Shown piece by piece: positions 1 through 64,000 of a stretch of DNA of 64,000 nt (its first letter is position 1; each line of letters starts with the position of its first letter). Below the pieces are notes generated by a model, which had not been told where the DNA came from, made no database searches, and saw nothing but the letters and a program-made list of their open reading frames with translations. The stretch comes from Bacillota bacterium (GTDB lineage Bacteria > Bacillota_A > Clostridia > Lachnospirales > Lachnospiraceae), in the NCBI GenBank assembly GCA_023407175.1, contig JAEYMU010000017.1, positions 1-64,000 of the forward strand, given 5' to 3'. The translations under genes and the position numbers were made by a program.

Positions 1-644
1 CCAGACAGGCTGCCATAAAAAAAGCTAATTGTGACTATAGCATATCCATACACTTTAATGCTTATGGCGATGGTAAAGCTTTTAACAGTGCACAGGGAGT
101 TGGAATATATATTCACGATAAATATGCGGGTCAGTCTGATAAACTGGCTCCGGTTGTACTCAAACACCTGTCTGGGGGCAGTAAACAGACCAACCGGGGA
201 ATGAAGAAGCAATCCCTGGCGATGTGTAATTGCAATGCCATGAACACCAAAGCCTCCATCCTGTGCGAACTGGCATTCATGACAAATGAACGGGAAGCAA
301 CCGAGCTTATGGCGAAGCGGGCCTTCTGGAAAGAATGTGCCCAGGAAATCTGTAAGGGAGTATGTGAATATACTGGTATTAAATATGTGAAAGAGGTTTA
401 TATACCGACCACTACAATAGCAATGGAATCTTCTAAAACAGATATCAAATGGGCACAGGAGAAACTTAACGCAGTTATCCCATCGTGGTTGCCTAAGCTT
501 ACAGTAGATGGTATTTACGGACCAAAGATGCGTATTGCAGTTCTGGTTTATTGGGATCAGTTGGGCTGGGGTAAGGATATGGCAGATGACGGTACCAGAA
601 TAGGTAAAGCTACCAGAGAGGCCTTGGCCAAAGGCAGATCATAA
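1..644 (+). CDS. N-acetylmuramoyl-L-alanine amidase, 3' part, with C-terminal peptidoglycan-binding-like region
   Basis: The reading frame is open from base 3 to the stop at 642-644, so the gene begins upstream of the window. The visible part matches the end of an Amidase_3 (zinc amidase, cell-wall hydrolysis) domain: SIHFNAYG carries the zinc-ligand His, and ILCELAFMTNEREATEL carries the catalytic Glu in the family's usual E-x-x-F-x-x-N setting. A short linker (VYIPTTTIAMES) is followed by about 65 residues resembling a PG_binding repeat (WAQEKLNAV...LTVDGIYGPKMRIAV). The product is probably secreted or phage-like endolysin in style; the missing N-terminus prevents a choice. A strong terminator follows. 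Confidence 0.8.
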   Translation, partial: RQAAIKKANCDYSISIHFNAYGDGKAFNSAQGVGIYIHDKYAGQSDKLAPVVLKHLSGGSKQTNRGMKKQSLAMCNCNAMNTKASILCELAFMTNEREATELMAKRAFWKECAQEICKGVCEYTGIKYVKEVYIPTTTIAMESSKTDIKWAQEKLNAVIPSWLPKLTVDGIYGPKMRIAVLVYWDQLGWGKDMADDGTRIGKATREALAKGRS

Positions 645-663
645 ATTCGCACCGGTGCAAGTG

Positions 664-701
664 AACCCCCGGCCAGTAGATAGCAAAGCTGGCCGGGGGT
701 T
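664..701 (+). terminator. Hairpin terminator after the amidase gene
   Basis: Perfect 13-bp inverted repeat, AACCCCCGGCCAG (664-676) and CTGGCCGGGGGTT (689-701), 20 bases after the stop codon. Only a short T-rich tail (ACTATTTATT) follows. Confidence 0.8.
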
Positions 702-1365
702 ACTATTTATTCAGCAGAATATAAGATATCACTGTAGCGCTGTCAATTATAGTTATATTACAATATCGTTCATTTACGTCAATCAGGTTCATCGCCTATA
801 TATACCAATGTTTACCAGCAAATAGTAATATATTTGTCGTGATTTGTAAATAAAAAGATGTTCAACACATCATATTCCCCAGATGTGCAGGGCTCTCACG
901 TTTAAACAATATTATCTTCAGAAAGCAAAGCACCTAAATGAGTGGCGGTACTAAACTATAAATAAATTACATTACCTTTACTTTTGTGGTGCGATATTAT
1001 ATACATTAATAATGCTAAATTAAGCAAAATACATTATAAATGCAATTAAAAAGTAAAAAAGATTCATGCAAAATTAAAAAAATAGATTTACAAATTTGCC
1101 CTTTTGAGATATTATTGATATGAATGAGAAAGAAAATCAAAAATAATTGTACATATTTAATGATCTGGGTTCTGATTTGGAAATGTTTTATATACATAAA
1201 AAAGAAGTGAGGACAACAAAAGATGCATTGCAAATATGATGCAATATTGAGCATTATATTTGCGATAACGGTGCATAATCAAAATCATTAATTTGGGCCT
1301 GAGGAGTGCTTAATCGTATTTTTCAGAGTAAATAAGTCTTATTTATAAGACAGATGGGAGTTAAT
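702..1365. other. AT-rich intergenic stretch without a convincing gene
   Basis: Very AT-rich. The only long frame (minus strand, 1015-1254) is low-complexity I/F/L-rich and has no ribosome site, so I do not accept it. An inverted repeat ATTGCA...TGCAAT at 1227-1245 lies about 120 bases upstream of the mannanase gene and could be an operator, but I cannot assign a regulator. No clear -35/-10 pair was found. Confidence 0.5.
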
Positions 1366-2253
1366 ATGAAAAAATATTTCAGCCTTATTATGCTGCTTGT
1401 TTTGGCCTTTGTTTTTGGAAATATTCCAACCAGTGCCACAGCAGCTGAATCTACTTCCTGGATCAGGGGAGTAAATCTTCCGGCAATATGGTATGATTCA
1501 CAATCTTACAATGCATTAACAACAATTGATAATGAGGGCTTTAATACAGTCCGTATTGTCTGGAGTACAAGCGGGTCTGCCTCCAGATTGGATGATTATT
1601 TGACAAAATGTGATTCGCTGGGACTCAAACCCATTGTGGAACTTCATGATGCGACAGGAAGTACCAGCGCTTCCGATTTAACCAAATGTGTGGATTATTG
1701 GGTAAGCTCCTCCGTACTCACGGTCATAAAAAAGCATTCCACAACCTGGATCAATATTGCAAATGAATGGGGGCCATCCAATAGCACAGTATGGAGAGAT
1801 TCTTATATAACAGCGGTAAAAAGGCTTAGGAACGCGGGATTTGGCGGTGCTATTGTCATTGATGCCGGCGGCTGGGGGCAGGATGCAAACGATATTTTGA
1901 ACTATGCGACCAGTATTATGAGTGCGGATACGAAAAGCAATACAATCTTCAGTATTCACATGTATGGTTCCTGGAACAGTACAAGTTCAATTTCATCTTT
2001 TTTCAGCAGTTGTAAAAGTAAAGGCATTCCTTTAATGGTAGGGGAGTTTGGATATAATTATAATAACGGAAACAATAATCTGGGCTGTTCGGTAGATGCA
2101 TCATATCTGATTTCTGCTTGTAAAAGCTATGGTTACGGCTTCATTCCCTGGTCATGGTCAGGAAATGATTCCTCGAATTCCTGGCTGGATATGACATCTA
2201 ACTTTGGCAGTTATACAACATGGGGACAATTTATCAAAAATAATTTGTGGTAG
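1366..2253 (+). CDS. Secreted GH5 endo-beta-mannanase-like glycoside hydrolase
   Basis: Predicted 295-aa secreted glycoside hydrolase of family 5, closest in motif style to subfamily 8 mannan endo-1,4-beta-mannosidases. Residues 1-27 form a signal peptide (KK, hydrophobic core, ATAA cleavage region). The acid/base Glu is E134 in IANEWGP and the nucleophile is E227 in VGEFGY; HMYGSW (about 198-203) and the C-terminal FIPWSWSG are also typical. The catalytic domain fills the protein, with no carbohydrate-binding module or dockerin. ATG 1366 is preferred over the in-frame ATG at 1354 because GGGAG lies 5 bases upstream of it. Monocistronic. Substrate assignment is by motif resemblance; another GH5 activity is possible. 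Confidence 0.85.
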   Translation: MKKYFSLIMLLVLAFVFGNIPTSATAAESTSWIRGVNLPAIWYDSQSYNALTTIDNEGFNTVRIVWSTSGSASRLDDYLTKCDSLGLKPIVELHDATGSTSASDLTKCVDYWVSSSVLTVIKKHSTTWINIANEWGPSNSTVWRDSYITAVKRLRNAGFGGAIVIDAGGWGQDANDILNYATSIMSADTKSNTIFSIHMYGSWNSTSSISSFFSSCKSKGIPLMVGEFGYNYNNGNNNLGCSVDASYLISACKSYGYGFIPWSWSGNDSSNSWLDMTSNFGSYTTWGQFIKNNLW

Positions 2254-2418
2254 AATATTTATTACTCTTTTAAACAACTAAATCAGAACATATATGAAAG
2301 ATGCTTGCAACTTTGTTGAGGATTGCAGGAAAATGGGGTTGGAGGCGGCTAATTATTTGGATTAGCTTTGAGAAAATGTTTTCAATTGAGGTGAGGGAAC
2401 TTCATTAGGAAATGAATT

Positions 2419-2456
2419 AGCAGTAGCCGCTCCTTTACAAGAGTAAGGCTACTGCT
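2419..2456. terminator. Candidate bidirectional terminator between convergent genes
   Basis: Inverted repeat AGCAGTAGCC (2419-2428) and GGCTACTGCT (2447-2456) with flanking A/T bases, lying between the mannanase gene (+) and the XRE gene (-). No real T-run, hence moderate confidence. Confidence 0.5.
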
Positions 2457-2496
2457 ATTAATATTGGTAACAGAAAAAAGACAAATAGTTTTAATA

Positions 2497-2781
2497 TCAT
2501 CGCTCCCGGTAAGAATCAATAATAGATTGGATAATGGAGATTTGCTTAGGGGATAAACCGGATACCTCCAGATATTCCCCCTTTTCCAGACCAAGGAGAG
2601 AATCTACGGATACCTTATATAAAGCGGCCAGTTTCATAAGAGTAGTTAGGTCTGGCTCCCTTACGTTTAGCTCATAACTGCTGATTGCCGCCTTTGTTTT
2701 ACCGATACGTTCTGCTACTTGGTTTTGCGTCAGATGAATATTATTTCTTGATTTTTTTAATCTATCTCCAAGGTTAACCAT
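2497..2781 (-). CDS. XRE-family helix-turn-helix transcriptional regulator
   Basis: 94-aa DNA-binding protein. Residues 5-60 are a Cro/C1-type HTH: RLKKSRNNIHLTQNQVAERIGKT with recognition helix around KAAISSYELNVREP, followed by the usual TLMKLAALYKVSVDSLLG segment. The last 25 residues are charged and carry no recognisable effector domain. It stands alone; a long imperfect inverted repeat lies in the 328-base gap upstream. Target genes cannot be read from the sequence; autoregulation is the default guess for small XRE proteins. Confidence 0.85.
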   Translation of the reverse strand: MVNLGDRLKKSRNNIHLTQNQVAERIGKTKAAISSYELNVREPDLTTLMKLAALYKVSVDSLLGLEKGEYLEVSGLSPKQISIIQSIIDSYRER

Positions 2782-2900
2782 AGAGTCGCACCGCCTTATT
2801 CCATAGAATATATAAATTATAATGATATGAAGTACACAAATCGTATGATTATTTAATAAAAAATACTAAAAATGTTGACTTTTGAATGTGTCCCCAATAT

Positions 2901-3012
2901 AAGAGGGTGCCCCAAAGCCATATCCTTCATCAATAAAATACGATCGTATAATTGTTCGAAAGACAGTATTTTATATGATGTATATCAGGATAATAAATGT
3001 TGGGGCTCTTTC
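2901..3012. repeat. Long imperfect inverted repeat (about 110 bp)
   Basis: Left arm AAGAG-GGT-GCCCCAA (2901-2915) pairs with TTGGGGC-TCTTT (3000-3011). Further inside, ATCCT (2922-2926) pairs with AGGAT, CATC (2928-2931) with GATG, and ATAAAATAC (2933-2941) with GTATTTTAT (2966-2974). The loop contains the palindrome CGATCG. It fills most of the gap between the divergent XRE and 167-aa genes. It could be a structured leader, a non-autonomous mobile element remnant or an operator region. No target-site duplication is obvious. Confidence 0.5.
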
Positions 3013-3109
3013 TTTAATGCTATATTTTAAAGACATATCCTGCTCATATTGCGGGGGAAAACTGAATAGTGTAAAATATTGCTAGGATTAATAATTTGGA
3101 GGGTTTATA

Positions 3110-3613
3110 ATGGATGCATTTGTAAAGGGGTTATTAAGTCAGGAAAAGAGTCCTATGATACCGGAGGAATATGATTATTGGAAGGACCTGATCGGTGAAT
3201 GGGAGTTTGATTATTATGACGGATATGATGAAAACGAGAGAAGGCATGTGAAGGGAGAATGGATATTTGCAAGGATTTTAGAAGGAATAGGAATTCAGGA
3301 TTTATTCATTTGCCCATCAAGGGATACAAGAGCTTCAAACCCACAGCCGGATGGAGAATACGGAGTGGCAATCAGAATGTTTAATCCAAATACGATGCGA
3401 TGGGATATGGTTTATACGAATAAAGGAAGTATGACGCGTCTGGAAGGGAAGAAGGAAGCCGGAAAAATTGTCTTGACGGTATTGGAACAACCGGATTGCA
3501 AATGGGTCTTTGCTGAAATATCAAAGGAGAAATTTCACTGGCAGAATGTCACTGTCCTGGAGGATGGCTCCTGGCGGGCCAATTCAGATGTCTATGCGGT
3601 AAGAAAGGGATAA
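3110..3613 (+). CDS. Uncharacterised 167-aa protein, DUF1579/lipocalin-like fold suspected
   Basis: No signal peptide or membrane segment, so probably cytoplasmic. The sequence pattern, with GEWEFDYYDGYDEN near residue 30, repeated short beta-strand-like stretches, WDMVYTNKGSMTRLEG in the middle and FHWQNVTVLEDGSW near the end, recalls small beta-barrel proteins annotated DUF1579 or 'heme-binding/lipocalin-like'. No catalytic residues can be named. ATG 3110 follows GGAGGG with a good spacer. No operon partner: the next gene starts 185 bases on with its own promoter. Function unknown. Confidence 0.75.
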   Translation: MDAFVKGLLSQEKSPMIPEEYDYWKDLIGEWEFDYYDGYDENERRHVKGEWIFARILEGIGIQDLFICPSRDTRASNPQPDGEYGVAIRMFNPNTMRWDMVYTNKGSMTRLEGKKEAGKIVLTVLEQPDCKWVFAEISKEKFHWQNVTVLEDGSWRANSDVYAVRKG

Positions 3614-3680
3614 ATAAGCCGGCAGAGGCTGCCTACCACAAATAGCTGACATCATTAAATTTAAAAAAGTAAAAAAACTG

Positions 3681-3732
3681 TTGACAATCATTATAGACAA
3701 TTGTATATTATTATCATAGACAAATGTAGATC
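3681..3732 (+). promoter_or_regulatory. blaI-type promoter with two BlaI-like operators
   Basis: TTGACA (3681-3686), 17-base spacer, TATATT (3704-3709). Two copies of a GACAA-N-TGTA dyad, TATAGACAATTGTATAT (3692-3708) and ATAGACAAATGTAGAT (3716-3731), cover the spacer/-10 and the start region. This is the known layout for BlaI/MecI autoregulation (core ACA-N2-TGT); binding here is inferred. Confidence 0.75.
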
Positions 3733-3798
3733 ATAAATATATTAAGAAAAAGGAATAGAGCACTGCAAAAATTCAGGAAGGAAGAGGGCATAAGAAAT

Positions 3799-4212
3799 AT
3801 GAAAGCGGAACCATCAAAAGAAGCATCCGGAGGTAACTCCATAACCAGATTACCCGAGACAGAATATGAGGTCATGGCAGCCATATGGCGAAACCTTCCT
3901 CCGGTAACCACAACAACACTTATGAATCAGCTGGGCAGGGAAAAGGGCTGGAAGCTTCAGACTCTGGTCAGCCTATTAAACCGTCTGACAGAACGTGGTT
4001 TTTTGCGCAGTGAGAAGCTGGGGAAGGAACGAACCTATTATCCCTGCATCAAACAGGAGGATTACATCCAGTATGAAACGGAGCTGTTTGTGGAACGGTA
4101 TCATGGGAATTCGTTATTTCAGCTGGTGAATGCATTTTCCGGAAGTAAGAGACTAAGCAAGGAAGAGATTGACGAATTAAGCTTGTGGTTAAAGGACCAA
4201 GAGGACAAATAA
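3799..4212 (+). CDS. BlaI/MecI/CopY-family transcriptional repressor
   Basis: 137-aa winged-helix repressor. The core LPETEYEVMAAIWRNLPPVTTTTLMNQLGREKGWKLQTLVSLLNRLTERGFLRSEKLGKERTYYP matches the BlaI DNA-binding domain, and the C-terminal part gives the dimerisation helices. In characterised systems a partner BlaR1 sensor triggers loss of this repressor. Here the next gene starts one base after the stop and encodes such a sensor. ATG 3799 has a purine-rich site (GGAAGGAAGAGGG, 3777-3788) somewhat far upstream. Two matching operators lie in its promoter. No beta-lactamase gene is adjacent, so the regulated target may be the operon itself or unlinked cell-wall genes. Confidence 0.9.
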   Translation: MKAEPSKEASGGNSITRLPETEYEVMAAIWRNLPPVTTTTLMNQLGREKGWKLQTLVSLLNRLTERGFLRSEKLGKERTYYPCIKQEDYIQYETELFVERYHGNSLFQLVNAFSGSKRLSKEEIDELSLWLKDQEDK

Positions 4213-4213
4213 T

Positions 4214-5854
4214 ATGGTTGCTGTATTTTATCTATGCCTTACAAATTCTCTTAATATGGCTCTCTTTATCCTGATGCTGGTCCTCCTGGAACCATTGATA
4301 AAGAAATATGTTTCTGCGGTTTGTCTATACCGTCTTTGGGTAATCCTGCTGATTGCCTTGCTCATACCGGTGCGTTTTGAGATTACGAAAGCATTCTATT
4401 ATATCAGCCCGCCGCGGATGGCTGTGGAAGACAATGCTTTTGTAGAACAGGAGATACAAGGCAGCAGTGACCTCGACCATGTCACCGGTGAGAATGACCT
4501 GGTGCAGGAGCAGTTAACTCGGAATGCAGGCGCAGGGAAAAGCTCGCAGGAAAGGGCAGCTTTATGGAAGCAGTTACTGCAAGCCGGTTTTCTCTGTTTG
4601 CTTCAGAACGGATACGTATTCCTATGCCTGCTTTGGGGTCTTGGAGCTATTATTCTGCTCACCATAAAAGGCAGTCAGTATTATGCCTGTCTGAGAAGAT
4701 TAAGAAGATTTATGGTACCTGTTAAGCAGGAGGAATTTCGCGAGGTATATGGACAATGCATCCGGGAATTGACTCATAAATACTCAGGAGGACTGAGGAA
4801 GGCTGATAAAATTCAGGTTTGGAAATGCTCGGTTATTACAAGCCCTATGACAATCGGAATTCTTAGACCTAAAATTTTGTTGCCGGAGGAAATATATTTA
4901 CCGAAAGACCTTTATTTTATATTAAAGCATGAGCTGATCCATATCCTAAGACGGGATTCCCTGGTAAAATTAATCCGGCTGATTGTTTTGGCTCTTCATT
5001 GGTACAATCCGTTTTGCTATATATTATACGGTCATTTGGAGGATTGGTGTGAAACCTCCTGCGATGAAGAGGTTCTTTCGAATTCAACCAGATCGGATTG
5101 CATCAGCTATGGCAGGCTCTTACTAAAGAGCGCCACAGTTAAGAACAATACAACAGCCTTGGTCAATCTGTATGGAGGAAAAAATAATATGAAATTCAGA
5201 CTGCATTCCATCCTGAATTATAGGAAAAAATATACCGGCAATCTGCTGGCATTGCTATTACTGGCGGTTGTTTCTACGACAGTAATTGTTGCAACAATGA
5301 ACCAAACACAGGCTTCAGCCTCTGATGACAGTAAAATAACGACGGAACAGTCCGGACAGCCGGCAGAAAGGGCAGAGGCTGGTATCACAGCTGCTCCAGA
5401 CGACAGTGACCGGAATCCCACCGAAGCTGTCAATCAGGAGGACGGGGTGGCAGCCTCTGCTACACAGGATGTTCTGACCACAGCTACACTGCGTGAAACA
5501 ATAGTGGAATATGCCATAGAGGCTGAGGGCACCCCGTTTTTGTGGGGAGGCAATGACTTAAATACCGGTGTTGATGCCAGTGGATTTACCCAGGCTGTTT
5601 TCGGGGAATTTGGCTATGAACTTCCCAGAACATCAAGGGAACAGGCAGCGCAATATGAGGAAGTGTCCCTGGACAGCCTGCAACCGGGTGATTTAATCTT
5701 TTATGAAACCACAGGCGATAACAAAGTCAGTCATGTTGGGATTTATATTGGAAATGATGAAATCATTCATGCAAAGAATGCACAGAGAGGCGTTGTGATT
5801 GAAGACATGAACTACCGTACTCCATTCAGCGCGGGCAGGGTTATTACAGAATAA
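4214..5854 (+). CDS. BlaR1/MecR1-like M56 metalloprotease sensor fused to a catalytically altered NlpC/P60 domain
   Basis: 546 aa. Membrane segments are visible near residues 8-27, 38-55, 124-150 and 343-362. The cytoplasmic M56 zinc-protease domain carries HELIH (239-243) and EDWCETSCDEEV downstream. After the last membrane segment comes an outside linker rich in T/A/D, then an NlpC/P60 domain (about 425-546). In that family the catalytic Cys lies in G-x-DCSGF; here it reads GVDASGF, Ala455, codon GCC. The His (VSHVGI, H507) and the third polar position (IIHAKN, H519) remain. BlaR1 normally has a penicillin-binding sensor in this position. I infer a peptidoglycan-sensing receptor that binds but does not cleave. 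It is translated with blaI and ends at a strong terminator. Confidence 0.85.
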   Translation: MVAVFYLCLTNSLNMALFILMLVLLEPLIKKYVSAVCLYRLWVILLIALLIPVRFEITKAFYYISPPRMAVEDNAFVEQEIQGSSDLDHVTGENDLVQEQLTRNAGAGKSSQERAALWKQLLQAGFLCLLQNGYVFLCLLWGLGAIILLTIKGSQYYACLRRLRRFMVPVKQEEFREVYGQCIRELTHKYSGGLRKADKIQVWKCSVITSPMTIGILRPKILLPEEIYLPKDLYFILKHELIHILRRDSLVKLIRLIVLALHWYNPFCYILYGHLEDWCETSCDEEVLSNSTRSDCISYGRLLLKSATVKNNTTALVNLYGGKNNMKFRLHSILNYRKKYTGNLLALLLLAVVSTTVIVATMNQTQASASDDSKITTEQSGQPAERAEAGITAAPDDSDRNPTEAVNQEDGVAASATQDVLTTATLRETIVEYAIEAEGTPFLWGGNDLNTGVDASGFTQAVFGEFGYELPRTSREQAAQYEEVSLDSLQPGDLIFYETTGDNKVSHVGIYIGNDEIIHAKNAQRGVVIEDMNYRTPFSAGRVITE

Positions 5855-5909
5855 TATGATAGAAAATCATCAGCTAAGTACCGAGCCGGCAGACAGTTAA
5901 TAATCCAGT

Positions 5910-5961
5910 AGAAGGTCTCCTAAAGCAATGAGCTTCATTGCTTCGGGGGACCTTCTTTTTT
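5910..5961 (+). terminator. Rho-independent terminator after the blaI-blaR1-like operon
   Basis: Hairpin AGAAGGTCTCC...AAGCAATGA (5910-5932) with TTCATTGCTTCGGGGGACCTTCT (5934-5956), then a T-run. About 56 bases after the stop codon. Confidence 0.85.
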
Positions 5962-6030
5962 CTGTGAGATCCTGTCCTGCTGATGAGAAAACCGTCATTC
6001 AATTTAGCCTTTAATAAGGTGAAAATAAAA

Positions 6031-6059
6031 TTGACAATATGTGGTACTTGCTTTAATAT
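6031..6059 (+). promoter_or_regulatory. Sigma-A-type promoter for the 333-aa secreted protein
   Basis: TTGACA (6031-6036), 17-base spacer, TAATAT (6054-6059), with a leader of about 115 bases before ATG 6184. Confidence 0.75.
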
Positions 6060-6183
6060 AGAAAAGCAAGAATTTTCATAGACAGGTATCCTTAGGGGTG
6101 CTGAATGGAAGACAGATTGGCCGGGGTGGGAGGCTACAGAACGGTTTAGTTCTTGCTCAAATAAAACAAAGGGGAAAGTACAA

Positions 6184-7185
6184 ATGAAACGAAAATTATC
6201 ACTGGTATTGGTATTAACATTAGTATTAACATTTCTTGGCAGCTCGATAGCCCATGCGGATACGGCAACGGATTTAAGCAAAAGGGAGAAAGCAATTGTC
6301 AAGGCCTATGTTAAAACAGTAGAGACGGGAGATTTAAAGTATCTTAATAAGTATAAATATCCGGGCATGACTTATCAGGAGCCCGGATATGCGGGTTTAT
6401 ATAATGTTAAAATCATTTCGCCCAAGTATTCCAAAAAGTATATTAAAAGTGAGAAGCTATACTGTCTGTATGTAACGGGAACATTGGCTGTATCCGAAGA
6501 GGATTATTTAGTACTTGCGAAGATGAGAATAGGTATCTATATAAAAAAGAAAGGAAATACAGCATATGCCTATCTTGAGAAACAAACAGATGGGAAAGAC
6601 ATCTATGCGGATCAGATTATTACGGTCGATAAGCTGTCTAAATCTGCAATAACCGAATTAGAAAAGTATCTTGTGGGGCTATATGGCGAAGATAATGGGA
6701 AGGCCTTGATGTATCCGGACAGTACAGAAGAAATTAAGAGTACGGAGTTTCAAAGTGATGACGGGAAGGAAAGCCTTACAGCACCGTCTACATGGACAAA
6801 TTATGAGGAGCTAAGCGATGATGCGATATTGCATATAGCTGACCGTTCCAATGAAAGATATCTCATTGTATTAAAGGAAACAAAAGAATATTTCAGCGAG
6901 GATATGTCTCTTAACGATTACACTGAGGCAGTCAAGAGCCGTGTTGTGGGTAATGTAGAGAATGCCAGTATAGGAGATATGGAGGAGCTTGAAGTAAATG
7001 GTAATAATGCACAGTGCTTTATAATGTCAGGAGAGTACAGCAAAATTAAGATTACATACATATTCATGTGTATTGAAACATCCAATGACTTCTATATGAT
7101 AATGGGCTGGACACCAACTATGAACTTTAGTGAAAGCAAGGATGAGATACTGGAGATTATGAAGAGCTTTAAGGAAACGGAATAA
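6184..7185 (+). CDS. Secreted protein of unknown function (333 aa)
   Basis: Residues 1-25 form a signal peptide (KRK, long leucine/valine core, AHA cleavage site); there is no lipobox Cys and no anchor, so the product should be released. The N-terminal half (about 30-170) is lysine- and tyrosine-rich. The C-terminal half (about 195-333), with LTAPSTWTNYEEL, ILHIADRSNERYLIVLKE and MIMGWTPTMNFSESKDEILEIMKSFK, looks like the PsbP/DcrB-like fold seen in many secreted Firmicute proteins; this is a resemblance only. ATG 6184 follows GGGGAAAG. It has its own promoter and terminator, so it is monocistronic. Confidence 0.8.
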   Translation: MKRKLSLVLVLTLVLTFLGSSIAHADTATDLSKREKAIVKAYVKTVETGDLKYLNKYKYPGMTYQEPGYAGLYNVKIISPKYSKKYIKSEKLYCLYVTGTLAVSEEDYLVLAKMRIGIYIKKKGNTAYAYLEKQTDGKDIYADQIITVDKLSKSAITELEKYLVGLYGEDNGKALMYPDSTEEIKSTEFQSDDGKESLTAPSTWTNYEELSDDAILHIADRSNERYLIVLKETKEYFSEDMSLNDYTEAVKSRVVGNVENASIGDMEELEVNGNNAQCFIMSGEYSKIKITYIFMCIETSNDFYMIMGWTPTMNFSESKDEILEIMKSFKETE

Positions 7186-7241
7186 ACAGAAGTAATTCTG
7201 CGCTGAAATATTATATATAGATATTATAATCAAACTGTAGT

Positions 7242-7282
7242 AGGAGTGCCGTTTCACTTGATAGAAGCGGCACTCCATTTTT
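7242..7282 (+). terminator. Rho-independent terminator
   Basis: GGAGTGCCG (7243-7251) pairs with CGGCACTCC (7268-7276), followed by ATTTTT. Serves the 333-aa gene and lies before the convergent ABC operon. Confidence 0.85.
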
Positions 7283-7363
7283 GTGCTTTATAGGACGCCG
7301 AACCTTTTTGTTTGATGAATTATAACCCTGATGGTCTGGATGTGATGATATATGGAATAAGAG

Positions 7364-9115
7364 CTATACGCTCCAGCCCAGGCTTTCCTGCTGGATGGTG
7401 TAGAGCCGGTGATACAGACCCTTAGCTGCCATAAGCTCCGCATGGGTACCCTGCTGCACCAGCTTTCCCTGATCGATAACAATGATCTTGTCGGCACCGG
7501 CGACAGTTCTTAGACGGTGGGCGATCACAATTACAGTTTTGCCATCAATCAGCCTTGATATAGCTTGCTGAATCAGAACCTCATTTTCGGGGTCCAGGGA
7601 AGCAGTTGCCTCGTCCAGTAAGACAATGGGGGCATTCTTGAGCAAGGCCCTGGCAATGGACAGACGCTGGCGCTCACCGCCTGAGAGGGTTCCTCCGTTC
7701 TCTCCGAGAATAGTATCATAGCCCTCGGGAAGACGCTTTACAAATTCGTCGCAGCAGGCAGCCTTGGCAGCAGCCATAATTTCCTCTCTGGAGGCATCCG
7801 GTCTGCCTATTTTAATATTGTTATAGATGCTGTCATTAAAGAGCACTACATCCTGGAATACAAAGGACATATAGCTCATCAGATGCTCCGGGTCGAGGTT
7901 CCTGATATTGATACCCCCGATGAGGATTTCACCCTGGTCCACATCCCAGAAGCGCGCAATCAGCCTGGAAACAGTGCTTTTACCGCTGCCGGAGGGACCG
8001 ACCAGTGCGGTGATGCCGTTAGCAGGAATGGAGACAGAGAAATTGCGAATTACGGCTTCTTTAGAAAGGGATGTACCCGAATAGGAGAAGGAGACATTCT
8101 TAAACTCAATGTCATAGGAAATAAGCTGCCTGTCGGTATCCCCCTCCATAACGGATGAGGAGAAAAGGGTGCGCATACGGCTGCTGGAAATCTGGAGGTA
8201 CAAAAGCTCGGGAAGCAGGGTAAGCTCGGTGAGGACGGGACCGTATATCTTAACTACGATCAGAAGGAACATCAGCAGAGTAACCAGTTCAATCCGGCCT
8301 CCGGTCAGAAGATAGGTTCCGACAAAAACCGTAAGGCCGATACCGGCCTGAAGAACCACCTGGGCTCCGGTAATGAAGATACCGTAGGTAAATTCCATTT
8401 TCATAGAAAGACGTCTCATTGTAATTAGGGCATTCTTTAATACACCGAATTTCTCACCATCCAGACCGCAGGACTTAATTACCTTAATTCCCTCCAAATA
8501 CTCCTGAACCTGGTCCGAGGCAGCAAGCTTTGAATTGACATGCTTTTCTCCATAGCTTCTCTGGACTCTGCGGCTTAAAGTAATGATAAGAAAAGCGACA
8601 GGTACGGTGCAGAAAACAGTCAGTGATAAGCGCCAGTCAAAGAGGGATAACAACAGGCAGATGATAACAATGGAGATAGCGTTGGCGCAAAGCTGGGGAA
8701 TGATGTGGCTTAATACATGTTCACTGGTGGCGCAGTCTCCCATGATGTTTGTGGTAAGCTCCGACAAATTCTTATTATTAAAGAAGCTCATGGGCAGCTT
8801 TCGGATATGCTCTGCGACACGGGTTCGGATGGCCTCGGATTCCATATAGGAGGCAACATAGGTTTTCTTATAATCGTTGACGGAGGAAAGAAAGACCAGA
8901 ATAGCTCCCAGAATGCCAAAGCCCAGATAAATCCACATTCTGGCCCAGGAAATTTCCTGACCCATCAAAGGCCTTAAAAGCTCTGTAAAAATCTGAAGTG
9001 TGACACAGAAGGGAAGCATCAGGGACAGGTTTGTCAGGGTGCAGGCTCCGATTGCTTTTTTTAGATCAGAATAACCCTGGTCGGTCAACATTAGCTTATC
9101 TTTCATATGAAACAT
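7364..9115 (-). CDS. ABC transporter, fused permease/ATPase, second half of a heterodimer
   Basis: 583-aa half-transporter of the exporter fold: six membrane segments (about 20-310), then an ATPase with Walker A GPSGSGKST, signature LSGGERQR, Walker B IVLLDEATASLDPE and H-loop IVIAHRLRT. It forms a pair with the upstream gene; the start ATG 9115 overlaps the end of that gene by 20 bases and has AAGGAG about 8 bases upstream. The two proteins resemble the IrtA/IrtB and YbtP/YbtQ subgroup, exporter-shaped proteins that import iron-siderophore complexes. That is a family-level resemblance; a drug or peptide exporter cannot be excluded. No siderophore genes are adjacent. Confidence 0.85.
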   Translation of the reverse strand: MFHMKDKLMLTDQGYSDLKKAIGACTLTNLSLMLPFCVTLQIFTELLRPLMGQEISWARMWIYLGFGILGAILVFLSSVNDYKKTYVASYMESEAIRTRVAEHIRKLPMSFFNNKNLSELTTNIMGDCATSEHVLSHIIPQLCANAISIVIICLLLSLFDWRLSLTVFCTVPVAFLIITLSRRVQRSYGEKHVNSKLAASDQVQEYLEGIKVIKSCGLDGEKFGVLKNALITMRRLSMKMEFTYGIFITGAQVVLQAGIGLTVFVGTYLLTGGRIELVTLLMFLLIVVKIYGPVLTELTLLPELLYLQISSSRMRTLFSSSVMEGDTDRQLISYDIEFKNVSFSYSGTSLSKEAVIRNFSVSIPANGITALVGPSGSGKSTVSRLIARFWDVDQGEILIGGINIRNLDPEHLMSYMSFVFQDVVLFNDSIYNNIKIGRPDASREEIMAAAKAACCDEFVKRLPEGYDTILGENGGTLSGGERQRLSIARALLKNAPIVLLDEATASLDPENEVLIQQAISRLIDGKTVIVIAHRLRTVAGADKIIVIDQGKLVQQGTHAELMAAKGLYHRLYTIQQESLGWSV

Positions 9116-10943
9116 TGGCGGTACTCCTTTCCTTGCTCATTTTCCAGTTGAGGGAGCTTGTGAACATATCCCACATCTCTTTATATTTTCCTTCCTGTGT
9201 TAACAGCTTCTCATGGGTTCCCTGCTCAATCAGGCAGCCCTTATCCATGACGAGGATGTTAGCGGCACCTCTGACCGTGGAGAGGCGATGGGCAATGATG
9301 ACCACCGTTTTATCCTTCATCAGCTTTTCGAAGGCCTTCTGGATCAAATGCTCATTTTCCGGATCGGCAAAGGCTGTGGCTTCGTCGAGAACGACGATGG
9401 GAGAAGCCTTTACTATAGCCCTTGCAAGAGCTATTCGCTGGCATTCTCCGCCGGAGAGATGGACACCGCCGGTTCCGATGACGGTATCATAGCCCTTTGG
9501 CAGCTTTTTGATAAATTCATGGCACTGGGCAGCCTTTGCGGCATCGATAACCTCCTCCCTTGTTGCTGACTGGCGGCCTATTCTTATGTTTTCGAATACG
9601 CTCTGCTTGAACAGGAAGACATCCTGGAATACAAAGCTCACCTTTTCCATCAGATAGGACAGCTTCATCTCGCGGATATCCACGCCGCCGATCAAAATCT
9701 GGCCCTCGGTCACATCATAGAATCGGGGAATCAGATGTGCAATGGTGCTCTTTCCACCGCCAGAGGGGCCTACAATGGCAGTTACCTCACCCTGTCTGGC
9801 AAGGAAGGAAACCTGATTTAAGGCGGGCTCACTCTGTTCTCCATTATAGGAAAAGGTAACATTTCGGAATTCAATCTGGTGGGAGGAGGTGGTTTTCGGA
9901 TGGGCCGTCTCGGGAAGGGGGGCTAGAGTAAGGACCTCGTCCATTCGTTCTACTCCGCTGGATATTTGCATCATACCGCTGGTCACATACATGATTTTAA
10001 GCAATATTGTTGTGATGGAGGGGACAAAGATCAGATAAAAGATGAAAACACCTGCATAGCCCTCATAGTCCTTGGTGTTAAGCCCTATCAGGATACCAAC
10101 CGGTATCAGGAACAGATAGATATTGTTGACAATGGTGGTAAAGGCGGACATATAGTATTTCCAGCCCAGAGTATAGTCTACGACAAAACGGGTGTATGCC
10201 TTGATCGTCTCATGCAGCCGCCGGAAGGAGTACACTGTCTGCCGAAAGGCCTTGACCACGGATATTCCCCGGATATATTCCACAGAGGCATTATTCATCT
10301 CCTCCAGGGAGGTCTGATATTTACGGGCCATATTTTGTGCACCCTCATTGCCATAGGCTTTAAACTCCACTCCCAGTGCAAGTACAACCCCCGCCATCGC
10401 AGCCAGACCAAAGCGCCAATCAATGCCAAGAAGAATAACAAGCATTATGACGGGTGCTGCCAGTGAAGCAATAATATCGGGGAACTGATGGGCAATAAAG
10501 CCTTCGATTTTCTCAATATTTTCATCCATTACCTTACGGAGCTTTCCGCTGCCGTAGCCCAGGTGAAAACCAAGGGGAAGCCTTGCAATATGGGAGGCAA
10601 AATTGAGCTTTAGCTGGTACAGGGTACCGAAGGCAGCCAGATGGGAACACATAAGCGCGCAAAAATACAGCAGAATATTAAGAACTACTCCGCCGAAGGC
10701 AATCCAGCCATAGTGTACTACGTTTGCGGAATCAAGCATCGAAAAATCAGGGTATACCTTCATGATTTCCCGGATTATGTAATAGATAGCCAGATAAGGT
10801 ATAAAGGAGGCCGCACAGGACAGCGAGGCCAGAATACCCGAAGCTATGACAAGGTGTTTTTTACCGGAGGCAAGCTCCAAAAGTCTTGCAACTCCGCTTT
10901 TTGGCTTTTGGGTTTTAACCTGATTGTTTTTCATAAATTCCAT
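9096..10943 (-). CDS. ABC transporter, fused permease/ATPase, first half of a heterodimer (IrtA/YbtP-like)
   Basis: 615 aa. Membrane domain about 30-330; ATPase with Walker A GPSGGGKST, Walker B IVVLDEATAFADPE and H-loop IIAHRLST. The signature reads LSGGECQR, with Cys in place of the common Q/R, a mild deviation. Asp after Walker B is kept, so both sites may hydrolyse ATP. It is first in a two-gene minus-strand operon. Two starts are possible: ATG 10943 or the in-frame ATG at 10934, which sits better from the GAGG. A candidate promoter and operator lie about 90-140 bases upstream. Confidence 0.85.
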   Translation of the reverse strand: MEFMKNNQVKTQKPKSGVARLLELASGKKHLVIASGILASLSCAASFIPYLAIYYIIREIMKVYPDFSMLDSANVVHYGWIAFGGVVLNILLYFCALMCSHLAAFGTLYQLKLNFASHIARLPLGFHLGYGSGKLRKVMDENIEKIEGFIAHQFPDIIASLAAPVIMLVILLGIDWRFGLAAMAGVVLALGVEFKAYGNEGAQNMARKYQTSLEEMNNASVEYIRGISVVKAFRQTVYSFRRLHETIKAYTRFVVDYTLGWKYYMSAFTTIVNNIYLFLIPVGILIGLNTKDYEGYAGVFIFYLIFVPSITTILLKIMYVTSGMMQISSGVERMDEVLTLAPLPETAHPKTTSSHQIEFRNVTFSYNGEQSEPALNQVSFLARQGEVTAIVGPSGGGKSTIAHLIPRFYDVTEGQILIGGVDIREMKLSYLMEKVSFVFQDVFLFKQSVFENIRIGRQSATREEVIDAAKAAQCHEFIKKLPKGYDTVIGTGGVHLSGGECQRIALARAIVKASPIVVLDEATAFADPENEHLIQKAFEKLMKDKTVVIIAHRLSTVRGAANILVMDKGCLIEQGTHEKLLTQEGKYKEMWDMFTSSLNWKMSKERSTANVSYER

Positions 10944-11286
10944 ACCTCATTTTCTGATTAATTGTATAAATAAGAAAAAATATAATACTGCGCCACCTCC
11001 TTGCATATAACAGAAACAGTCACTGGTTAGACATGACTAACCTGCTGCTTTCACACTACTACGGGAAGGAATAAATGTCAATTTGCCACTTGATGAATTT
11101 TTATCAGTAAAAAGGGATTAATCCATTTCTTTTGTATTTCCCATAGATAAATTTTCTTAATTCCCATTCGTAAATCATCGCTTTACAGAATATAGTGTAA
11201 TAAAGTTTCTGGGCAGTGTGCGGAATGGACAAAAACGGTGAATGGACGCTGTATCAGGTGCAAATGGGGCTATGTGAGGATTTTGT
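10944..11286. other. Divergent intergenic region
   Basis: Holds the candidate operator above. The minus strand also has a perfect ribosome-site-like AAGGAGGTGG (complement of 10992-11001) with no usable start codon at the right distance. Toward the LysM gene I see only a GAGG ribosome site at 11276-11279 and no convincing promoter. Confidence 0.5.
11025..11081 (-). promoter_or_regulatory. Candidate promoter and GGTTAG-N6-CTAACC operator of the ABC operon
   Basis: On the minus strand TTGACA (11081-11076) is followed after 17 bases by TAGTGT (11058-11053), a weak -10. Just downstream lies a perfect inverted repeat GGTTAG (11025-11030) and CTAACC (11037-11042). The half-sites equal those of DtxR/IdeR iron boxes, but the spacer is 6 instead of about 1, so the regulator is uncertain. 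Confidence 0.4.
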
Positions 11287-12591
11287 ATGGAAATTTATGT
11301 TGTGAAGCCGGGAGACACTATCTATTCTATTGCTGGAAAATATGGAATAACTGTGATGAGATTAATTCGGGATAATGGATTTGAATATCCGCTTAATCTG
11401 GTGGTCGGGCAGGCTATAATTATAACCTTTCCGCAGCAGCTGTATACGGTACAGAAAGGGGATACCCTGGCGGGTATTGCAGCTTCTTATGGGGTAACCA
11501 CCCTGCAGCTATTAAGGAATAATTCCTATCTGTCTGAACGGAAATACATCTATCCGGGTGAAGAGCTTGTGATTAGCTACAAAACAACCGGCAGCACCAT
11601 AGTAAATGGTTATGCTTATCCCTATATTGCAAAGGACATATTAATAAGAACACTTCCCTATCTGACCTATCTTTCAGTATTCAATTACAGGGTACTTGAA
11701 AAAGGCGATATCATTACCTACCGCGAGGATGAAGACATCGTGCAATTGGCAATTAGCTATGGAGCAGTTCCGCTGCTTATGATATCCTCCATATCGCTTC
11801 AGGGAGAATTTGATGTGGAAACAGTCAATGAAATATTAAGTAATGCAGATAAACAGGACTTTTTTGTCAATCAGCTGATTGACCGGCTGAAAATCACCAA
11901 GTATAAGGGAATCAATATATCGATTAACAATTTAACTCCCGAAAATCAGGAGTCTTATATTAGTGTTCTGGAAAAGATATCTGAAAGAATAAGAAGTGAA
12001 GGGTATCAGATTTTTGCGACTATTAATCCGAATCTGAATAATACGGATCAAGCAAAAACCAATGAAGAAATTGATTATGGACGTATCAGCCAATTGGTAG
12101 AGGGAATTACTTTTTCACAGCTTTTGTGGGGAAATAATAAAAACCCCCCTTCGCCGGTCAGCTCCATAGATGAAATGAATAGTTTTATTAAGCCCGTCAT
12201 AGAGCAGATGCCTCCGGATAAAATTATTATGGGAATGCCTCTGATTGGCTTTGACTGGGAGCTGCCCTATATTCCAGATAAGTCGGTTGCCCATGCTCTG
12301 ACCTTAAATTCGGCAATTACTCTGGCCGGCGACGTAGGAACAGTGATACAGTTTGATGAAATTTCCCAGACCCCCTTTTATTTGTACAACAGCATTGAAA
12401 TTGGAGCGGAGATAGACCATATTGTCTGGTTTGTCGATGTTAGGAGTATTAATGCCTTGCATCGTTTGATTGCTCAGTATCATCTGTCCGGCTTTGGATT
12501 TTGGAATATTAATATCTTCTATCAGCAAATATGGTCTTATATTATTTCACAATATGAAATAGTTAAATTGCTCCCGGAGCTAATCAGCTAG
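11287..12591 (+). CDS. Two-LysM protein with GH18-like (SleL/YaaH-type) domain lacking the catalytic motif
   Basis: 434 aa. Two LysM repeats: residues 2-48 (YVVKPGDTIYSIAGKYGI) and 52-97 (YTVQKGDTLAGIAASYGV). The rest (about 105-425) follows the layout of the GH18 spore-cortex hydrolases SleL/YaaH, with VNGYAYP, AISYGAVPLLMIS, MGMPLIGFDWELPY and SGFGFWNINIF. In GH18 enzymes the fourth strand carries D-x-x-D-x-D-x-E; the matching stretch here, YKGINISINNLTPEN (206-220), has none of these acids. I infer a non-catalytic glycan-binding protein, perhaps a spore-envelope component. There is no signal peptide, as in SleL. GAGG lies 8 bases before ATG 11287. Confidence 0.8.
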   Translation: MEIYVVKPGDTIYSIAGKYGITVMRLIRDNGFEYPLNLVVGQAIIITFPQQLYTVQKGDTLAGIAASYGVTTLQLLRNNSYLSERKYIYPGEELVISYKTTGSTIVNGYAYPYIAKDILIRTLPYLTYLSVFNYRVLEKGDIITYREDEDIVQLAISYGAVPLLMISSISLQGEFDVETVNEILSNADKQDFFVNQLIDRLKITKYKGINISINNLTPENQESYISVLEKISERIRSEGYQIFATINPNLNNTDQAKTNEEIDYGRISQLVEGITFSQLLWGNNKNPPSPVSSIDEMNSFIKPVIEQMPPDKIIMGMPLIGFDWELPYIPDKSVAHALTLNSAITLAGDVGTVIQFDEISQTPFYLYNSIEIGAEIDHIVWFVDVRSINALHRLIAQYHLSGFGFWNINIFYQQIWSYIISQYEIVKLLPELIS

Positions 12592-12630
12592 AATAGAAAG
12601 AATATAACGGTAAATACAGCAGGAAGGGAA

Positions 12631-12659
12631 AGAGGGCTGAAAACAGTCCTCTTTTTTGT
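12631..12659 (+). terminator. Rho-independent terminator
   Basis: AGAGGGCTG (12631-12639), AAAA loop, CAGTCCTCT (12644-12652), then a run of T. Separates the LysM gene from pst. Confidence 0.85.
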
Positions 12660-12664
12660 TCGAT

Positions 12665-12743
12665 ATTTTACATAATCTTCACCTGAATATTGGAATATTT
12701 TACATGACTCTGGTATTAGATTTTACATTCGGGAAGCTATAAT
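12665..12743 (+). promoter_or_regulatory. Pho-box-like repeats and -10 of the pst operon
   Basis: Three exact copies of ATTTTACAT at 12665-12673, 12697-12705 and 12720-12728, spaced 32 and 23 bases (near 3 and 2 helical turns). A consensus TATAAT sits at 12738-12743 with no good -35, as expected for an activator-dependent promoter. Gram-positive PhoP binds TT-A-ACA-type direct repeats, so phosphate-starvation control by PhoP is inferred. Confidence 0.65.
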
Positions 12744-12880
12744 AAATACGTAAAGGTGCAAATAATCGTGTGAAGGTTTTGTGAAGCGCAGAAAATGCAA
12801 AAGGACACAGACCGCACAGGAATGAAAGCATACGCACAACGCAGGAATGTTAAATAAAATAACAGGATAGGAGAGGTATT

Positions 12881-14260
12881 ATGAAAAAGTTTTTAGCTTT
12901 AGTATTATTAGTAGCATTTGTATTTTCCAGCTTATCTCATGTCCCTACGACAGCAGATGCAGCAAATGTCTCAGGAACGGTGGTGCTTTCCGGATCGACT
13001 TCCGTTAATCCTTTAATTCAGGCACTTGCAGAGGCTTTTATGAAAAAATATCCTGATGTCAAGGTCGTTGAACAGAATGTTACCGGTTCCGGCGCAGGTA
13101 TTACGGATGCCAAAAACCTTAACAGTGGTGTAGACTTTGGTATGTCCAGCAGAGATTTAACCAGTGCAGAGGCAGAGGTGCTGAATAAGACTCAGATTTG
13201 TCTTGATGGATTGGCAATTGTTGTTAACAAGAATAACCCGATTGACGAGCTTACCCCGGAACAGCTTTATAAGATTTACACCAGAGATTCTTCCGTGCTT
13301 AACTGGAATCAGATCAGCGGTTCCTATACGAACAGCGTTAAGATTGCTCCCTTCGGCCGTGAAGCCGGTTCCGGCACCAGAAGCTGCTTTGAGGATTTCT
13401 TTAAAGTAGACTACGGCACAGCACTTCCCAGCAGTTATGATGTTAAGCTTGACGGTTCACTTGCGAGCACAGGTGTAATGCAGACCTCTGTTCAGAATAA
13501 CACCGGTGCCATTGGCTATATGTCCCTTGGTGATATGGATGAGACCAAGGTAAAGGCTCTCAAGGTTGATGGTGTTGAGCCCTCCAAATATACGGTGGCA
13601 GATGGTACCTACCCGATCAAAAGACCCTTCCTGCTTGTTTATAATAAGAAAAAGAATATCAGTGCAGCGGCACAGGCCTTCTATAGCTTTATAGGAAGTG
13701 CCGATGGCCAGGCAATTATCGATAAGATGGGATTTGTTAAGAATAATCTGGTTAAAGTAAAGGTAACCGCCATCGCAATCAGAAACTCTTCCGTGAAATT
13801 AACACCCGGTTCTACCTATTCACTGATCCCGGTTGTTGTTCCTGATGATGCAACAGATTCATCCTTAACCTTTACCTCCTCCAACACCAGTGTTGCCACA
13901 GTTTCCTCCAGCGGTAAAATTACGGCAGTGAGCACAGGAACCGCAACTATAACAGTAAAGACAAATGATGGTACCAATATAAGCAAAACCTGCAAGGTAA
14001 CAGTTGCAGACCCGGTAAGCAGTGTGAAATTAAACAAAACCAGTGCAAATCTTGCAGTTGGCAAGACGCTTACCTTAAAGGCAACCATTGCACCTGCTAC
14101 AGCCGGTAATAAGAGTGTATCCTGGACCTCCTCCGACAATTCGATTGCAACAGTAACTACAAAGGGTGTTGTTACTGGAGTAAAAGCGGGAACCGTAACA
14201 ATTACTGTTACCACCGTTGACGGCAAAAAAACAGCAACCTGCAAGATTACTGTAAAGTAA
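12881..14260 (+). CDS. pstS: Phosphate ABC transporter substrate-binding protein with two C-terminal Ig-like (Big_2) domains
   Basis: 459 aa. Residues 1-28 form a signal peptide ending ADA-AN; there is no lipobox Cys, unlike usual Gram-positive PstS. The phosphate-binding domain (about 30-290) has VVLSGSTSVNPL, FGMSSRDLTSAE and FGREAGSGTRSCFEDF, the serine/threonine/arginine ligands of PstS. Two Big_2 Ig-like repeats follow: about 295-376 (SNTSVATVSSSGKITAVSTG) and 378-459 (SDNSIATVTTKGVVTGVKAG). These are common in cell-surface proteins and may hold the protein in the wall instead of a lipid anchor. First gene of pstSCAB; strong ribosome site GGAGAGG before ATG 12881. Confidence 0.95.
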   Translation: MKKFLALVLLVAFVFSSLSHVPTTADAANVSGTVVLSGSTSVNPLIQALAEAFMKKYPDVKVVEQNVTGSGAGITDAKNLNSGVDFGMSSRDLTSAEAEVLNKTQICLDGLAIVVNKNNPIDELTPEQLYKIYTRDSSVLNWNQISGSYTNSVKIAPFGREAGSGTRSCFEDFFKVDYGTALPSSYDVKLDGSLASTGVMQTSVQNNTGAIGYMSLGDMDETKVKALKVDGVEPSKYTVADGTYPIKRPFLLVYNKKKNISAAAQAFYSFIGSADGQAIIDKMGFVKNNLVKVKVTAIAIRNSSVKLTPGSTYSLIPVVVPDDATDSSLTFTSSNTSVATVSSSGKITAVSTGTATITVKTNDGTNISKTCKVTVADPVSSVKLNKTSANLAVGKTLTLKATIAPATAGNKSVSWTSSDNSIATVTTKGVVTGVKAGTVTITVTTVDGKKTATCKITVK

Positions 14261-14298
14261 AGCACGAATAAGAGATGATATAAAATATGCTGACTATT

Positions 14299-14320
14299 GG
14301 CACTGCTGGGAAGCAGTGCC
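14299..14320 (+). other. Stable hairpin in the pstS-pstC gap
   Basis: GGCACTGCT (14299-14307), loop GGGA, AGCAGTGCC (14312-14320), with no T-run. Such hairpins often protect the 3' end of an abundant first-gene mRNA; here it would favour PstS over the membrane components. Inference from position. Confidence 0.55.
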
Positions 14321-14390
14321 TTAGCCAATTAATCAGATCGGAAGGTGAGAAGTTTGAAGGTAAAGGACACTTTCAAACTATTTATTAAGG

Positions 14391-14426
14391 CCTATTCACT
14401 TTTTGAATAGGTCATCAAAAAGTGAA
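14391..14426 (+). promoter_or_regulatory. Two mutually exclusive hairpins upstream of pstC
   Basis: Stem A: CCTATTC (14391-14397) with GAATAGG (14405-14411). Stem B: TTCACTTTTTGA (14395-14406) with TCAAAAAGTGAA (14415-14426), a perfect 12-bp match. They share bases and cannot form together. Stem B ends against the AAAGG before pstC. A third weaker stem, GTTTGAA/TTCAAAC, lies at 14352-14378. Could tune pstCAB translation or read-through. Confidence 0.5.
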
Positions 14427-14442
14427 AGGCACGGGTATAAAT

Positions 14443-15321
14443 ATGAAAAATCAGAAGGTATACCTACATAATAATATTTTTAAGGCAATTGTTTTTTTCT
14501 TTGCCTTAATAACCTTTTTATCAGTTGTTTTTATCGCTGTTTTTATGGTAGCGAATGGGGGACCCAGTATTGTCAAGGTAGGCTTAAAGGAATTCCTGTT
14601 CGGACCGGTCTGGAATTCTGCAAACCAGCCGCCCCAATATGGAATACTGGCATTTATTCTATCCTCCTTTTACTCCACCTTCTTCACGGTTTTAATTGCG
14701 GTTCCCATCTCCATTCTGGTAGCGCTGGCAATCGGACAGCTGGTGCCAAAGGGGATCGGTTCGGTTTTACGCGGAGTTGTAAGCCTGTTGGCGGGAATTC
14801 CTTCGGTTATCTACGGTTTTCTGGGCCTGGTATTTATTGTTCCGTTTGTACAGAAATTGTTTGACTTATCATCCGGCTTGTCCATGTTCTCGGCTGTAAT
14901 TGTCTTAATTATTATGACCTTACCCACCATCATCAGTGTAAGTGAAACGAGCATCAATGCAGTTGACAAGAGCTATCTGGAAGCAGCCTATGCTTTGGGT
15001 GTACGCAAGGAATATGCTCTGTTCACGATTATAATTCCGGCTGCAAGGTCGGGCATCATGGCGGCCATACTGCTCGGAGTCGGAAGGGCTATCGGTGAAA
15101 CCATGGCGGTTATGATGGTAGCCGGGAATATCCCGCAGATGCCGGCTATGCTAAAGCCGGTCCGGTTCTTAACCACTGCAATTGTTACTGAGATGTCCTA
15201 TGCGACAGAGCAGACCAGAGGGGTACTGATCGGAATTGGTCTGGTGCTCTTTGTATTTGTTTTTATAATCAACTCGATCTTTCACTTCTTTATAAAAAAG
15301 GCGGATAAAATAAATGGATAA
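14443..15321 (+). CDS. pstC: Phosphate ABC transporter permease PstC
   Basis: 292-aa membrane permease. Six hydrophobic segments; the EAA-loop motif that contacts PstB reads SYLEAAYALGVRKEYALFTIIIPAARSG (about residues 179-206), followed by GRAIGETMAVMMVAGN. ATG 14443 is preferred to the in-frame GTG at 14422 because the GTG lies inside stem B of the upstream hairpin; the ribosome site is weak (ACGGG). The stop overlaps the pstA start, indicating translational coupling. Confidence 0.92.
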   Translation: MKNQKVYLHNNIFKAIVFFFALITFLSVVFIAVFMVANGGPSIVKVGLKEFLFGPVWNSANQPPQYGILAFILSSFYSTFFTVLIAVPISILVALAIGQLVPKGIGSVLRGVVSLLAGIPSVIYGFLGLVFIVPFVQKLFDLSSGLSMFSAVIVLIIMTLPTIISVSETSINAVDKSYLEAAYALGVRKEYALFTIIIPAARSGIMAAILLGVGRAIGETMAVMMVAGNIPQMPAMLKPVRFLTTAIVTEMSYATEQTRGVLIGIGLVLFVFVFIINSIFHFFIKKADKING

Positions 15322-16195
15322 AAATAAATACGAAAAACATATAAGACCGGGCATCATAGCGGTACGTGCTCTCATTTATACGGTTACCGCAGTGGTTATC
15401 AGCCTGGTTATCGCAATTATAGTATTTCTTATTATCAAAGGGCTGCCCTATATTAACCTGGAATTTTTAACTACGGCTCCCTCCCGCTTGGATGAGACCT
15501 ATGGAATTGCGCCCATGATAATCAATACCTTATACACCGTATTGCTTACCCTTGTGGTATCAATACCGCTGGGGATAGGGACCGCAATTTATCTGGCGGA
15601 ATATTCAAAGCCGGGTAAGATAATATCCGCTTTCCGGTATGCGATTGAAATTCTTGCGGGAATCCCCTCCATCGTATATGGCTTATTCGGATTGGCATTT
15701 TTCGTAACCGCCCTTGGAATTGGAAGCGGAAGCGGTTCCATATTGGCCGGTGCGCTTACCTGCTCCCTGATCGTTTTGCCAACCATGATAAGGACTACGG
15801 AAGAGGCCCTGCTTCAGGTGAATCCCTCCTACCGTGAAGCAGCATATTCCCTGGGGGCCTCAAAGCTGCACATCATCCGCACAATTCTGCTGCCAAATGC
15901 TCTGCCGGGTATCGTAGTTGCGGTAATTCTAAGCATAGGCCGTGTTGTCAGTGAATCCGCGGCACTTCTTTATACCGCAGGTGTGGATTATACCTTACCG
16001 ACCAATTACGTCAAACATTTTGCTGAGCCAGGAGCCGGACTTACCGTTCAGCTTTACTTATACGCAACCGAGGGAGGGGCTCCTGACTGGGTTCCTTATG
16101 CAATGGCCGCAATCCTGATGATTTTGGTATTTATTATTAACCTTACGGCAAATATCATAGCAGGTCTATTCCAAAAGAAAGTGAGTCATAAATAA
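15314..16195 (+). CDS. pstA: Phosphate ABC transporter permease PstA
   Basis: 293-aa inner-membrane partner of PstC. Six membrane segments; EAA loop [28 protein letters not shown] (about 173-200) and [15 protein letters not shown] typical of PstA. Its ATG overlaps the last 8 bases of pstC, and its stop overlaps the pstB start by one base, so the three are translated together. Confidence 0.93.
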
Positions 16196-16944
16196 TGAGT
16201 ATTATTACAACGAGGAACTTAAATCTCTATTACGGAGATAAGCAGGCACTGAACAATGTAAGTATGGAGATAGAAAAGAATGAGATTACCGCATTGATCG
16301 GTCCTTCGGGCTGCGGTAAATCAACCTTTTTGCGAGCTTTAAACCGGATGAATGATATCATTGCAAACTGTAAAATTACCGGGGAAGTGATTTATGATAA
16401 TATCAATATTTATGAAAATAAGATAGACCCGATGCTGATCCGTAAGAAAATAGGAATGGTATTTCAAAAGCCGAATCCTTTCCCGCTAAGCATCTATGAC
16501 AACATCGCCTACGCTCCCAGATACCATGGCAAAAGAAAAAGAGAGCTGGATGAAATTGTGGAAAACAGTCTGAAGGCGGCGGCTCTCTGGGAGGAGGTAA
16601 AGGACCGGTTAAAGAAAAGCGCGCTTTCTCTTTCCGGCGGACAGCAGCAGCGTCTGTGCATTGCCAGAACGGTTGCATTAAATCCTGAGGTTATATTATT
16701 GGATGAAGCCACCAGTGCCCTGGACCCGATTTCAACCTATAAGATTGAGGATTTGCTGGGTGAATTAAAGAAGTCCTATACAGTCGTTATTGTCACACAT
16801 AATATGCAGCAGGCTTCACGTATCGCAGATAAAACAGCCTTCTTCCTGCTCGGTGATTTAATTGAATATGATACAACCGAAGTAATCTTTACCAATCCCA
16901 AGACTCAAAAAACCTTGGATTATGTAAGCGGACACTTTGGATAA
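16195..16944 (+). CDS. pstB: Phosphate ABC transporter ATPase PstB
   Basis: 249-aa ATPase energising phosphate import. Walker [10 protein letters not shown] (about 33-41), Q-loop [17 protein letters not shown] (PstB-specific), signature LSGGQQQR, Walker [15 protein letters not shown]-loop IVTHNM. The gene closes the operon and a terminator follows 8 bases after the stop; no phoU follows, although phoU is the usual last gene of pst operons. Confidence 0.95.
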
Positions 16945-16951
16945 CAGCAGA

Positions 16952-16983
16952 GGATGTCACAAAACAGTGACATCCCTTTTTAT
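16952..16983 (+). terminator. Rho-independent terminator of the pst operon
   Basis: GGATGTCAC (16952-16960) with GTGACATCC (16967-16975), then CTTTTTAT. Confidence 0.9.
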
Positions 16984-16996
16984 CGGGGTGCGTACA

Positions 16997-17176
16997 GGGC
17001 AGAGGAAAAGCCAACTGGTAAGGTTGGCTTTGAGGGGGAGAAAATTTATGAAAAAATCTATGTTAAAATACTTGTAAGCCGTTTTGTTTGATTAACTTTA
17101 TAAGCTTATTATAATGGCAAAGTGTGTTCAAAATATTTTCAATTAGTGAACATTTTATGAAATAATTGAAACTGGT
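16997..17176 (+). repeat. Tandem repeat unit 1 (hairpin, tiny ORF, promoter)
   Basis: First of three head-to-tail units (periods 180 and 174 bases). Order: CAGAGG; hairpin AAGCCAAC (17008-17015) with GTTGGCTT (17023-17030); ribosome-site-like GAGGGGGAG; tiny ORF MKKSMLKYL (17048-17077); promoter TTGATT (17088-17093), 16-base spacer, TATAAT (17110-17115). The promoter would transcribe into the hairpin of unit 2, giving an RNA of roughly 90 bases. Confidence 0.75.
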
Positions 17177-17350
17177 GGGCAGAGGAAAAGCCAACGTATT
17201 AGGTTGGCTTAAGGGGGGGAGAAATTATGAAAATCTATGTTAATTTACTTGTAAGCGTTGTTTTGTTTAACTCTATGAACTTATTATATAAGCAAAATGT
17301 GTAGAAAATATATTCAATTGATGAACATTTTATGAAGATTTTTATCCCAG
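17177..17350 (+). repeat. Tandem repeat unit 2
   Basis: Hairpin AAGCCAAC (17188-17195) with GTTGGCTT (17203-17210); the stem is identical to unit 1 while the loop differs. The ribosome site AGGGGGGAG precedes a 25-codon ORF (17227-17304). A weaker promoter, TTGTTT (17263-17268)-16-TATATA (17285-17290), reads toward unit 3. Compared with units 1 and 3 it lacks two A residues early in the ORF, which opens the longer frame. Confidence 0.75.
17227..17304 (+). CDS. Possible 25-aa hydrophobic peptide in repeat unit 2
   Basis: Reads MKIYVNLLVSVVLFNSMNLL plus YKQNV: a short basic N-terminus, one hydrophobic stretch able to span a membrane, and a polar tail, with AGGGGGGAG 8 bases upstream of the ATG. 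This size and shape fits type I toxin peptides and leader peptides. The homologous frames in units 1 and 3 stop after nine codons because of two extra A residues. Whether it is translated is unknown; it may equally be a by-product of a structured RNA. Confidence 0.3.
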   Translation: MKIYVNLLVSVVLFNSMNLLYKQNV

Positions 17351-17520
17351 GGACAGAGGAAAAGCCAACGGGTCAGGTTGGCTTTTTTGGGAGGGATATT
17401 TGATGAAAAAATCTATGTTAAAATACTTGTAAGCGTTTTGTTTGATTAACTTTATAGCTTTATTATAAGGGTAAGTTGTGTACGAATTATATAAAAACGG
17501 TGAATATTTTATGAAAATTA
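17351..17520 (+). repeat. Tandem repeat unit 3
   Basis: Hairpin AAGCCAAC (17362-17369) with GTTGGC (17377-17382) followed by six T, so here it is a proper terminator. Then GGGAGGG, tiny ORF MKKSMLKYL (17403-17432) and promoter TTGATT (17442-17447), 16 bases, TATAAG (17464-17469). The RNA from this promoter would stop at the terminator at 17518-17570. Confidence 0.75.
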
Positions 17521-17570
17521 TCCGACAGAGTTATTTTACAAATACACTTCTGCCGGATAAGGTCTTTTTA
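17518..17570 (+). terminator. Terminator ending the tandem array
   Basis: TTATCCGACAGA (17518-17529) pairs with TCTGCCGGATAA (17549-17560) at 11 of 12 positions, followed by GGTCTTTTTA. Confidence 0.7.
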
Positions 17571-17700
17571 CAGGGTAGCTTTTGTTCCTATATTTATTAA
17601 AATACAATTAAGATCAGTAAGATAAAATTTATTTCTTTTCAAATATATGATAGAATATATAAAATGCAAGCAGGCTTATGATATGCGGAAGGGTGTAATT

Positions 17701-18768
17701 ATGAAGTTTATACATATAGCGGATATCCATCTGGGGGCGGAACCGGATGCCAATATGGCCTGGGGACCTCAGCGAAAGAAGGAGATATGGGACAGCTTTC
17801 AGAATATAATAACGATTTGCAATGAGGAAAAGGCGGAGCTTTTACTGATTGCAGGGGATTTGTTCCACCGCCAGCCCCTGCTGCGGGAATTAAAGGAGGT
17901 CAACTATATCCTTGGTAAGCTTACTACCGCCCAGGTGGTTCTGATGGCGGGCAATCACGATTATATTGGGCCAAGGTCCTATTATCAGGAGTTTGAATGG
18001 AATGAAAGAGTCCATATGTTTCCCAGGGAGACTATGGAGACTATAGAATTTCCTAAGCTTGGTGCACAGGTTTACGGATTAAGCTATTGCAGGAAGGACA
18101 TTACCGAACCCTTGTATGATACGGTAAAGCCGGAGCAGAATGATAAGCTACATATTCTACTTGCCCATGGCGGTGACGAGAGGAATATCCCCATGAACCG
18201 GAAGAAATTATTGAATTCGGGGTTTGATTATATTGCACTCGGGCATATCCATAAGCCGGAGATCATCAGTGAAAGGATGGCCTACTGCGGCTCTCTTGAG
18301 CCGACGGATAAGAACGATCTTGGGGAGAGAGGCTATATTCTTGGGGAAATTTCGCGAAAGGATACCGGAGCTTATACAACAGAAATCCGTTTTGTTTCAA
18401 GCTGTGCGCGCAGATATCTAAGAATTGGTTTGCCGGTGAACCAGAATACGACGAATACCTCCCTGCTTGATCAGGCAAAGGAGGCCATACAGGCGGGTGG
18501 AGCCGCCAATATTTATTCCTTTACGATTCAGGGGATCAGGGATGAACTGATACATTTTGACAGGGAAGCCCTAAGGAAGGCGGGAAATGTACTGGAGGTT
18601 TTGGATGAATCCATACCCGATTATGATTTTGATGCTCTTTACCGGGAGAATTCCGATAATATGATAGGGATGTTTATACAAAAGATACGAGAACGGGCAA
18701 ATCAGGATGAAACGGCCAAGAAGGCACTGTATTATGGAATAGAAGCGCTGCTTAATGCAAAGGATTGA
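17701..18768 (+). CDS. SbcD/YhaO-like DNA repair metallophosphoesterase
   Basis: 355-aa calcineurin-like phosphoesterase, the nuclease half of an SbcD/Mre11-type pair. Metal-binding motifs in order: ADIHLG, GDLFHR, GNHDY, LLAHGGDE, LGHIHKP. Known family members cut DNA ends and hairpins together with an SMC-like ATPase, and the next gene encodes one. ATG 17701 is chosen because GGAAGGG lies about 8 bases upstream and MKFIHIADIHLG is the standard N-terminus; the in-frame ATG at 17647 would add 18 atypical residues. The pairing with a YhaN-type ATPase suggests YhaO as the closer relative. Confidence 0.9.
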   Translation: MKFIHIADIHLGAEPDANMAWGPQRKKEIWDSFQNIITICNEEKAELLLIAGDLFHRQPLLRELKEVNYILGKLTTAQVVLMAGNHDYIGPRSYYQEFEWNERVHMFPRETMETIEFPKLGAQVYGLSYCRKDITEPLYDTVKPEQNDKLHILLAHGGDERNIPMNRKKLLNSGFDYIALGHIHKPEIISERMAYCGSLEPTDKNDLGERGYILGEISRKDTGAYTTEIRFVSSCARRYLRIGLPVNQNTTNTSLLDQAKEAIQAGGAANIYSFTIQGIRDELIHFDREALRKAGNVLEVLDESIPDYDFDALYRENSDNMIGMFIQKIRERANQDETAKKALYYGIEALLNAKD

Positions 18769-18831
18769 TACGCCCTGCGATCAGTGGGTGTATACTACCA
18801 GGGAAAGAAACAAGAAAGGGTTTGGTCAAGA

Positions 18832-20928
18832 ATGATTTTTACTAAGCTTAAACTGAACTATTTTGGGCAGTTTACAAACCGTGAGATAGAGTTAAAGCCG
18901 GGCATTAACCTGATTTATGGTGAGAATGAGGCCGGAAAATCGACCATACACACCTTTATCCGGGGAATGCTGTTTGGAATAGAGCGCTTAAGGGGCAGGG
19001 GGGCTGCTTCCAAAGAGGACATTTATACCAGGTATTTACCCTGGGACTATCCGGGGGCATATGGAGGAAGTCTGGACCTGCGGATTGGAGATAAGGATTA
19101 CCGCCTTCAGCGCAGCCTCCATGTAAGTGATAAGAGCTTTGTTATATTGGATTTGGCAACGGGAAGAGAGGTTAAGCTCAAAGAAGGGCTGATTGGTGAA
19201 TTACTGCCGGGGCTTACGGAATCCGCCTATAAGAATACCATCAGCATGGAACAGCTGAAGGCTGCAACGGATGCTGAGCTGGCGGCCCAGGTTCGTAATT
19301 ACATAGCGAACCTGTCCATAGCAAAGAGCAAGGAGGTCAATGTTGCCAAGGCCATCACCAGCCTGACAGACCAGAGGAAGCAGCTGGAGACTGTTCAGAA
19401 TACAGCACAGTTGAAGGCGCTGCAGGCAGCCATTGACGCAGGGCTGGAGAAGGAAGAGCGTCTGGAGCAGCTGACAGGAAAGCTTCGGGAGCTGCTTGTG
19501 CAGGAGCAGAGGCTTTTACAGCATAAAAGTGCGATCGCAGATCAGGTAGATCGGGAGACGGTAAAAAGAATGGAACAGCTGCCGGCTGTTCTTGAACAAT
19601 ACCGGAGCTATCAGGAATTAATCAGACAGGAGAATAATTTAAGGCAGCAGGAACAGATACTTAAGGAGAAAATAGAGGCAGGAGAGAAGGAATACCAGGC
19701 ATCGGCTTCGCTTAGGGAGGATGTCGAACAGCTTGGTCAGCTGCAAGGTGAGCTTTATGATATGGATAAAGCTGTTTCGGAACTAGAAGGAGAGGAAAAG
19801 CGTCTAAATAAAAGAGTGAGGGAGAGCACCTTCATAAGCATTCTGCCCTGCGTTGCTCTGGGGCTGCTGATTTGGAGTGTTACAGGCTTTCAGCCGGTGG
19901 GCTGGTTTTTGTTATGGGGACTGGCCATTACTGGGGGAGCTTTATGTATTTTGCTTACTATGGTCCGGCTTCGTAAGCTGAAAGCCTTTCTTAATAAGAA
20001 GAAGGAGCAGGTACAAAAAAGAGCGTTCCTGCAAACGCAGCTTACAGCTATTCTGGGAAAGTATGGCCTTGCTCGTATGGAGGAGCTTCCTTCCAGACAG
20101 GAGGCGGTAATCCGAAATTCCTATGAGCTGGAGCATGCCAGGAAGCAGCAGGAGGAACAAAAGCAGAGGCTTCAGGAGCTGGAGGATAAGCGGGATGTGC
20201 TGTATGAAACGATTATGAAATATCTGCAGAATTTTACTCCCGAGGAGGAGCTTACCGATGGGGCCATCGAACGGCTGCAGCAGGCTGTTGAAGAAAAACG
20301 CCGGGAGACATCAGGAATGCTTGCACAGCTTAACAGACAGCAGGAAGACCTTAGGCTTGGTATCGAAAAGCTTCGCTGGGAAATCTCCACTCTGGAGGGG
20401 AATGAAGAAGAGCTGCAAAGGAACAGGGAGAGCTATAAGGAGCTTGAACAAAGGCAGAGGGAAGCTGCCACGGAGCAGGAAGCGGTTAAGCTGGCGCTTT
20501 CTGTAATTCAGGAGCTGTCCACAGAAATTCATGACAGCTTCGGACAACAGCTGAACAGTGCCGTAACCAAGGTAATCAGCAGGATTACCGGACAGAAATA
20601 TAAGGACATCAAGGTAGACGAGAAGCTGGAGGTCAAGGTGGGCTGGAAGGACGATTATGTACTTCTGGAGCGCTTAAGTGCCGGTACCATGGAGCAGGTT
20701 TATTTTGCACTGCGCATGGCAGTGGCGGACCTGCTGCTTGGAAGGGATGAAGCCCCGCTTTTACTGGATGACAGCCTGGCCCTTTATGATGAATCCAGGG
20801 TAAAGGCCTGCTTAAGGGAGCTTTCTGAAAGAAAACAGGTGATATTATTTACCTGTCACAAAAGAGAGCAGCAGCTTCTTAAGGAGCTGGATATCGCATA
20901 TCATCTGGTGGAGCTGTCACAGGGCTGA
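18832..20928 (+). CDS. YhaN-like SMC/Rad50-type ATPase with coiled coils and a membrane hairpin
   Basis: 698 aa. The N-terminus has Walker A GENEAGKST (about 30-38) after LKLNYFGQFTNREIELKPGINLIYG. Long Q/E/L-rich coiled coils flank a hydrophobic pair of helices (about residues 335-380: SILPCVALGLLIWSV and GWFLLWGLAITGGALCILL). The C-terminus has the signature LSAGTMEQVYFALRMA and Walker B LLLDDSLALYDE. The membrane pair in the middle of the coils is typical of YhaN rather than SbcC. It should bridge DNA ends with the SbcD-like nuclease encoded just upstream. ATG 18832 follows GAAAGGG; a GTG 16 codons earlier is less likely. Confidence 0.88.
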   Translation: MIFTKLKLNYFGQFTNREIELKPGINLIYGENEAGKSTIHTFIRGMLFGIERLRGRGAASKEDIYTRYLPWDYPGAYGGSLDLRIGDKDYRLQRSLHVSDKSFVILDLATGREVKLKEGLIGELLPGLTESAYKNTISMEQLKAATDAELAAQVRNYIANLSIAKSKEVNVAKAITSLTDQRKQLETVQNTAQLKALQAAIDAGLEKEERLEQLTGKLRELLVQEQRLLQHKSAIADQVDRETVKRMEQLPAVLEQYRSYQELIRQENNLRQQEQILKEKIEAGEKEYQASASLREDVEQLGQLQGELYDMDKAVSELEGEEKRLNKRVRESTFISILPCVALGLLIWSVTGFQPVGWFLLWGLAITGGALCILLTMVRLRKLKAFLNKKKEQVQKRAFLQTQLTAILGKYGLARMEELPSRQEAVIRNSYELEHARKQQEEQKQRLQELEDKRDVLYETIMKYLQNFTPEEELTDGAIERLQQAVEEKRRETSGMLAQLNRQQEDLRLGIEKLRWEISTLEGNEEELQRNRESYKELEQRQREAATEQEAVKLALSVIQELSTEIHDSFGQQLNSAVTKVISRITGQKYKDIKVDEKLEVKVGWKDDYVLLERLSAGTMEQVYFALRMAVADLLLGRDEAPLLLDDSLALYDESRVKACLRELSERKQVILFTCHKREQQLLKELDIAYHLVELSQG

Positions 20929-20947
20929 CCTGGAAGGAGGCGTTTTT

Positions 20948-23245
20948 ATGCCAAAAGACAACGGAGTTAAGAAAAAGAAAACAAAGAGTAAATTAAGACA
21001 TAGAGTTAAAATCACGGTGCAGCTGATTGTATTGTTGACATTGCTGGCAATACTGGCAGCCATACTTTATTTCTATCTGGCTTACGGTAAGACGATTCTT
21101 CGGATGCAATCCGAAGCAAAGCAAATGGTGGAAGCTTCTACTGAGGATACCTTCAAGGCCTCGCAGACCAGTCTGGTATATGATACGGACGGGAATTTAA
21201 TCTCCACCCTGAAATCGGAGAAGGATGTCTATTATCTGAAATACGAGGACATTCCTACTGCGGCAATTGATGCACTGGTAGTAACGGAGGACAGAAAATT
21301 CTTTGAACATGGCGGTGTGGATTACTGGGCGAATGTCAGGGCGGCAATCGAACTGATTAAGCATAAGGGACATATTACACAAGGCGCCAGCACCATCACA
21401 CAGCAGCTGGCAAGGAGTGTTTTCCTTACGCAGGAGGTAACCTATACCAGAAAGATCAAGGAGATCTTTGTAGCACAGGAGCTTGAAAAGAAATACAGTA
21501 AAAATAAGATCATGGAGTTTTATTTGAATTCCATTTACTTTGCCAATGGTCATTACGGGATACAGGCAGCGGCACAGGCATATTTTGGGGAAGGGGTTAA
21601 CGCCTTAAGCCTGTCACAGATAGCCTTCCTTTGCGCCATTCCCAACAGCCCCAACCGTTACAACCCCCTCACTAATTATGATAATACTCTGGAGCGGCGG
21701 GATAGAATTCTTAAGCAGATGTACGAAAATGACAAAATTGATGAGACGGAATACGAAAATGCGTTGAATGAAACTATCACACTGGTACAGAGCAGTAAGT
21801 CAAAGACGGATTATGTGGAGACCTATGTTTATTATTGTGCTATTCGGGCCTTGATGGAGCAGCAGGGCTTTGAAATCCAGTATGAGTTTGACAGTGAAGA
21901 AGATCAGAAGGCCTATGATGAGGAATATGATGATCTGTACTACAGCATCCAGAAGGATTTGTACATCCACGGCTACCGTATCTATACCTCAATTGACATG
22001 GATAAGCAGGAATTATTGCAGCAGGCGGTAGACGAGGAGCTGAAGGCTTTTACAGATATGGATGAAAATGGTGTATATAAGATGCAGGGAGCTGCGGTCT
22101 GCATCGATAATGATACGGGAAGGGTAGTAGCGATTGTCGGAGGAAGGCAGCAGGATTTGGGCAGCTTTACGCTGAACAGGGCATATCAGAGCTACCGGCA
22201 GCCGGGCAGCTCCATCAAGCCGCTGATTGTCTATACCCCCTCCTTTGAGCAGAGCTATACTCCGGAGAGTATTGTTAATGATGTATATACCAAGGATGGC
22301 CCGAAGAATTCGGATGGGAAATACCTGGGAAAGATAAAGCTGCAGAAAGCGCTTGAAAAATCCATCAATACAATTGCCTGGCAGCTGTTTAAAGAGCTAA
22401 CGCCCAAGGTGGGATTATCCTATCTGCTTAATATGAACTTTTCAAAAATCTCGGAAAGTGACTATACCCTTGCCGCAGCCCTTGGAGGTCTGACGAATGG
22501 CGTCAGTCCGATTGAGATGGCATCAGGCTATGCAACCCTGGAGAACGACGGGTATTACAGGGAACCCACCTGTATTGTTAAAATTATGGACTCGGAAGGA
22601 AATGAAGTAGCCGGCAGCGAGACACAGGAAAAGGAAATCTATGATACCAGAGCCGCAAGAATTATGACGGAGGCTTTGACCGGAGTAATCAAGAATGGAA
22701 CCGCCAAGGGGCTGGGACTTAAAAATACCATCAGTGCAGGAAAAACCGGAACCACCAATGATAAGAGGGATGGTTGGTTTGTTGGATATACACCCTATTA
22801 TACCACAAGTGTATGGGTTGGCTACGACATTCCAAAGACAGTCAGTGATTTGATGGGCTCCAGCTATCCGGGCAGAATATGGCATGCGTTTATGGATGAG
22901 ATTCATACAAAGTCTATGACCAGAACCTTTGAATATTATGACTGGAGGGCGGAGATTGAGGAAGAACAGATAACAGTAACTCCGACCCAGGCTCCGACAC
23001 CCACCCAGGTTACGGAGGAGGAAGGACTGCCGGAGGATAACACGGAAACTACGCCGGAGGGTGGTCAGGACACCACGGGGGAGGAAGGAACAGGAGAGAA
23101 CCAGGCGGATAATCCGGACGACACCACGGGCGGAGAGGTCAGCGTTACTGCGACCCCTACACCGGAGGATACTTTCCCGGAGGATACAGTTGATGAGCCG
23201 GCTATAGACGGAGAAGATACAGTGCAGGAAAATGACCTCCCATAA
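20948..23245 (+). CDS. Class A penicillin-binding protein (PBP1a-like glycosyltransferase/transpeptidase)
   Basis: 765-aa peptidoglycan polymerase. Basic N-terminus, one membrane anchor (about 22-46), GT51 domain with EDRKFFEHGGVD (E114), GASTITQQLARS and RKIKEIFVAQELE, then the transpeptidase with SxxK as S421-S-I-K424, SxN as S472-I-N474, and KTG at 599-601 (SAGKTGTTNDKRDGW). The last 90 residues are an acidic, proline/threonine-rich, low-complexity tail outside the membrane. The ribosome site GGAGG is strong. It starts 19 bases after the ATPase gene, so the three genes may share a transcript. Ends at a convergent terminator. Confidence 0.93.
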   Translation: MPKDNGVKKKKTKSKLRHRVKITVQLIVLLTLLAILAAILYFYLAYGKTILRMQSEAKQMVEASTEDTFKASQTSLVYDTDGNLISTLKSEKDVYYLKYEDIPTAAIDALVVTEDRKFFEHGGVDYWANVRAAIELIKHKGHITQGASTITQQLARSVFLTQEVTYTRKIKEIFVAQELEKKYSKNKIMEFYLNSIYFANGHYGIQAAAQAYFGEGVNALSLSQIAFLCAIPNSPNRYNPLTNYDNTLERRDRILKQMYENDKIDETEYENALNETITLVQSSKSKTDYVETYVYYCAIRALMEQQGFEIQYEFDSEEDQKAYDEEYDDLYYSIQKDLYIHGYRIYTSIDMDKQELLQQAVDEELKAFTDMDENGVYKMQGAAVCIDNDTGRVVAIVGGRQQDLGSFTLNRAYQSYRQPGSSIKPLIVYTPSFEQSYTPESIVNDVYTKDGPKNSDGKYLGKIKLQKALEKSINTIAWQLFKELTPKVGLSYLLNMNFSKISESDYTLAAALGGLTNGVSPIEMASGYATLENDGYYREPTCIVKIMDSEGNEVAGSETQEKEIYDTRAARIMTEALTGVIKNGTAKGLGLKNTISAGKTGTTNDKRDGWFVGYTPYYTTSVWVGYDIPKTVSDLMGSSYPGRIWHAFMDEIHTKSMTRTFEYYDWRAEIEEEQITVTPTQAPTPTQVTEEEGLPEDNTETTPEGGQDTTGEEGTGENQADNPDDTTGGEVSVTATPTPEDTFPEDTVDEPAIDGEDTVQENDLP

Positions 23246-23256
23246 ATCACTAAAAA

Positions 23257-23316
23257 ACAGGCACCCTGGCACCTGATTGCTTTGCAGCATCAGAGAGCTT
23301 GAGTGCCTGTCCTTTA
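23257..23316. terminator. Bidirectional terminator between the PBP gene and prs
   Basis: ACAGGCAC (23257-23264) pairs with GTGCCTGT (23303-23310), with a secondary stem CTGAT/ATCAG inside and A/T-rich tails on both sides. Confidence 0.7.
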
Positions 23317-23347
23317 TTAAGATAATTTATAAAAATAATAATAGAAT

Positions 23348-24550
23348 TTATTCATCGGGTAGATCCTTGTTAATTTTGCCGCCCTGATTATATTCCTTCA
23401 GAATACTCTGAATACGTTCTACAGGATTTAACAGGTTGCTGATACTGCTGTCATGATTGAGGGTATCAATGATAAGCGCGATATATTTGCTCATATCAAC
23501 ATTAATGTACCAGGGCTTGGTTAAGAGCTCGGCAGTCTGGTATACCAGGTTTGTTGTAAGAATACGATGAATCAGTCCCTTTTCATAAGCCTCGTCAATC
23601 TTGGCAAAGCCATTGGTAAATAAACCAAAGGTGGCTGCTACAAAGATTCTTCCGGCATTTCTTTCCTTTAATTCGGAAGCAACGTCAATGATGCTATCGC
23701 CGGAGGAAATCATATCATCTACAATCAGGACATCCTTACCGTTAATATCAGAACCGAGGAATTCATGTGCGACAATCGGATTACGGCCATTAACAATTCT
23801 TGTATAATCACGTCTTTTATAGAACATACCCATGTCAAGACCAAGGACATTGGCGAAATAGACTGCTCTGGACATACCGCCTTCATCGGGGCTGATAACC
23901 ATCATATGGTCTTCGTCAAAACGGATGTCATCCACATTATGAAGCATTGCCTTAATGAACTGATAATTCGGGGCAACGGTTTCGAGACTGTTTAAGGGAA
24001 TTGCATTTTGAACACGGGGATCGTGGGCGTCAAAGGTAAGGATGCTGTCCACACCCATCCGGATCAATTCCTGCAGGGCCAAGGCACAATCGAGGGATTC
24101 TCTGGAGGAACGTCTGTGCTGTCTTCCTTCATAAAGATATGGCATGATAACTGTAATTCTTCTGGCTTTACCACCTACTGCTGCTATTATTCTCTTCAGG
24201 TCCTGATAATGATCGTCGGGTGACATGTGGTTGGCATTTCCGCATACCTTATAGGTTAAGCTATAGTTCGTTACATCTACAAGCAGATAAAGGTCATGAC
24301 CACGAACTGATTCCTTGATCTGGCCCTTCGCCTCTCCGGTACCAAATCTGGGACAACAAGCCTTCATTAAATAAGAAGGTCTCTGATAACCGTAAAATGC
24401 AATTGTTCCCTTGTGTTCGCTTTCTCTTGAATTGCGCCACTCAACAAGATAGTCATTTACATGCTGACCCAGAGTGTTGCTGCTCTCCAGAGCGATAATG
24501 CCAAGCGGTCCCACAGGAATGGTTTCTACGATTTTCTCGTTCTTCGACAT
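23348..24550 (-). CDS. prs: Ribose-phosphate pyrophosphokinase (PRPP synthetase), long divergent form
   Basis: 400 aa, against about 315 for classical bacterial Prs. It should make PRPP from ribose-5-phosphate and ATP for purine, pyrimidine, His and Trp synthesis. The PRPP-binding loop reads VLIVDDMISSGDS and the phosphate-loop region FDAHDPRVQNAIP; the flexible loop reads PYLYEGRQHRRSSRES, where classical enzymes have R-Q-D-R. The extra length is an N-terminal extension and a C-terminal tail. ATG 24550 is chosen over 24565 because GGAGGG lies 7 bases upstream. It has its own promoter. Confidence 0.85.
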   Translation of the reverse strand: MSKNEKIVETIPVGPLGIIALESSNTLGQHVNDYLVEWRNSRESEHKGTIAFYGYQRPSYLMKACCPRFGTGEAKGQIKESVRGHDLYLLVDVTNYSLTYKVCGNANHMSPDDHYQDLKRIIAAVGGKARRITVIMPYLYEGRQHRRSSRESLDCALALQELIRMGVDSILTFDAHDPRVQNAIPLNSLETVAPNYQFIKAMLHNVDDIRFDEDHMMVISPDEGGMSRAVYFANVLGLDMGMFYKRRDYTRIVNGRNPIVAHEFLGSDINGKDVLIVDDMISSGDSIIDVASELKERNAGRIFVAATFGLFTNGFAKIDEAYEKGLIHRILTTNLVYQTAELLTKPWYINVDMSKYIALIIDTLNHDSSISNLLNPVERIQSILKEYNQGGKINKDLPDE

Positions 24551-24600
24551 TAGATTTCCCTCCATGAAATTAAATAGAATTGGTTGTAAAAGCCATTAAA

Positions 24601-24630
24601 GTTATAACATTATATATTTGGTTATGTCAA
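24601..24630 (-). promoter_or_regulatory. prs promoter
   Basis: On the minus strand TTGACA (24630-24625) and TATAAC (24606-24601), 18-base spacer, about 50 bases before the prs start. Confidence 0.6.
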
Positions 24631-24656
24631 TACGATTTTGGTCATATTTTGTGCCT

Positions 24657-25664
24657 TTATACTGAATTTGTACCATTGACCGCCATATGTAGACGAATGT
24701 CCTCTCCGATAATACGCTGCACCCGATATTTGGAAATAATTCGGGAATAGACTCGTTCACTGTAATTTATATTGATGTCCTGCAAGGAAAGATTAGTCGA
24801 AATTACCGTGGACCTTTTGCGAAGAAGCCGTTCATTAATAATCAAATACAATTGGGAGTTGGTAAAGGAGTTATAAAACTCTGTACCAAGGTCGTCAATG
24901 ATTAACAGGTCACAGTCCAGTATATAATCAAATTGATTCGAGGCCTGATAGGAATTTTCCTCATCCTTGCCAAATTTGCATTTCTCAAGAATATCAAACA
25001 GGCGGAAGGCAGTAAGATAAATTACGGTATAACCCTTGTCCAAAAGCTCCTTGGCTATGCAGTTAGCAAGAAAGGTCTTGCCGACTCCGGTATTGCCAAG
25101 TAAAAGCAGGTTATCTTGCACGCTGTCAAAATGTTTGATAAAGCTTTTGCAATAAGCCACCACCTTTTGCATATTGGACAGGGGTGACAGGCCGGTGGTT
25201 TCGTCAATAAAATCGTCGGAATAATACCGGAAGGAGAATTTACTGAAATTCTCACTGGCCAGAATGGTCTTTATATTGGAAGCGGAATACATCAGATCGG
25301 CAACTGCCTGCTTAAGACAATTGCACTTCTTGCCCCCAATATAGCCGGTATCCTTGCATTTGCTGCACTGATACTGCATGTCCAAATAGTCGGAGGGCAG
25401 CTGGTGATCAGCCAAAAGTGCAGTCTGGCGGGTCTTCAGCTCCTTCAGCTCAAGCTTAAGAGCCTTTAGACGGCTGTCATCTCCCCACAGTGCAAGCCTT
25501 CCACTCTGGGCAGACAGGGAAATCATAGCATCCTCCAGCTCCTTCAGCTGCGGAATCAGCTCATAAGCTCTTGTGCGGCGTTCATCCAAAGCGTGCTTGT
25601 TTTTCAGCCTGCGGCTGTCATATTCCCGCAGAATACGGTTGTATTGATCATTCTTAAGCGGCAT
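24657..25664 (-). CDS. DnaC/DnaI-like replicative helicase loader ATPase
   Basis: 335 aa. Coiled-coil N-terminus, then a zinc-binding cluster CSKCKDTGYIGGKKCNC (about 120-136), as in DnaI. AAA+ core: Walker A GNTGVGKTF (about 188-196), Walker B LLIIDDLGTEF, sensor region VISTNLS and arginine-finger candidates near SRIISKYRVQRI. It should load the replicative helicase with DnaD at origins or restart sites. It starts 26 bases after the dnaD-like gene and follows AAGGAG, so the two form an operon. IstB transposition helpers share the ATPase core, but there is no transposase here. Confidence 0.88.
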   Translation of the reverse strand: MPLKNDQYNRILREYDSRRLKNKHALDERRTRAYELIPQLKELEDAMISLSAQSGRLALWGDDSRLKALKLELKELKTRQTALLADHQLPSDYLDMQYQCSKCKDTGYIGGKKCNCLKQAVADLMYSASNIKTILASENFSKFSFRYYSDDFIDETTGLSPLSNMQKVVAYCKSFIKHFDSVQDNLLLLGNTGVGKTFLANCIAKELLDKGYTVIYLTAFRLFDILEKCKFGKDEENSYQASNQFDYILDCDLLIIDDLGTEFYNSFTNSQLYLIINERLLRKRSTVISTNLSLQDININYSERVYSRIISKYRVQRIIGEDIRLHMAVNGTNSV

Positions 25665-25690
25665 AGCAGGAGTCTCCTTTCCTTCACCGG

Positions 25691-26776
25691 TTAATTCATT
25701 TTATTCAAAAGTCTGCGTTCAAGCTCGGCATAATCCTGGGGGGAATAGGTTCTCTGGGGGAACTGGTTAAAGCGGTTGGAGGTCTGGGGCTGCTTTGGCG
25801 CCGCAGAGGTCTTCTTAGCCTCGCTTGTCTTGCCGCCCTTGCTGAATTCTTCATCCAATCTTGCAATATCAGTATTGCTCTTTACATTCTTTTTAAACCA
25901 GGTTTCCAGAATTTTGTCTGTATATTTAAAATCGGGTTTTTGCGTCCGAAGTATGGTCCGGTTACAGGCTTCAGCGATAATTTCGTCGGTAAAGCCAAAT
26001 ACCTCAACCCATTTGGTTATGTACTGGCGTTCAATCTGCCCCGGTGCACGGTTTAGGCCGAAGGCCTTATTTACGGTATTAAAATGCTCATGATAAGAGG
26101 AAGTGGCAACCTTGGCCTTCTCCTCAGTATCAATACCCTCCTCAGCCCAGGTAAGTGCCACCGCCTCGATATAGGAGGTGTTTTTCTTACCCTTTGAGAC
26201 ACAGTATTCGTAGAGATACATAATTAATTCCGCAGAAAAATGGAGCTCCTCATACAAATACAAAATCAATTGGAGATCCATGGGCTTTAACGGATGATCC
26301 AAATAAATCTCTACAATATGCATCACCCATTTAATATCATCATTATTCGTAAACTCTGTAATCTTCTCAGCGGAGTAGCTCTTTCGGACAGCAGGCTTTG
26401 TCTCCGTATGAATACTTACAGCAATTTCATCGAGCTCGGAATCGGAATCTGCAACCGTCACAGGTCTTGCCTCGGACTGTTTCAGGCTTACAATTGAAAT
26501 ACCGGTAATCTCCTTGGCCACATTGCGTGTAAGTACCAGGAGATTCAGCTTCTCCCAATAATTCAGCGCTCTTATAATGTCCTTCTCGGTATTTTCCAGG
26601 TGGTCGGCAATGGAGGAAATGGTCACTTCCGGGCAATTACCCGAGAAGCAGCGCAGCAGATACAGATAAACCTTGACATAAGCGCCGTTGGCTGACGGCA
26701 TATATTGGTCAATAAAAGTATTTGATACAATAGTGACATCACAAATACCCTCTGCATGTAAGGAAATTTTACTCAT
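25691..26776 (-). CDS. DnaD-like primosome protein
   Basis: 361 aa. The N-terminal winged-helix-like region (about 15-110, NTFIDQYMPSANGAYVKVYLYLLRCF) and the C-terminal DnaD/DnaB_2 domain (about 175-300, ending with TEEKAKVATSSYHEHFNTVNKAFG and DEIIAEACNRTI...FKYTDKILETWFKKNV) match the DnaD family, which remodels origin DNA and helps helicase loading. ATG 26776 is chosen because GGAGG sits 5 bases upstream; the frame is open 33 codons further but has no ribosome site. First gene of the dnaD-dnaC operon, with DnaA boxes upstream. Confidence 0.88.
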   Translation of the reverse strand: MSKISLHAEGICDVTIVSNTFIDQYMPSANGAYVKVYLYLLRCFSGNCPEVTISSIADHLENTEKDIIRALNYWEKLNLLVLTRNVAKEITGISIVSLKQSEARPVTVADSDSELDEIAVSIHTETKPAVRKSYSAEKITEFTNNDDIKWVMHIVEIYLDHPLKPMDLQLILYLYEELHFSAELIMYLYEYCVSKGKKNTSYIEAVALTWAEEGIDTEEKAKVATSSYHEHFNTVNKAFGLNRAPGQIERQYITKWVEVFGFTDEIIAEACNRTILRTQKPDFKYTDKILETWFKKNVKSNTDIARLDEEFSKGGKTSEAKKTSAAPKQPQTSNRFNQFPQRTYSPQDYAELERRLLNKMN

Positions 26777-26880
26777 GGCAACCTCCGTCTGCCGCCTTGG
26801 CGGCATCCAAATCAATATAAAAGATAAAACTATCGCATTGTCGTAACAGGAAATATATTCTTCTGTTGAATGCAAGCATC

Positions 26881-26923
26881 ATTATAGCACAGATAAATTC
26901 ATCTGAAAATAGCCTATTTTCAG
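26881..26923 (-). promoter_or_regulatory. dnaD-dnaC promoter with overlapping palindrome
   Basis: Minus-strand TATAAT (26886-26881) preceded by TGC (extended -10) and TTTTCA as -35 (26909-26904, 17-base spacer). A perfect inverted repeat, CTGAAAATAG (26903-26912) and CTATTTTCAG (26914-26923), covers the -35, so an operator is likely. Confidence 0.55.
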
Positions 26924-26945
26924 GGGTTCTCGCATTTTTTGATAA

Positions 26946-26972
26946 TGTGGATACTGTGGATAATGTGGATGA
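26946..26972 (-). promoter_or_regulatory. Array of three abutting DnaA boxes
   Basis: TGTGGATAC, TGTGGATAA and TGTGGATGA follow each other with no spacer (9-base period). Read on the minus strand, the middle one is the perfect DnaA box TTATCCACA and the others differ by one base. They lie 23 bases upstream of the palindrome in the dnaD promoter. Confidence 0.7.
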
Positions 26973-27120
26973 AACACAGGTCAAAAACTGTTAAAATATG
27001 TAAAAAATGATAGAACAAGCGTATTTTGAAGCAAAAATTTAATCAAAAATCTATGTTTGTAGAAATAATTTGGCGGAAAAAAACATCCACGGCAAATATC
27101 AATAAAAATGTTGATAATGC

Positions 27121-27138
27121 TGTGGATGTTGTGGATAA
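27121..27138 (-). promoter_or_regulatory. Second DnaA-box pair abutting the murC stop codon
   Basis: TGTGGATGT (27121-27129) and perfect TGTGGATAA (27130-27138), again abutting and in the same orientation. The 148 bases between the two arrays are strongly AT-rich and hold no gene. Confidence 0.65.
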
Positions 27139-28542
27139 CTATTGGCCCAGAAGCTTTTCTCCCACGGTTACAATATCTCCGGCACCCATAGTTATCAACA
27201 GGTCGCCGTTCATACAATTTTGCAATAAAAAATTTTCAATATCATCAAAGGAAGGAAAATAGTAGACTTCTTTACCCAATTTCCTTAATTCCTCGGCCAA
27301 ATCCCTGGAGGATATGTCTCCCGGGTCCTTTTCTCTGGAAGCGTAGATGTCTGCAAGCACAATCTTGCCGGAAAGCGACAGCGCCTGTGCAAATTCTGTC
27401 AGATGCTGTTTTGTTCTGGAATAGGTATGAGGCTGGAAGACGCACCAGAGATTTTTATGGGGATAATTCTGTGCGGCGTTCAAGGTTGCGGCAACCTCTG
27501 TCGGATGGTGGGCATAATCGTCGATAATGGTAACACCGGCAATTTCACCCTTGTATTCAAAGCGCCGTTTGGAATTATGAAAGGAATAAAGGGCTTTTTT
27601 AATTACCTCGATTGAAACTCCAGTCTCAAGGGCGATACCGACTGCCGGAAGAGAATTCGATATGTTATGGAGCCCTATGATATTTAAACGGATGCGGTCA
27701 ATGTATTTTCCCTTGTAGTATAAATCATAGCTGCCGATGCTATTTTCATCAAAGGTAATATGATCAGCGGCAATATCATATGTAAGCGCTGACTTGCGAT
27801 AGGCAGGGTCTATAATACCGTAGGTTAAGACCCCGCAGGAAAGGTCCTTTGTTATCTCCTGATACTGTTCAATTTCGCCGTTGATGAAGAGCTGTCCGTC
27901 TGCCGGAATACGCTTCGCAAACTGATGAAAGGAATTGCGGATATCATTAAGGTCCTTAAAGAAATCCAGGTGGTCTGCATCAATATTTAAGATAACGGCA
28001 CGCTTTGGGTAAAACTGCAGGAAGGTATTGGTGTATTCACAGGCTTCTATAATAAAGTGCTCTGATTTGCCCATGCGGATGTTGCCTCCGATGGCATCCA
28101 GAATACCGCCGACCGAAATGGTAGGGTCCAAATTGGCTTCTAAAAAGATTAAGGAAAGCAGGGAGGTGGTAGTGGTCTTGCCATGGGTACCGGATACGGC
28201 AATGGCATTATCAAAATTGAGCATCACCTGGCCGATCATTTCTGCACGGCTTAAAAGGGGGATGCTTCTTTGCTCCACCGCCAGGAGTTCTTCATTATCC
28301 GGTGCAATAGCGGCAGTATAAACTACGACATCAATATCAGAGGTTATATTGGAAGCCCTCTGTCCCAGGAAGAACTCAATTCCCAATTGCTCCAGACGGT
28401 CGGTGATTGAACTTGCGTGTGCGTCAGATCCGCTTACTTTAAATCCAAGGGTGTGCAGGTATTCTGCAAAGCCGCTCATGCTGATACCGCCGATACCGAT
28501 AAAATGTATCCGGCATGGCTTGTCGAAATTTATTTTGTACAT
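27139..28542 (-). CDS. murC: UDP-N-acetylmuramate--L-alanine ligase MurC
   Basis: 467-aa cytoplasmic Mur ligase that adds L-Ala to UDP-MurNAc using ATP. N-terminal nucleotide-binding HFIGIGGISMSGFAEYL, ATP loop AVSGTHGKTTT (about 113-123), central IIEACEYTNTFLQFYPKRAVILNIDADHLD and C-terminal DDYAHHPTEVAATL, all typical of MurC. ATG 28542 has GGAG 6 bases upstream; an in-frame start 7 codons earlier lacks one. Monocistronic, with a promoter at 28599-28626. Confidence 0.95.
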   Translation of the reverse strand: MYKINFDKPCRIHFIGIGGISMSGFAEYLHTLGFKVSGSDAHASSITDRLEQLGIEFFLGQRASNITSDIDVVVYTAAIAPDNEELLAVEQRSIPLLSRAEMIGQVMLNFDNAIAVSGTHGKTTTTSLLSLIFLEANLDPTISVGGILDAIGGNIRMGKSEHFIIEACEYTNTFLQFYPKRAVILNIDADHLDFFKDLNDIRNSFHQFAKRIPADGQLFINGEIEQYQEITKDLSCGVLTYGIIDPAYRKSALTYDIAADHITFDENSIGSYDLYYKGKYIDRIRLNIIGLHNISNSLPAVGIALETGVSIEVIKKALYSFHNSKRRFEYKGEIAGVTIIDDYAHHPTEVAATLNAAQNYPHKNLWCVFQPHTYSRTKQHLTEFAQALSLSGKIVLADIYASREKDPGDISSRDLAEELRKLGKEVYYFPSFDDIENFLLQNCMNGDLLITMGAGDIVTVGEKLLGQ

Positions 28543-28598
28543 AATGATCTCCATTCTGGCCAAACTTCTTAAGATTTATAAATTTTATAACACCTGCT

Positions 28599-28626
28599 AT
28601 TATAACCCATTTCAACTAAAATACAA
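28599..28626 (-). promoter_or_regulatory. murC promoter
   Basis: Minus-strand TTGTAT (28626-28621) and TATAAT (28604-28599) with a 16-base spacer, about 57 bases before the start codon. Confidence 0.55.
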
Positions 28627-28827
28627 TATAAAATTCATCTCACATATCCCGTGAATGTGGTTTTCCCCAAAGCGCTTCATTGCCATTATATTCAGTTTTT
28701 AGTATTCGGATGCAAGTATTTATCTAATATTGAATAAAAAAAAGTAATTATTATAACTGATTATAAGCAAAAGGATGAAATAGTGACATAAATATTGAAA
28801 GATTATGCGAATTTTATGCAAATATTA

Positions 28828-28856
28828 TTCACATTTTGGAATAAATATGTTATAAT
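28828..28856 (+). promoter_or_regulatory. spoVG promoter
   Basis: TTCACA (28828-28833), 17-base spacer ending in TGT (extended -10), TATAAT (28851-28856). The mRNA leader would be about 135 bases. In Bacillus spoVG uses sigma-H; an AAAGGATGA at 28770-28778 recalls a sigma-H -35, but its spacing to a matching -10 is too long. Confidence 0.7.
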
Positions 28857-28998
28857 ATCTACAAATACCGAAGTTTGTAAATGTCTTGTTTATACTGTAT
28901 ATATTGTTAAATTAGTAACAGGAAAAGTGAAATTACTTATTTAATACTAGCTTTTTCTTAACAACTAACGATAAATACGACAGAAGGGGGACCAAACC

Positions 28999-29280
28999 AT
29001 GCAAATTACCGACGTACGCGTACGCAAGGTGAGCAAGGAGGGCAAGATGAAGGCTGTTGTTTCAATTACTCTTGATAACGAGTTCGTAGTTCACGATATC
29101 AAAGTAATTGAAGGCGATAAGGGTCTGTTCATTGCCATGCCGAGCAGAAAAGCCGGGGACGGAGAGTATAGGGACATCGCTCATCCGATCAATTCGGACA
29201 CCAGGGATAAAATCCAGAAGATTATCCTGGAAAAGTACGAAATTGCAGCTTTAGAAACAGAAGAAGCAGATGCGGTATAA
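28999..29280 (+). CDS. spoVG: SpoVG, RNA-binding regulator of septation/sporulation
   Basis: 93 aa. Nearly the whole length matches Spo[21 protein letters not shown], then [23 protein letters not shown] and [19 protein letters not shown]. In Firmicutes it binds nucleic acid and affects septum formation, capsule and sporulation genes. Strong ribosome site AGAAGGGGG. Own promoter and terminator, so monocistronic. It supports placing the organism among spore-forming Firmicutes, although non-sporing ones also keep it. Confidence 0.95.
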
Positions 29281-29299
29281 CAAACCAAAGAGGGCAAAG

Positions 29300-29325
29300 C
29301 GGCAGCGGTAGGGGCTGCCGTTTTT
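29300..29325 (+). terminator. Rho-independent terminator of spoVG
   Basis: CGGCAGC (29300-29306) with GCTGCCG (29314-29320), then five T. Confidence 0.88.
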
Positions 29326-29398
29326 GTAGTGTGCCGGAAGGACACACTTTACCCTGCCATGGGTCCAATTTTACATGAATGATCTTTTTATTTAGCTG

Positions 29399-29460
29399 TT
29401 GCCACCAACTAACAGAAGGATTATAATAAGGAAAAGGACATAGAGCATGTTCTTTTCCTT
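29399..29460 (+). promoter_or_regulatory. Promoter with a 14-bp inverted repeat over the start site
   Basis: TTGCCA (29399-29404), 17-base spacer, TATAAT (29422-29427). Directly after it AAGGAAAAGGACAT (29428-29441) mirrors ATGTTCTTTTCCTT (29447-29460) with one mismatch. The repeat spans the expected start site, so it is either an operator or a 5' hairpin of the mRNA. Confidence 0.65.
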
Positions 29461-29522
29461 TGTTTTATATGTCGTATATACTTAAGATTTATATAAAATA
29501 TAAAGAAAAGGTGGTTACGGGA

Positions 29523-30482
29523 ATGAGGGAAGCATTAAAGAATAATTGTGATTTGTTTGTAGAAAATTATTATGAACTACGAAAAAGTTTTAAATGGAAC
29601 AATGCAATTAATGCAAGAACCGGGGCGTTATTATGTGCACTGGAGGGACGGAAGGCAGACCCCCTGGCAATTAACCGGTGCCGTAAGATTATCAGTGATA
29701 ACACCAGTACCATATCCCAGTTCAAGGATATAACTAATTTCATGATATCCATTATTCTAACTTTTCAACCCGAACCGGAGAAAGTATTTGGGAGTGCCTT
29801 GCAGGCGTATCGTGATATGAAGAAGGAGGGCTTTCATTCATCCCCCTATCTGGTGCTTGCGGCCTTTGCTCTTGTCTTGGAGGCAGAGCCCCAGGATCAC
29901 CAGAAGCTGATTACCTCTGCCAGAAGCTATTATAATGCAATGAAGGAGGAGCATAGATTTATAACCGGTTCCAATGATTATTGCTACTCGGCGCTTCTCG
30001 CGATGAATGATAAACCGGCAGCAGAGAATCTGGTTGAGATGGAGCACTGCTTTGCCAAACTAAGCGAAAGCTTCACCCATTCCAATGCGATTCAATCCTT
30101 GTCCCATATCATGACCCTAAGCAATGAGGCTGTGGAGGTAAAATGCGCCCGTGCTGTGGAGCTGTATCAGGCACTTAGGGAAAGAAAGTGCCGCTTCGGA
30201 CTAGGAACTGAATTGTCCTTTATTGGAGTTAGTATCCTGCTAAATGAGGATATCGGGAGGCTGGCTGATGAAATTGCAGAGGTAGATCGCTATTTGTCAG
30301 AAAAAAGAGGCTTTGGAACCTGGTCCGTTCTCCATAAAGAACGTATTATGTATGCAATTGCCGTTGTTTATGGCAGCCATCTTAATTCTGTCGAAAAGAA
30401 GACAATGGAAATGATTTTAATGAATAATATTACAGGAATAATACGTTCCCAGCAGGTTACGACAGTGACAGCAGCCACCTGA
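29523..30482 (+). CDS. DUF4003-type protein of unknown function
   Basis: 319 aa, soluble, mostly helical. The pattern (LFVENYYELRKSFKWNNAINARTGALLCALEGRKAD, then FMISIILTFQPEPEKVFGSALQAYRDMKKEGFHSSPYLVLAAFAL) matches the little-studied DUF4003 family of Firmicutes; no catalytic residues are evident. ATG 29523 is chosen because AAAGGTGG lies about 9 bases upstream. Monocistronic with its own promoter and a strong terminator. The family name is from memory of its general pattern and should be checked by profile search. Confidence 0.7.
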   Translation: MREALKNNCDLFVENYYELRKSFKWNNAINARTGALLCALEGRKADPLAINRCRKIISDNTSTISQFKDITNFMISIILTFQPEPEKVFGSALQAYRDMKKEGFHSSPYLVLAAFALVLEAEPQDHQKLITSARSYYNAMKEEHRFITGSNDYCYSALLAMNDKPAAENLVEMEHCFAKLSESFTHSNAIQSLSHIMTLSNEAVEVKCARAVELYQALRERKCRFGLGTELSFIGVSILLNEDIGRLADEIAEVDRYLSEKRGFGTWSVLHKERIMYAIAVVYGSHLNSVEKKTMEMILMNNITGIIRSQQVTTVTAAT

Positions 30483-30551
30483 TAAAACAGATGCGGGAAA
30501 ACAGTATCTGCCTGTAATTACGGGAAAAATTATTTTGAATATTTTATGCGG

Positions 30552-30600
30552 ACAGGGGAATCTGCCGGGCTTTTGCCGGCAGATTCCATTCCCTGTTTAT
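30552..30600 (+). terminator. Long terminator hairpin
   Basis: ACAGGG plus GAATCTGCCGG (30552-30568) mirrored by CCGGCAGATTC (30576-30586) and CCCTGT (30591-30596), then TTTAT. Confidence 0.8.
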
Positions 30601-30634
30601 CCGACATACCTGAATGGTGGGAAAGGTTTATTTT

Positions 30635-31201
30635 ATGCACATTATTATAGGGTTGGGAAACCCAACAGATAAATATCAGGCTACCAGACATAACGTCGGG
30701 TGGGATGCCATAACCAGACTATCCGACGATTACCGGATTCCCCTGGACTTCAGGAAGCATAAGGCTGTTTGCGGGAAGGGCTTCATTGAAGGAGAGAAGG
30801 TGGTGCTGGCACAGCCGCTCACCTATATGAATTTGAGCGGAGAGAGTGTCCGTGAGCTGGTTGATTTTTATAAGGTATCCCCTGAAGAAATTATTGTAAT
30901 CTATGATGACATCAGCCTGGAGGTCGGACAGCTTCGTATCCGTAAGAAGGGAAGCGCCGGCGGACATAACGGGATTAAGAATATTATCGCCCATCTGGGA
31001 ACAGATGAATTTCCAAGAATAAAGATTGGTGTCGGTGATAAGCCAAAGGACTGGGATTTGGCGGATTATGTATTGTCAAGGTTTTCAGACCAGGAGCAGC
31101 CTTCCATACGGGAGGCGCTTGGGGGTGTCTCCGAGGCTTGCAAAGTGATGCTTACTTCCGGTATGGAAGCAGCTATGAATCAGTATAACCGGAAAAAATA
31201 G
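30635..31201 (+). CDS. pth: Peptidyl-tRNA hydrolase
   Basis: 188-aa enzyme that frees tRNA from dropped-off peptidyl-tRNA. N-terminus IIIGLGNPTDKYQATRHNVGWDAI holds catalytic His19 and Asn9; LAQPLTYMNLSGESV, VIYDDISLEVGQLRIRKKGSAGGHNGIKNI and RIKIGVGDKP are family signatures. ATG 30635 is chosen (GGGAAAGG 8 bases upstream); an earlier in-frame start at 30614 would give 7 extra residues. The next gene, mfd, starts 9 bases after the stop, a gene order conserved in Firmicutes. Confidence 0.95.
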   Translation: MHIIIGLGNPTDKYQATRHNVGWDAITRLSDDYRIPLDFRKHKAVCGKGFIEGEKVVLAQPLTYMNLSGESVRELVDFYKVSPEEIIVIYDDISLEVGQLRIRKKGSAGGHNGIKNIIAHLGTDEFPRIKIGVGDKPKDWDLADYVLSRFSDQEQPSIREALGGVSEACKVMLTSGMEAAMNQYNRKK

Positions 31202-31210
31202 GGAGGGCTT

Positions 31211-34200
31211 ATGAAAACCTTTACGGCACCTCTGAAGGAATTAAAGGAATTTAATGATATCAGGGAAAATATTACACTTAAGACCCTGCCGGTACAGGTT
31301 ACCGGCTGCATTGATTCGCAGAAATGCCATCTGATCCATGGGTTGGGAGATGGTTTTCGCTATAAGGTAATCGTAACCTATAATGACCTGAAGGCAAAGG
31401 AAATATATGAGGATTACCGGTTGTATGATAAGGATGTATTTATCTATCCGGCAAAGGATATTATTTTCTACAGCGCAGATATCCATGGAAATGCAATTGT
31501 CAGGGACCGTCTTAAGATTTTAAGCAGGATGCTTGAAAAGAAAGCCTCCACCATCATTGTCACCCTGGATGGGGGTATGGATCGGCTCCTGCCGCTGTCA
31601 GCGGTCAGGGAGCGGATTATCACGGTTACTCAAAGCTCTGTAATTAAGCTGGAGGAATTCAGTGCCGCCTTGCTCCATCTTGGCTATGAAAGACAGGCGC
31701 AGGTGGAAGCACCCGGAGATTTTGCAGTCCGAGGAGGAATTATTGATATCTTTCCATTGACTCAGGAGGTACCCTGCCGTATTGAATTATGGGGAGATGA
31801 GATTGATTCTATCCGTACCTTTGATGTCAGCAGCCAGCGTTCCATCGAGCAGGTGGAGCAACTTACCATCTATCCGGCTACGGAGATCATATTGGATGAG
31901 AACCGGATAAGGTCCGGCCTGAAGAAGCTGGAGGAGGAAGAAAAGCAGCATTATAAGAGCCTTAGAGCACAGTTTAAGACGGAAGAGGCTGCAAGAATTC
32001 ATCAGATCATCGCAGAATTCAAGGACAATCTGGAGGCTTATCAGGGCTCGGTGGCTTTAGAGAGCTATATCAATTATTTTTACGATCAGACCGTCAGCTT
32101 CTTTCATTATTTTGATCAGGAGGATACCATATTCTTCTTAGATGAGCCGGGGAGGCTTACAGAGAAGGGCGAGACGGTGGAGACCGAATTTCGTGAGGGT
32201 ATGATCGGCCGAATCGAGAAGGGCTATATTCTTCCGGGACAGATGGATGTTATCTATGGCTATAAAGAGGTAATGGGCTTTCTGGCGAACAAAAATACCA
32301 TCCTGATCAGTACCATGGAGGTTAAAAATAATTTCTACACAGCAAAGAGAAAATATGATTTCACGGTTCAGACCGTGGCATCTTACCATAAGAATTTTGA
32401 TGTTTTAGTCAAGGACCTGGAACGGTGGAAGAAGAACAAATACCGTGTTATCCTGTTGTCCGGGTCAAGAACCAGAGCGATGCGCCTTAGTGAGGATTTG
32501 CAGGAATTAGGGCTGCCCGCCTTCTTTAGTGAGGATATGGACCGTGTGCTGCAAAGCGGCGAAATTATGGTGGCCTATGGAAATCTAAGAAGAGGCTTTG
32601 AATACCCACTGATCAAGTTCGTAATCATATCGGAAAGTGATATCTTCGGAACAGAGAAAAAGAAGAAGCGGAAGAAATCAGCCTATGAGGGCAATAAAAT
32701 CCAGAGCTTTACCGAGCTGACCCCGGGCGATTATGTGGTGCATGAAAATCATGGTCTGGGTATCTACCGGGGAATTGAGAAAATAGAAGTCGATAAAATC
32801 ACAAAGGATTATATAAAGATTGAATATGGCGGCGGAGGCGTGTTGTATATACTGGCAACAGGCCTTGATGTGATTCAAAAATATTCCGGCTCCGAGGGCA
32901 GAAAGCCCAAGCTGAATAAGCTGAATTCCATTGAATGGAAGAATACGAAGGCAAAGGTAAGGGGAGCTGTGAGGGAGGTTGCAAAAGACCTGGTGGAGCT
33001 TTATGCAAAACGCCAGGAGAAATCAGGCTTCCAGTTCGGTTCCGATACCGTATGGCAGCAGGAATTTGAAGAAGCCTTTCCCTATGAGGAGACGCAGGAT
33101 CAGCTGAGTGCAATTGAAGCAACCAAGAAGGATATGGAAAGCAAGCGTATCATGGACCGCTTGATCTGCGGAGACGTGGGCTACGGAAAGACAGAGATTG
33201 CAATCCGGGCGGCCTTTAAGGCGGTTTCCGACGGAAAGCAGGTGGTGTTCCTGGTACCGACAACCATTCTTGCACAGCAGCATTATAATACATTAGTACA
33301 GCGCATGATGGATTTTCCGGTAAGCATCGATGTGCTTTCACGTTTTCGAGGCCCTGCCGAGCAGAAGAAGACCCTGGAGCGGCTGAAAAAGGGAAATCTG
33401 GATATTATAATCGGTACCCATCGGGTACTGTCAGGTGATGTAAAGTTTAAGAACCTGGGGCTTTTGGTAATCGATGAGGAGCAGCGTTTTGGAGTGACCC
33501 ATAAGGAGAAGATCAAGCAGTTGAAGAAGGATGTGGATGTTCTTACCCTGACCGCAACTCCGATACCAAGAACCCTCCATATGAGTCTGGTGGGAATCAG
33601 GGATATGAGTGTTCTGGATGAACCGCCGGTTGACCGTCTTCCAATCCAGACCTATGTCCTGGAGCATAATGATGAAATTATCCGGGAAGCAATCAGCAGG
33701 GAGCTGGCAAGGGGAGGACAGGTTTACTATGTCTATAACCGGGTGAACGGGATCGATGAGGTGGCGAATACGGTGGCCAGGCTTGTGCCTGAGGCAAATG
33801 TTGCCTTTGCTCACGGACAGATGAATGAGCATACGCTGGAGAAAATTATGTTTGACTTTATCTCGGGAGAGATCGATGTACTGGTATCGACGACAATTAT
33901 TGAAACTGGACTGGATATCTCGAATGTAAATACGATGATTGTCGATGATGCGGACCGGCTGGGGCTGTCACAGCTTTACCAGCTAAGAGGCCGTGTCGGA
34001 CGCTCCAACAGGACAGCGTATGCGTTCTTAATGTATCGCAGGGATAAGATGCTAAAGGAAATTGCGGAAAAGCGTCTTCATGCCATTAAGGAATTTACAG
34101 AGCTGGGCTCAGGCTTTAAAATTGCCATGCGTGATCTTGAAATCCGGGGTGCAGGCAATCTGCTGGGAGCAGAGCAGAGCGGGCATATGGAGGCGGTTGG

Positions 34201-34738
34201 TTACGACCTGTACTGCAAGATGCTCAATGAAGCAGTCAGGTCCATGAAGGGTGAGGATACCCAGGAGGAGACCTTTGAAACCACTGTGGATATGGATGTG
34301 GACGCCTACATTCCCTCTACTTATATCAAGAATGAAATTCAAAAGCTCGACATCTATAAACGGATTGCCGGAATTGAGAATGAAGAGGAAATGATGGATA
34401 TGCAGGAGGAGCTGGTGGACCGCTTTGGCGATATGCCGGCATCCGTGAATAATTTATTGAACATTGCCCTGCTGAAGGCAGTTTGCCACAGCCTATATAT
34501 CATGGGACTAATTCATAAGGACAATGAGGTAAAGCTTATGATGTATCCGAGAGCAAAGCTTGCCGTGGAGAAGATTCCGGAGCTTTTGACCCGGTATAAT
34601 AATAATTTGAAGCTGATACCCCAGGCAAATCCATATTTTATATACCGCCTTCCGCAAAGCCCGAAGGGAAAATCAGATTCACTGTTTGTATTTGAGAAGC
34701 TGATGAATTTGTTAAAGGATTTTAAAATGCTGATATAG
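31211..34738 (+). CDS. mfd: Transcription-repair coupling factor Mfd
   Basis: 1175 aa, full length for the family. N-terminal UvrB-like region (FAVRGGIIDIFP), the RNA-polymerase-binding CarD-like module (TPGDYVVHENHGLGIYRGIEKIEV, about 500-525), RecG-type helicase with GDVGYGKTEIAIRAAF (Walker A), DEEQRFGV (Walker B) and QLRGRVGRSNRTAYAF (motif VI), then the C-terminal TRCF domain. It removes stalled RNA polymerase from lesions and recruits UvrA. GGGAGGG ribosome site; probably cotranscribed with pth and the next lipoprotein gene. Confidence 0.97.
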   Translation: MKTFTAPLKELKEFNDIRENITLKTLPVQVTGCIDSQKCHLIHGLGDGFRYKVIVTYNDLKAKEIYEDYRLYDKDVFIYPAKDIIFYSADIHGNAIVRDRLKILSRMLEKKASTIIVTLDGGMDRLLPLSAVRERIITVTQSSVIKLEEFSAALLHLGYERQAQVEAPGDFAVRGGIIDIFPLTQEVPCRIELWGDEIDSIRTFDVSSQRSIEQVEQLTIYPATEIILDENRIRSGLKKLEEEEKQHYKSLRAQFKTEEAARIHQIIAEFKDNLEAYQGSVALESYINYFYDQTVSFFHYFDQEDTIFFLDEPGRLTEKGETVETEFREGMIGRIEKGYILPGQMDVIYGYKEVMGFLANKNTILISTMEVKNNFYTAKRKYDFTVQTVASYHKNFDVLVKDLERWKKNKYRVILLSGSRTRAMRLSEDLQELGLPAFFSEDMDRVLQSGEIMVAYGNLRRGFEYPLIKFVIISESDIFGTEKKKKRKKSAYEGNKIQSFTELTPGDYVVHENHGLGIYRGIEKIEVDKITKDYIKIEYGGGGVLYILATGLDVIQKYSGSEGRKPKLNKLNSIEWKNTKAKVRGAVREVAKDLVELYAKRQEKSGFQFGSDTVWQQEFEEAFPYEETQDQLSAIEATKKDMESKRIMDRLICGDVGYGKTEIAIRAAFKAVSDGKQVVFLVPTTILAQQHYNTLVQRMMDFPVSIDVLSRFRGPAEQKKTLERLKKGNLDIIIGTHRVLSGDVKFKNLGLLVIDEEQRFGVTHKEKIKQLKKDVDVLTLTATPIPRTLHMSLVGIRDMSVLDEPPVDRLPIQTYVLEHNDEIIREAISRELARGGQVYYVYNRVNGIDEVANTVARLVPEANVAFAHGQMNEHTLEKIMFDFISGEIDVLVSTTIIETGLDISNVNTMIVDDADRLGLSQLYQLRGRVGRSNRTAYAFLMYRRDKMLKEIAEKRLHAIKEFTELGSGFKIAMRDLEIRGAGNLLGAEQSGHMEAVGYDLYCKMLNEAVRSMKGEDTQEETFETTVDMDVDAYIPSTYIKNEIQKLDIYKRIAGIENEEEMMDMQEELVDRFGDMPASVNNLLNIALLKAVCHSLYIMGLIHKDNEVKLMMYPRAKLAVEKIPELLTRYNNNLKLIPQANPYFIYRLPQSPKGKSDSLFVFEKLMNLLKDFKMLI

Positions 34739-34763
34739 ATGTGCAGGGAAAGGGGAACCGAGG

Positions 34764-36167
34764 ATGAAGATATTAAGAAGACTGGGAATTGCGGTATTAT
34801 CATTGATTATGCTAATGTCACTGACTGCCTGCAAACCTGGGGAAGAACGTTATGAATTATCAAATTACATGGGAAAATCAGTGTCCTCCTTTGAGAGAAA
34901 ATCAGTGACAAAGCTCGAGGAACAGAGCAGCGGAGTATATATCATGGAGGGTGTGGTCCAGGTGCTGGTACCGGATAAAAAGGTGACCTCAATTACCCTG
35001 CTTAAGGATGCGGGAAAATATACTTTGTTTGGTGTTACAATCGGAATGACAAAAACTGCGGTGGAAAAGCTGCTTGCAGATAGCTTTGGAAAGGAAACCT
35101 CCAAGAGTACGGATTCCGGAAATAATACGGTTATCTATTCCTATCTTAAGGAGGAGAAGCAATTATATATCACCTATGACAGAGACAGTAAGAAGGTAGT
35201 GGCAGCTTCGTACTATAAGATATCCGGTACACAGCCAAGTACGGCTGCGGCTTCAGATACGGAGGACTCCGGTGAAACGATGCTTATGATAGGAGATACC
35301 AGGGTTTATTATAATGAGGCAATGGTTTATCTGAAGCTCGCCCAGGACAAATACGAGGCCGATTATGGCAGCGGAATATGGGAGGCCGATATTCTGGGCA
35401 ACGGAGCAACCTTTGGAAGCATGATTAAGCAGGAAGTAATCAATCAGATTACCGAGCTTAAGGTGATCAGTGCCGAGGCCTATCAGCAGGATATCGCGCT
35501 GACCGAAGAGGAGCAGGCAGATGCAAATTCTTATGCGAAGGAGCAGTATAAAAGCTTTTCTAAGGAGGAGCTGCAGCAATATCATATTACGGAAAAATTA
35601 TTACAGCAGGTATACTATGATAACCTTTTAGCGAATAAGATGTTTGAGAAGCTTACCATTAATGTTGATAATAATGTGCCGGATGAGGATGCGAAACAGA
35701 TTACGGTCCAGGATATCTTTATTCAAAACTATAACCTTGATTCCGAGGGTGATCAGGTAGCACTGTCCAAGGAAGACAAGGAAGCAGCCTATGAGAAGGT
35801 GCAGTCTTTGTTAGTGCAGGCGAAGGAAACCGAGGATTTTAAAGCCCTGGCCGAGGAGAATTCCCAAGCGGAAGAGATAGAATACACCTTCGGCAAGGAG
35901 GGAGGACCAAAGGCCTTCGGTGATGAATTTGAGAAGGCAGCTCTTGCCTTAAAAACCGGGGAACTAAGCACTATCGTCACTACGACTTCTGGCTGGCATA
36001 TTATATATTGTGTCTCTGATTTTAATGAGGATGCAACCACTCAGGTCAAGGAAGAGATCATAGAACAACGGCGCAACGATATGTTCTCAGAGCTTTATTC
36101 TGAATGGTCCGCCGATTATAAGGTGGTTGTCAATCAGGAGGCCTGGGATGCGATTTCCTTAAATTAG
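34764..36167 (+). CDS. Lipoprotein with parvulin (PpiC) peptidyl-prolyl isomerase domain
   Basis: 467 aa. Lipobox LTAC (Cys23) after a hydrophobic signal marks it as a membrane-anchored lipoprotein outside the cell. Residues about 70-150 form a small domain with GVTIGMTKTAVEKLL, like the SmpA/BamE-type fold of many lipoproteins; a low-complexity link follows; about 170-290 is a SurA_N-like helical part; about 320-430 is the parvulin domain (ITVQDIFIQNY, DFKALAEENSQAEE, GKEGGPKAFGDEFEKAALALKTGELS, SGWHIIYC). The role is folding of secreted proteins, PrsA-like. Placement after mfd is common in Lachnospiraceae. Confidence 0.88.
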   Translation: MKILRRLGIAVLSLIMLMSLTACKPGEERYELSNYMGKSVSSFERKSVTKLEEQSSGVYIMEGVVQVLVPDKKVTSITLLKDAGKYTLFGVTIGMTKTAVEKLLADSFGKETSKSTDSGNNTVIYSYLKEEKQLYITYDRDSKKVVAASYYKISGTQPSTAAASDTEDSGETMLMIGDTRVYYNEAMVYLKLAQDKYEADYGSGIWEADILGNGATFGSMIKQEVINQITELKVISAEAYQQDIALTEEEQADANSYAKEQYKSFSKEELQQYHITEKLLQQVYYDNLLANKMFEKLTINVDNNVPDEDAKQITVQDIFIQNYNLDSEGDQVALSKEDKEAAYEKVQSLLVQAKETEDFKALAEENSQAEEIEYTFGKEGGPKAFGDEFEKAALALKTGELSTIVTTTSGWHIIYCVSDFNEDATTQVKEEIIEQRRNDMFSELYSEWSADYKVVVNQEAWDAISLN

Positions 36168-36192
36168 TATTGGTGTGGAAAAGGCATAAAGT

Positions 36193-38043
36193 ATGGGAAA
36201 TAATGAATCAAAACGAAGCAACAGTGTTTTTGCAAATATTATAAGAATGATTTTTCACAAAGGTCTCACCCTGCTCTTTGGGCAGGGTATTCTGTTTTTG
36301 CTGTTTATCTTTACCTTTGTCCCATTCCTGTCGACCATATATTATGCTGTTTTGAATTTGACGGGATACAGCTATGTGACGGTAGATAATATCGGACACT
36401 TTCTGCTTAATCCGCTTGCTCTGGCTGCGGGAGTGCTGCTTTTTTTTCTGCTTGGTCTATTTTTGCTTTTTGAGATGTATTTTCTGATGATATATTTTCG
36501 TGATGTGGAGGATAAGAAGAAGGTACGGCTTTATCTGCTTTATATGAAAGCCCTGCGCCAGCTGTTCCTGTGTCTAAGACGAGGGGGTATCCGGCTAATT
36601 CCGGCAGTCTGGCTGACCCTTGGTGGTTTCAATCTTCCGCTATTATGCTTTGCATTTTTGAGAATTCGTCTGTTAAAATTCTTTACGGATGAAATGTCCG
36701 GGGTAATATTTCTGGCGATAGCGGTTATTGCTACCATTTTGCTGATTGGCCTGCTGCTGTTACAAAATGGGTTTATTTTTCAATATAGTCTTTATCCGAT
36801 GAATTCATATGCGAAGCTGCTGGAATGCAGCAGGGATACAGGGAGGAATAAACCGGTTCGGACTCTGCTTTATTTTATCGCCTGGAATCTTTTGATGGCC
36901 TGGGTTATCTTTCTTATCTATGCGTTCACAATGGTAGTCATCACATTGCTTACGGCGGCAATTCCCGACCGTAGTCTGGCAATTGCCACCTTTATATCTG
37001 TGAATGACGGTATGAGCGGATATCTTATGCTTCTTGCCTTTTTTATCTGTACCATAAGCAATACCGCCTTATTCACCCATTTGTTTTATCGTTACCGGCT
37101 GACGCCGAACTTGCAGGAGCCTGAGGGCGTACTCCCCGTAATTGATGCTTCCTCTGGGGAAAATGGCGGGCAAAAATCCTACCGTAAAATCCTCCGGTAT
37201 ACCCTGATCGCACTTTTGCTGTTTAACGTATACAGCTATTTTAACATACTGACGAATGGTTCCCCTCTTGATTATATGAACTTGGACACAATTCAGATTA
37301 CTTCCCACAGGGGCTTCTCGCAAAATGTTCCGGAGAATACTCTTCCGGCGATTGAAAAAGCAATTGAGGAGCAGGCGGATTATATTGAAATAGACGTCAG
37401 GGTAACCAGGGACGGGGAGGTGGTATTGCTGCATGACAGCAATTTAAAACGCACAACCGGGCTGGATAAATATATATGGGAGCTGGATTATTCACAGGTT
37501 GCCTTATTGGATGCGGGAAGCTGGGTGGATGAAAGCTATCGAGGGACCCGAATTCCGACCCTCGATGAGGTATTGGAGCTTTGCAAAGGAAAAGCAATAT
37601 TAAATGTGGAGCTGAAATATATGAATGAAGAGGAGGGGCTGGAGGAAAAGGCTGTGGAGCTAATAAAGAAACATGATATGGAATGGCAGTGTGTCATATC
37701 CTCCTCCAGCCTGACCTGCCTGGAAAGAGTGAAGGAGCTTGACCCGGATTTGCAGACAGGCTATATCCTGTATCAGCTGCATAATGGCTTAAGTACGAAT
37801 GAGACAATTGACTTTTTCAGTATGAAATCAAGCCTTGTTACAAAGAGTGTGGTACAGAAAATCCATCAGGATGGTAAAAAGCTGTATGTTTGGACTGTAA
37901 ACTCCAAAAACGAGCTGGAGCGTCTAAAAAGGTTGGGGGTAGATAATATCATAACCGATAATCCTGCCTATGCAAGAGAAGTACTTTTGCAATCGGATTC
38001 GGACCAATATTTCCTCACCCTGCTGAAGGTGATGAAGGAATAG
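36193..38043 (+). CDS. Membrane-bound glycerophosphodiester phosphodiesterase
   Basis: 616 aa. The first 350 residues hold about eight membrane segments (GDPD_memb-type domain); the rest is a GDPD barrel. Catalytic motifs: TSHRGFSQNVPENTLPAI (His-Arg and the N-x-P-E-NT loop), DYIEIDVRVTRDGEVVLLHDSNLKRTTG (metal-binding E-x-D and catalytic HD), and LNVELKY. It hydrolyses glycerophosphodiesters, releasing glycerol-3-phosphate, possibly from lipid or lipoteichoic-acid turnover. The ribosome site is weak (GGAAAAGG). Last gene of the rightward group before a convergent PAP2 gene. Confidence 0.92.
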   Translation: MGNNESKRSNSVFANIIRMIFHKGLTLLFGQGILFLLFIFTFVPFLSTIYYAVLNLTGYSYVTVDNIGHFLLNPLALAAGVLLFFLLGLFLLFEMYFLMIYFRDVEDKKKVRLYLLYMKALRQLFLCLRRGGIRLIPAVWLTLGGFNLPLLCFAFLRIRLLKFFTDEMSGVIFLAIAVIATILLIGLLLLQNGFIFQYSLYPMNSYAKLLECSRDTGRNKPVRTLLYFIAWNLLMAWVIFLIYAFTMVVITLLTAAIPDRSLAIATFISVNDGMSGYLMLLAFFICTISNTALFTHLFYRYRLTPNLQEPEGVLPVIDASSGENGGQKSYRKILRYTLIALLLFNVYSYFNILTNGSPLDYMNLDTIQITSHRGFSQNVPENTLPAIEKAIEEQADYIEIDVRVTRDGEVVLLHDSNLKRTTGLDKYIWELDYSQVALLDAGSWVDESYRGTRIPTLDEVLELCKGKAILNVELKYMNEEEGLEEKAVELIKKHDMEWQCVISSSSLTCLERVKELDPDLQTGYILYQLHNGLSTNETIDFFSMKSSLVTKSVVQKIHQDGKKLYVWTVNSKNELERLKRLGVDNIITDNPAYAREVLLQSDSDQYFLTLLKVMKE

Positions 38044-38063
38044 CAGGTGTTTTCAGACACACC

Positions 38064-38612
38064 TTAGGAATTGGTTGAAAAATAACGATAAATACTGCGC
38101 AGAGTTAACAGTAAAATCCGGGCGCACAGCACCCCGTAGAAAATTCCTCCGAGAATATCCGTGGGGTAATGTACGAATAAGTACAGTCTGGAAAAGGCGA
38201 TGAGGGAGGCCAGGATAAAACCAAGGCTGCCAAGGCGCCTATCGAAATAATAGAGGATTGTTGCACAGGCGAAGGCAACCATGGTATGTCCGGAGGGAAA
38301 GGACGGGGAGTGCGGTGCATGGAGTAAAAGAGGGATATCGGGAAAGCGGTTGCAGGGGCGTACTCTTCCAATGAGAGGCTTTAATATCTCATCTCCCAGC
38401 CAGGAGGAAAACCAGACCGTGCAAAGCAGAGTGAAACCGCATTTACGGTAGCGCTTTATAAAAAGGAAGAGGAAGCCTATGGCGATCCAGAAAAGTGCCT
38501 TATCACCGAGAGAGGTGATAAATAGCATAAACCGGTCAAGAGCAGGGCATTTCATAGATTGCTGAATAAAGAACAGGATGCGGTCATCGATTTGTTGGAG
38601 GAAATCCGGCAT
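38064..38612 (-). CDS. PAP2-family membrane phosphatase
   Basis: 182-aa integral membrane phosphatase. The three PAP2 motifs are present: KPLIGRVRP, PSFPSGHT and SRLYLFVHYPTD, with catalytic His in each of the last two. Likely substrates are undecaprenyl pyrophosphate or phosphatidylglycerol-phosphate-type lipids; the sequence does not decide. The frame is open to 38726, but ATG 38612 gives the usual N-terminus (FLQQIDDRILFFIQQ) and leaves room for the divergent SRAP promoter. No good ribosome site is visible, so the start is less certain than the gene. Confidence 0.85.
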   Translation of the reverse strand: MPDFLQQIDDRILFFIQQSMKCPALDRFMLFITSLGDKALFWIAIGFLFLFIKRYRKCGFTLLCTVWFSSWLGDEILKPLIGRVRPCNRFPDIPLLLHAPHSPSFPSGHTMVAFACATILYYFDRRLGSLGFILASLIAFSRLYLFVHYPTDILGGIFYGVLCARILLLTLRSIYRYFSTNS

Positions 38613-38709
38613 AGGAAGGAGCTCTTTTGCTTTTTTTATAATATATTTTTCTTGCCGAAATATATGCAGGTACAGAACGGAACAATTTTCAAAAGAAGGA
38701 GGACGATCC

Positions 38710-39276
38710 ATGTGCGGACGATACAATTTTATTATTGAGCAAAGCGAAGAAATACAGGAGATACAGGAGCAGTTAAATGCCAGCTTTCAGGGGAAGAAGG
38801 CACGGCTGGGAGAGATATTTCCCACCGATCCGGTTCCTATCCTGGTGGGAGCAGGAGGAAGAATATCTCCGGTGCTTGGCACCTGGGGATTTCCGAGGTT
38901 TGATCAAAAGGGGGTTATTATTAATGCAAGAGCGGAGACCGCTTTTGAGAAGAAAATCTTCAGGGACAGTCTTCTTAACCGCCGGTGTATCATACCCTCG
39001 ACCGGCTTTTATGAATGGGACGATAAGAAGAAAAAATATTTATTGCGCATGGAGGGTACCAACGCCTTGTATATGGCAGGCTTATATATGAATTACGGTA
39101 ATGAGCTGCGCTATGTAATTTTGACCACCGATGCGAATGAATCGGTAAAGGAAATTCATAATCGTATGCCGCTGGTGATTCCAAAGGAGGAAATAACGGC
39201 CTGGATTACCGATTACAGCATGACGAATGATTTTCTAAGGCGGGTTCCGCCCTGTCTTGTGAAAGAGGTAATCTGA
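38710..39276 (+). CDS. SRAP-family protein (YedK/HMCES), abasic-site DNA-protein crosslinker
   Basis: 188 aa. N-terminal Met-Cys2 (MCGRYNF) is the conserved catalytic cysteine that forms a thiazolidine link to abasic sites in single-stranded DNA. Other family residues: INARAET (Asn), STGFYEWD (Glu) and HNRMPLVI (His). Known members protect abasic sites during replication and are often damage-inducible. Strong AAGGAGG ribosome site; the start is fixed by the need for Cys2. It is divergent from PAP2 and stands alone. Confidence 0.93.
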   Translation: MCGRYNFIIEQSEEIQEIQEQLNASFQGKKARLGEIFPTDPVPILVGAGGRISPVLGTWGFPRFDQKGVIINARAETAFEKKIFRDSLLNRRCIIPSTGFYEWDDKKKKYLLRMEGTNALYMAGLYMNYGNELRYVILTTDANESVKEIHNRMPLVIPKEEITAWITDYSMTNDFLRRVPPCLVKEVI

Positions 39277-39362
39277 AAGGAAGGGAGTCTAAGAAGTACT
39301 TACCTCTGATCATTTCTAAGACCACCGGTGTAAGGGAAACGCCTTTAGAATACGATGTCTCA

Positions 39363-39390
39363 TTGACAAGGGATACAAATTGAATATAAT
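39363..39390 (+). promoter_or_regulatory. coaB promoter
   Basis: TTGACA (39363-39368), 16-base spacer, TATAAT (39385-39390). Starts a leader of about 85 bases before ATG 39481. Confidence 0.75.
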
Positions 39391-39480
39391 AGTATACATA
39401 TCAGAGAAATATGAATGTGGGAGAAGGACTGCAAAGTGCCCCCTGACTCATATTTTATTTGTATGGAAATGGAGTATGCT

Positions 39481-40278
39481 ATGAATATTATTATAACGGC
39501 AGGCGGTACCAGAGAGCGGATCGATTCGGTCAGAGCAATTACCAATGATGCGACCGGAAGGCTGGGAAGCCGGATTGCGGAAGAACTTTCCGTGAGACTT
39601 GCAAACAGGGAGCACCGGATTTATTATCTTTGTGGATGGGGTTCCGTCCTGCCTGCGGTAAAAGATCCTGACCTTGAAGTGCTTCGTATCGAGGGAACCG
39701 CACAGCTTCAGCAGGTGATGGAGAAGCTGCTGACGACGCAAGGCATTGATGCTGTCATCCACTCCATGGCGGTAAGTGATTATAGGGTAGGCAGTGTCAC
39801 AACCCTGGAGCTTGCGGCCAGGGCTATGTTTCAAAGGCTTAAGGAAGGGTTAAATACAGCTTCTCCGGAAGAGTGGGAGACAGCAATGAGAGAAATCCTG
39901 CAGGAGCAGGCACTGGAAGACCATAGGGAAGGGCAGAATAAGATAAGCTCCGAGCTTGAGCATCCCCTTCTTCTGCTTGAGAAAACTCCCAAAATTATCA
40001 GCAGTATCAAAGGTCTAAGTCCGGCTACGCTGCTGATCGGTTTTAAACTGCTAAGCGGTGTCGGCAGGGAGCAGCTGATTAAAACAGCTCTTGGACTGCT
40101 GCAAAGAAATCAATGTGATTATGTGCTGGCCAATGACAGTACTGAAATAAATGGGGACAGGCATATCGGATATCTGGTGGACCGGGATGGGCTCTATCAG
40201 ACCCTTGAAAGCAAGACGGAAATTGCAAAGGGGATAGCGGATGTGATTTTTCGGGATATTCCGGATAAAACCCGGTGA
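39481..40278 (+). CDS. coaB: Phosphopantothenate--cysteine ligase (stand-alone CoaB)
   Basis: 265 aa. NIIITAGGTRERIDSVRAITNDATGRLGSRIAEEL is the CoaB N-terminal motif, MAVSDYRVG the middle one, and LLIGFKLLSG...VLANDSTEI the cofactor-binding end. It joins cysteine to 4'-phosphopantothenate in CoA synthesis. In most bacteria this is the C-terminal half of a fused CoaBC; here it is separate and upstream of coaC, as in streptococci and enterococci. ATG 39481 has GGAG about 8 bases upstream; a start 22 codons earlier is unlikely. Confidence 0.88.
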   Translation: MNIIITAGGTRERIDSVRAITNDATGRLGSRIAEELSVRLANREHRIYYLCGWGSVLPAVKDPDLEVLRIEGTAQLQQVMEKLLTTQGIDAVIHSMAVSDYRVGSVTTLELAARAMFQRLKEGLNTASPEEWETAMREILQEQALEDHREGQNKISSELEHPLLLLEKTPKIISSIKGLSPATLLIGFKLLSGVGREQLIKTALGLLQRNQCDYVLANDSTEINGDRHIGYLVDRDGLYQTLESKTEIAKGIADVIFRDIPDKTR

Positions 40279-40347
40279 GCGTTTAAAAACAATGGAAAGT
40301 CAATACCAAATTGTAACTGGAAGACAATATATTTTTGGAGGTAGCAA

Positions 40348-40902
40348 ATGAAGCAGATAATCCTTGGTGTAACCGGAAGCATAGCAGCGTATAAGGCCGC
40401 CGATCTGGCACACCTGCTGATAAAGGAAGGCTATGAGGTAGAAGTAATCCTGACAGAGAACGGGGCTAAATTCATCACGCCCTTAACCTTTCGTTCGCTT
40501 ACACATAATCCTGTTCATACGGAAATGTTCCGGGATGATTTTCCGAAGGAGATAAAGCATATTTCATTGGCAGAGAAGGCGGATGCGGTATTGATTGCGC
40601 CTGCAACGGCCAATATCATCGGAAAGCTTGTGGCCGGAATCGGCGATGACATGCTGTCCACCACATTACTCGCCGTTAAGGACAAACCGGTATTGATTGC
40701 ACCTGCCATGAATACGAATATGTGGGAAAATCCGATTGTACAGGAGAATATCGCAAAGCTTAGAAAATACGGATACCGCTTCATTGAGCCAAGGGAAAGC
40801 CTGCTGGCCTGCGGTACTTTAGGGAAAGGGGCACTGGCGGCGCCGGAGGATATCATAAAAGCGGTAAAGGCAGCAGTGGAACAAAGGGATGATGAGACTT
40901 GA
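40348..40902 (+). CDS. coaC: Phosphopantothenoylcysteine decarboxylase (stand-alone CoaC)
   Basis: 184-aa flavoprotein. ILGVTGSIAAYKAADLAHLL binds FMN; HISLAEKADAVLIAPATANIIGKL, PAMNTNMWENP and the active-site-lid Cys in SLLACGTLGKGALAAPEDI are CoaC signatures. It acts directly after CoaB. The next gene overlaps its end by 14 bases. Confidence 0.92.
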   Translation: MKQIILGVTGSIAAYKAADLAHLLIKEGYEVEVILTENGAKFITPLTFRSLTHNPVHTEMFRDDFPKEIKHISLAEKADAVLIAPATANIIGKLVAGIGDDMLSTTLLAVKDKPVLIAPAMNTNMWENPIVQENIAKLRKYGYRFIEPRESLLACGTLGKGALAAPEDIIKAVKAAVEQRDDET

Positions 40903-41872
40903 GCTTACACAGTTAAAGGACTTTTTGATCGGAAATGCACAAAATAAAGAGGCCGGAACCGGCTGTACCGTAATCATCTGTGAGGACGGGGCTGTTGCCG
41001 GAGTCGACGTAAGGGGAGGCTCTCCCGGAACAAGGGAAACAGATGCCTTAAATCCTGCCAACCTGCGGCAAAGCATTCACAGTGTAATGCTTGCGGGAGG
41101 CAGTGCCTTCGGACTGGATGCGGCAGGCGGTGCGATGCAGTTTCTGGAGGAAAGGGGTATTGGGCGCGATGTTGCAGTAACCAAGGTGCCAATTGTCTGC
41201 GGTGCGATTCTGTTTGATTTAAAATGCGGGGACTACCGTATTCGGCCGGACCGGCAGATGGGATATGAAGCGTGCCAAAACGCATATCTTAAACAGCCGG
41301 AAGAAGGTAACTGGGGGGCAGGAACCGGGGCAACAATCGGCAAGGCGAAGGGAGAGGCCTATGCCATGAAGGGCGGACTCGGTATGGCCTGCTTTCAGGC
41401 AGGAGAGCTTAAGGTCGGAGCAATCATGGCAGTCAACAGCGTCGGAGACATATTCGATCCCCAGGAGAACCGGCTGATCGCAGGAACACTGAACGAGGAC
41501 AGAAAATCACTGGCGGACAGCGAGAAGCTCATGCTTGCCAGTTATGAGGATAAAACGGATTTTTTCAGCGGCAATACAATCATCGGAACAGTTATGACCA
41601 ATGCTGTGCTTACGAAGGCACAGGCCAATAAGCTGGCCTCTGTTTCACATAATGGGATTGCCAGAACGGTACGTCCGGCCCATACCATTTATGATGGGGA
41701 TACGATTTTTACGATGGCATCGGGACGGATAGAGGCCGGTATGGATGCTGTATCTATTCTTGCGGTGAGGGCCGTAGAGCAGGCAATCCTTAATGCGGTT
41801 AAAAAAGCAGAAACAGCCTATGGCTATAAGGCATATACGGATTTGTGGAAGGGGGCCCCGGAAAGGACATAA
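40889..41872 (+). CDS. P1 (S58, DmpA-like) family aminopeptidase
   Basis: 327-aa member of the N-terminal-nucleophile P1 family. Signatures: GCTVIICEDGAVAGVDVRGGSPGTRETD, LAGGSAFGLDAAGGAMQFLEERG, GAGTGATIGKAKG, and NTIIGTVMTNAVLTKAQANKLA around the expected self-cleavage site. Characterised relatives remove N-terminal D- or beta-amino acids; the substrate here is unknown. Its ATG lies inside the end of coaC, so the two are translationally coupled, which might hint at pantetheine or beta-alanine peptide turnover (inference). Confidence 0.85.
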   Translation: MMRLELTQLKDFLIGNAQNKEAGTGCTVIICEDGAVAGVDVRGGSPGTRETDALNPANLRQSIHSVMLAGGSAFGLDAAGGAMQFLEERGIGRDVAVTKVPIVCGAILFDLKCGDYRIRPDRQMGYEACQNAYLKQPEEGNWGAGTGATIGKAKGEAYAMKGGLGMACFQAGELKVGAIMAVNSVGDIFDPQENRLIAGTLNEDRKSLADSEKLMLASYEDKTDFFSGNTIIGTVMTNAVLTKAQANKLASVSHNGIARTVRPAHTIYDGDTIFTMASGRIEAGMDAVSILAVRAVEQAILNAVKKAETAYGYKAYTDLWKGAPERT

Positions 41873-42044
41873 TCTCCTATTGACTCAAAGGATAATGCCC
41901 GTTAGAATTAAGGATATAGAAGTTTTTTATGTCATCTTGCAGGAATAATTCCGCAAGTACTAGTATAGTTATTTAGAATACATTGTATTAAGGTGTTGAT
42001 TAACTTGAAGGCCGGGCACGATTTATTATGAAGGAGACCGGGGT

Positions 42045-42884
42045 ATGACAAAAAGGATTCTGATATGTGCATTGATATTTGTACTTATAGGCGTTCCGGT
42101 AGATGCAAATGCGCAGTCCTATACAACAAAGGAAGCTGTTTACCAGGCGATTAGGGATAATCTGGTGGCCCATAAGGCGGAATTTACAATTACCATGAGT
42201 AAGAAACTGATGAATGCCATCGGTACGGACACGGATTTGATGGAGGTCGTGGTGGGACTTGACGATAAGGAAACCTCCAAGGATGCGGATTATCTGAAGC
42301 AATCCGTGAAAAGCTGGACGGTAAACTGGAAATACAGCAGTCTGGGCACATCGGCTACGCTTACCTTTACGGCAAAATATGAGACTACCTTAAAACAGGA
42401 GCAGAAGCTGGATGCAAAAATAAGCAGTGTGCTTACGAAATTAAATTTGGAGAGTGCCACAGATTATGAAAAGGTAAAGGCAATCCATGATTATATTATT
42501 AAACGGGTGAGCTATGACCAGACCCTGAAAAAACGTTCGGCATATAACGCTTTAATCGGTAAATTCTCGGTATGCGAGGGATATGCCGCTGCGGCGTACC
42601 GAATGTTTACAGATGCGGGAATTGAATGCAGAATTGTAACGGGTAATGCCGGTGGAGGACCCCACTCCTGGAATATCGTCAAGGTGGAGGGTAAATGGTA
42701 TAATATCGACCTGACCTGGGATGATCCGATTACAAGCAGCGGAGAACAGGTTCTAAGATATGATTATTTTCTTAAGAATACGAAGGCTTTCAGCGATCAT
42801 AAGAGAGATTCACAGTATAGTACCAAAGCCTTTCTTAAGGCATATCCGATTGCTGCAAGCAGCTATGAAGAAACAGACGACTAG
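42045..42884 (+). CDS. Secreted transglutaminase-like cysteine protease domain protein
   Basis: 279 aa with a signal peptide (1-23, ends ANA). The transglutaminase-like domain (about 140-240) has the triad Cys177 (SVCEGYAAA), His207 (GPHSWN) and Asp222 (YNIDLTWDDP), all intact. Bacterial members are mostly proteases or peptidoglycan/peptide-crosslink modifying enzymes; no particular role can be read. Ribosome site AAGGAG. A near-palindrome, CTTGC-A-GGAAT and ATTCC-GCAAG at 41936-41957, lies about 90 bases upstream and could be an operator. Confidence 0.85.
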   Translation: MTKRILICALIFVLIGVPVDANAQSYTTKEAVYQAIRDNLVAHKAEFTITMSKKLMNAIGTDTDLMEVVVGLDDKETSKDADYLKQSVKSWTVNWKYSSLGTSATLTFTAKYETTLKQEQKLDAKISSVLTKLNLESATDYEKVKAIHDYIIKRVSYDQTLKKRSAYNALIGKFSVCEGYAAAAYRMFTDAGIECRIVTGNAGGGPHSWNIVKVEGKWYNIDLTWDDPITSSGEQVLRYDYFLKNTKAFSDHKRDSQYSTKAFLKAYPIAASSYEETDD

Positions 42885-42912
42885 CCAGGCATTGCCTGGC
42901 TAGTCGTTTTAT
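42877..42912. terminator. Bidirectional terminator
   Basis: ACGACTAGCCAGGC (42877-42890) mirrored by GCCTGGCTAGTCGT (42894-42907), then TTTT. It overlaps the 3' ends of the transglutaminase (+) and DUF3169 (-) genes. Confidence 0.9.
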
Positions 42913-43715
42913 TCGTGGATGGTGGAAGGTTTTTTGGACAGGCGTATGGTCTCCAGATAATAGCTGGTTGTCTGTACGCCCCATATGATGGTTACAACAG
43001 TAACCGGTACCAGGCCAAAATCCCAGATCAGGGAGCCTACAATACAGAAAACCCAAAGAAGGAGGCAGGTAAAAGAAACATGCTGATAGGCAGTATAAGC
43101 ACATCGGTAAATCATAAGCTTTTCGGCTTCATCACAGCTTTCCTTCCATTTCTTTGTAAAGCTTATATCAAAAACACTGCCCTTTTTCTCAGGACTGGTT
43201 TCCTTAATAAAATTAACAATCATCTTTTGCTCGAAAAGAAAGGTGAAGAGAAATAATATCAGGCCCAGGCAAAGCATAATGTAGTGAATTTGCTCTCCGG
43301 GGTTATGGTACAGGTTCTTAAGGGACCCAAGGCTAATACCGGCCGCAAAGAAAAAATAGGCCAGGATCATACTGAGATAGGAGATCCATAGAGCATAGCC
43401 TAATCTGGTCTCCATTCGGGCAGAGACAGACTCATCCTCGCCGTCCCAATTCTGATAGAGGGAGCGGCTTTTTTTGTATAGAATCAGGGTAGTCAGCGCC
43501 GATATTATGGTAACTGCAATCAGAGCATAGGGGGAAGTAAAGTATAGGAAGCCGCTAAGTCCCTCCTTAATATGGTCGGCAAGGCTGCCCTCTATAATAA
43601 CTGATAGAATTCCCAGAACTGTTCCGACCAGGCCGGCACAGATTAAGATAATAATAAATTTACCAAAGGCGCGGCTGTCCTCTTCTTTAATTCTCCTCGT
43701 CAAATCACTGTTCAT
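42909..43715 (-). CDS. DUF3169-family membrane protein
   Basis: 268 aa with about six membrane segments (around 25-45, 65-85, 115-135, 150-170, 215-255) and short charged loops. The family, DUF3169, is often coded directly after a small XRE regulator, exactly as here, and its function is unknown. ATG 43715 has GGAGGAG just upstream and lies 11 bases inside the end of the XRE gene, so expression is coupled to it. Confidence 0.8.
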   Translation of the reverse strand: MNSDLTRRIKEEDSRAFGKFIIILICAGLVGTVLGILSVIIEGSLADHIKEGLSGFLYFTSPYALIAVTIISALTTLILYKKSRSLYQNWDGEDESVSARMETRLGYALWISYLSMILAYFFFAAGISLGSLKNLYHNPGEQIHYIMLCLGLILFLFTFLFEQKMIVNFIKETSPEKKGSVFDISFTKKWKESCDEAEKLMIYRCAYTAYQHVSFTCLLLWVFCIVGSLIWDFGLVPVTVVTIIWGVQTTSYYLETIRLSKKPSTIHE

Positions 43716-43920
43716 ATTTCTCCTCCTCATAGCTGAAAATATCTTCTACGGTTACACCAAGTACCTTGGCTATTTTTAAAGCCAGGGTAACAGAGGGAGA
43801 ATAATCTCCCCGTTCAATCAGACTGATGGTCTGTCTGGAGACTCCGACCAGTACGCCCATCTCATGCTGGTTTACATTAAGCCTGACGCGGTGTTCTTTT
43901 AATCGGTTCAATAATGGCAT
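43705..43920 (-). CDS. Small XRE-family repressor (autoregulator of the DUF3169 pair)
   Basis: 71 aa, almost only a helix-turn-helix: RLKEHRVRLNVNQHEMGVLVGVSRQTISLIERGDYSPSVTLALKIAKVLGVTVEDIF. ATG 43920 has GGAGGG 5 bases upstream; the longer frame to 43971 would run into its operators. Three copies of an 18-bp dyad sit in its promoter. Confidence 0.88.
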   Translation of the reverse strand: MPLLNRLKEHRVRLNVNQHEMGVLVGVSRQTISLIERGDYSPSVTLALKIAKVLGVTVEDIFSYEEEKYEQ

Positions 43921-43931
43921 GAAATCCCTCC

Positions 43932-44008
43932 TGACAATTAGAATTGTCAAAATGACAAATATATTTGTCACATAGTTATATTATATACATGACAACTTTA
44001 TTTGTCAA
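43932..44008 (-). promoter_or_regulatory. Consensus promoter with three TGACAA-N6-TTGTCA operators
   Basis: Minus-strand TTGACA (44008-44003), exactly 17 bases, TATAAT (43985-43980). Operators: 43932-43949, 43953-43970 (perfect palindrome TGACAAATATATTTGTCA) and 43990-44007, the last inside the promoter spacer. The two promoter-distal copies sit between the start site and the XRE start codon. Tight autorepression by the XRE protein is inferred. Confidence 0.8.
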
Positions 44009-44106
44009 TATGCTTCTTACTGATTATGATTGAGCGCAAAAGATTTTTATAGTACAATTCTTATAACAAATTTACAATGGAGAATTATCAAATAAGGAGA
44101 ACCTCT

Positions 44107-44691
44107 ATGAAAACGTTGCTGTTTTTAGCAAAAGGTTTTGAAACAATGGAATTTAGTGCTTTTGTTGATGTAATGGGATGGGCAGGCAATGATTATGGCT
44201 ATGATGTTTCTGTCGTTACTTGCGGATTTAAAAGGGAAGTTGTAAGTACATTCAATATTCCTATATTAGTTGATAAAACATTGGAAGAAATAGATGTAAA
44301 TGATTATGATGCATTAGCAATCCCGGGAGGATTTGAAGAATACGGATTTTATGAGGAAGCTTTTGATGAAAGGTTCTTAAATTTAATCAGGGAATTTGAT
44401 AAAAATAATAAGTTAATTGCAGCTGTATGCGTCGCTGCGCTTCCGATTGGGAAAAGCGGCGTGCTTAAAGGGAGGAAAGCCACAACCTACCACTTGATGG
44501 ATGCATATCGCCAAAGACAGCTGAAAGAGTTTGGGGTAGATGTAGTAAATGAACCAATTGTTGTGGATAACAATATTATTACATCGTATTGTCCTGAGAC
44601 TGCGCCCGGCGTTGCGTTTAAGCTTTTAGAACAATTGACTTCAACTGAGCAAATGAAAATTGTAAAAAGAGCTATGGGATTTTTACAGTGA
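44107..44691 (+). CDS. DJ-1/PfpI-family protein
   Basis: 194 aa. LLFLAKGFETMEFSAFVDVMGWAG (conserved Glu near residue 15), DALAIPGGFEEYGFYE, and the nucleophile elbow LIAAVCVAALPIGKSGVL with Cys108. The family includes glyoxalase III, protein deglycases and thiamine-synthesis enzymes (ThiJ); the exact activity is not readable. ATG 44107 follows AAGGAG; an in-frame start 10 codons earlier lacks a ribosome site. Faces the restriction block, with no clear terminator between. Confidence 0.88.
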   Translation: MKTLLFLAKGFETMEFSAFVDVMGWAGNDYGYDVSVVTCGFKREVVSTFNIPILVDKTLEEIDVNDYDALAIPGGFEEYGFYEEAFDERFLNLIREFDKNNKLIAAVCVAALPIGKSGVLKGRKATTYHLMDAYRQRQLKEFGVDVVNEPIVVDNNIITSYCPETAPGVAFKLLEQLTSTEQMKIVKRAMGFLQ

Positions 44692-44756
44692 TAAGGAACT
44701 GAATCAGTACCGGCCAAGCCTCAATTTAAAGGTATTTCCACGATCCCAGAAGTATT

Positions 44757-47507
44757 TTATACAACAGTAAGTCTTGTCTGCTGCATGGACAGGAGGGAAT
44801 TTCTGATTTTTTCATAAAGATGCTCCAGTCCTATGCTCCGGAGAACCTTTTTGTCGAATGCAATTCTCGCTTCATCCCTTAGTTCATCTACCGTATCCAT
44901 AACCTCCCGGTTTTTAATTGCCTGAAATAAATTCAGGATCTCGGCAGCATCAGGAGCAGAAATAATATTGGGATTAATCATAAAGATAGTTTTAAAATTA
45001 GAGCTGCTGGCGTCCAAAACACCCAGACCCCTGCCAAAGCCGATGGCTTCTATGGCAAACATGCCGTATACCGAATTCAGCAGAGCATGTGCCAGGTCCA
45101 GGGACACGCTATGCTCCTTCCATAATAACCGGGTAAACCTTTGATCGACAAAGGTTCTTTCCTCAAACCGGGCAACAAATAACCTTTTATTCGGATTTAA
45201 TGCGGTTACCAGATCTGCCTTGGAGGAATCCTCCATCTCATACCAATAGCTCCCGGCTTTTTGTAAGGCCACAGGAAGCTTTTGCCCTGTGCCGTTCGTA
45301 ATATTTTCAAATTTCTCAATCCATGCCAATGCACCCATATGCCCTAACTGCCTTAGCTGCTCCTTTGAGCGATGGCAGCAAAAGGAGATGATATCGGCCT
45401 TTGCCGTATATGATTTTAGCTGGGCCGGGTTTTTTAAAACCGGCCGGATATATTCCTCTTCAATTCCATTATTGGGGCAGGGATAGAATAAATCATTCCA
45501 GCCCCGTCTCTCTCCCCGCTTTACCTCGAATACACGATGGATGGGAGCGAGGCAATCCCGCATAGCTCCCATCCAGGAAACATCGTGAAACAGAGTGTTT
45601 AATGCCACGCCCTTGCTTTGTATTTCAAGGATTTCGCCAAGTTCATAGCTTTTCATTTTCACTAAATCAGGATAAAGCTCTTCTCTTAATACAATGCTGT
45701 TTACAATGCCGTCCAGTTCATTGCCTGATAAATGCTTTATATCCTTTTGTGTAAGGCAAAAATTAATATCTGAATGATAATCGGGCTCTGCTATTTCTTT
45801 TTTCTCCAGGACAACTAAAGTGGCGACAACATCGGCATTTTCAAACCATCTCCCCGAATTGCTAAGTACAATGGTCCGGATTTGATAATAGTAAGATAAT
45901 GCCCTGAAAAAATCTTTGCCTGTTTCTGTTCCCAGCCAGGAGTTTGACAGGATAATACCCAGCTTACCGGCATCCTCCAGCAGCTCATGAATTTTAAACG
46001 GCAAATACATATATAAATCTGTCTTGCCCAGTCTAAAATTGATACCGGTATTTTGCCCGATTATTTTCGCATATTTTAAAATATGTGCCCCCTCATCTGC
46101 AGCAATTGTATTGTATTTTACAAAGGGCAGGTTTGTGACTACTGCGCCGAGGCGGGGAAATGTCCTGATGATATCTGAACCATCCGTAGGATTTTTTATA
46201 ACAAGCTCTTTTCCGACCTCCTGATCAAACAAATTCATCTGAAACATATGAATCGGGATATTCACCGCATCAATGCTGGTCAGTGCGATATTGGATATCT
46301 GAAGGGGATAGGCGTATTTGTCGGATATCCAGGTGGTTGAAAAGGTGGCTGCTGCCGATTTCAAACGCTTCATTTTGTTATGAATGATAGCCTTTGCAAT
46401 GGTCCCTGTGCCAGAGCACATATCGGCACAATGTAAATTCCAATTATCCACAGTGATTTGACAGAGCAGCTCGGCCAAATACATGGGTGTGGAAAACTGT
46501 CCCCGAATTTCCCGCTTTGTTATATTTACAGTTTTCTCAAGCAGGTCCTGCAATACACTTTGGCTGATATTTTCAATCCGGTTACTGTACAGAAATTGAT
46601 TAAAATCTATAATATCAATCCATACATCCTCCGGTATCCGGTCATTATATTCAATTCTTTGAAATACATGATAGAAGTCGCCCTGGCTGATAATTTCATC
46701 AATTACAAGATTACCATCCTCAGGTGACGTTGTGTAATCAATGTTTTTAATGAGCTCGGCGCAGTTATGGTATTTTTTGATCAGATTGGCAAAGATAATC
46801 CGGTTGGTCCAATTCAGCAGAATGGACTTAGCATAGGCGGAGAACATATTGGTTTCATCCTTTTCATATTCCACATGAAAGGAATCCCACCAAACCTTTA
46901 TCCTGCGTTCCATCTTCATATTGCCGGCCGCTTCGGATTGAAAATGCTCCGCTACCAATTCCTTATTCCGCTCAATCAGAGCTGTCATCAGATTATCCGT
47001 CAGCACATCAAGGATGGGTGCTGCGGACAGACTGCCGCTAACAAAGAAAGTATTAATTTCAATAATGATTTCCTGGAGAATGGGAACCCATTCATCCCGG
47101 TACAATCTGACATCGTCACGGGTCCTGATATGGTCGGTGCCTGTCCAAACCTTCGCTTCGCAATATTCCCCCAAGGTATTCCTTATGTATAATTTTCCAT
47201 AGGTAAAGTTCCAGATGAAAAAGCTGTTCAAGCCCAGAGCCTTTGCCTTTCGCGTGGCATCTTTAATAAAATCGTCATCAGTGATCAGCACGTCGGGCAT
47301 CTTTAATTCCCAGCCCTGAAGAATTTTGGTCTGGGCTTCATCCTCATACAAAAGGACATCAGGAAACATACTTTTCTTATTGACGGAAAGAGTACTTTCC
47401 CCTCCGGCTCTTTTAATACGCAGATTTAGTTCCTGCAGCATGAGATTAATCTCTGTAATGATTTCAATTGCCCAGCTTCTTTCGTTGCGCCTTACGATAG
47501 TTCCCAA
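44757..47507 (-). CDS. Type IIG-like restriction enzyme: PD-(D/E)XK nuclease fused to adenine DNA methyltransferase
   Basis: 916 aa. The N-terminus fits a PD-(D/E)XK nuclease: FPD (Asp50) and ELK (Glu67, Lys69), followed by NSFFIWNFTYGKLYI. The middle holds an N6-adenine methyltransferase: GQFSTP (336-341), motif I ADMCSGTGTIAKAII (361-375) and motif IV NLPF (459-462) in place of the usual NPP(Y/F). The C-terminal 300 residues should recognise the DNA target. It starts with TTG at 47507, GGAG 8 bases upstream, only 2 bases after the preceding methylase gene. I infer a combined cutting and modifying enzyme; the Leu in motif IV leaves methylation activity open. Confidence 0.8.
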   Translation of the reverse strand: MGTIVRRNERSWAIEIITEINLMLQELNLRIKRAGGESTLSVNKKSMFPDVLLYEDEAQTKILQGWELKMPDVLITDDDFIKDATRKAKALGLNSFFIWNFTYGKLYIRNTLGEYCEAKVWTGTDHIRTRDDVRLYRDEWVPILQEIIIEINTFFVSGSLSAAPILDVLTDNLMTALIERNKELVAEHFQSEAAGNMKMERRIKVWWDSFHVEYEKDETNMFSAYAKSILLNWTNRIIFANLIKKYHNCAELIKNIDYTTSPEDGNLVIDEIISQGDFYHVFQRIEYNDRIPEDVWIDIIDFNQFLYSNRIENISQSVLQDLLEKTVNITKREIRGQFSTPMYLAELLCQITVDNWNLHCADMCSGTGTIAKAIIHNKMKRLKSAAATFSTTWISDKYAYPLQISNIALTSIDAVNIPIHMFQMNLFDQEVGKELVIKNPTDGSDIIRTFPRLGAVVTNLPFVKYNTIAADEGAHILKYAKIIGQNTGINFRLGKTDLYMYLPFKIHELLEDAGKLGIILSNSWLGTETGKDFFRALSYYYQIRTIVLSNSGRWFENADVVATLVVLEKKEIAEPDYHSDINFCLTQKDIKHLSGNELDGIVNSIVLREELYPDLVKMKSYELGEILEIQSKGVALNTLFHDVSWMGAMRDCLAPIHRVFEVKRGERRGWNDLFYPCPNNGIEEEYIRPVLKNPAQLKSYTAKADIISFCCHRSKEQLRQLGHMGALAWIEKFENITNGTGQKLPVALQKAGSYWYEMEDSSKADLVTALNPNKRLFVARFEERTFVDQRFTRLLWKEHSVSLDLAHALLNSVYGMFAIEAIGFGRGLGVLDASSSNFKTIFMINPNIISAPDAAEILNLFQAIKNREVMDTVDELRDEARIAFDKKVLRSIGLEHLYEKIRNSLLSMQQTRLTVV

Positions 47508-47509
47508 TA

Positions 47510-48364
47510 TTATCTCTCCTCGAACTCTAAAATCAAATTCTTGTGCGCGATGTTCTTCTTTGTTTTCTTATCCAGATTCTGCCATGCGAAAAACAGCCTT
47601 CGTTTTGCAACATCAATATAATCGATCTCCTCTTTTTTAAACAGAGCGACATTTTCATTTTTCTCAATGCCGATAAAATTCCGTCCTTCCATCAGGGCGG
47701 CAACTAAAAAGGAGCCGCTGCCAAAGGTATTATCCAGAACAACCTCTCCCGGATTCGTGTAGGTCCTGATCAAATACCGTCCTAATTCAATGGGCTTTTG
47801 AGTCGGGTGCAGTACGGTGCCTTCACTTTCTGCGGTTTTCACATAGATAATATCCGTAGGGTACCTTTCCCCCTCACTGGTGACATGGACAGGGTCAAAA
47901 TCTCCGTAATTACCGCAGAGCTGGTCCTTTCTGATCCCTTTATCATAGGGCTCACCCTGAGTCATCTGGGGATGGTAGGTGGGTTGTTTTTTATAAAATA
48001 CACAGATATCTTCATGCTTTCTTAAGGGCTGCTTCTTAGCATTTAGGAAATTAGTCGATTTTGATTTTTCCCAAACCCATTTATATTTGAAAATCTTTTC
48101 CTGGCTTAAGATTAGCTTTGCAGTGAATATCCCATTGGAGGTGAGCACAATGGCTCCGTTCGGCTTTATTACACGGATGTATTGTTTCCAAAGCTGATCC
48201 AGCGGGATGTAGCAATCCCATTCATTTTGCGTCATTCCATAGGGTAAATCGCAAAGCACCATATCAACACTGCCGTCCGGTATCTCGTTCATGTACTCCA
48301 GACAATCACCCTCAAAAAGTTTGTTAACGACATGATCTATATTAATTTTTTCAAGCTCCTTCAT
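47510..48364 (-). CDS. Site-specific DNA methyltransferase, beta-type (N6-adenine or N4-cytosine)
   Basis: 284 aa. Motif IV comes first (CDLPYGMTQNEWD, a known variant of DPPY), then HPTQKPIELGRYLI and the AdoMet-binding motif DNTFGSGSFLVAALMEGRNFIGIE, which is the beta-class order. Middle gene of a three-gene minus-strand operon; it should protect one strand of the site cut by the 916-aa protein. ATG 48364 has GAGGT about 7 bases upstream. Confidence 0.9.
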   Translation of the reverse strand: MKELEKINIDHVVNKLFEGDCLEYMNEIPDGSVDMVLCDLPYGMTQNEWDCYIPLDQLWKQYIRVIKPNGAIVLTSNGIFTAKLILSQEKIFKYKWVWEKSKSTNFLNAKKQPLRKHEDICVFYKKQPTYHPQMTQGEPYDKGIRKDQLCGNYGDFDPVHVTSEGERYPTDIIYVKTAESEGTVLHPTQKPIELGRYLIRTYTNPGEVVLDNTFGSGSFLVAALMEGRNFIGIEKNENVALFKKEEIDYIDVAKRRLFFAWQNLDKKTKKNIAHKNLILEFEER

Positions 48365-48520
48365 GCTTTACCTCACATTCTGCCTTAAAGCAGTTCATAA
48401 TAGAAGTTATCAGGATGTACACGCGTTTCGCTCGGCGCCCGCTTCATACCTGTCGATATTATACCTCAATTTGTACGCGAACACAAGTTCTGCTTTGCTT
48501 TTTGTTAATAGTATGAAGTA

Positions 48521-49240
48521 CTACTGTGTACCAAGCATTCGTTTCCGGCTGGCTTCAAAATAAGTCTCATCAATTTCGATGCCAATAAAGCGGCGGTTTA
48601 ATTCTCTTGCTGCAACACCGGTTGAGGCAACGCCCATAAAAAGATCGAGTACAATATCCTGCTCCCGGCTGGCAACCTCAATAATTCGCTTGAGAACGGC
48701 AATGGGCTTTTGGGTAGGGTGCTTTGGAGATTTCAGACGCTCCTTCCCCATACAGATCGGGTTTTCAATAAAATTATGCATTCCGCTCTGCTTCGAGAAA
48801 TTCCAGGTATGTCCCTTGTTCCACATACAGACAATCAACTCACAGCTGTTTAAAAAGGAGGATTTGCGGATATTGGGAACCGGGTTGGTTTTGTGCCAGA
48901 CCATAAACTGAAAGGTGTCAAATTCATTATCGAAGGCCTCGTGCCATTTTCCGACCAGATTATAGCTGGTAAAGATAAAGATATTGCCGGTGGGGGAAAG
49001 AATCCGTTTAAATTCACAGACAAAATCAGCCGGGGCCAGTTCCTTTAAGTCCCATTTGGCCACATCATTATTGATGGCATTTCTCCATTCAAAAATCATA
49101 TTACCGGTGGAATATTTTGCAAGGTTGTAGGGAGGATCACAGAGAATGAGCTTAATGCTGCCGTCAGGTATTTCCTTCAGCTTCTCCGTACAATCCCCGT
49201 GCAGCAGAAGATATTTTTCAATGGAATTTACATCAATCAT
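48521..49240 (-). CDS. Second site-specific DNA methyltransferase, beta-type
   Basis: 239 aa. CDPPYNLAKYSTGNM (motif IV) precedes KHPTQKPIAVLKRII and DLFMGVASTGVAARELNRRFIGIE (AdoMet binding). First gene of the restriction operon, start ATG 49240 after GGGGAGG; 156 bases separate it from the next methylase, with nothing recognisable inside. Two different beta-class methylases beside one nuclease fit an asymmetric recognition site modified on both strands. Confidence 0.9.
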   Translation of the reverse strand: MIDVNSIEKYLLLHGDCTEKLKEIPDGSIKLILCDPPYNLAKYSTGNMIFEWRNAINNDVAKWDLKELAPADFVCEFKRILSPTGNIFIFTSYNLVGKWHEAFDNEFDTFQFMVWHKTNPVPNIRKSSFLNSCELIVCMWNKGHTWNFSKQSGMHNFIENPICMGKERLKSPKHPTQKPIAVLKRIIEVASREQDIVLDLFMGVASTGVAARELNRRFIGIEIDETYFEASRKRMLGTQ

Positions 49241-49431
49241 AAAGAGAAGCCTCCCCGCAGCCCAATTTGCAAAAATGGTCCTTATTACAATTATAGCATG
49301 AAATTGGAAAACGTAAAATATGTTTTCCCTACATGGATTTTACAAAATATTTATTTATGTGTATGTCCTGCTTGGCCGTGAGAGATAAAAAAGAAGATGC
49401 CAGGAATCCGGGCATCTTTGAGAAAATGAAA

Positions 49432-50004
49432 TTAGTATCTTTGGTTTTGACCGATATATTTTTGCTCCAGCTTATCTACCAGCTCCTGGTAATGTGCTTG
49501 AAAGCCCCGCTCCCTGGCTGATTTTTCAAAATCAGTGGTCTCACGATCAACCTTATCAAGGATTTCCGGAGGAAGCTGGCGTCTGGCAAAGGTATATACG
49601 ACGGAATCCTCCTTTTCAATATGGCGCTTGAGCAGACTGGTATAGCTGACGGCATTGGCGATTACATCCAGCCGGCTTACGTCATCACCTGCAACCACCC
49701 GGTTTAACGCTTCCTTAAGCTCCTGGACATAAAGCCTTCCAAGATCATGCTCCACAAGCATGCCATGAGTGACCAGCTTATCACCGAGGGCACCAAGGTG
49801 CTCCGTCATCTCATGGAATAAAAGCTTTTCCTCCTTGCCGTGATGATGGGCATCGCCGTAGTTGCGGATAAAGTCAATGATCTGGTCAAAGTCGTTATAA
49901 TCAATTGGCTTCCCCTGCAATATTCCATAGCAGGCACTGCGGACTACCGCCAGCATCCGCAGAATATACTGGTGTTCTTCCATCATAAGTTTAATACTAT
50001 CCAT
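49432..50004 (-). CDS. Hemerythrin-like (HHE) domain protein
   Basis: 190 aa helical protein with spaced metal-binding His/Glu residues: EEHQYILRML (about 9-18), GDAHHHGKEEKLLFHEM (about 50-66), THGMLVEHDLGRLYV and LKRHIEKEDSVVYTFA. This is the di-iron four-helix hemerythrin layout, used for oxygen or nitric-oxide handling or sensing. ATG 50004 has GGAG 8 bases upstream. It lies in a leftward group with an unknown gene and hcp, so a nitrosative or oxygen stress role is likely (inference). Confidence 0.85.
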   Translation of the reverse strand: MDSIKLMMEEHQYILRMLAVVRSACYGILQGKPIDYNDFDQIIDFIRNYGDAHHHGKEEKLLFHEMTEHLGALGDKLVTHGMLVEHDLGRLYVQELKEALNRVVAGDDVSRLDVIANAVSYTSLLKRHIEKEDSVVYTFARRQLPPEILDKVDRETTDFEKSARERGFQAHYQELVDKLEQKYIGQNQRY

Positions 50005-50030
50005 AGACAAGCTCCAATCTTTATGAGAAT

Positions 50031-50660
50031 TCAAATATGTTCGGATAATATTGCCTCTCTGATACGGCAGGTATGGTCATCCAATCTTTCAAAGCAGTAG
50101 CCAAGCTCGCTTACAAGACCATCCAGCCAGGCACCCCTAAGCTCATAATATATATTGATATCTGCGCCAACGGCCTCCCAATAGGGTTTGTGAACGCAGC
50201 TTTCCCGGCTCCAGACAACCTCCTGACCGCTTTGACTTACGGTACGATTCGCATGGTCACAGGGCATTCCATCCAGCAGATGATCGGTAACTGCCTGGAA
50301 TATTCCCTGGGCATCCAGGAGATATTCCTTCAGAGTGACGGCCAGATTATTTCCCTTCCTCCGGTGGAGCCAAAGAAGCCTCTCCTTTTCCTCCGGATTT
50401 CTATCAAGCAGCCGGGTAATACAATAGGCATATTTGTATTCTACCTGGGAAACCCGTTCCTGCAGCCAACCGTGGATGTTACCGGAGTCGATTGCTTCCT
50501 CAAGGGGTTTGTTCTCAAAGACTCCATAGCGGTCATCGCATTCCTGTTTCAGTGAAAGGCCGTAATCTTCGCCTAATTCACAGATGTCATCAATGATTTC
50601 CTGCTGAAGCTGAATTTTATTGTATAGCCAGTGATGAATTGGACCTAAAAATTTACTCAT
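50031..50660 (-). CDS. Uncharacterised 209-aa protein between hcp and the hemerythrin gene
   Basis: I do not recognise this family. It is soluble, helical and rich in aromatic, His, Cys and acidic residues (IHHWLYNKIQLQQEIIDDICELGEDYGL near the start; MPCDHANRTVSQSGQEVVWSRESCVHKPYWEAVG near residues 135-170; FERLDDHTCRIREAIL at the end). Scattered Cys and His could bind metal. ATG 50660 follows GAGAGG. The gene ends 26 bases before the hemerythrin start, and hcp reads into it from upstream, so it belongs to the nitrosative-stress group by position only. Confidence 0.7.
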   Translation of the reverse strand: MSKFLGPIHHWLYNKIQLQQEIIDDICELGEDYGLSLKQECDDRYGVFENKPLEEAIDSGNIHGWLQERVSQVEYKYAYCITRLLDRNPEEKERLLWLHRRKGNNLAVTLKEYLLDAQGIFQAVTDHLLDGMPCDHANRTVSQSGQEVVWSRESCVHKPYWEAVGADINIYYELRGAWLDGLVSELGYCFERLDDHTCRIREAILSEHI

Positions 50661-50817
50661 ACGATACCTCTCTAAAGATCTATGCGGCCGGTAAAAAGTG
50701 TGAAATGAACTTCCAAGGGAATTTATTCGAGACTTCCTCCACAATTGTTATACCAGGAAAGAGTGGAATAAAACAATTCCACTCTTTATACGGTAGGGTT
50801 ACCAATTAATTCAAATA

Positions 50818-52455
50818 TTATTCCAGAAACAGTCTGATGTCATCTTCCACGCTTCCAATTCCGGCAATACCAAAGGTATCTACCAGTACCTTGGCTACAT
50901 TCGGAGAAAGGAAGGCAGGAAGCGTAGGTCCCAGATGAATGTTCTTTACTCCCAGGTAAAGCAGGGCAAGTAGCACGATAACGGCTTTTTGCTCATACCA
51001 GGCGATGTTGAAGGCGATGGGAAGCTCATTGATATCCGAAAGCTCGAATACTTCCTTTAATTTCAGGGCAATCAGAGCAAGGGAGTAGGAGTCGTTACAC
51101 TGGCCTGCATCCAAAACTCTCGGAATACCGCCGATGTCGCCCAGATCAAGCTTATTGTATTTATATTTTGCACAGCCCGCGGTAAGAATAACGGTATCCT
51201 TTGGCAGAGCCTTTGCAAAATCGGTGTAATAGTTTCTTGATTTCTGACGTCCGTCGCAGCCGGCCATGACAAAGAATTTACGGATGGCGCCGGATTTAAC
51301 GGCAGCAACTACCTGGTCTGCCAGAGCAAGCACCTGATTGTGGGCAAAGCCGCCGATGATCTCGCCTTCTTCCAGTGAAATCGGAGCCTCGCAGATTTTG
51401 GCAAGCTCGATAAGCTGTGAGAAATCCTTGTGACCGTTTTCATCCTTCTCGATATGCACGCAGCCTGTAATTCCGGCAGCGCCTGTTGTGAATAGTCTGT
51501 TTTTATAGGAAGCGGCAGGCGGAACCACACAGTTAGTGGTCATGAGGATCGGGCCGCGGAAGCTTTCGAACTCTTCCTTCTGCTTCCACCAGGCATTTCC
51601 ATAGTTGCCGACAAAATTGTCATATTTCTTAAAGGCAGGATAGTAGTGGGCAGGAAGCATCTCGGAGTGGGTATATACGTCAACACCGGTACCCTTTGTC
51701 TGCTCAAGAAGCTGCTCCAGATCCTTAAGATCGTGTCCGGAGATAAGGATTCCCGGTCTTGTTCCTACACCGATATTAACCTTGGTGATTTCAGGGTGGC
51801 CGTAGCTGCCGGTATTGGCAGAGTCAAGAAGTGCCATGCCGTCCACGCCGAATTTACCGGTTTCCAGAGTGAGGGCAATCAGAGCCTCAGCGCCCAGGGT
51901 GTCATCCAGGGTTGCTGCAAGCGCCTTCTGCATAAATGCGCTGATATCCTCGCTGTCGTACTCAAGCTCATTGGCGTGCTTTAAATATGCGGCAAGGCCC
52001 TTCAGTCCATATATGATAAGCTCGCGAAGGCTTCTGATATCCTCGTTTTCCGTGGTAAGCACGCCGACCTTTGCGGCTTTATCTGTAAGCTCCTCTCGGT
52101 CAGAGGCCGTCCAAAGAGCAGCAGGGGAGAGAATGGAAGCATCTGCAACCTGTGTGAGCAGCTCCTGCTTTAAACCTAAGGTTTCAAATACCCTTTTATA
52201 AAAAATCTCATCATCAAAATTAGCATTTGTAATTGTGGTAAAGAGATTAATTGTTATATAATGGTTGATTTCGGGGGATATGGTCACCTCCTGATTTCGA
52301 AGGGCGGTGGTTACCTCACTGAGACCCTTGGTCACATAGATGAGCAAATCCTGCATATGTGACAGGGCCGGGGATTTCCCGCATACACCAAATTGAGTAC
52401 AGCCCTGACATCCGGCTGTCTCCTGACATTGATAACAAAACATCTTATTTTCCAT
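50818..52455 (-). CDS. hcp: Hydroxylamine reductase / hybrid-cluster protein
   Basis: 545 aa, full length. N-terminal iron-sulfur ligands [23 protein letters not shown] (Cys7, 10, 19, 25), and hybrid-cluster ligands along the rest, including [60 protein letters not shown] and [28 protein letters not shown]. In anaerobes Hcp reduces nitric oxide or hydroxylamine. ATG 52455 has AGGAG 8 bases upstream; the frame continues 30 codons further without a ribosome site and across the control region. Divergent from the HcpR-like regulator. Confidence 0.95.
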
Positions 52456-52528
52456 CTTATCTTCTCCTTTTGTCTTATAAATATTTTTATGCCGGGAAAG
52501 CGGTCTTTCAAATTCCCTGCAGGTTTCC

Positions 52529-52595
52529 TTGATTTTTTTGAACAACTTAAGTATAATACAGGTAAGATAGAAAGAATGTAGCTGTGGCTACATTC
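52529..52595. promoter_or_regulatory. Divergent hcp / hcpR control region with a perfect palindrome
   Basis: Plus-strand promoter TTGATT (52529-52534)-17-TATAAT (52552-52557) for the regulator. Minus-strand extended -10 TGTATTAT (52560-52553) for hcp. Palindrome arms GAATGTAGC (52574-52582) and GCTACATTC (52587-52595), 4-base spacer. Its centre is about 39 bases upstream of the expected hcp start (class II activator position) and about 20 downstream of the regulator's start (repression). Confidence 0.75.
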
Positions 52596-52635
52596 CGAAC
52601 TGAGAATAAAAATAATCCGGAAGAAAGGATTGTCC

Positions 52636-53394
52636 ATGGAGAAAAAGGATAATTCCGAGGGAAAAGGGATAGTACAAAATAGATATGGAGATATCATGGA
52701 AGAATATTGTCCGGTATTAAAAAAATGTGCATTATTTCGCGGGATTGAAGATACACAGCTGGTTCCCCTGATGCAATGCATGAATGTCAGGATGAAGCAA
52801 TACCGGGAGGACGAATATGTTTTTTTAAATGGAGATGAAATCAATGATATCGGCGTGGTGCTGGAGGGCACCATAGAAATCGTTAAGGAAAGCCTGGCCG
52901 GCAATAAGAATATTGTGGCAATCCTGGGACAGGCGGACATGTTTGCCGAAGGAATTGTCTGTACCCGGGCTCGGATATCACCGGTAAGCGTACGGGTCAG
53001 AGAGGAAACAAAGCTGATATTGATTCCCTATGAAAGAGTGATCCGCTCCTGCGGGAACAGCTGCGCCTTTCATATCAGGCTGATACAGAATATGATGGTG
53101 GTATTGGGTGAGAAGAATGTGGTGCTTAACCGGAAGATGGAGCTGCTTATCTTAAAGGGAATGCGGGAGAAGCTGGCAAGCTATTTGCTCAATGAAGCTG
53201 TGCGAAGCGGCGAAACCGTATTTCAGATAGGACTCAACCGTAATGATTTAGCGGAATACCTGAATGTGTCCCGTACCTCCATGTGCAGGGAGCTGGCAAG
53301 GATGAAGGAGGAAGGGCTGATTGACTTTTATGGGAATAGCTTTAAGCTGACGGATAAGCAAAGGCTTATGGAGAGCTTAAGGGGAAATGACTAA
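52636..53394 (+). CDS. Crp/Fnr-family regulator, HcpR-like
   Basis: 252 aa. Cyclic-nucleotide-binding-type beta barrel (about 25-140: YCPVLKKCALFRGIEDTQLVPLMQCM, EYVFLNGDEINDIGVVLEGTIEI) and C-terminal Crp HTH (about 185-245: LNRNDLAEYLNVSRTSMCRELARMKEEGLIDFYG). No N-terminal four-Cys cluster of Fnr type is seen. Placed divergently from hcp, as HcpR regulators of anaerobes are, so nitric-oxide-responsive control is inferred. Two starts have ribosome sites: ATG 52636 and ATG 52696 (GGAG 5 bases upstream); the shorter begins MEEYCPVLKKC like many relatives. Confidence 0.85.
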   Translation: MEKKDNSEGKGIVQNRYGDIMEEYCPVLKKCALFRGIEDTQLVPLMQCMNVRMKQYREDEYVFLNGDEINDIGVVLEGTIEIVKESLAGNKNIVAILGQADMFAEGIVCTRARISPVSVRVREETKLILIPYERVIRSCGNSCAFHIRLIQNMMVVLGEKNVVLNRKMELLILKGMREKLASYLLNEAVRSGETVFQIGLNRNDLAEYLNVSRTSMCRELARMKEEGLIDFYGNSFKLTDKQRLMESLRGND

Positions 53395-53479
53395 AAAATA
53401 GGAAAAAAGTACTATTAATCATACATTAATTATTGTATAATTATGTTAAGAGTTACAAATGATTGGGGTGATACTTCCT

Positions 53480-55375
53480 GTGAAGAACAGAAAATTGATT
53501 GGGGTTATTATTTCAGAGGCGGAGGAATTATATCAGCATAAGCTGCTGAAGGGTATTATAGCACAGTGCCAGGCCTTGGATTATGACGTAGCCATATTTT
53601 CAACCTTCATTAAGAATACAGGTTTACCGGAATATAAAATCGGGGAAAAGAATATCTATAATCTGATCAATTTTGACCTGTTTGACGGGATAATCGTGGC
53701 CGCACTTACTCTGGCGATTGAAAACCTGTTAAAGGATATAGAGGATATGCTGCTTGCCCGGTGTAAATGCCCGGTTATATTTGTCGATGTGTATTCGGCG
53801 CATTATCCCAGCGTTACAACAAATGACAGGAAGCCGATGGAGCAGTTAACCGATCATTTGATTGAAAAGCACAGGATAAGAGATATCTTATGTCTGGCAG
53901 CTGATTCCAAGTCGCCATCCACCATAAATCGGGTAGCAGGATTTAAGGACTCTTTAGAAAAGCATGGAATCCCCCTAGAGGAAGACCGGATCAGCTATGA
54001 GGGAGATTTCTATTATTCCGGAGGAGAAAAGCTGGCGGGTGATATCATAAACGGCAGAGTGCGCAGGCCGGAAGCGGTTATGTGCATCAGCGACAGTATG
54101 GCAATCGGCCTTGTGAACGAACTGGTCAGACATGGAATTCGGGTGCCTGAGGATATCCTTGTTACAGGCTATGATGCTACGGATGAAGCAGCCTTTTGCA
54201 GCACGGTTATAACAACCTATTCGCCCCCCGTTACTCAGACGGGAGCAGAGGTTGTTTGTGAGCTGACAAGGCTTATGATCGGCAAACGGGCAGAGCGGGC
54301 GAATGTTAATCAGGGGCATCTTGAGATTGGACGCAGCTGCGGCTGTAACGATGTAGATTTTATGAAGCGCAGCAGCTTTAATCGTCTTAAGAAAAAGAAT
54401 GAGGATTATAAGAGTCTTTTGGACAGCTATATGATGGAGTCCATGACCTCGGTTATAGATTTTGACGAATGTATCAGAAAATTCTGTTATTATTTATATT
54501 TGGTAAAGGATCATTCAGATTATTACCTGTGTCTTTGTGATAACTGGGACGGGAGCGCCCATAATTATGCTTCCGATAAAGAAAAGACATTAGAGGTAGG
54601 CTATACGACTAAGATGTTTTTAGCCCTGGCAAAGGAAAATCAAGAGTTTGTAGACAGCTCCTATGTCTTTTTTACCAGGGACATGCTGCCGGATTTGTGG
54701 AAGGAACGGGCGAAGCCGAAGGCCTATTATTTTACGCCCCTGCATTTTAATGAAAATACCTTTGGATATGCTGTCCTTACCTATGGGGACAAGGTAAAGG
54801 TGTTTGACATTGCTTACCGTAACTGGAGCAGGAATATCATGAACATATTAGAATATAACCGTGTTCACAGGAGGCTGTACCGAACCTCCTTTCGTGATGT
54901 GCTTACCGGGATATATAATCGGAGAGGATTGGATCAGAACCTTCCTAATATTGTAGATGAAGCAATAACCCAGAACAAGAAGCTGGTTATTATTATGTCG
55001 GATCTGGACAATTTGAAAGCCATTAACGATGAGTTCGGGCATCAGGAGGGTGATAGTATCATAACCGTGGTTGCCAATGCATTTCAAAGCTGCAGCAGAG
55101 GAAATGATATCTGTGCCAGAATCGGAGGGGATGAATTTCTGGTGGTAGGACTGGAGGAGGAAGACGTTGCAGAAGACAGCTATATGAATGCCGTTTTGGA
55201 ATATATCGATAATTATAATCATAAGTCCAAGAAGCCATACCGGATTGAAATCAGTATGGGTTCAATTTCTGATTATATTACAGATGCTGAGGATATTAAG
55301 ATTATGATAAATCGGGCGGATCATATTATGTATAAAAATAAGGCAAGCAACAAGCAGAAAAAAAATCATAGATAG
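53480..55375 (+). CDS. Diguanylate cyclase with cytoplasmic LacI/periplasmic-binding-protein-like sensor
   Basis: 631 aa, no signal peptide or membrane segment. Residues 1-280 resemble the ligand-binding core of LacI/GalR regulators (RKLIGVIISEAEELYQHKLLKGI, CPVIFVDVYSAHYPSVTTNDRKP, AVMCISDSMAIGLVNELVRHGIRVPEDILVTGYDAT), but there is no HTH. About 320-455 is a middle domain, probably GAF-like. The C-terminal GGDEF domain is complete: SDLDNLKAINDEFGHQEGD, active site RIGGDEF (547-553) and inhibitory I-site RGND (540-543). It should make c-di-GMP in response to a small molecule, perhaps a sugar. GTG 53480 is chosen (GGGGTGAT 8 bases upstream); ATG 53459 lacks one. Confidence 0.88.
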   Translation: MKNRKLIGVIISEAEELYQHKLLKGIIAQCQALDYDVAIFSTFIKNTGLPEYKIGEKNIYNLINFDLFDGIIVAALTLAIENLLKDIEDMLLARCKCPVIFVDVYSAHYPSVTTNDRKPMEQLTDHLIEKHRIRDILCLAADSKSPSTINRVAGFKDSLEKHGIPLEEDRISYEGDFYYSGGEKLAGDIINGRVRRPEAVMCISDSMAIGLVNELVRHGIRVPEDILVTGYDATDEAAFCSTVITTYSPPVTQTGAEVVCELTRLMIGKRAERANVNQGHLEIGRSCGCNDVDFMKRSSFNRLKKKNEDYKSLLDSYMMESMTSVIDFDECIRKFCYYLYLVKDHSDYYLCLCDNWDGSAHNYASDKEKTLEVGYTTKMFLALAKENQEFVDSSYVFFTRDMLPDLWKERAKPKAYYFTPLHFNENTFGYAVLTYGDKVKVFDIAYRNWSRNIMNILEYNRVHRRLYRTSFRDVLTGIYNRRGLDQNLPNIVDEAITQNKKLVIIMSDLDNLKAINDEFGHQEGDSIITVVANAFQSCSRGNDICARIGGDEFLVVGLEEEDVAEDSYMNAVLEYIDNYNHKSKKPYRIEISMGSISDYITDAEDIKIMINRADHIMYKNKASNKQKKNHR

Positions 55376-55386
55376 AATGCCTTGCC

Positions 55387-55887
55387 TTATAGGCGCACCA
55401 CCTCGCTGTAATCGGCCAACAGCTGAAAAGCATCGGTATTCACTGAGCTCTTTGCATACATGGCACGGCGATACAGACAATAGAAGGTTGAAGCAGAGGG
55501 AGACGCCTTGCAGACGCCAAAGGAAAGCTTCAGGTTGTAATCCTTATGATAGCGGGTGATTTCCTCCGTAATCTGGATTACAAGCAGGGCAAGGTCGATA
55601 TCCTTATAGTCTTCCAAAAACATGGCAAAGCTGCCCGCCTGATAATGACAGAAAAGATTCGGCTCCTGAAGATATGATTTTAAGACGGACTTTACATAGC
55701 CTGCCAGCTCTTCGCCGGCAGCAAAGCCGTAATTTGTTATAATATCACTAAAATTATTGATTCCGAAGACGATCATAGTGTGGGAATATGGATTAGAATT
55801 ATCCTGAAGCAGCCTTTCAGCGGAGGCCACAAATTGATTGATGTGCTCCATTTTACCCTGATAATGAAAAGTACCATAAAATCTCAT
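55387..55887 (-). CDS. Degenerate GGDEF-domain protein under riboswitch control
   Basis: 167 aa, one GGDEF-like domain only. MIVFGINNFSDIITNYGFAAGEELAGYVKSVL corresponds to the D-x-D-x-F-K-x-I-N-D segment, but the active-site loop reads QAGSFAMF (83-90) in place of GGDEF, and the metal-binding Asp positions are lost, so it cannot be a cyclase. It may be a c-di-GMP or nucleotide receptor. ATG 55887 has GTGAGG about 10 bases upstream. A c-di-GMP-I riboswitch lies in its leader. Convergent with the complete cyclase gene, 11 bases apart. Confidence 0.8.
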   Translation of the reverse strand: MRFYGTFHYQGKMEHINQFVASAERLLQDNSNPYSHTMIVFGINNFSDIITNYGFAAGEELAGYVKSVLKSYLQEPNLFCHYQAGSFAMFLEDYKDIDLALLVIQITEEITRYHKDYNLKLSFGVCKASPSASTFYCLYRRAMYAKSSVNTDAFQLLADYSEVVRL

Positions 55888-55961
55888 TCGTATCAGCCTC
55901 ACTTTCAAACGGACTTTAGGCAGGTATAGGAAAAAGCATAGGTACAGTCCGGTGGAGTTAA
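55888..55961 (-). promoter_or_regulatory. Leader between riboswitch aptamer and the degenerate GGDEF gene
   Basis: Read on the minus strand it holds CGGACT (55951-55946) and AGTCCG (55915-55910), a possible stem followed by TTTGAAAG, then the ribosome site. It is the likely expression platform. No long T-run, so control of translation is as possible as termination. Confidence 0.4.
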
Positions 55962-56048
55962 TGGAATGCAACTGGCTGCCGTTTCTTTCGATCAGATTAG
56001 GCCCTATAGCTTTGCGTCGCTACCTTTCGATAGGTTTGCCCGTATCAA
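55962..56048 (-). promoter_or_regulatory. Cyclic di-GMP-I riboswitch (GEMM-I)
   Basis: On the minus strand the conserved parts occur in order: GGGCAAACC (56042-56034), a short hairpin capped by GAAA, GACGCAAAGC (56018-56009), TATAGGGCCTAA (56008-55997), a second variable hairpin, and GGCAGCCAGTTGC (55981-55969). These are the fixed nucleotides of the GEMM-I aptamer, including the G-A-C-G-C-A-A-A-G-C core and the GAAA tetraloop with its receptor CCTAA. It precedes a GGDEF-family gene, the classic setting. Boundaries are approximate. The remaining 145 bases up to the terminator at 56194 are AT-rich and hold no gene I accept. Confidence 0.9.
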
Positions 56049-56193
56049 TTTTATTATGTCGATAAATTTGTATATTTCACCCTATTTATAGATTTTACTA
56101 TCTTTTATTGATGCTGTACAGAAAAAATAAGGGAAATAGGACTAATTACTCCCATGGTAATGCCGGAATGTGTTTGAAAGTAAATGCTATAAT

Positions 56194-56235
56194 AAAAGTG
56201 CTCCAAGGCAGCATAAAAGCCTTGAAGCACTTTTT
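56194..56235. terminator. Bidirectional terminator hairpin
   Basis: AAAAGTGCTCCAAGGC (56194-56209) pairs with GCCTTGAAGCACTTTT (56219-56234) with one mismatch, with U/A-rich tails on both strands. It ends the ABC operon on the minus strand. Confidence 0.85.
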
Positions 56236-56239
56236 ATTA

Positions 56240-57037
56240 TTATTGTCCGTTAATCAGCTGAAGAATATAATTACGCTTTTGATGGAAGCTTTCCGTATAT
56301 CTGGCATTATCTGAATTTTCTTCAATATAGTCCTTTGTGAAGTTCACCGGAAAATCTGCGATAATCCGTCCGGGATGCTTCGACATAACAAGGATACGCG
56401 TGCCTAATAACAGAGCCTCATCCACATCATGTGTAATAAAGAAGATGGTTTTTCCTGAATTCCACCAGATTTTCCGTATCAGCCCCTGCATCTGTTCTCT
56501 GGTCAGGGCATCCAGTGCTCCGAAGGGCTCATCCATAAGCAGGATTTCCGGATTGTTAATCAGGGCACTGGCTATGGCGGCCCGCTGCTTCATGCCGCCG
56601 GATAATTCATAGACCTTCTTATCTGCAAATTCTGTCAGGTCCACCTTGTCAAGGTAGGTGTCCACGTCCTTTTTTATTTTATCCTTGGGGATCTTGTTCA
56701 TCCTGGGACCAAAGGCGATATTTCTTCGCACAGAGAACCATTCGTAGAGCGGAGGCTGCTGGAATACCACACCCCGGTGGGAATCAATTCCCCTGATTTC
56801 CTTCTGCTTTAGCTTGACGGAGCCTTTGGTTGGAGTGATAAAGCCGGCCAGAATATTAAGAAGAGTACTTTTTCCGCAGCCGCTGGGTCCCATCACACAT
56901 ACGAACTCTCCCGGATATATATTGATATTGACCTGGTCGATTGCCGGAATTGCCGCCGGGTTCTTATCATAGGCCAGGGATACATCCTCCATGGAAATCA
57001 ATTCATTATTCGTTTCGAAAAAATCATCTACCTTCAT
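56240..57037 (-). CDS. ABC transporter ATPase, sulfonate/taurine/nitrate type (SsuB/TauB-like)
   Basis: 265 aa. Walker [11 protein letters not shown]-loop GVVFQQPPLYEWFSVRRNI, signature ELSGGMKQR, Walker B ILLMDEPFGALDALTREQM and H-loop FITHDVDEALLLG; the last two phrases mark the nitrate/sulfonate/taurine class. ATG 57037 is chosen because GGTGAT pairs well with 16S rRNA 7 bases upstream; GTG 57049 and ATG 57046 are also in frame. Last gene of the leftward operon, with the permease and binding protein upstream. Confidence 0.88.
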   Translation of the reverse strand: MKVDDFFETNNELISMEDVSLAYDKNPAAIPAIDQVNINIYPGEFVCVMGPSGCGKSTLLNILAGFITPTKGSVKLKQKEIRGIDSHRGVVFQQPPLYEWFSVRRNIAFGPRMNKIPKDKIKKDVDTYLDKVDLTEFADKKVYELSGGMKQRAAIASALINNPEILLMDEPFGALDALTREQMQGLIRKIWWNSGKTIFFITHDVDEALLLGTRILVMSKHPGRIIADFPVNFTKDYIEENSDNARYTESFHQKRNYILQLINGQ

Positions 57038-57079
57038 ATTCTTCATCACCCATGCTTACTGCTTTTATTTTGTGGCCTG

Positions 57080-58177
57080 TTATTTTAATGCGGCTTCTAC
57101 AAAAGAGGTATCAATTGCATTCTGGAAGGTTGCCAAATCGGGAGCACTGCTTAGATTTCCCTGCTCCGCATGGAAATCGGCAATTGTTTTTAAGGTATCG
57201 GCTAATTTGCCCTTACTGCCTGCAGTACCCAGATAATCAGCAGTAAGCTGATCCTCTCCGGATACCCAGATATTATCGGTAACCTGACCCTTAGCATTTT
57301 CCTCGGTGATTCCTTCCCAGGCTGCCACATCCGAGGTTGCCTGATCGGGATTGTTCTTTACGACATCATAAACCTGAATTAAGGCCTTCACATAGGCGGT
57401 TACCAGAGAGGGATACTGCTCGGCAAATTCTGTTCTGGCAACTGCGATTTCCGGTATGGTAATGCCCTGCTCGGCTAACTCGCCGTCATTGGTTATGATA
57501 ACACCGTCATTTTTCACACATTCATCGAGGGCCGGGCTCCAAATATAGGTGGCATCGATGTCTCCCCGTGACCAGGCAGCGGCAATATCCTGACCGCCCA
57601 TATCAAGAAGTGTGACATCCGAGGCGGAAAGACCTGCAAGCTTAAGTGCGTTCAGCAGAGCATAATGGGAAGTCGTACCAAAGGGAGTTGCGATGGTCTT
57701 ACCCTTTAAATCGGCAACCGTACTGACACCGGCTTCCTTCTTTACAGCGAGAGCTTCGATATTTCCGCCCTCAAGATAGCTGACAAATACAGCCTTATAG
57801 CTGATACCGTTTGCGATACCGAGTGCAATGGGTGAGGAGCCGAAGCAGGCCAAATCCACATCACCGGATACAATTGCATTGTTGATGTCGGTTCCGGCGG
57901 AGTAAGTAACGATATTAGCCTCTACGCCAAGACTCTCAAGAAACTTTTCCTGAACGAGGATGGCGGATTCCGGCCCCCCGGCGATTACCCCGATGTTGAC
58001 TACGGACGGCAGAGCCTCTGCAGCATCAGAGCCTGCGGCAGGAGTATCAGTCGCACCGGCTGACGGAGTAGAGGTTGTATTGTTATCGTCAGTAGCTTTC
58101 TTGGAACTACAGGCAACAAGAAGAGCTCCCGTAGTTAACAATAATCCGACCAGTAAAATTTTTTTCAATACTTTCAT
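57080..58177 (-). CDS. Substrate-binding lipoprotein, SsuA/TauA/NMT1-like
   Basis: 365 aa. Lipobox LLVAC (Cys23), then a Ser/Thr/Pro/Ala-rich linker to about residue 55, then a type II binding domain with NIGVIAGGPESAILVQEKFLESLGVEANIV, DVDLACFGSSPIALGIANG, KGKTIATPFGTTSHYALLNALKLAGL and AWSRGDIDATYIWSPALDECVKNDG, the layout of taurine/sulfonate-binding proteins. The ligand cannot be told; aliphatic sulfonates, taurine or related sulfur compounds are the best guess. Strong AGGAGG site. Middle gene of the importer operon. Confidence 0.88.
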   Translation of the reverse strand: MKVLKKILLVGLLLTTGALLVACSSKKATDDNNTTSTPSAGATDTPAAGSDAAEALPSVVNIGVIAGGPESAILVQEKFLESLGVEANIVTYSAGTDINNAIVSGDVDLACFGSSPIALGIANGISYKAVFVSYLEGGNIEALAVKKEAGVSTVADLKGKTIATPFGTTSHYALLNALKLAGLSASDVTLLDMGGQDIAAAWSRGDIDATYIWSPALDECVKNDGVIITNDGELAEQGITIPEIAVARTEFAEQYPSLVTAYVKALIQVYDVVKNNPDQATSDVAAWEGITEENAKGQVTDNIWVSGEDQLTADYLGTAGSKGKLADTLKTIADFHAEQGNLSSAPDLATFQNAIDTSFVEAALK

Positions 58178-58197
58178 AATTTCTTTTCCTCCTATTT

Positions 58198-58986
58198 TTA
58201 ATTTTTACCTTTCCAAAATACGATTTTTCGTTCCAGGTAGAGCAATACCTTATCCAGAATGATACCTGTAATACCCATGATGATGATACCGACAAAAATT
58301 ACATCACTGCGCAGATATTTACTGGCATCCAGTACCATCCAGCCGATTCCGGAGACCGCTGCGACCATCTCGGCGGCAACAGAAGTGGCATACGCCGTAC
58401 TCATGGCATTGCGCAGGCCGACAAATATATCCGGCAGGGCGGACGGGAAGATGACGTAAAAAAAGATTTGCGCCTTATTAGCACCCAGGGTACGGGCGCG
58501 GTTGATATAATCCGCCTTCACTCTTGTAACACCGGCAACACAGGAAAGATAGATTGGTGCAAATGCACCCAGATACAACAGTAAAACCTTCGAGCTGTCC
58601 CCGATGCCCATCCACAGGATAATGATTGTGTAGTAGCCCAAGGGAGGAAGCGGTCTGACAAAAGCAATTACAGGTTCAAATACAGCACGGATTTTCTCGG
58701 AGTAGCCGCTTAGCAGACCCAACGGAATTGCTGTTATTACCGCAAAGAAAAATGCGGTAAAAAGTCTTCTTAGGCTGGAAAAAAGATGCTCCCACAGGGT
58801 ATAACCCTTATAGCCCTTTTTCAGAAGTTCCAGAAAGCTGATCCAAACCTTCTCCGGTGACGGGAAGATAATTCCCGATACTCTCCCCTTCCACGTTAAT
58901 GCCGTCCATAAGATAAAGATTACGACGCCTGTCAATATGCTGATCATATAAGTTATCTTCTTAATCTTAATGGCAGCCCCCTCCAT
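58198..58986 (-). CDS. ABC transporter permease, SsuC/TauC-like
   Basis: 262 aa, six membrane segments, with EAA-type loop INRARTLGANKAQIFFYVIFPSALPDIFVGLRNAMSTAYATSVAAEM (about 155-200), typical of SsuC/TauC. The start is unclear: ATG 58986 has no ribosome site upstream, because its own first codons read GGAGGGG. That sequence is ideally placed for an ATT codon at residue 6, or the ATG at residue 14 is used. The gene continues the leftward operon into the binding protein, 20 bases away. Confidence 0.88.
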   Translation of the reverse strand: MEGAAIKIKKITYMISILTGVVIFILWTALTWKGRVSGIIFPSPEKVWISFLELLKKGYKGYTLWEHLFSSLRRLFTAFFFAVITAIPLGLLSGYSEKIRAVFEPVIAFVRPLPPLGYYTIIILWMGIGDSSKVLLLYLGAFAPIYLSCVAGVTRVKADYINRARTLGANKAQIFFYVIFPSALPDIFVGLRNAMSTAYATSVAAEMVAAVSGIGWMVLDASKYLRSDVIFVGIIIMGITGIILDKVLLYLERKIVFWKGKN

Positions 58987-59005
58987 TTCATAGTTTATAT
59001 GTATG

Positions 59006-59034
59006 TAAAGTATGATATCATGGAAGATACTTTA
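59006..59034. promoter_or_regulatory. Inverted repeat upstream of the importer permease
   Basis: TAAAGTAT (59006-59013) mirrored by ATACTTTA (59027-59034), with GATATC between. A second small palindrome TTCCATTATGGAA (complement of 59043-59055) is next to it. Candidate operator or mRNA hairpin between the EamA and permease genes. Confidence 0.35.
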
Positions 59035-59091
59035 ACTTATTTCCTTCCATAATGGAACCCTCTATTATTGCATATGGGGTATTCAATATTT

Positions 59092-60027
59092 TCATAATGC
59101 CTGTGCCGCCCTGTCCTTACCGCATTTTACCACCAGCAGAACGCCGGCCAGCAGGATTGCAATGCTGATCAGCTCGTATTTTCCAGGCAGCTCCTTGAAT
59201 ATTATGATGCTAAAAAGAACGGACCAGATCATATAGGTTATGTTAAGAGACATGGCCCTGGCAGCGCCTGTTATATGGATCGCTTTATAATACATTAAGT
59301 AAGAACCGGTTTCAAGAAGAGCAGTAAGCAGTAACAGCAGCACGATGGTTCGAACAGTCAGGACCTCCAGAGTAAAGCTCCATGCCTTAAGCAACGGAAG
59401 AAAAATAAAGGCATAGCATAAAGTAGAGGTGGTATGCCTGATTTGCAGGGCCGCTTCATAAGGAACATCAGCATTCCTCATGGCACGAGAGGAAATAACA
59501 GCCTCCAGACCCCAGAAGACTGCACAGGCAAAAGCGAACGCGAAATATCCGAAGCTCCGGACAGAGCCCTGGGGAGTGCCGGTCATTCCGATTACGCCAA
59601 AAGCACAGAGGCCTATGCCGGCAAGCTGTCCCCTGGTCAGCTTATCCTTTAGGAAAATCCATGCTAGGATGGAACCAAAGGCCGGATACAGGGCGGATAT
59701 GACTGCGGTGTAGGAGGCTCCGATGTATTTGATGGACAAAAGATAGGAGCTCATACCAAGGGGACCGCCGAACAGCCCGCTTAGGATAAGCAGTCTGCCG
59801 TTTTTATTGCTTAACAATGCCAGGGCAGTGGTAGTGCGATAGCTTTTGTTTGCTTTCCGAAAGGCAAGGAGCCAGAGGCCGGAGAGGGTATCATTGAGAA
59901 AGGCGCTGATAAAAGGAGCCAGAAATACAGCCTGTTCGGTCTGTACAAAGGTACCCTTCATGAGCAGGACGGACAGCACAATTGTCTCCAAAGCCCACAG
60001 CATTCCCGCCCCGATTCCGTATCCCAC
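59092..60027 (-). CDS. EamA/DMT-family transporter
   Basis: 311 aa with ten membrane segments in two repeated halves (EamA x2: GLFGGPLGMSSYLLSIKYIGASYTAVISALYPAFGSILAWIFLKDKL and its echo near ITGAARAMSLNITYMIWSVLFSIIIFKELPG). Such transporters export amino acids, cysteine metabolites and other small molecules. It starts with GTG 60027, GGAGG 9 bases upstream, 39 bases after the LysR gene, so both are probably on one transcript. In a sulfur-linked operon it might export a thiol or amino acid (inference). Confidence 0.85.
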   Translation of the reverse strand: MGYGIGAGMLWALETIVLSVLLMKGTFVQTEQAVFLAPFISAFLNDTLSGLWLLAFRKANKSYRTTTALALLSNKNGRLLILSGLFGGPLGMSSYLLSIKYIGASYTAVISALYPAFGSILAWIFLKDKLTRGQLAGIGLCAFGVIGMTGTPQGSVRSFGYFAFAFACAVFWGLEAVISSRAMRNADVPYEAALQIRHTTSTLCYAFIFLPLLKAWSFTLEVLTVRTIVLLLLLTALLETGSYLMYYKAIHITGAARAMSLNITYMIWSVLFSIIIFKELPGKYELISIAILLAGVLLVVKCGKDRAAQAL

Positions 60028-60066
60028 GATGATGTCCTCCTGAAACTGTATTAAAGTGCTTAAACT

Positions 60067-60972
60067 TTAAAGTGTTATTTGTCGTGCGGTTTCCTTAATG
60101 ACATCCAGAACAATCTTATCGATTTTCTTTGCCTTGTATTTCATGCTCTCTACGTATCCGACTTCAAATTCCAGCCTTCTGTCGGATATGGGAAGCCTTC
60201 GAATGACTCCGCTTTGAATATAGATATCACATCGGGACATGAGCTTCGGGAAAAATGCTACATAATTATTCTGAGTAATCATGCTCTTAATGGAATCCAG
60301 ATCATCGATACGGAAGATGATATTCGGCACCTCGGATATACCCAGCATACTGGAGAGGCCGCCGTTGTATTTCTTGAATTCATCCCGGTAAGCAATATAA
60401 GGCTGCTTCATAAACTCCTCGTAGGTAATGCTTTCAGCCGTCCAGTAAGGAGAGTTCTTCCCTACATACAGCATATATTCATCGGTAAACAAGGGGGTAT
60501 ATTTTAAGTCGGTATTGCGCTCCAGCCCCTCATAATGGATTACAATACCAAAGCCTGAGATACCGGAGGAAACATTGTGCGCAACTGCGCTGCTTTCCGC
60601 TGTTGTAACGGACAGCAGGATTCCTGCGGTCTTTTCCTTTAAGAGCTGAAGGGTATTGGGGATAATCCAATCACAGATACAGGGGATACAGGTGATATTA
60701 ACCTCCCCGAAATTTCGCTGTTCCTTAGCCAACTGGGTAATATCCTCAATAGACTTAAAGATATCCTCCGTCTTTTGAAGCACCTGCTCACCTATCGGAG
60801 TCGGAGTGACACCGGCATTCGTTCTTTTTAGCAGGTCGATTCCCAGCTCCTTCTCCAGGTTTAGAATGGAGTAGCTGACGGAGGATTGTGACATATAGTT
60901 TTTCTCGGCGGCAACCGATATGGAATTATATTTTACCGCTTCCTTAAAATAATAGAGCTGTTCAAACTTCAT
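60067..60972 (-). CDS. LysR-family transcriptional regulator
   Basis: 301 aa. N-terminal winged HTH FEQLYYFKEAVKYNSISVAAEKNYMSQSSVSYSILNLEKELGIDLLKRTNAGVTPTPIGEQVL and a C-terminal inducer-binding domain (about 90-300). ATG 60972 has GAGGTGAT 7 bases upstream. Divergent from the phosphodiesterase gene and first of a leftward group (EamA, importer), so it probably controls both sides of the 61.0-61.2 kb gap. Inducer unknown. Confidence 0.88.
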   Translation of the reverse strand: MKFEQLYYFKEAVKYNSISVAAEKNYMSQSSVSYSILNLEKELGIDLLKRTNAGVTPTPIGEQVLQKTEDIFKSIEDITQLAKEQRNFGEVNITCIPCICDWIIPNTLQLLKEKTAGILLSVTTAESSAVAHNVSSGISGFGIVIHYEGLERNTDLKYTPLFTDEYMLYVGKNSPYWTAESITYEEFMKQPYIAYRDEFKKYNGGLSSMLGISEVPNIIFRIDDLDSIKSMITQNNYVAFFPKLMSRCDIYIQSGVIRRLPISDRRLEFEVGYVESMKYKAKKIDKIVLDVIKETARQITL

Positions 60973-61082
60973 ATCTATCACCTCGATGATTTATAATTCC
61001 TATATGTTTAGTATGGTTATAGATAATATAATGCTTTTATGCATATAAGTCAAGATATTTTATTTTCCATCAGGGGAAATAA

Positions 61083-61153
61083 CCATCGTTTTTTTCGATA
61101 CCCCATCGTCTTTTTTCCGACTGTCCATTTCAGTAATAATCATATATTATAAT
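61083..61153 (+). promoter_or_regulatory. Direct repeats and -10 of the phosphodiesterase gene
   Basis: CCATCGT followed by a T-run and CGA occurs twice, at 61083-61089 and 61103-61109, exactly 20 bases apart (two helical turns). TATAAT lies at 61148-61153 without a good -35. This suits a promoter activated from upstream, possibly by the divergent LysR protein. Confidence 0.5.
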
Positions 61154-61227
61154 AATATTATAGTAAATAGGTATGATTAATATGAATTAAATAAATGCAA
61201 AATAACGATAAGGAGAGGACAAAAAAT

Positions 61228-63282
61228 ATGGAAAGAACAGCGAGAACACAGAAACTGATTGTCTTGGGAATTGACGGAATGGACCCTGTGATTACCAAAC
61301 GGCTGCTGGAAGCAGGCAGGCTTCCCAATATTAAGAAATATCTGGAACGGGGAGCTGCGCGGGAAGAGCTGAACATGCTGGGAGCACATCCCACCATAAC
61401 CCCGCCCTGCTGGACTACCCTGGCCACCGGCGCTTATCCGGGAACCCACGGAATTACCTGCTACTGGCGCCAGTCACCGGAGAGCCTGGATGCAGTCGTA
61501 TATAATATGGACTCCAGAAACTGCAAGGCAGAGCAATTATGGAATGCGACAGCAGAAGCAGGCTTAAAAACCCTGGTGTGGCACTGGCCCGGCTCTGCCT
61601 GGCCGCCGACCTCGGAGAGTCCTTTCCTTGAGGTTGTTGACGGAACCCAGCCCGGCTCTGTCAATATGGGTGTTGCACAGATGGACTGGGAGAAAATCAT
61701 TCATGCCTCGGAGGAGATAAAAAGGGTCCGCTATATTCCGCGTACACAGAAGGCAGCAGGAGTGGGCTGCAATATTACAGATATCAATGAGGTTTTATCC
61801 TCCGGAGGGGACGAAGAGGATGAGATGATGGAGCTCTGGTGGGGAGATGGGGCAAGAAAGGGCCAGGAGATAAGAACCTATATCAAAACACTGGAGGATA
61901 CTGAGATGATGATTGGGGCAAAGGTAGCCTATGATATCATATCCTCACCTCTACAGCCGGCGGATGGCTGGGTAAATGCCCCCGGGGAAGCATTAGAATT
62001 CACGCTTTTAACCTCCGGAGGGAAGGAGATGCGCTTCGGACTGGTAACAAAGAATGAGGAAGGAAGCTATGACAGCGTATCCCTATACCGTACCAAGGAA
62101 GACAAGGAGCCGTTTGCGGTCATTCCAAAGGGAGAGATGGTAACAGGCATTCTTGATACCGCAACTAAGAATGGAGTAACAAAACCCTGCTGCAGGTCTG
62201 CCAAGCTGCTGGAATTAAGCCCGGATGGAAAGAAGCTGAGACTATGGATCAGCAATGCCCTGGATATCACGAACAATCAGCTCTGGCATCCGGTTTCCCT
62301 GCACGAAAGGATTGTAAGCAGGGTCGGCCATATTCCTCCGGTCAGCTTAATCGGCGGAGAGGATTCCGAGCTGGTGGACCAAATTTTTGAGCCCTCCTGG
62401 GATAACTACAGTCAATGGCAGGCGGACTGTCTCAATTATCTGTTAGATAAGGAAGGCTATGAGGTCATATTCAGCCATTTGCATAATGTGGACTGTGCAG
62501 GACATCAGATCTGGCACCTTGGTAAGACACTGGAGCCCTGGAAATATACGGATGAGAAGATATATCAGGAGCTGATTGAGCGCTTCTACATTCAGACAGA
62601 CCGTTATCTTGGGCGTTTCCTGCATTATCTGGATCAGAGCTATACCATTTTCATTGTTTCCGACCATGGACTTTTGGTAGGGGAGAATGTACCACCCATT
62701 CTCGGTGAATATGCCGGAGTAAATACCAAGGTGATGGAGGAACTGGGGTATACTGTATTAAAGAAGGACAGCGAGGGGAATTCATTGGATGAAATCGACT
62801 GGGAGAAAACCCGGGCGGTTCAAATACGGAGCAATTATATCTATATTAATCTAAAAGGAAGGGATACGTACGGCATCGTGAACCCCAAGGATAAATATGA
62901 GCTGGAGGAGCAGCTTATCTCTGATTTATATAATTACCGGGATGAGTACACCGGCAAGCGAGTGGTCGGGATTGCCCTACGCAATAAGGACGCCGTGCTT
63001 CTTGGCACGAATGGACCGGAATGCGGAGATATCTTCTTTACGATAGAGGAGGGCTATAACCGGCTGCACGGAGATGGACTGACAACCGCCCAGGGGTACT
63101 TCGGCACCTCGGTTTCTCCGATATTTATCGCAGCAGGACAGGGAATTAAGAGTAATTATACAACAGAGCGGGTCATCCGCCAGGTAGATGTCGCTCCAAC
63201 CCTTGCCGTGCTTCTCGGAACAAGAATACCGGCCCAGTGCGAGGGTGCTCCGATCTATCAGATATTGTCGGAAGAGTTATAA
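61228..63282 (+). CDS. Type I phosphodiesterase / nucleotide pyrophosphatase family enzyme (alkaline-phosphatase superfamily)
   Basis: 684 aa, cytoplasmic by sequence (no signal peptide). Superfamily metal ligands: Asp16 (VLGIDGMDP), nucleophile Thr in TITPPCWTTLATG (about 56-68), HNVDCAGH and VSDHG, then a late GDGLTTAQGYFG. A large insertion (about residues 120-360) sits between nucleophile and second metal site. It should hydrolyse a phospho- or phosphono-diester, or possibly a sulfate ester. ATG 61228 follows AAGGAGAGG; an in-frame start 11 codons earlier lacks spacing. Divergent from the LysR gene and so linked to the importer operon. Confidence 0.85.
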   Translation: MERTARTQKLIVLGIDGMDPVITKRLLEAGRLPNIKKYLERGAAREELNMLGAHPTITPPCWTTLATGAYPGTHGITCYWRQSPESLDAVVYNMDSRNCKAEQLWNATAEAGLKTLVWHWPGSAWPPTSESPFLEVVDGTQPGSVNMGVAQMDWEKIIHASEEIKRVRYIPRTQKAAGVGCNITDINEVLSSGGDEEDEMMELWWGDGARKGQEIRTYIKTLEDTEMMIGAKVAYDIISSPLQPADGWVNAPGEALEFTLLTSGGKEMRFGLVTKNEEGSYDSVSLYRTKEDKEPFAVIPKGEMVTGILDTATKNGVTKPCCRSAKLLELSPDGKKLRLWISNALDITNNQLWHPVSLHERIVSRVGHIPPVSLIGGEDSELVDQIFEPSWDNYSQWQADCLNYLLDKEGYEVIFSHLHNVDCAGHQIWHLGKTLEPWKYTDEKIYQELIERFYIQTDRYLGRFLHYLDQSYTIFIVSDHGLLVGENVPPILGEYAGVNTKVMEELGYTVLKKDSEGNSLDEIDWEKTRAVQIRSNYIYINLKGRDTYGIVNPKDKYELEEQLISDLYNYRDEYTGKRVVGIALRNKDAVLLGTNGPECGDIFFTIEEGYNRLHGDGLTTAQGYFGTSVSPIFIAAGQGIKSNYTTERVIRQVDVAPTLAVLLGTRIPAQCEGAPIYQILSEEL

Positions 63283-63297
63283 GGGGCGGCAGTATTT

Positions 63298-63399
63298 GCT
63301 ATAGTTGATAAATATTCTCAAGAGTATTATTGACAACTGACTGACGTTAGAATATACTAACTTCATTAAGAACAAATGAAAATCATTATCAACTATAGC
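63298..63399 (+). promoter_or_regulatory. HD-GYP gene promoter flanked by a 14-bp perfect inverted repeat
   Basis: Promoter TTGACA (63330-63335), 17 bases, TATACT (63353-63358). GCTATAGTTGATAA (63298-63311) and TTATCAACTATAGC (63386-63399) are exact inverted copies, centres 88 bases apart, on either side of it. The layout suggests a looping operator or a long-stem structure. Confidence 0.6.
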
Positions 63400-63420
63400 G
63401 ACAGTACGGAGATTCAAAGG

Positions 63421-64000
63421 ATGATTAACAACATGGAAACGGATGTCCTCAAAAGAGAAATTGACTATCATGAGATTATCGAATGTATCGTAAGCGCCTT
63501 GGATGCAAAGGATACCTATACGGCCGGACATTCACAGAGGGTAAGCGATATGGCCCTAAAGGTATGTGAACTGATTGGCTTTAGCAGTAAGGATACGGAA
63601 AAAATCCATATTGCAGCGCATTTACATGATATAGGAAAGATTGGAGTACCGGATGCTATCCTGAATAAGTCAGGCCCTCTTACGCCTGAGGAATGGGAGG
63701 CTATTAAAAGGCATCCGGTTACGGGAGCGGAAATTTTAAGCAAATCCAGGCACTTGAACGAGCTTAAAGATATCGTGCTCCACCATCACGAAAGATACGA
63801 CGGGAGAGGATATCCTACGGGGCTTCGGGGAGAGGAAATACCGGTAGGAGCCAGAATTATTGCCATTTGTGATTCAATTGATGCAATGGCATCAAACCGG
63901 AGCTACCGGAAAGCCCATTCATTAGAATACTGCTATCAGGAGATAGAGAATAATCTGGGAAGTATGTACGACCCGATTCTCGGCGCCTATGTGCTTAAGC
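63421..64000 (+). CDS. HD-GYP domain protein (c-di-GMP phosphodiesterase type), 5' part
   Basis: The frame is open to the window end (193 codons visible). After METDVLKREIDYHEIIECIVSALDAKDTYTAGHSQRVSDMA come the HD-GYP signatures: AAHLHDIGKIGVPDAILNK (HD pair), KRHPVTGAEIL, LHHHERYDGRGYP (GYP loop) and ICDSIDAMASNRSYRKA. Such enzymes hydrolyse c-di-GMP. ATG 63421 is chosen (GGAG 9 bases upstream); ATG 63376 is in frame but would place an operator arm inside the gene. No sensor domain precedes the HD-GYP part. Confidence 0.9.
   Translation, partial: MINNMETDVLKREIDYHEIIECIVSALDAKDTYTAGHSQRVSDMALKVCELIGFSSKDTEKIHIAAHLHDIGKIGVPDAILNKSGPLTPEEWEAIKRHPVTGAEILSKSRHLNELKDIVLHHHERYDGRGYPTGLRGEEIPVGARIIAICDSIDAMASNRSYRKAHSLEYCYQEIENNLGSMYDPILGAYVLK

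Follow-up and report, generated by a model that had tools for sequence, protein, structure and literature searches.

The window analysed here, a stretch of 64,000 nucleotides from a Lachnospiraceae contig (JAEYMU010000017.1), carries a two-gene unit of the BlaI/BlaR1 kind whose receptor joins an M56 membrane protease to a C-terminal NlpC/P60 domain, a peptidoglycan-hydrolase fold in which alanine occupies the position of the catalytic cysteine. We consider it probable that this domain binds a fragment of the cell wall without cutting it and that the receptor then relieves repression by BlaI. The sequence itself shows the architecture of the receptor, the residues of its protease, the recurrent loss of the nucleophile from an otherwise retained pocket, and the presence of a BlaI partner and of a double operator; it is on these that the reading is built. 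The features referred to below are the following, with positions given in the window.

3681..3709, + strand: sigma-70-type promoter of the blaI-receptor operon, TTGACA-17-TATATT, 11/12 consensus
3694..3707, + strand: putative operator 1, TAGACAATTGTATA, overlapping the -10 box; an equivalent site is present in 6/6 homologous promoters
3717..3730, + strand: putative operator 2, TAGACAAATGTAGA, 23 bases downstream of operator 1; the same sequence is present in 6/6 homologous promoters
3799..4212, + strand: BlaI/MecI-family repressor, 137 aa; PF03965 (Penicillinase_R), E 9.3e-24, 84.4 bits, cut-off 22.6
4928..4942, + strand: zinc-binding HELIH of the M56 protease, at residues 239-243, kept in all rows covering the motif
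5243..5299, + strand: last membrane helix, residues 344-362, hydropathy peak 2.55
5300..5485, + strand: variable linker, residues 363-424, median identity to relatives 19%
5486..5851, + strand: NlpC/P60 domain (PF00877), predicted to lie outside, residues 425-546, median identity 65%
5576..5578, + strand: codon GCC for Ala455 at the position of the catalytic Cys, within the motif GVDASGF at 452-458
5732..5734, + strand: His507, the retained His of the catalytic dyad, in 40/40 fusions
5768..5770, + strand: His519, the retained third active-site His, in 40/40 fusions
5909..5958, + strand: strong terminator-like hairpin and T run after the receptor stop codon, predicted at -31.6 kcal/mol before TTTTTTCT

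The open reading frame at 4214-5854 on the + strand encodes a protein of 546 aa (P0001) in which Pfam recognises Peptidase_M56 at residues 9-332 (E 1.8e-38) and NLPC_P60 (PF00877) at residues 439-533 (E 2.7e-24, 85.6 bits against a cut-off of 23); the latter domain also matches the PDB entry 7cfl (E 1.7e-18), and on sequence grounds it is an NlpC/P60 fold. At E 0.001 Pfam gives these two domains only and no penicillin-sensor domain; the PDB matches to BlaR1 end at residue 355, and the NCBIfam model blaR1_generic scores 108 bits, below its cut-off of 400 bits. Four membrane-like segments (7-25, 33-51, 133-151 and 344-362) were recognised by hydropathy only, and because the last of them precedes the NlpC/P60 domain this domain should lie outside the cell, by analogy with the orientation of BlaR1. 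An earlier note on this DNA had described the gene as following the BlaR1 plan, with membrane helices, an M56 protease bearing HELIH and an outside NlpC/P60 domain, and had read Ala455 in GVDASGF together with H507 and H519; both descriptions agree with what we find. The catalytic residues of BlaR1, namely H201, E202, H205, D210, E242, D246, Y261 and R294 (PMC9834060), align with H239, E240, H243, D248, E280, D284, Y299 and R329 of P0001. The first four of these are invariant in the 40/40 covering rows and the last four in 41/41 rows, so that P0001, as aligned, has the complete BlaR1 catalytic set and an intact protease; the invariance of these eight residues is one of the grounds for regarding the protein as a receptor of wall fragments.

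A protein database search from P0001, of which the best 120 of 148 matches were examined, returned 39 further proteins with the full M56 + NlpC/P60 architecture, giving 40 fusions with the query; this search, a profile search and the search from the M23 side described below each scored only the ~8000 candidates sharing most words. When P0001 is divided into six regions and compared across 38 rows (P0023 and P0040 being excluded as incomplete), the NlpC/P60 domain is the best conserved, with a median identity to P0001 of 65%, followed by helices 1-2 (63%), the protease core (55%), helix 4 (45%), the helix 2-3 loop on the outside (22%) and the linker (19%). A binding fold without catalysis would fit equally well with a domain that merely anchors or localises the protein by constitutive binding to peptidoglycan, sensing being left to the helix 2-3 loop or to the membrane itself, and RipD of Mycobacterium tuberculosis, which has the same fold, is thought to be a binder (PMC12067865). 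The poor conservation of the helix 2-3 loop is, however, unexpected for a sensing part, and in BlaR1 the sensor is the C-terminal domain (PMC9834060); we therefore regard an anchor as unlikely.

The cell-wall peptidase YkfC holds gamma-D-Glu by an Asp and a Ser, and further residues contact gamma-D-Glu or line the pocket (PMC2954226). We mapped these onto positions 442, 444, 454, 456, 474 and 472 by their location relative to the Cys and to sequence motifs, not by structural alignment, the spacing from Tyr to Cys being one residue longer in the fusions than in YkfC. The pocket residues so defined are widely kept, with Tyr (442) in 37/40, Trp (444) in 38/40, Asp (454) in 40/40, Ser (456) in 39/40, a second Ser (474) in 35/40 and Arg (472) in 40/40 fusions, and both active-site His are present throughout (40/40 and 40/40). 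The window protein itself departs from the pocket in having Phe442 instead of Tyr. Asp256 of YkfC, which reads the free N-terminal Ala (PMC2954226), corresponds to Thr in 37/40 fusions, and a free N-terminus need thus not be required. It has also to be considered that the old fold may have a ligand other than wall peptides, perhaps a partner protein or an antibiotic, much as degenerate M23 folds serve as protein-interaction hubs (PMC9662197); a change of ligand would nevertheless be expected to relax the gamma-D-Glu pocket, which is kept in 35-40 of the 40 fusions, and this explanation strikes us as rather improbable. For a receptor of wall fragments, on the other hand, both the retained pocket and the conservation of the domain speak, and the class of ligand predicted from the pocket is that of gamma-D-Glu stem peptides.

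At the position of the catalytic Cys the 40 fusions (best 120 of 148 matches) have Ser in 24 cases, Ala in 6, Thr in 1 and Cys in 9. The nucleophile is thus missing from 31/40, its commonest substitute being Ser and not Ala; once a further fusion, that of locus L135, is counted, Cys is kept in 10/41. By contrast, NlpC/P60 proteins without M56 from the same search have Cys in 73/73 (likewise among the best 120 of 148 matches), and the difference gives a Fisher p of 4.8e-20, uncorrected for relatedness. A second control found Cys in 85/86 NlpC/P60 domains of 80 loci (80 of 556 relatives), 82 domains being counted by script and the four remaining read by eye; the sole exception is the first domain of a tandem NlpC/P60 pair in Brevibacillus reuszeri (L062), which is without the Cys motif. 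The profile search added two fragments, P0189 with Ala and P0190 with Ser, as well as P0191, a free NlpC/P60 protein with Cys.

A tree of 41 rows, including L135 (Cys) and built with the column of the Cys position removed, requires at least 8 exchanges between Cys and non-Cys, and 12 among all states. Starred inner branches number 17/38, many inner branches being weak, and the starred, well-supported branches carry three changes, at P0036/P0037, at P0030/P0038 and at P0018, a Cys protein nested in a Ser clade; P0029 (Cys) is joined to the window protein with support 96/71, not starred. Ser is encoded at this position by AGT in one locus and by TCG or TCT in two others, which fits separate origins of Ser. 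As aligned, this is a family that has repeatedly dropped its nucleophile with the pocket kept. Together with the high conservation of the domain this suggests that the binding site, but not the chemistry, is under selection, and the loss of Cys in the fusions as against none of the M56-less matches from the same search, with its repeated exchange on the tree, is the further ground for the wall-fragment receptor. A local mutation or sequencing error as the source of Ala455 was rejected, Ala being found also in P0016, P0019, P0022, P0025 and P0026 and in the fragment P0189; since the five complete proteins fall in a clade apart from P0001, the Ala455 of the window probably arose separately. The earlier note had supposed a cell-wall hydrolase fold that lost only its nucleophile, and had made this depend on whether close relatives keep the Cys. 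The supposition stands in so far as the active site is otherwise retained and most relatives are without Cys, which speaks against a local mutation; it does not hold for the whole family, nine members of which, including P0029, have Cys.

These nine Cys members and the 24 with Ser could alternatively be taken to mean that the domain is still a hydrolase, the former being ordinary C40 peptidases and the latter having a slow or trapping nucleophile, in the way that BlaR1 is acylated on Ser; such chemistry would also account for the invariance of both His, which otherwise needs another reason. Yet the six Ala members, that of the window among them, have no nucleophile at this position, and one member has Thr. 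Exchange of Cys for Ser usually abolishes activity in papain-fold enzymes, a further point against continued hydrolysis, which we judge to be quite improbable.

The BlaI gene ends one base before the start codon of the receptor, and with this adjoining arrangement, a promoter with operators ahead of it and a hairpin with a T run after the receptor stop codon, the BlaI-receptor pair looks like a transcription unit of its own; the hairpin is missing from the list produced by the consensus scan. Nearest genomes picked with the Mfd of the window, followed by searches at genus level, led to six homologous fusion loci. The repressor partner that the earlier note had postulated is indeed there, and a PF03965 protein lies immediately upstream of the fusion gene in 6/6 genomes, 77-85% identical to the BlaI of the window, the receptors of the same six loci being 43-53% identical. 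This constant adjacency adds to the case for a wall-fragment receptor acting through BlaI, as does the promoter with its double operator in 7/7 loci.

The homologous loci share the promoter elements (TTGACA, 17 bases, TANANT box) in 6/6 cases, and the seven promoters including that of the window have in common TTGACA, 17 bases of spacer in which most of operator 1 lies, and TAGACAAATGTAGA 23-24 bases further on; the core of operator 1 is changed in L135. The two BlaI-type operators announced by the earlier note were accordingly located at 3694-3707 and 3717-3730, and the pair is conserved in 7/7 promoters. Within the window itself the strict operator pattern has 3 matches against 0.91 expected, a number reached by 9/100 shuffles, and two of the three are one palindrome read on both strands; the loose operator core GACANNTGT occurs 5 times against 4.1 expected, which is chance level. 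The operators count despite these weak window statistics because the same pair recurs in the same place in 6/6 homologous promoters, and we infer that BlaI binds these putative paired sites. For C. thermocellum, DAP-seq is reported to place BlaI proteins on inverted repeats that come in pairs and have a GTCTAT half-site; those BlaI proteins regulate three operons and one (PMC8457756).

Across the six genomes the operator-pair pattern gave nine matches against four for a reversed control: the own promoter in 6/6, one further BlaI-M56 operon (genome G443) and two sites unlike the operator. With the pair at its own promoter in 6/6 genomes, autoregulation of the blaI-receptor operon is likely. A search for a regulon by the exact single operator in the same six genomes found ten sites in own promoters and four isolated ones scattered elsewhere, among which no common gene was seen by eye, the reversed control giving 13 matches, and no output gene beyond the operon is evident from these operator searches. 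The further operon of G443, at 1-1571 of locus L156, has its own promoter with a double operator, which suggests that parallel BlaI-M56 systems coexist in that genome. Another genome (G442) has a second, distant BlaI + M56 pair directly downstream of the fusion pair (L134, 6044-8141), in whose receptor Pfam finds M56 and nothing further.

Other genes surround the operon. Two of the loci (L130, 5935-7561; L131, 11532-13182) have a sigma-70-family gene and a 368-aa partner divergent from blaI; at 1e-5 neither the window nor the remaining four loci contained a relative. After the operon, the window encodes a secreted-looking protein of 333 aa (6184-7185) behind a promoter-like TTGACA-17-TAATAT at 6031-6059; it belongs to no Pfam or NCBIfam family, and the six fusion loci contain no relative of it at 1e-5. 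On the minus strand, at 44757-49240, three DNA methyltransferase genes lie side by side (N6_Mtase/Eco57I and two N6_N4_Mtase) and look like a restriction-modification island.

Fusion-bearing genomes are few. No fusion reached 1e-60 among 397 genomes drawn evenly from one family (with up to three candidates scored per genome, and without a positive control). Scanning genome contigs with the family alignment returned ordinary NlpC/P60 genes, with M56 and NlpC/P60 in one frame in 0/80 loci (80 of 556 relatives), and L025 was rejected as a fusion, its match spanning two separate genes. P0017, a Cys member, is a protein of Anaerocolumna sedimenticola, and the name of P0030, a Ser member, was read as Variimorphobacter; the fusion family appears to live in environmental Lachnospiraceae. 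That the NlpC/P60 domain is a decaying remnant of a receptor heading for loss, as the lost nucleophile and the patchy presence (3/34, 3/15, 0/5, 0/1 and 0/3 genomes in five genera) might suggest, is hardly credible, the domain being the most conserved part of the protein, its other active-site residues staying, and the BlaI partner and operators being in place in 7/7 loci including the window.

For the wall-fragment receptor we propose the following course of events. BlaI would hold down its own promoter via the two operators; a gamma-D-Glu-containing stem peptide or wall fragment would occupy the old active-site pocket and remain uncut; occupancy of the pocket would be signalled through the last membrane helix and switch on the inside zinc protease; and the protease would inactivate BlaI, upon which the promoter would open. 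The parts that we infer are the identity of the ligand as a wall peptide, the role of its binding as the signal, and BlaI as the target of the protease. BlaI and MecI are reported to bind dipeptides of gamma-D-Glu and a diamino acid (PMC3305447), so the theme of wall peptides is already present in the pathway and an outside receptor for the same chemistry would fit. According to a later study of BlaR1, BlaI is cleaved directly and no further component is required (PMC9834060). RipD, in which the NlpC/P60 fold has turned into a peptidoglycan binder (PMC12067865), is a precedent that supports the use of this fold as a binding module. Against the receptor stand the nine members with Cys-His-His, which could be active enzymes, the Phe442 in the pocket of the window protein, the rarity of the fusion and, as the main gap in the mechanism, the lack of an output gene in sight.

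A parallel arrangement emerged from the same search, one match of which (P0118) joins M56 to an M23 domain. Searching from P0118 gave 69 proteins at 1e-20, of which 62 are complete M56 + M23 fusions after removal of P0154 and P0185 (with M56 alone), P0182 and P0186 (without a listed M56 domain), P0187 and P0188 (free M23 proteins) and P0178 (with its frame broken). The three zinc ligands of M23 are kept in 62/62. Two further His, which are not ligands, have been proposed to activate water (PMC9662197), and of these the His of YxH is lost in 28/62 and the first His of HxH in 12/62; exactly one is lost in 40/62, both are kept in 22/62 and both are lost in 0/62, an absence with a hypergeometric probability of 2.5e-4 if relatedness is ignored. 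On a quick tree these changes number at least 13 (YxH) and at least 8 (HxH). The control is thin, with both His read in alignments of two free M23 proteins and three solved enzymes; no free M23 control domains came from further loci or viral contigs, and 391 genomes drawn evenly from the class gave no genome context for the M56 + M23 fusions. A plasmid record of Subdoligranulum variabile (L159, OY725877.1, 3035-6342) has a Penicillinase_R gene, an M56 + M23 gene and a gene for a free M23 protein in one direction; the frame of the M56 + M23 gene is broken in that record and its M23 part has both His. The parallel speaks for a recruitment of disarmed wall hydrolases by M56 receptors, which, if both cases hold, has happened more than once.

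More tentatively, it may well be that M56 proteases have more than once taken on peptidoglycan-hydrolase domains (NlpC/P60 in one lineage and M23 in another), disarmed them with the substrate- or zinc-binding site kept, and become receptors that relieve BlaI-type repression in response to wall fragments. Should this be so, they would make up a class of receptors for wall turnover, and the penicillin receptor BlaR1 would be a special case within it, its sensor likewise resembling an enzyme (a class-D beta-lactamase) with slowed turnover (PMC7593790). It is not settled how Gram-positive bacteria sense the condition of their wall, and BlaR1/BlaI has mostly been studied as a switch of antibiotic resistance; a sensor made from a disarmed peptidase suggests that this machinery may also, or first, have served the sensing of wall fragments. 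The Cys, Ser and Ala members that occur in nature offer a ready-made series, and the double-operator operon a compact reporter.

The closest known systems are those of BlaR1/MecR1 and BlaI/MecI, with which the window operon shares four membrane helices, an inside M56 protease with HExxH and ExxxD, an outside C-terminal domain, an adjacent BlaI-type repressor and, probably, operators in its own promoter. It differs in that their sensor is class-D beta-lactamase-like whereas that of the window receptor is NlpC/P60, in the absence of a third gene, and in an NCBIfam BlaR1 score far below the cut-off. The BlaI systems of C. thermocellum have the paired inverted repeats and the GTCTAT/ATAGAC half-site in common with it and, probably, also autoregulation and very small regulons (PMC8457756); their M56 partners are, however, called BlaR1, and the accessible part of that study describes no NlpC/P60 sensor (PMC8457756). 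Searches of open-access papers yielded no description of an M56 receptor with an NlpC/P60 sensor, and an earlier mention elsewhere is possible. To the C40 wall peptidases YkfC and MepS (Spr) the fusions correspond in fold, by sequence, in the gamma-D-Glu pocket residues and in both active-site His, but their nucleophile is replaced in 31/40 and the domain is joined to a membrane protease. RipD likewise has the NlpC/P60 fold without the Cys and binds peptidoglycan (PMC12067865); in contrast to the fusions, which keep both His, its other two active-site residues are exchanged as well (Ala83-Ser132-Glu144), and the accessible account does not describe it as a membrane signalling protein (PMC12067865). 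Finally, the M56 + M23 fusions, whose two domains are noted in a review of M23 as able to occur in one protein (PMC9662197), resemble the M56 + NlpC/P60 family as M56 receptors with a wall-hydrolase fold in which a catalytic residue is often lost and the zinc ligands are kept, although M23 is an unrelated metallo-hydrolase fold.
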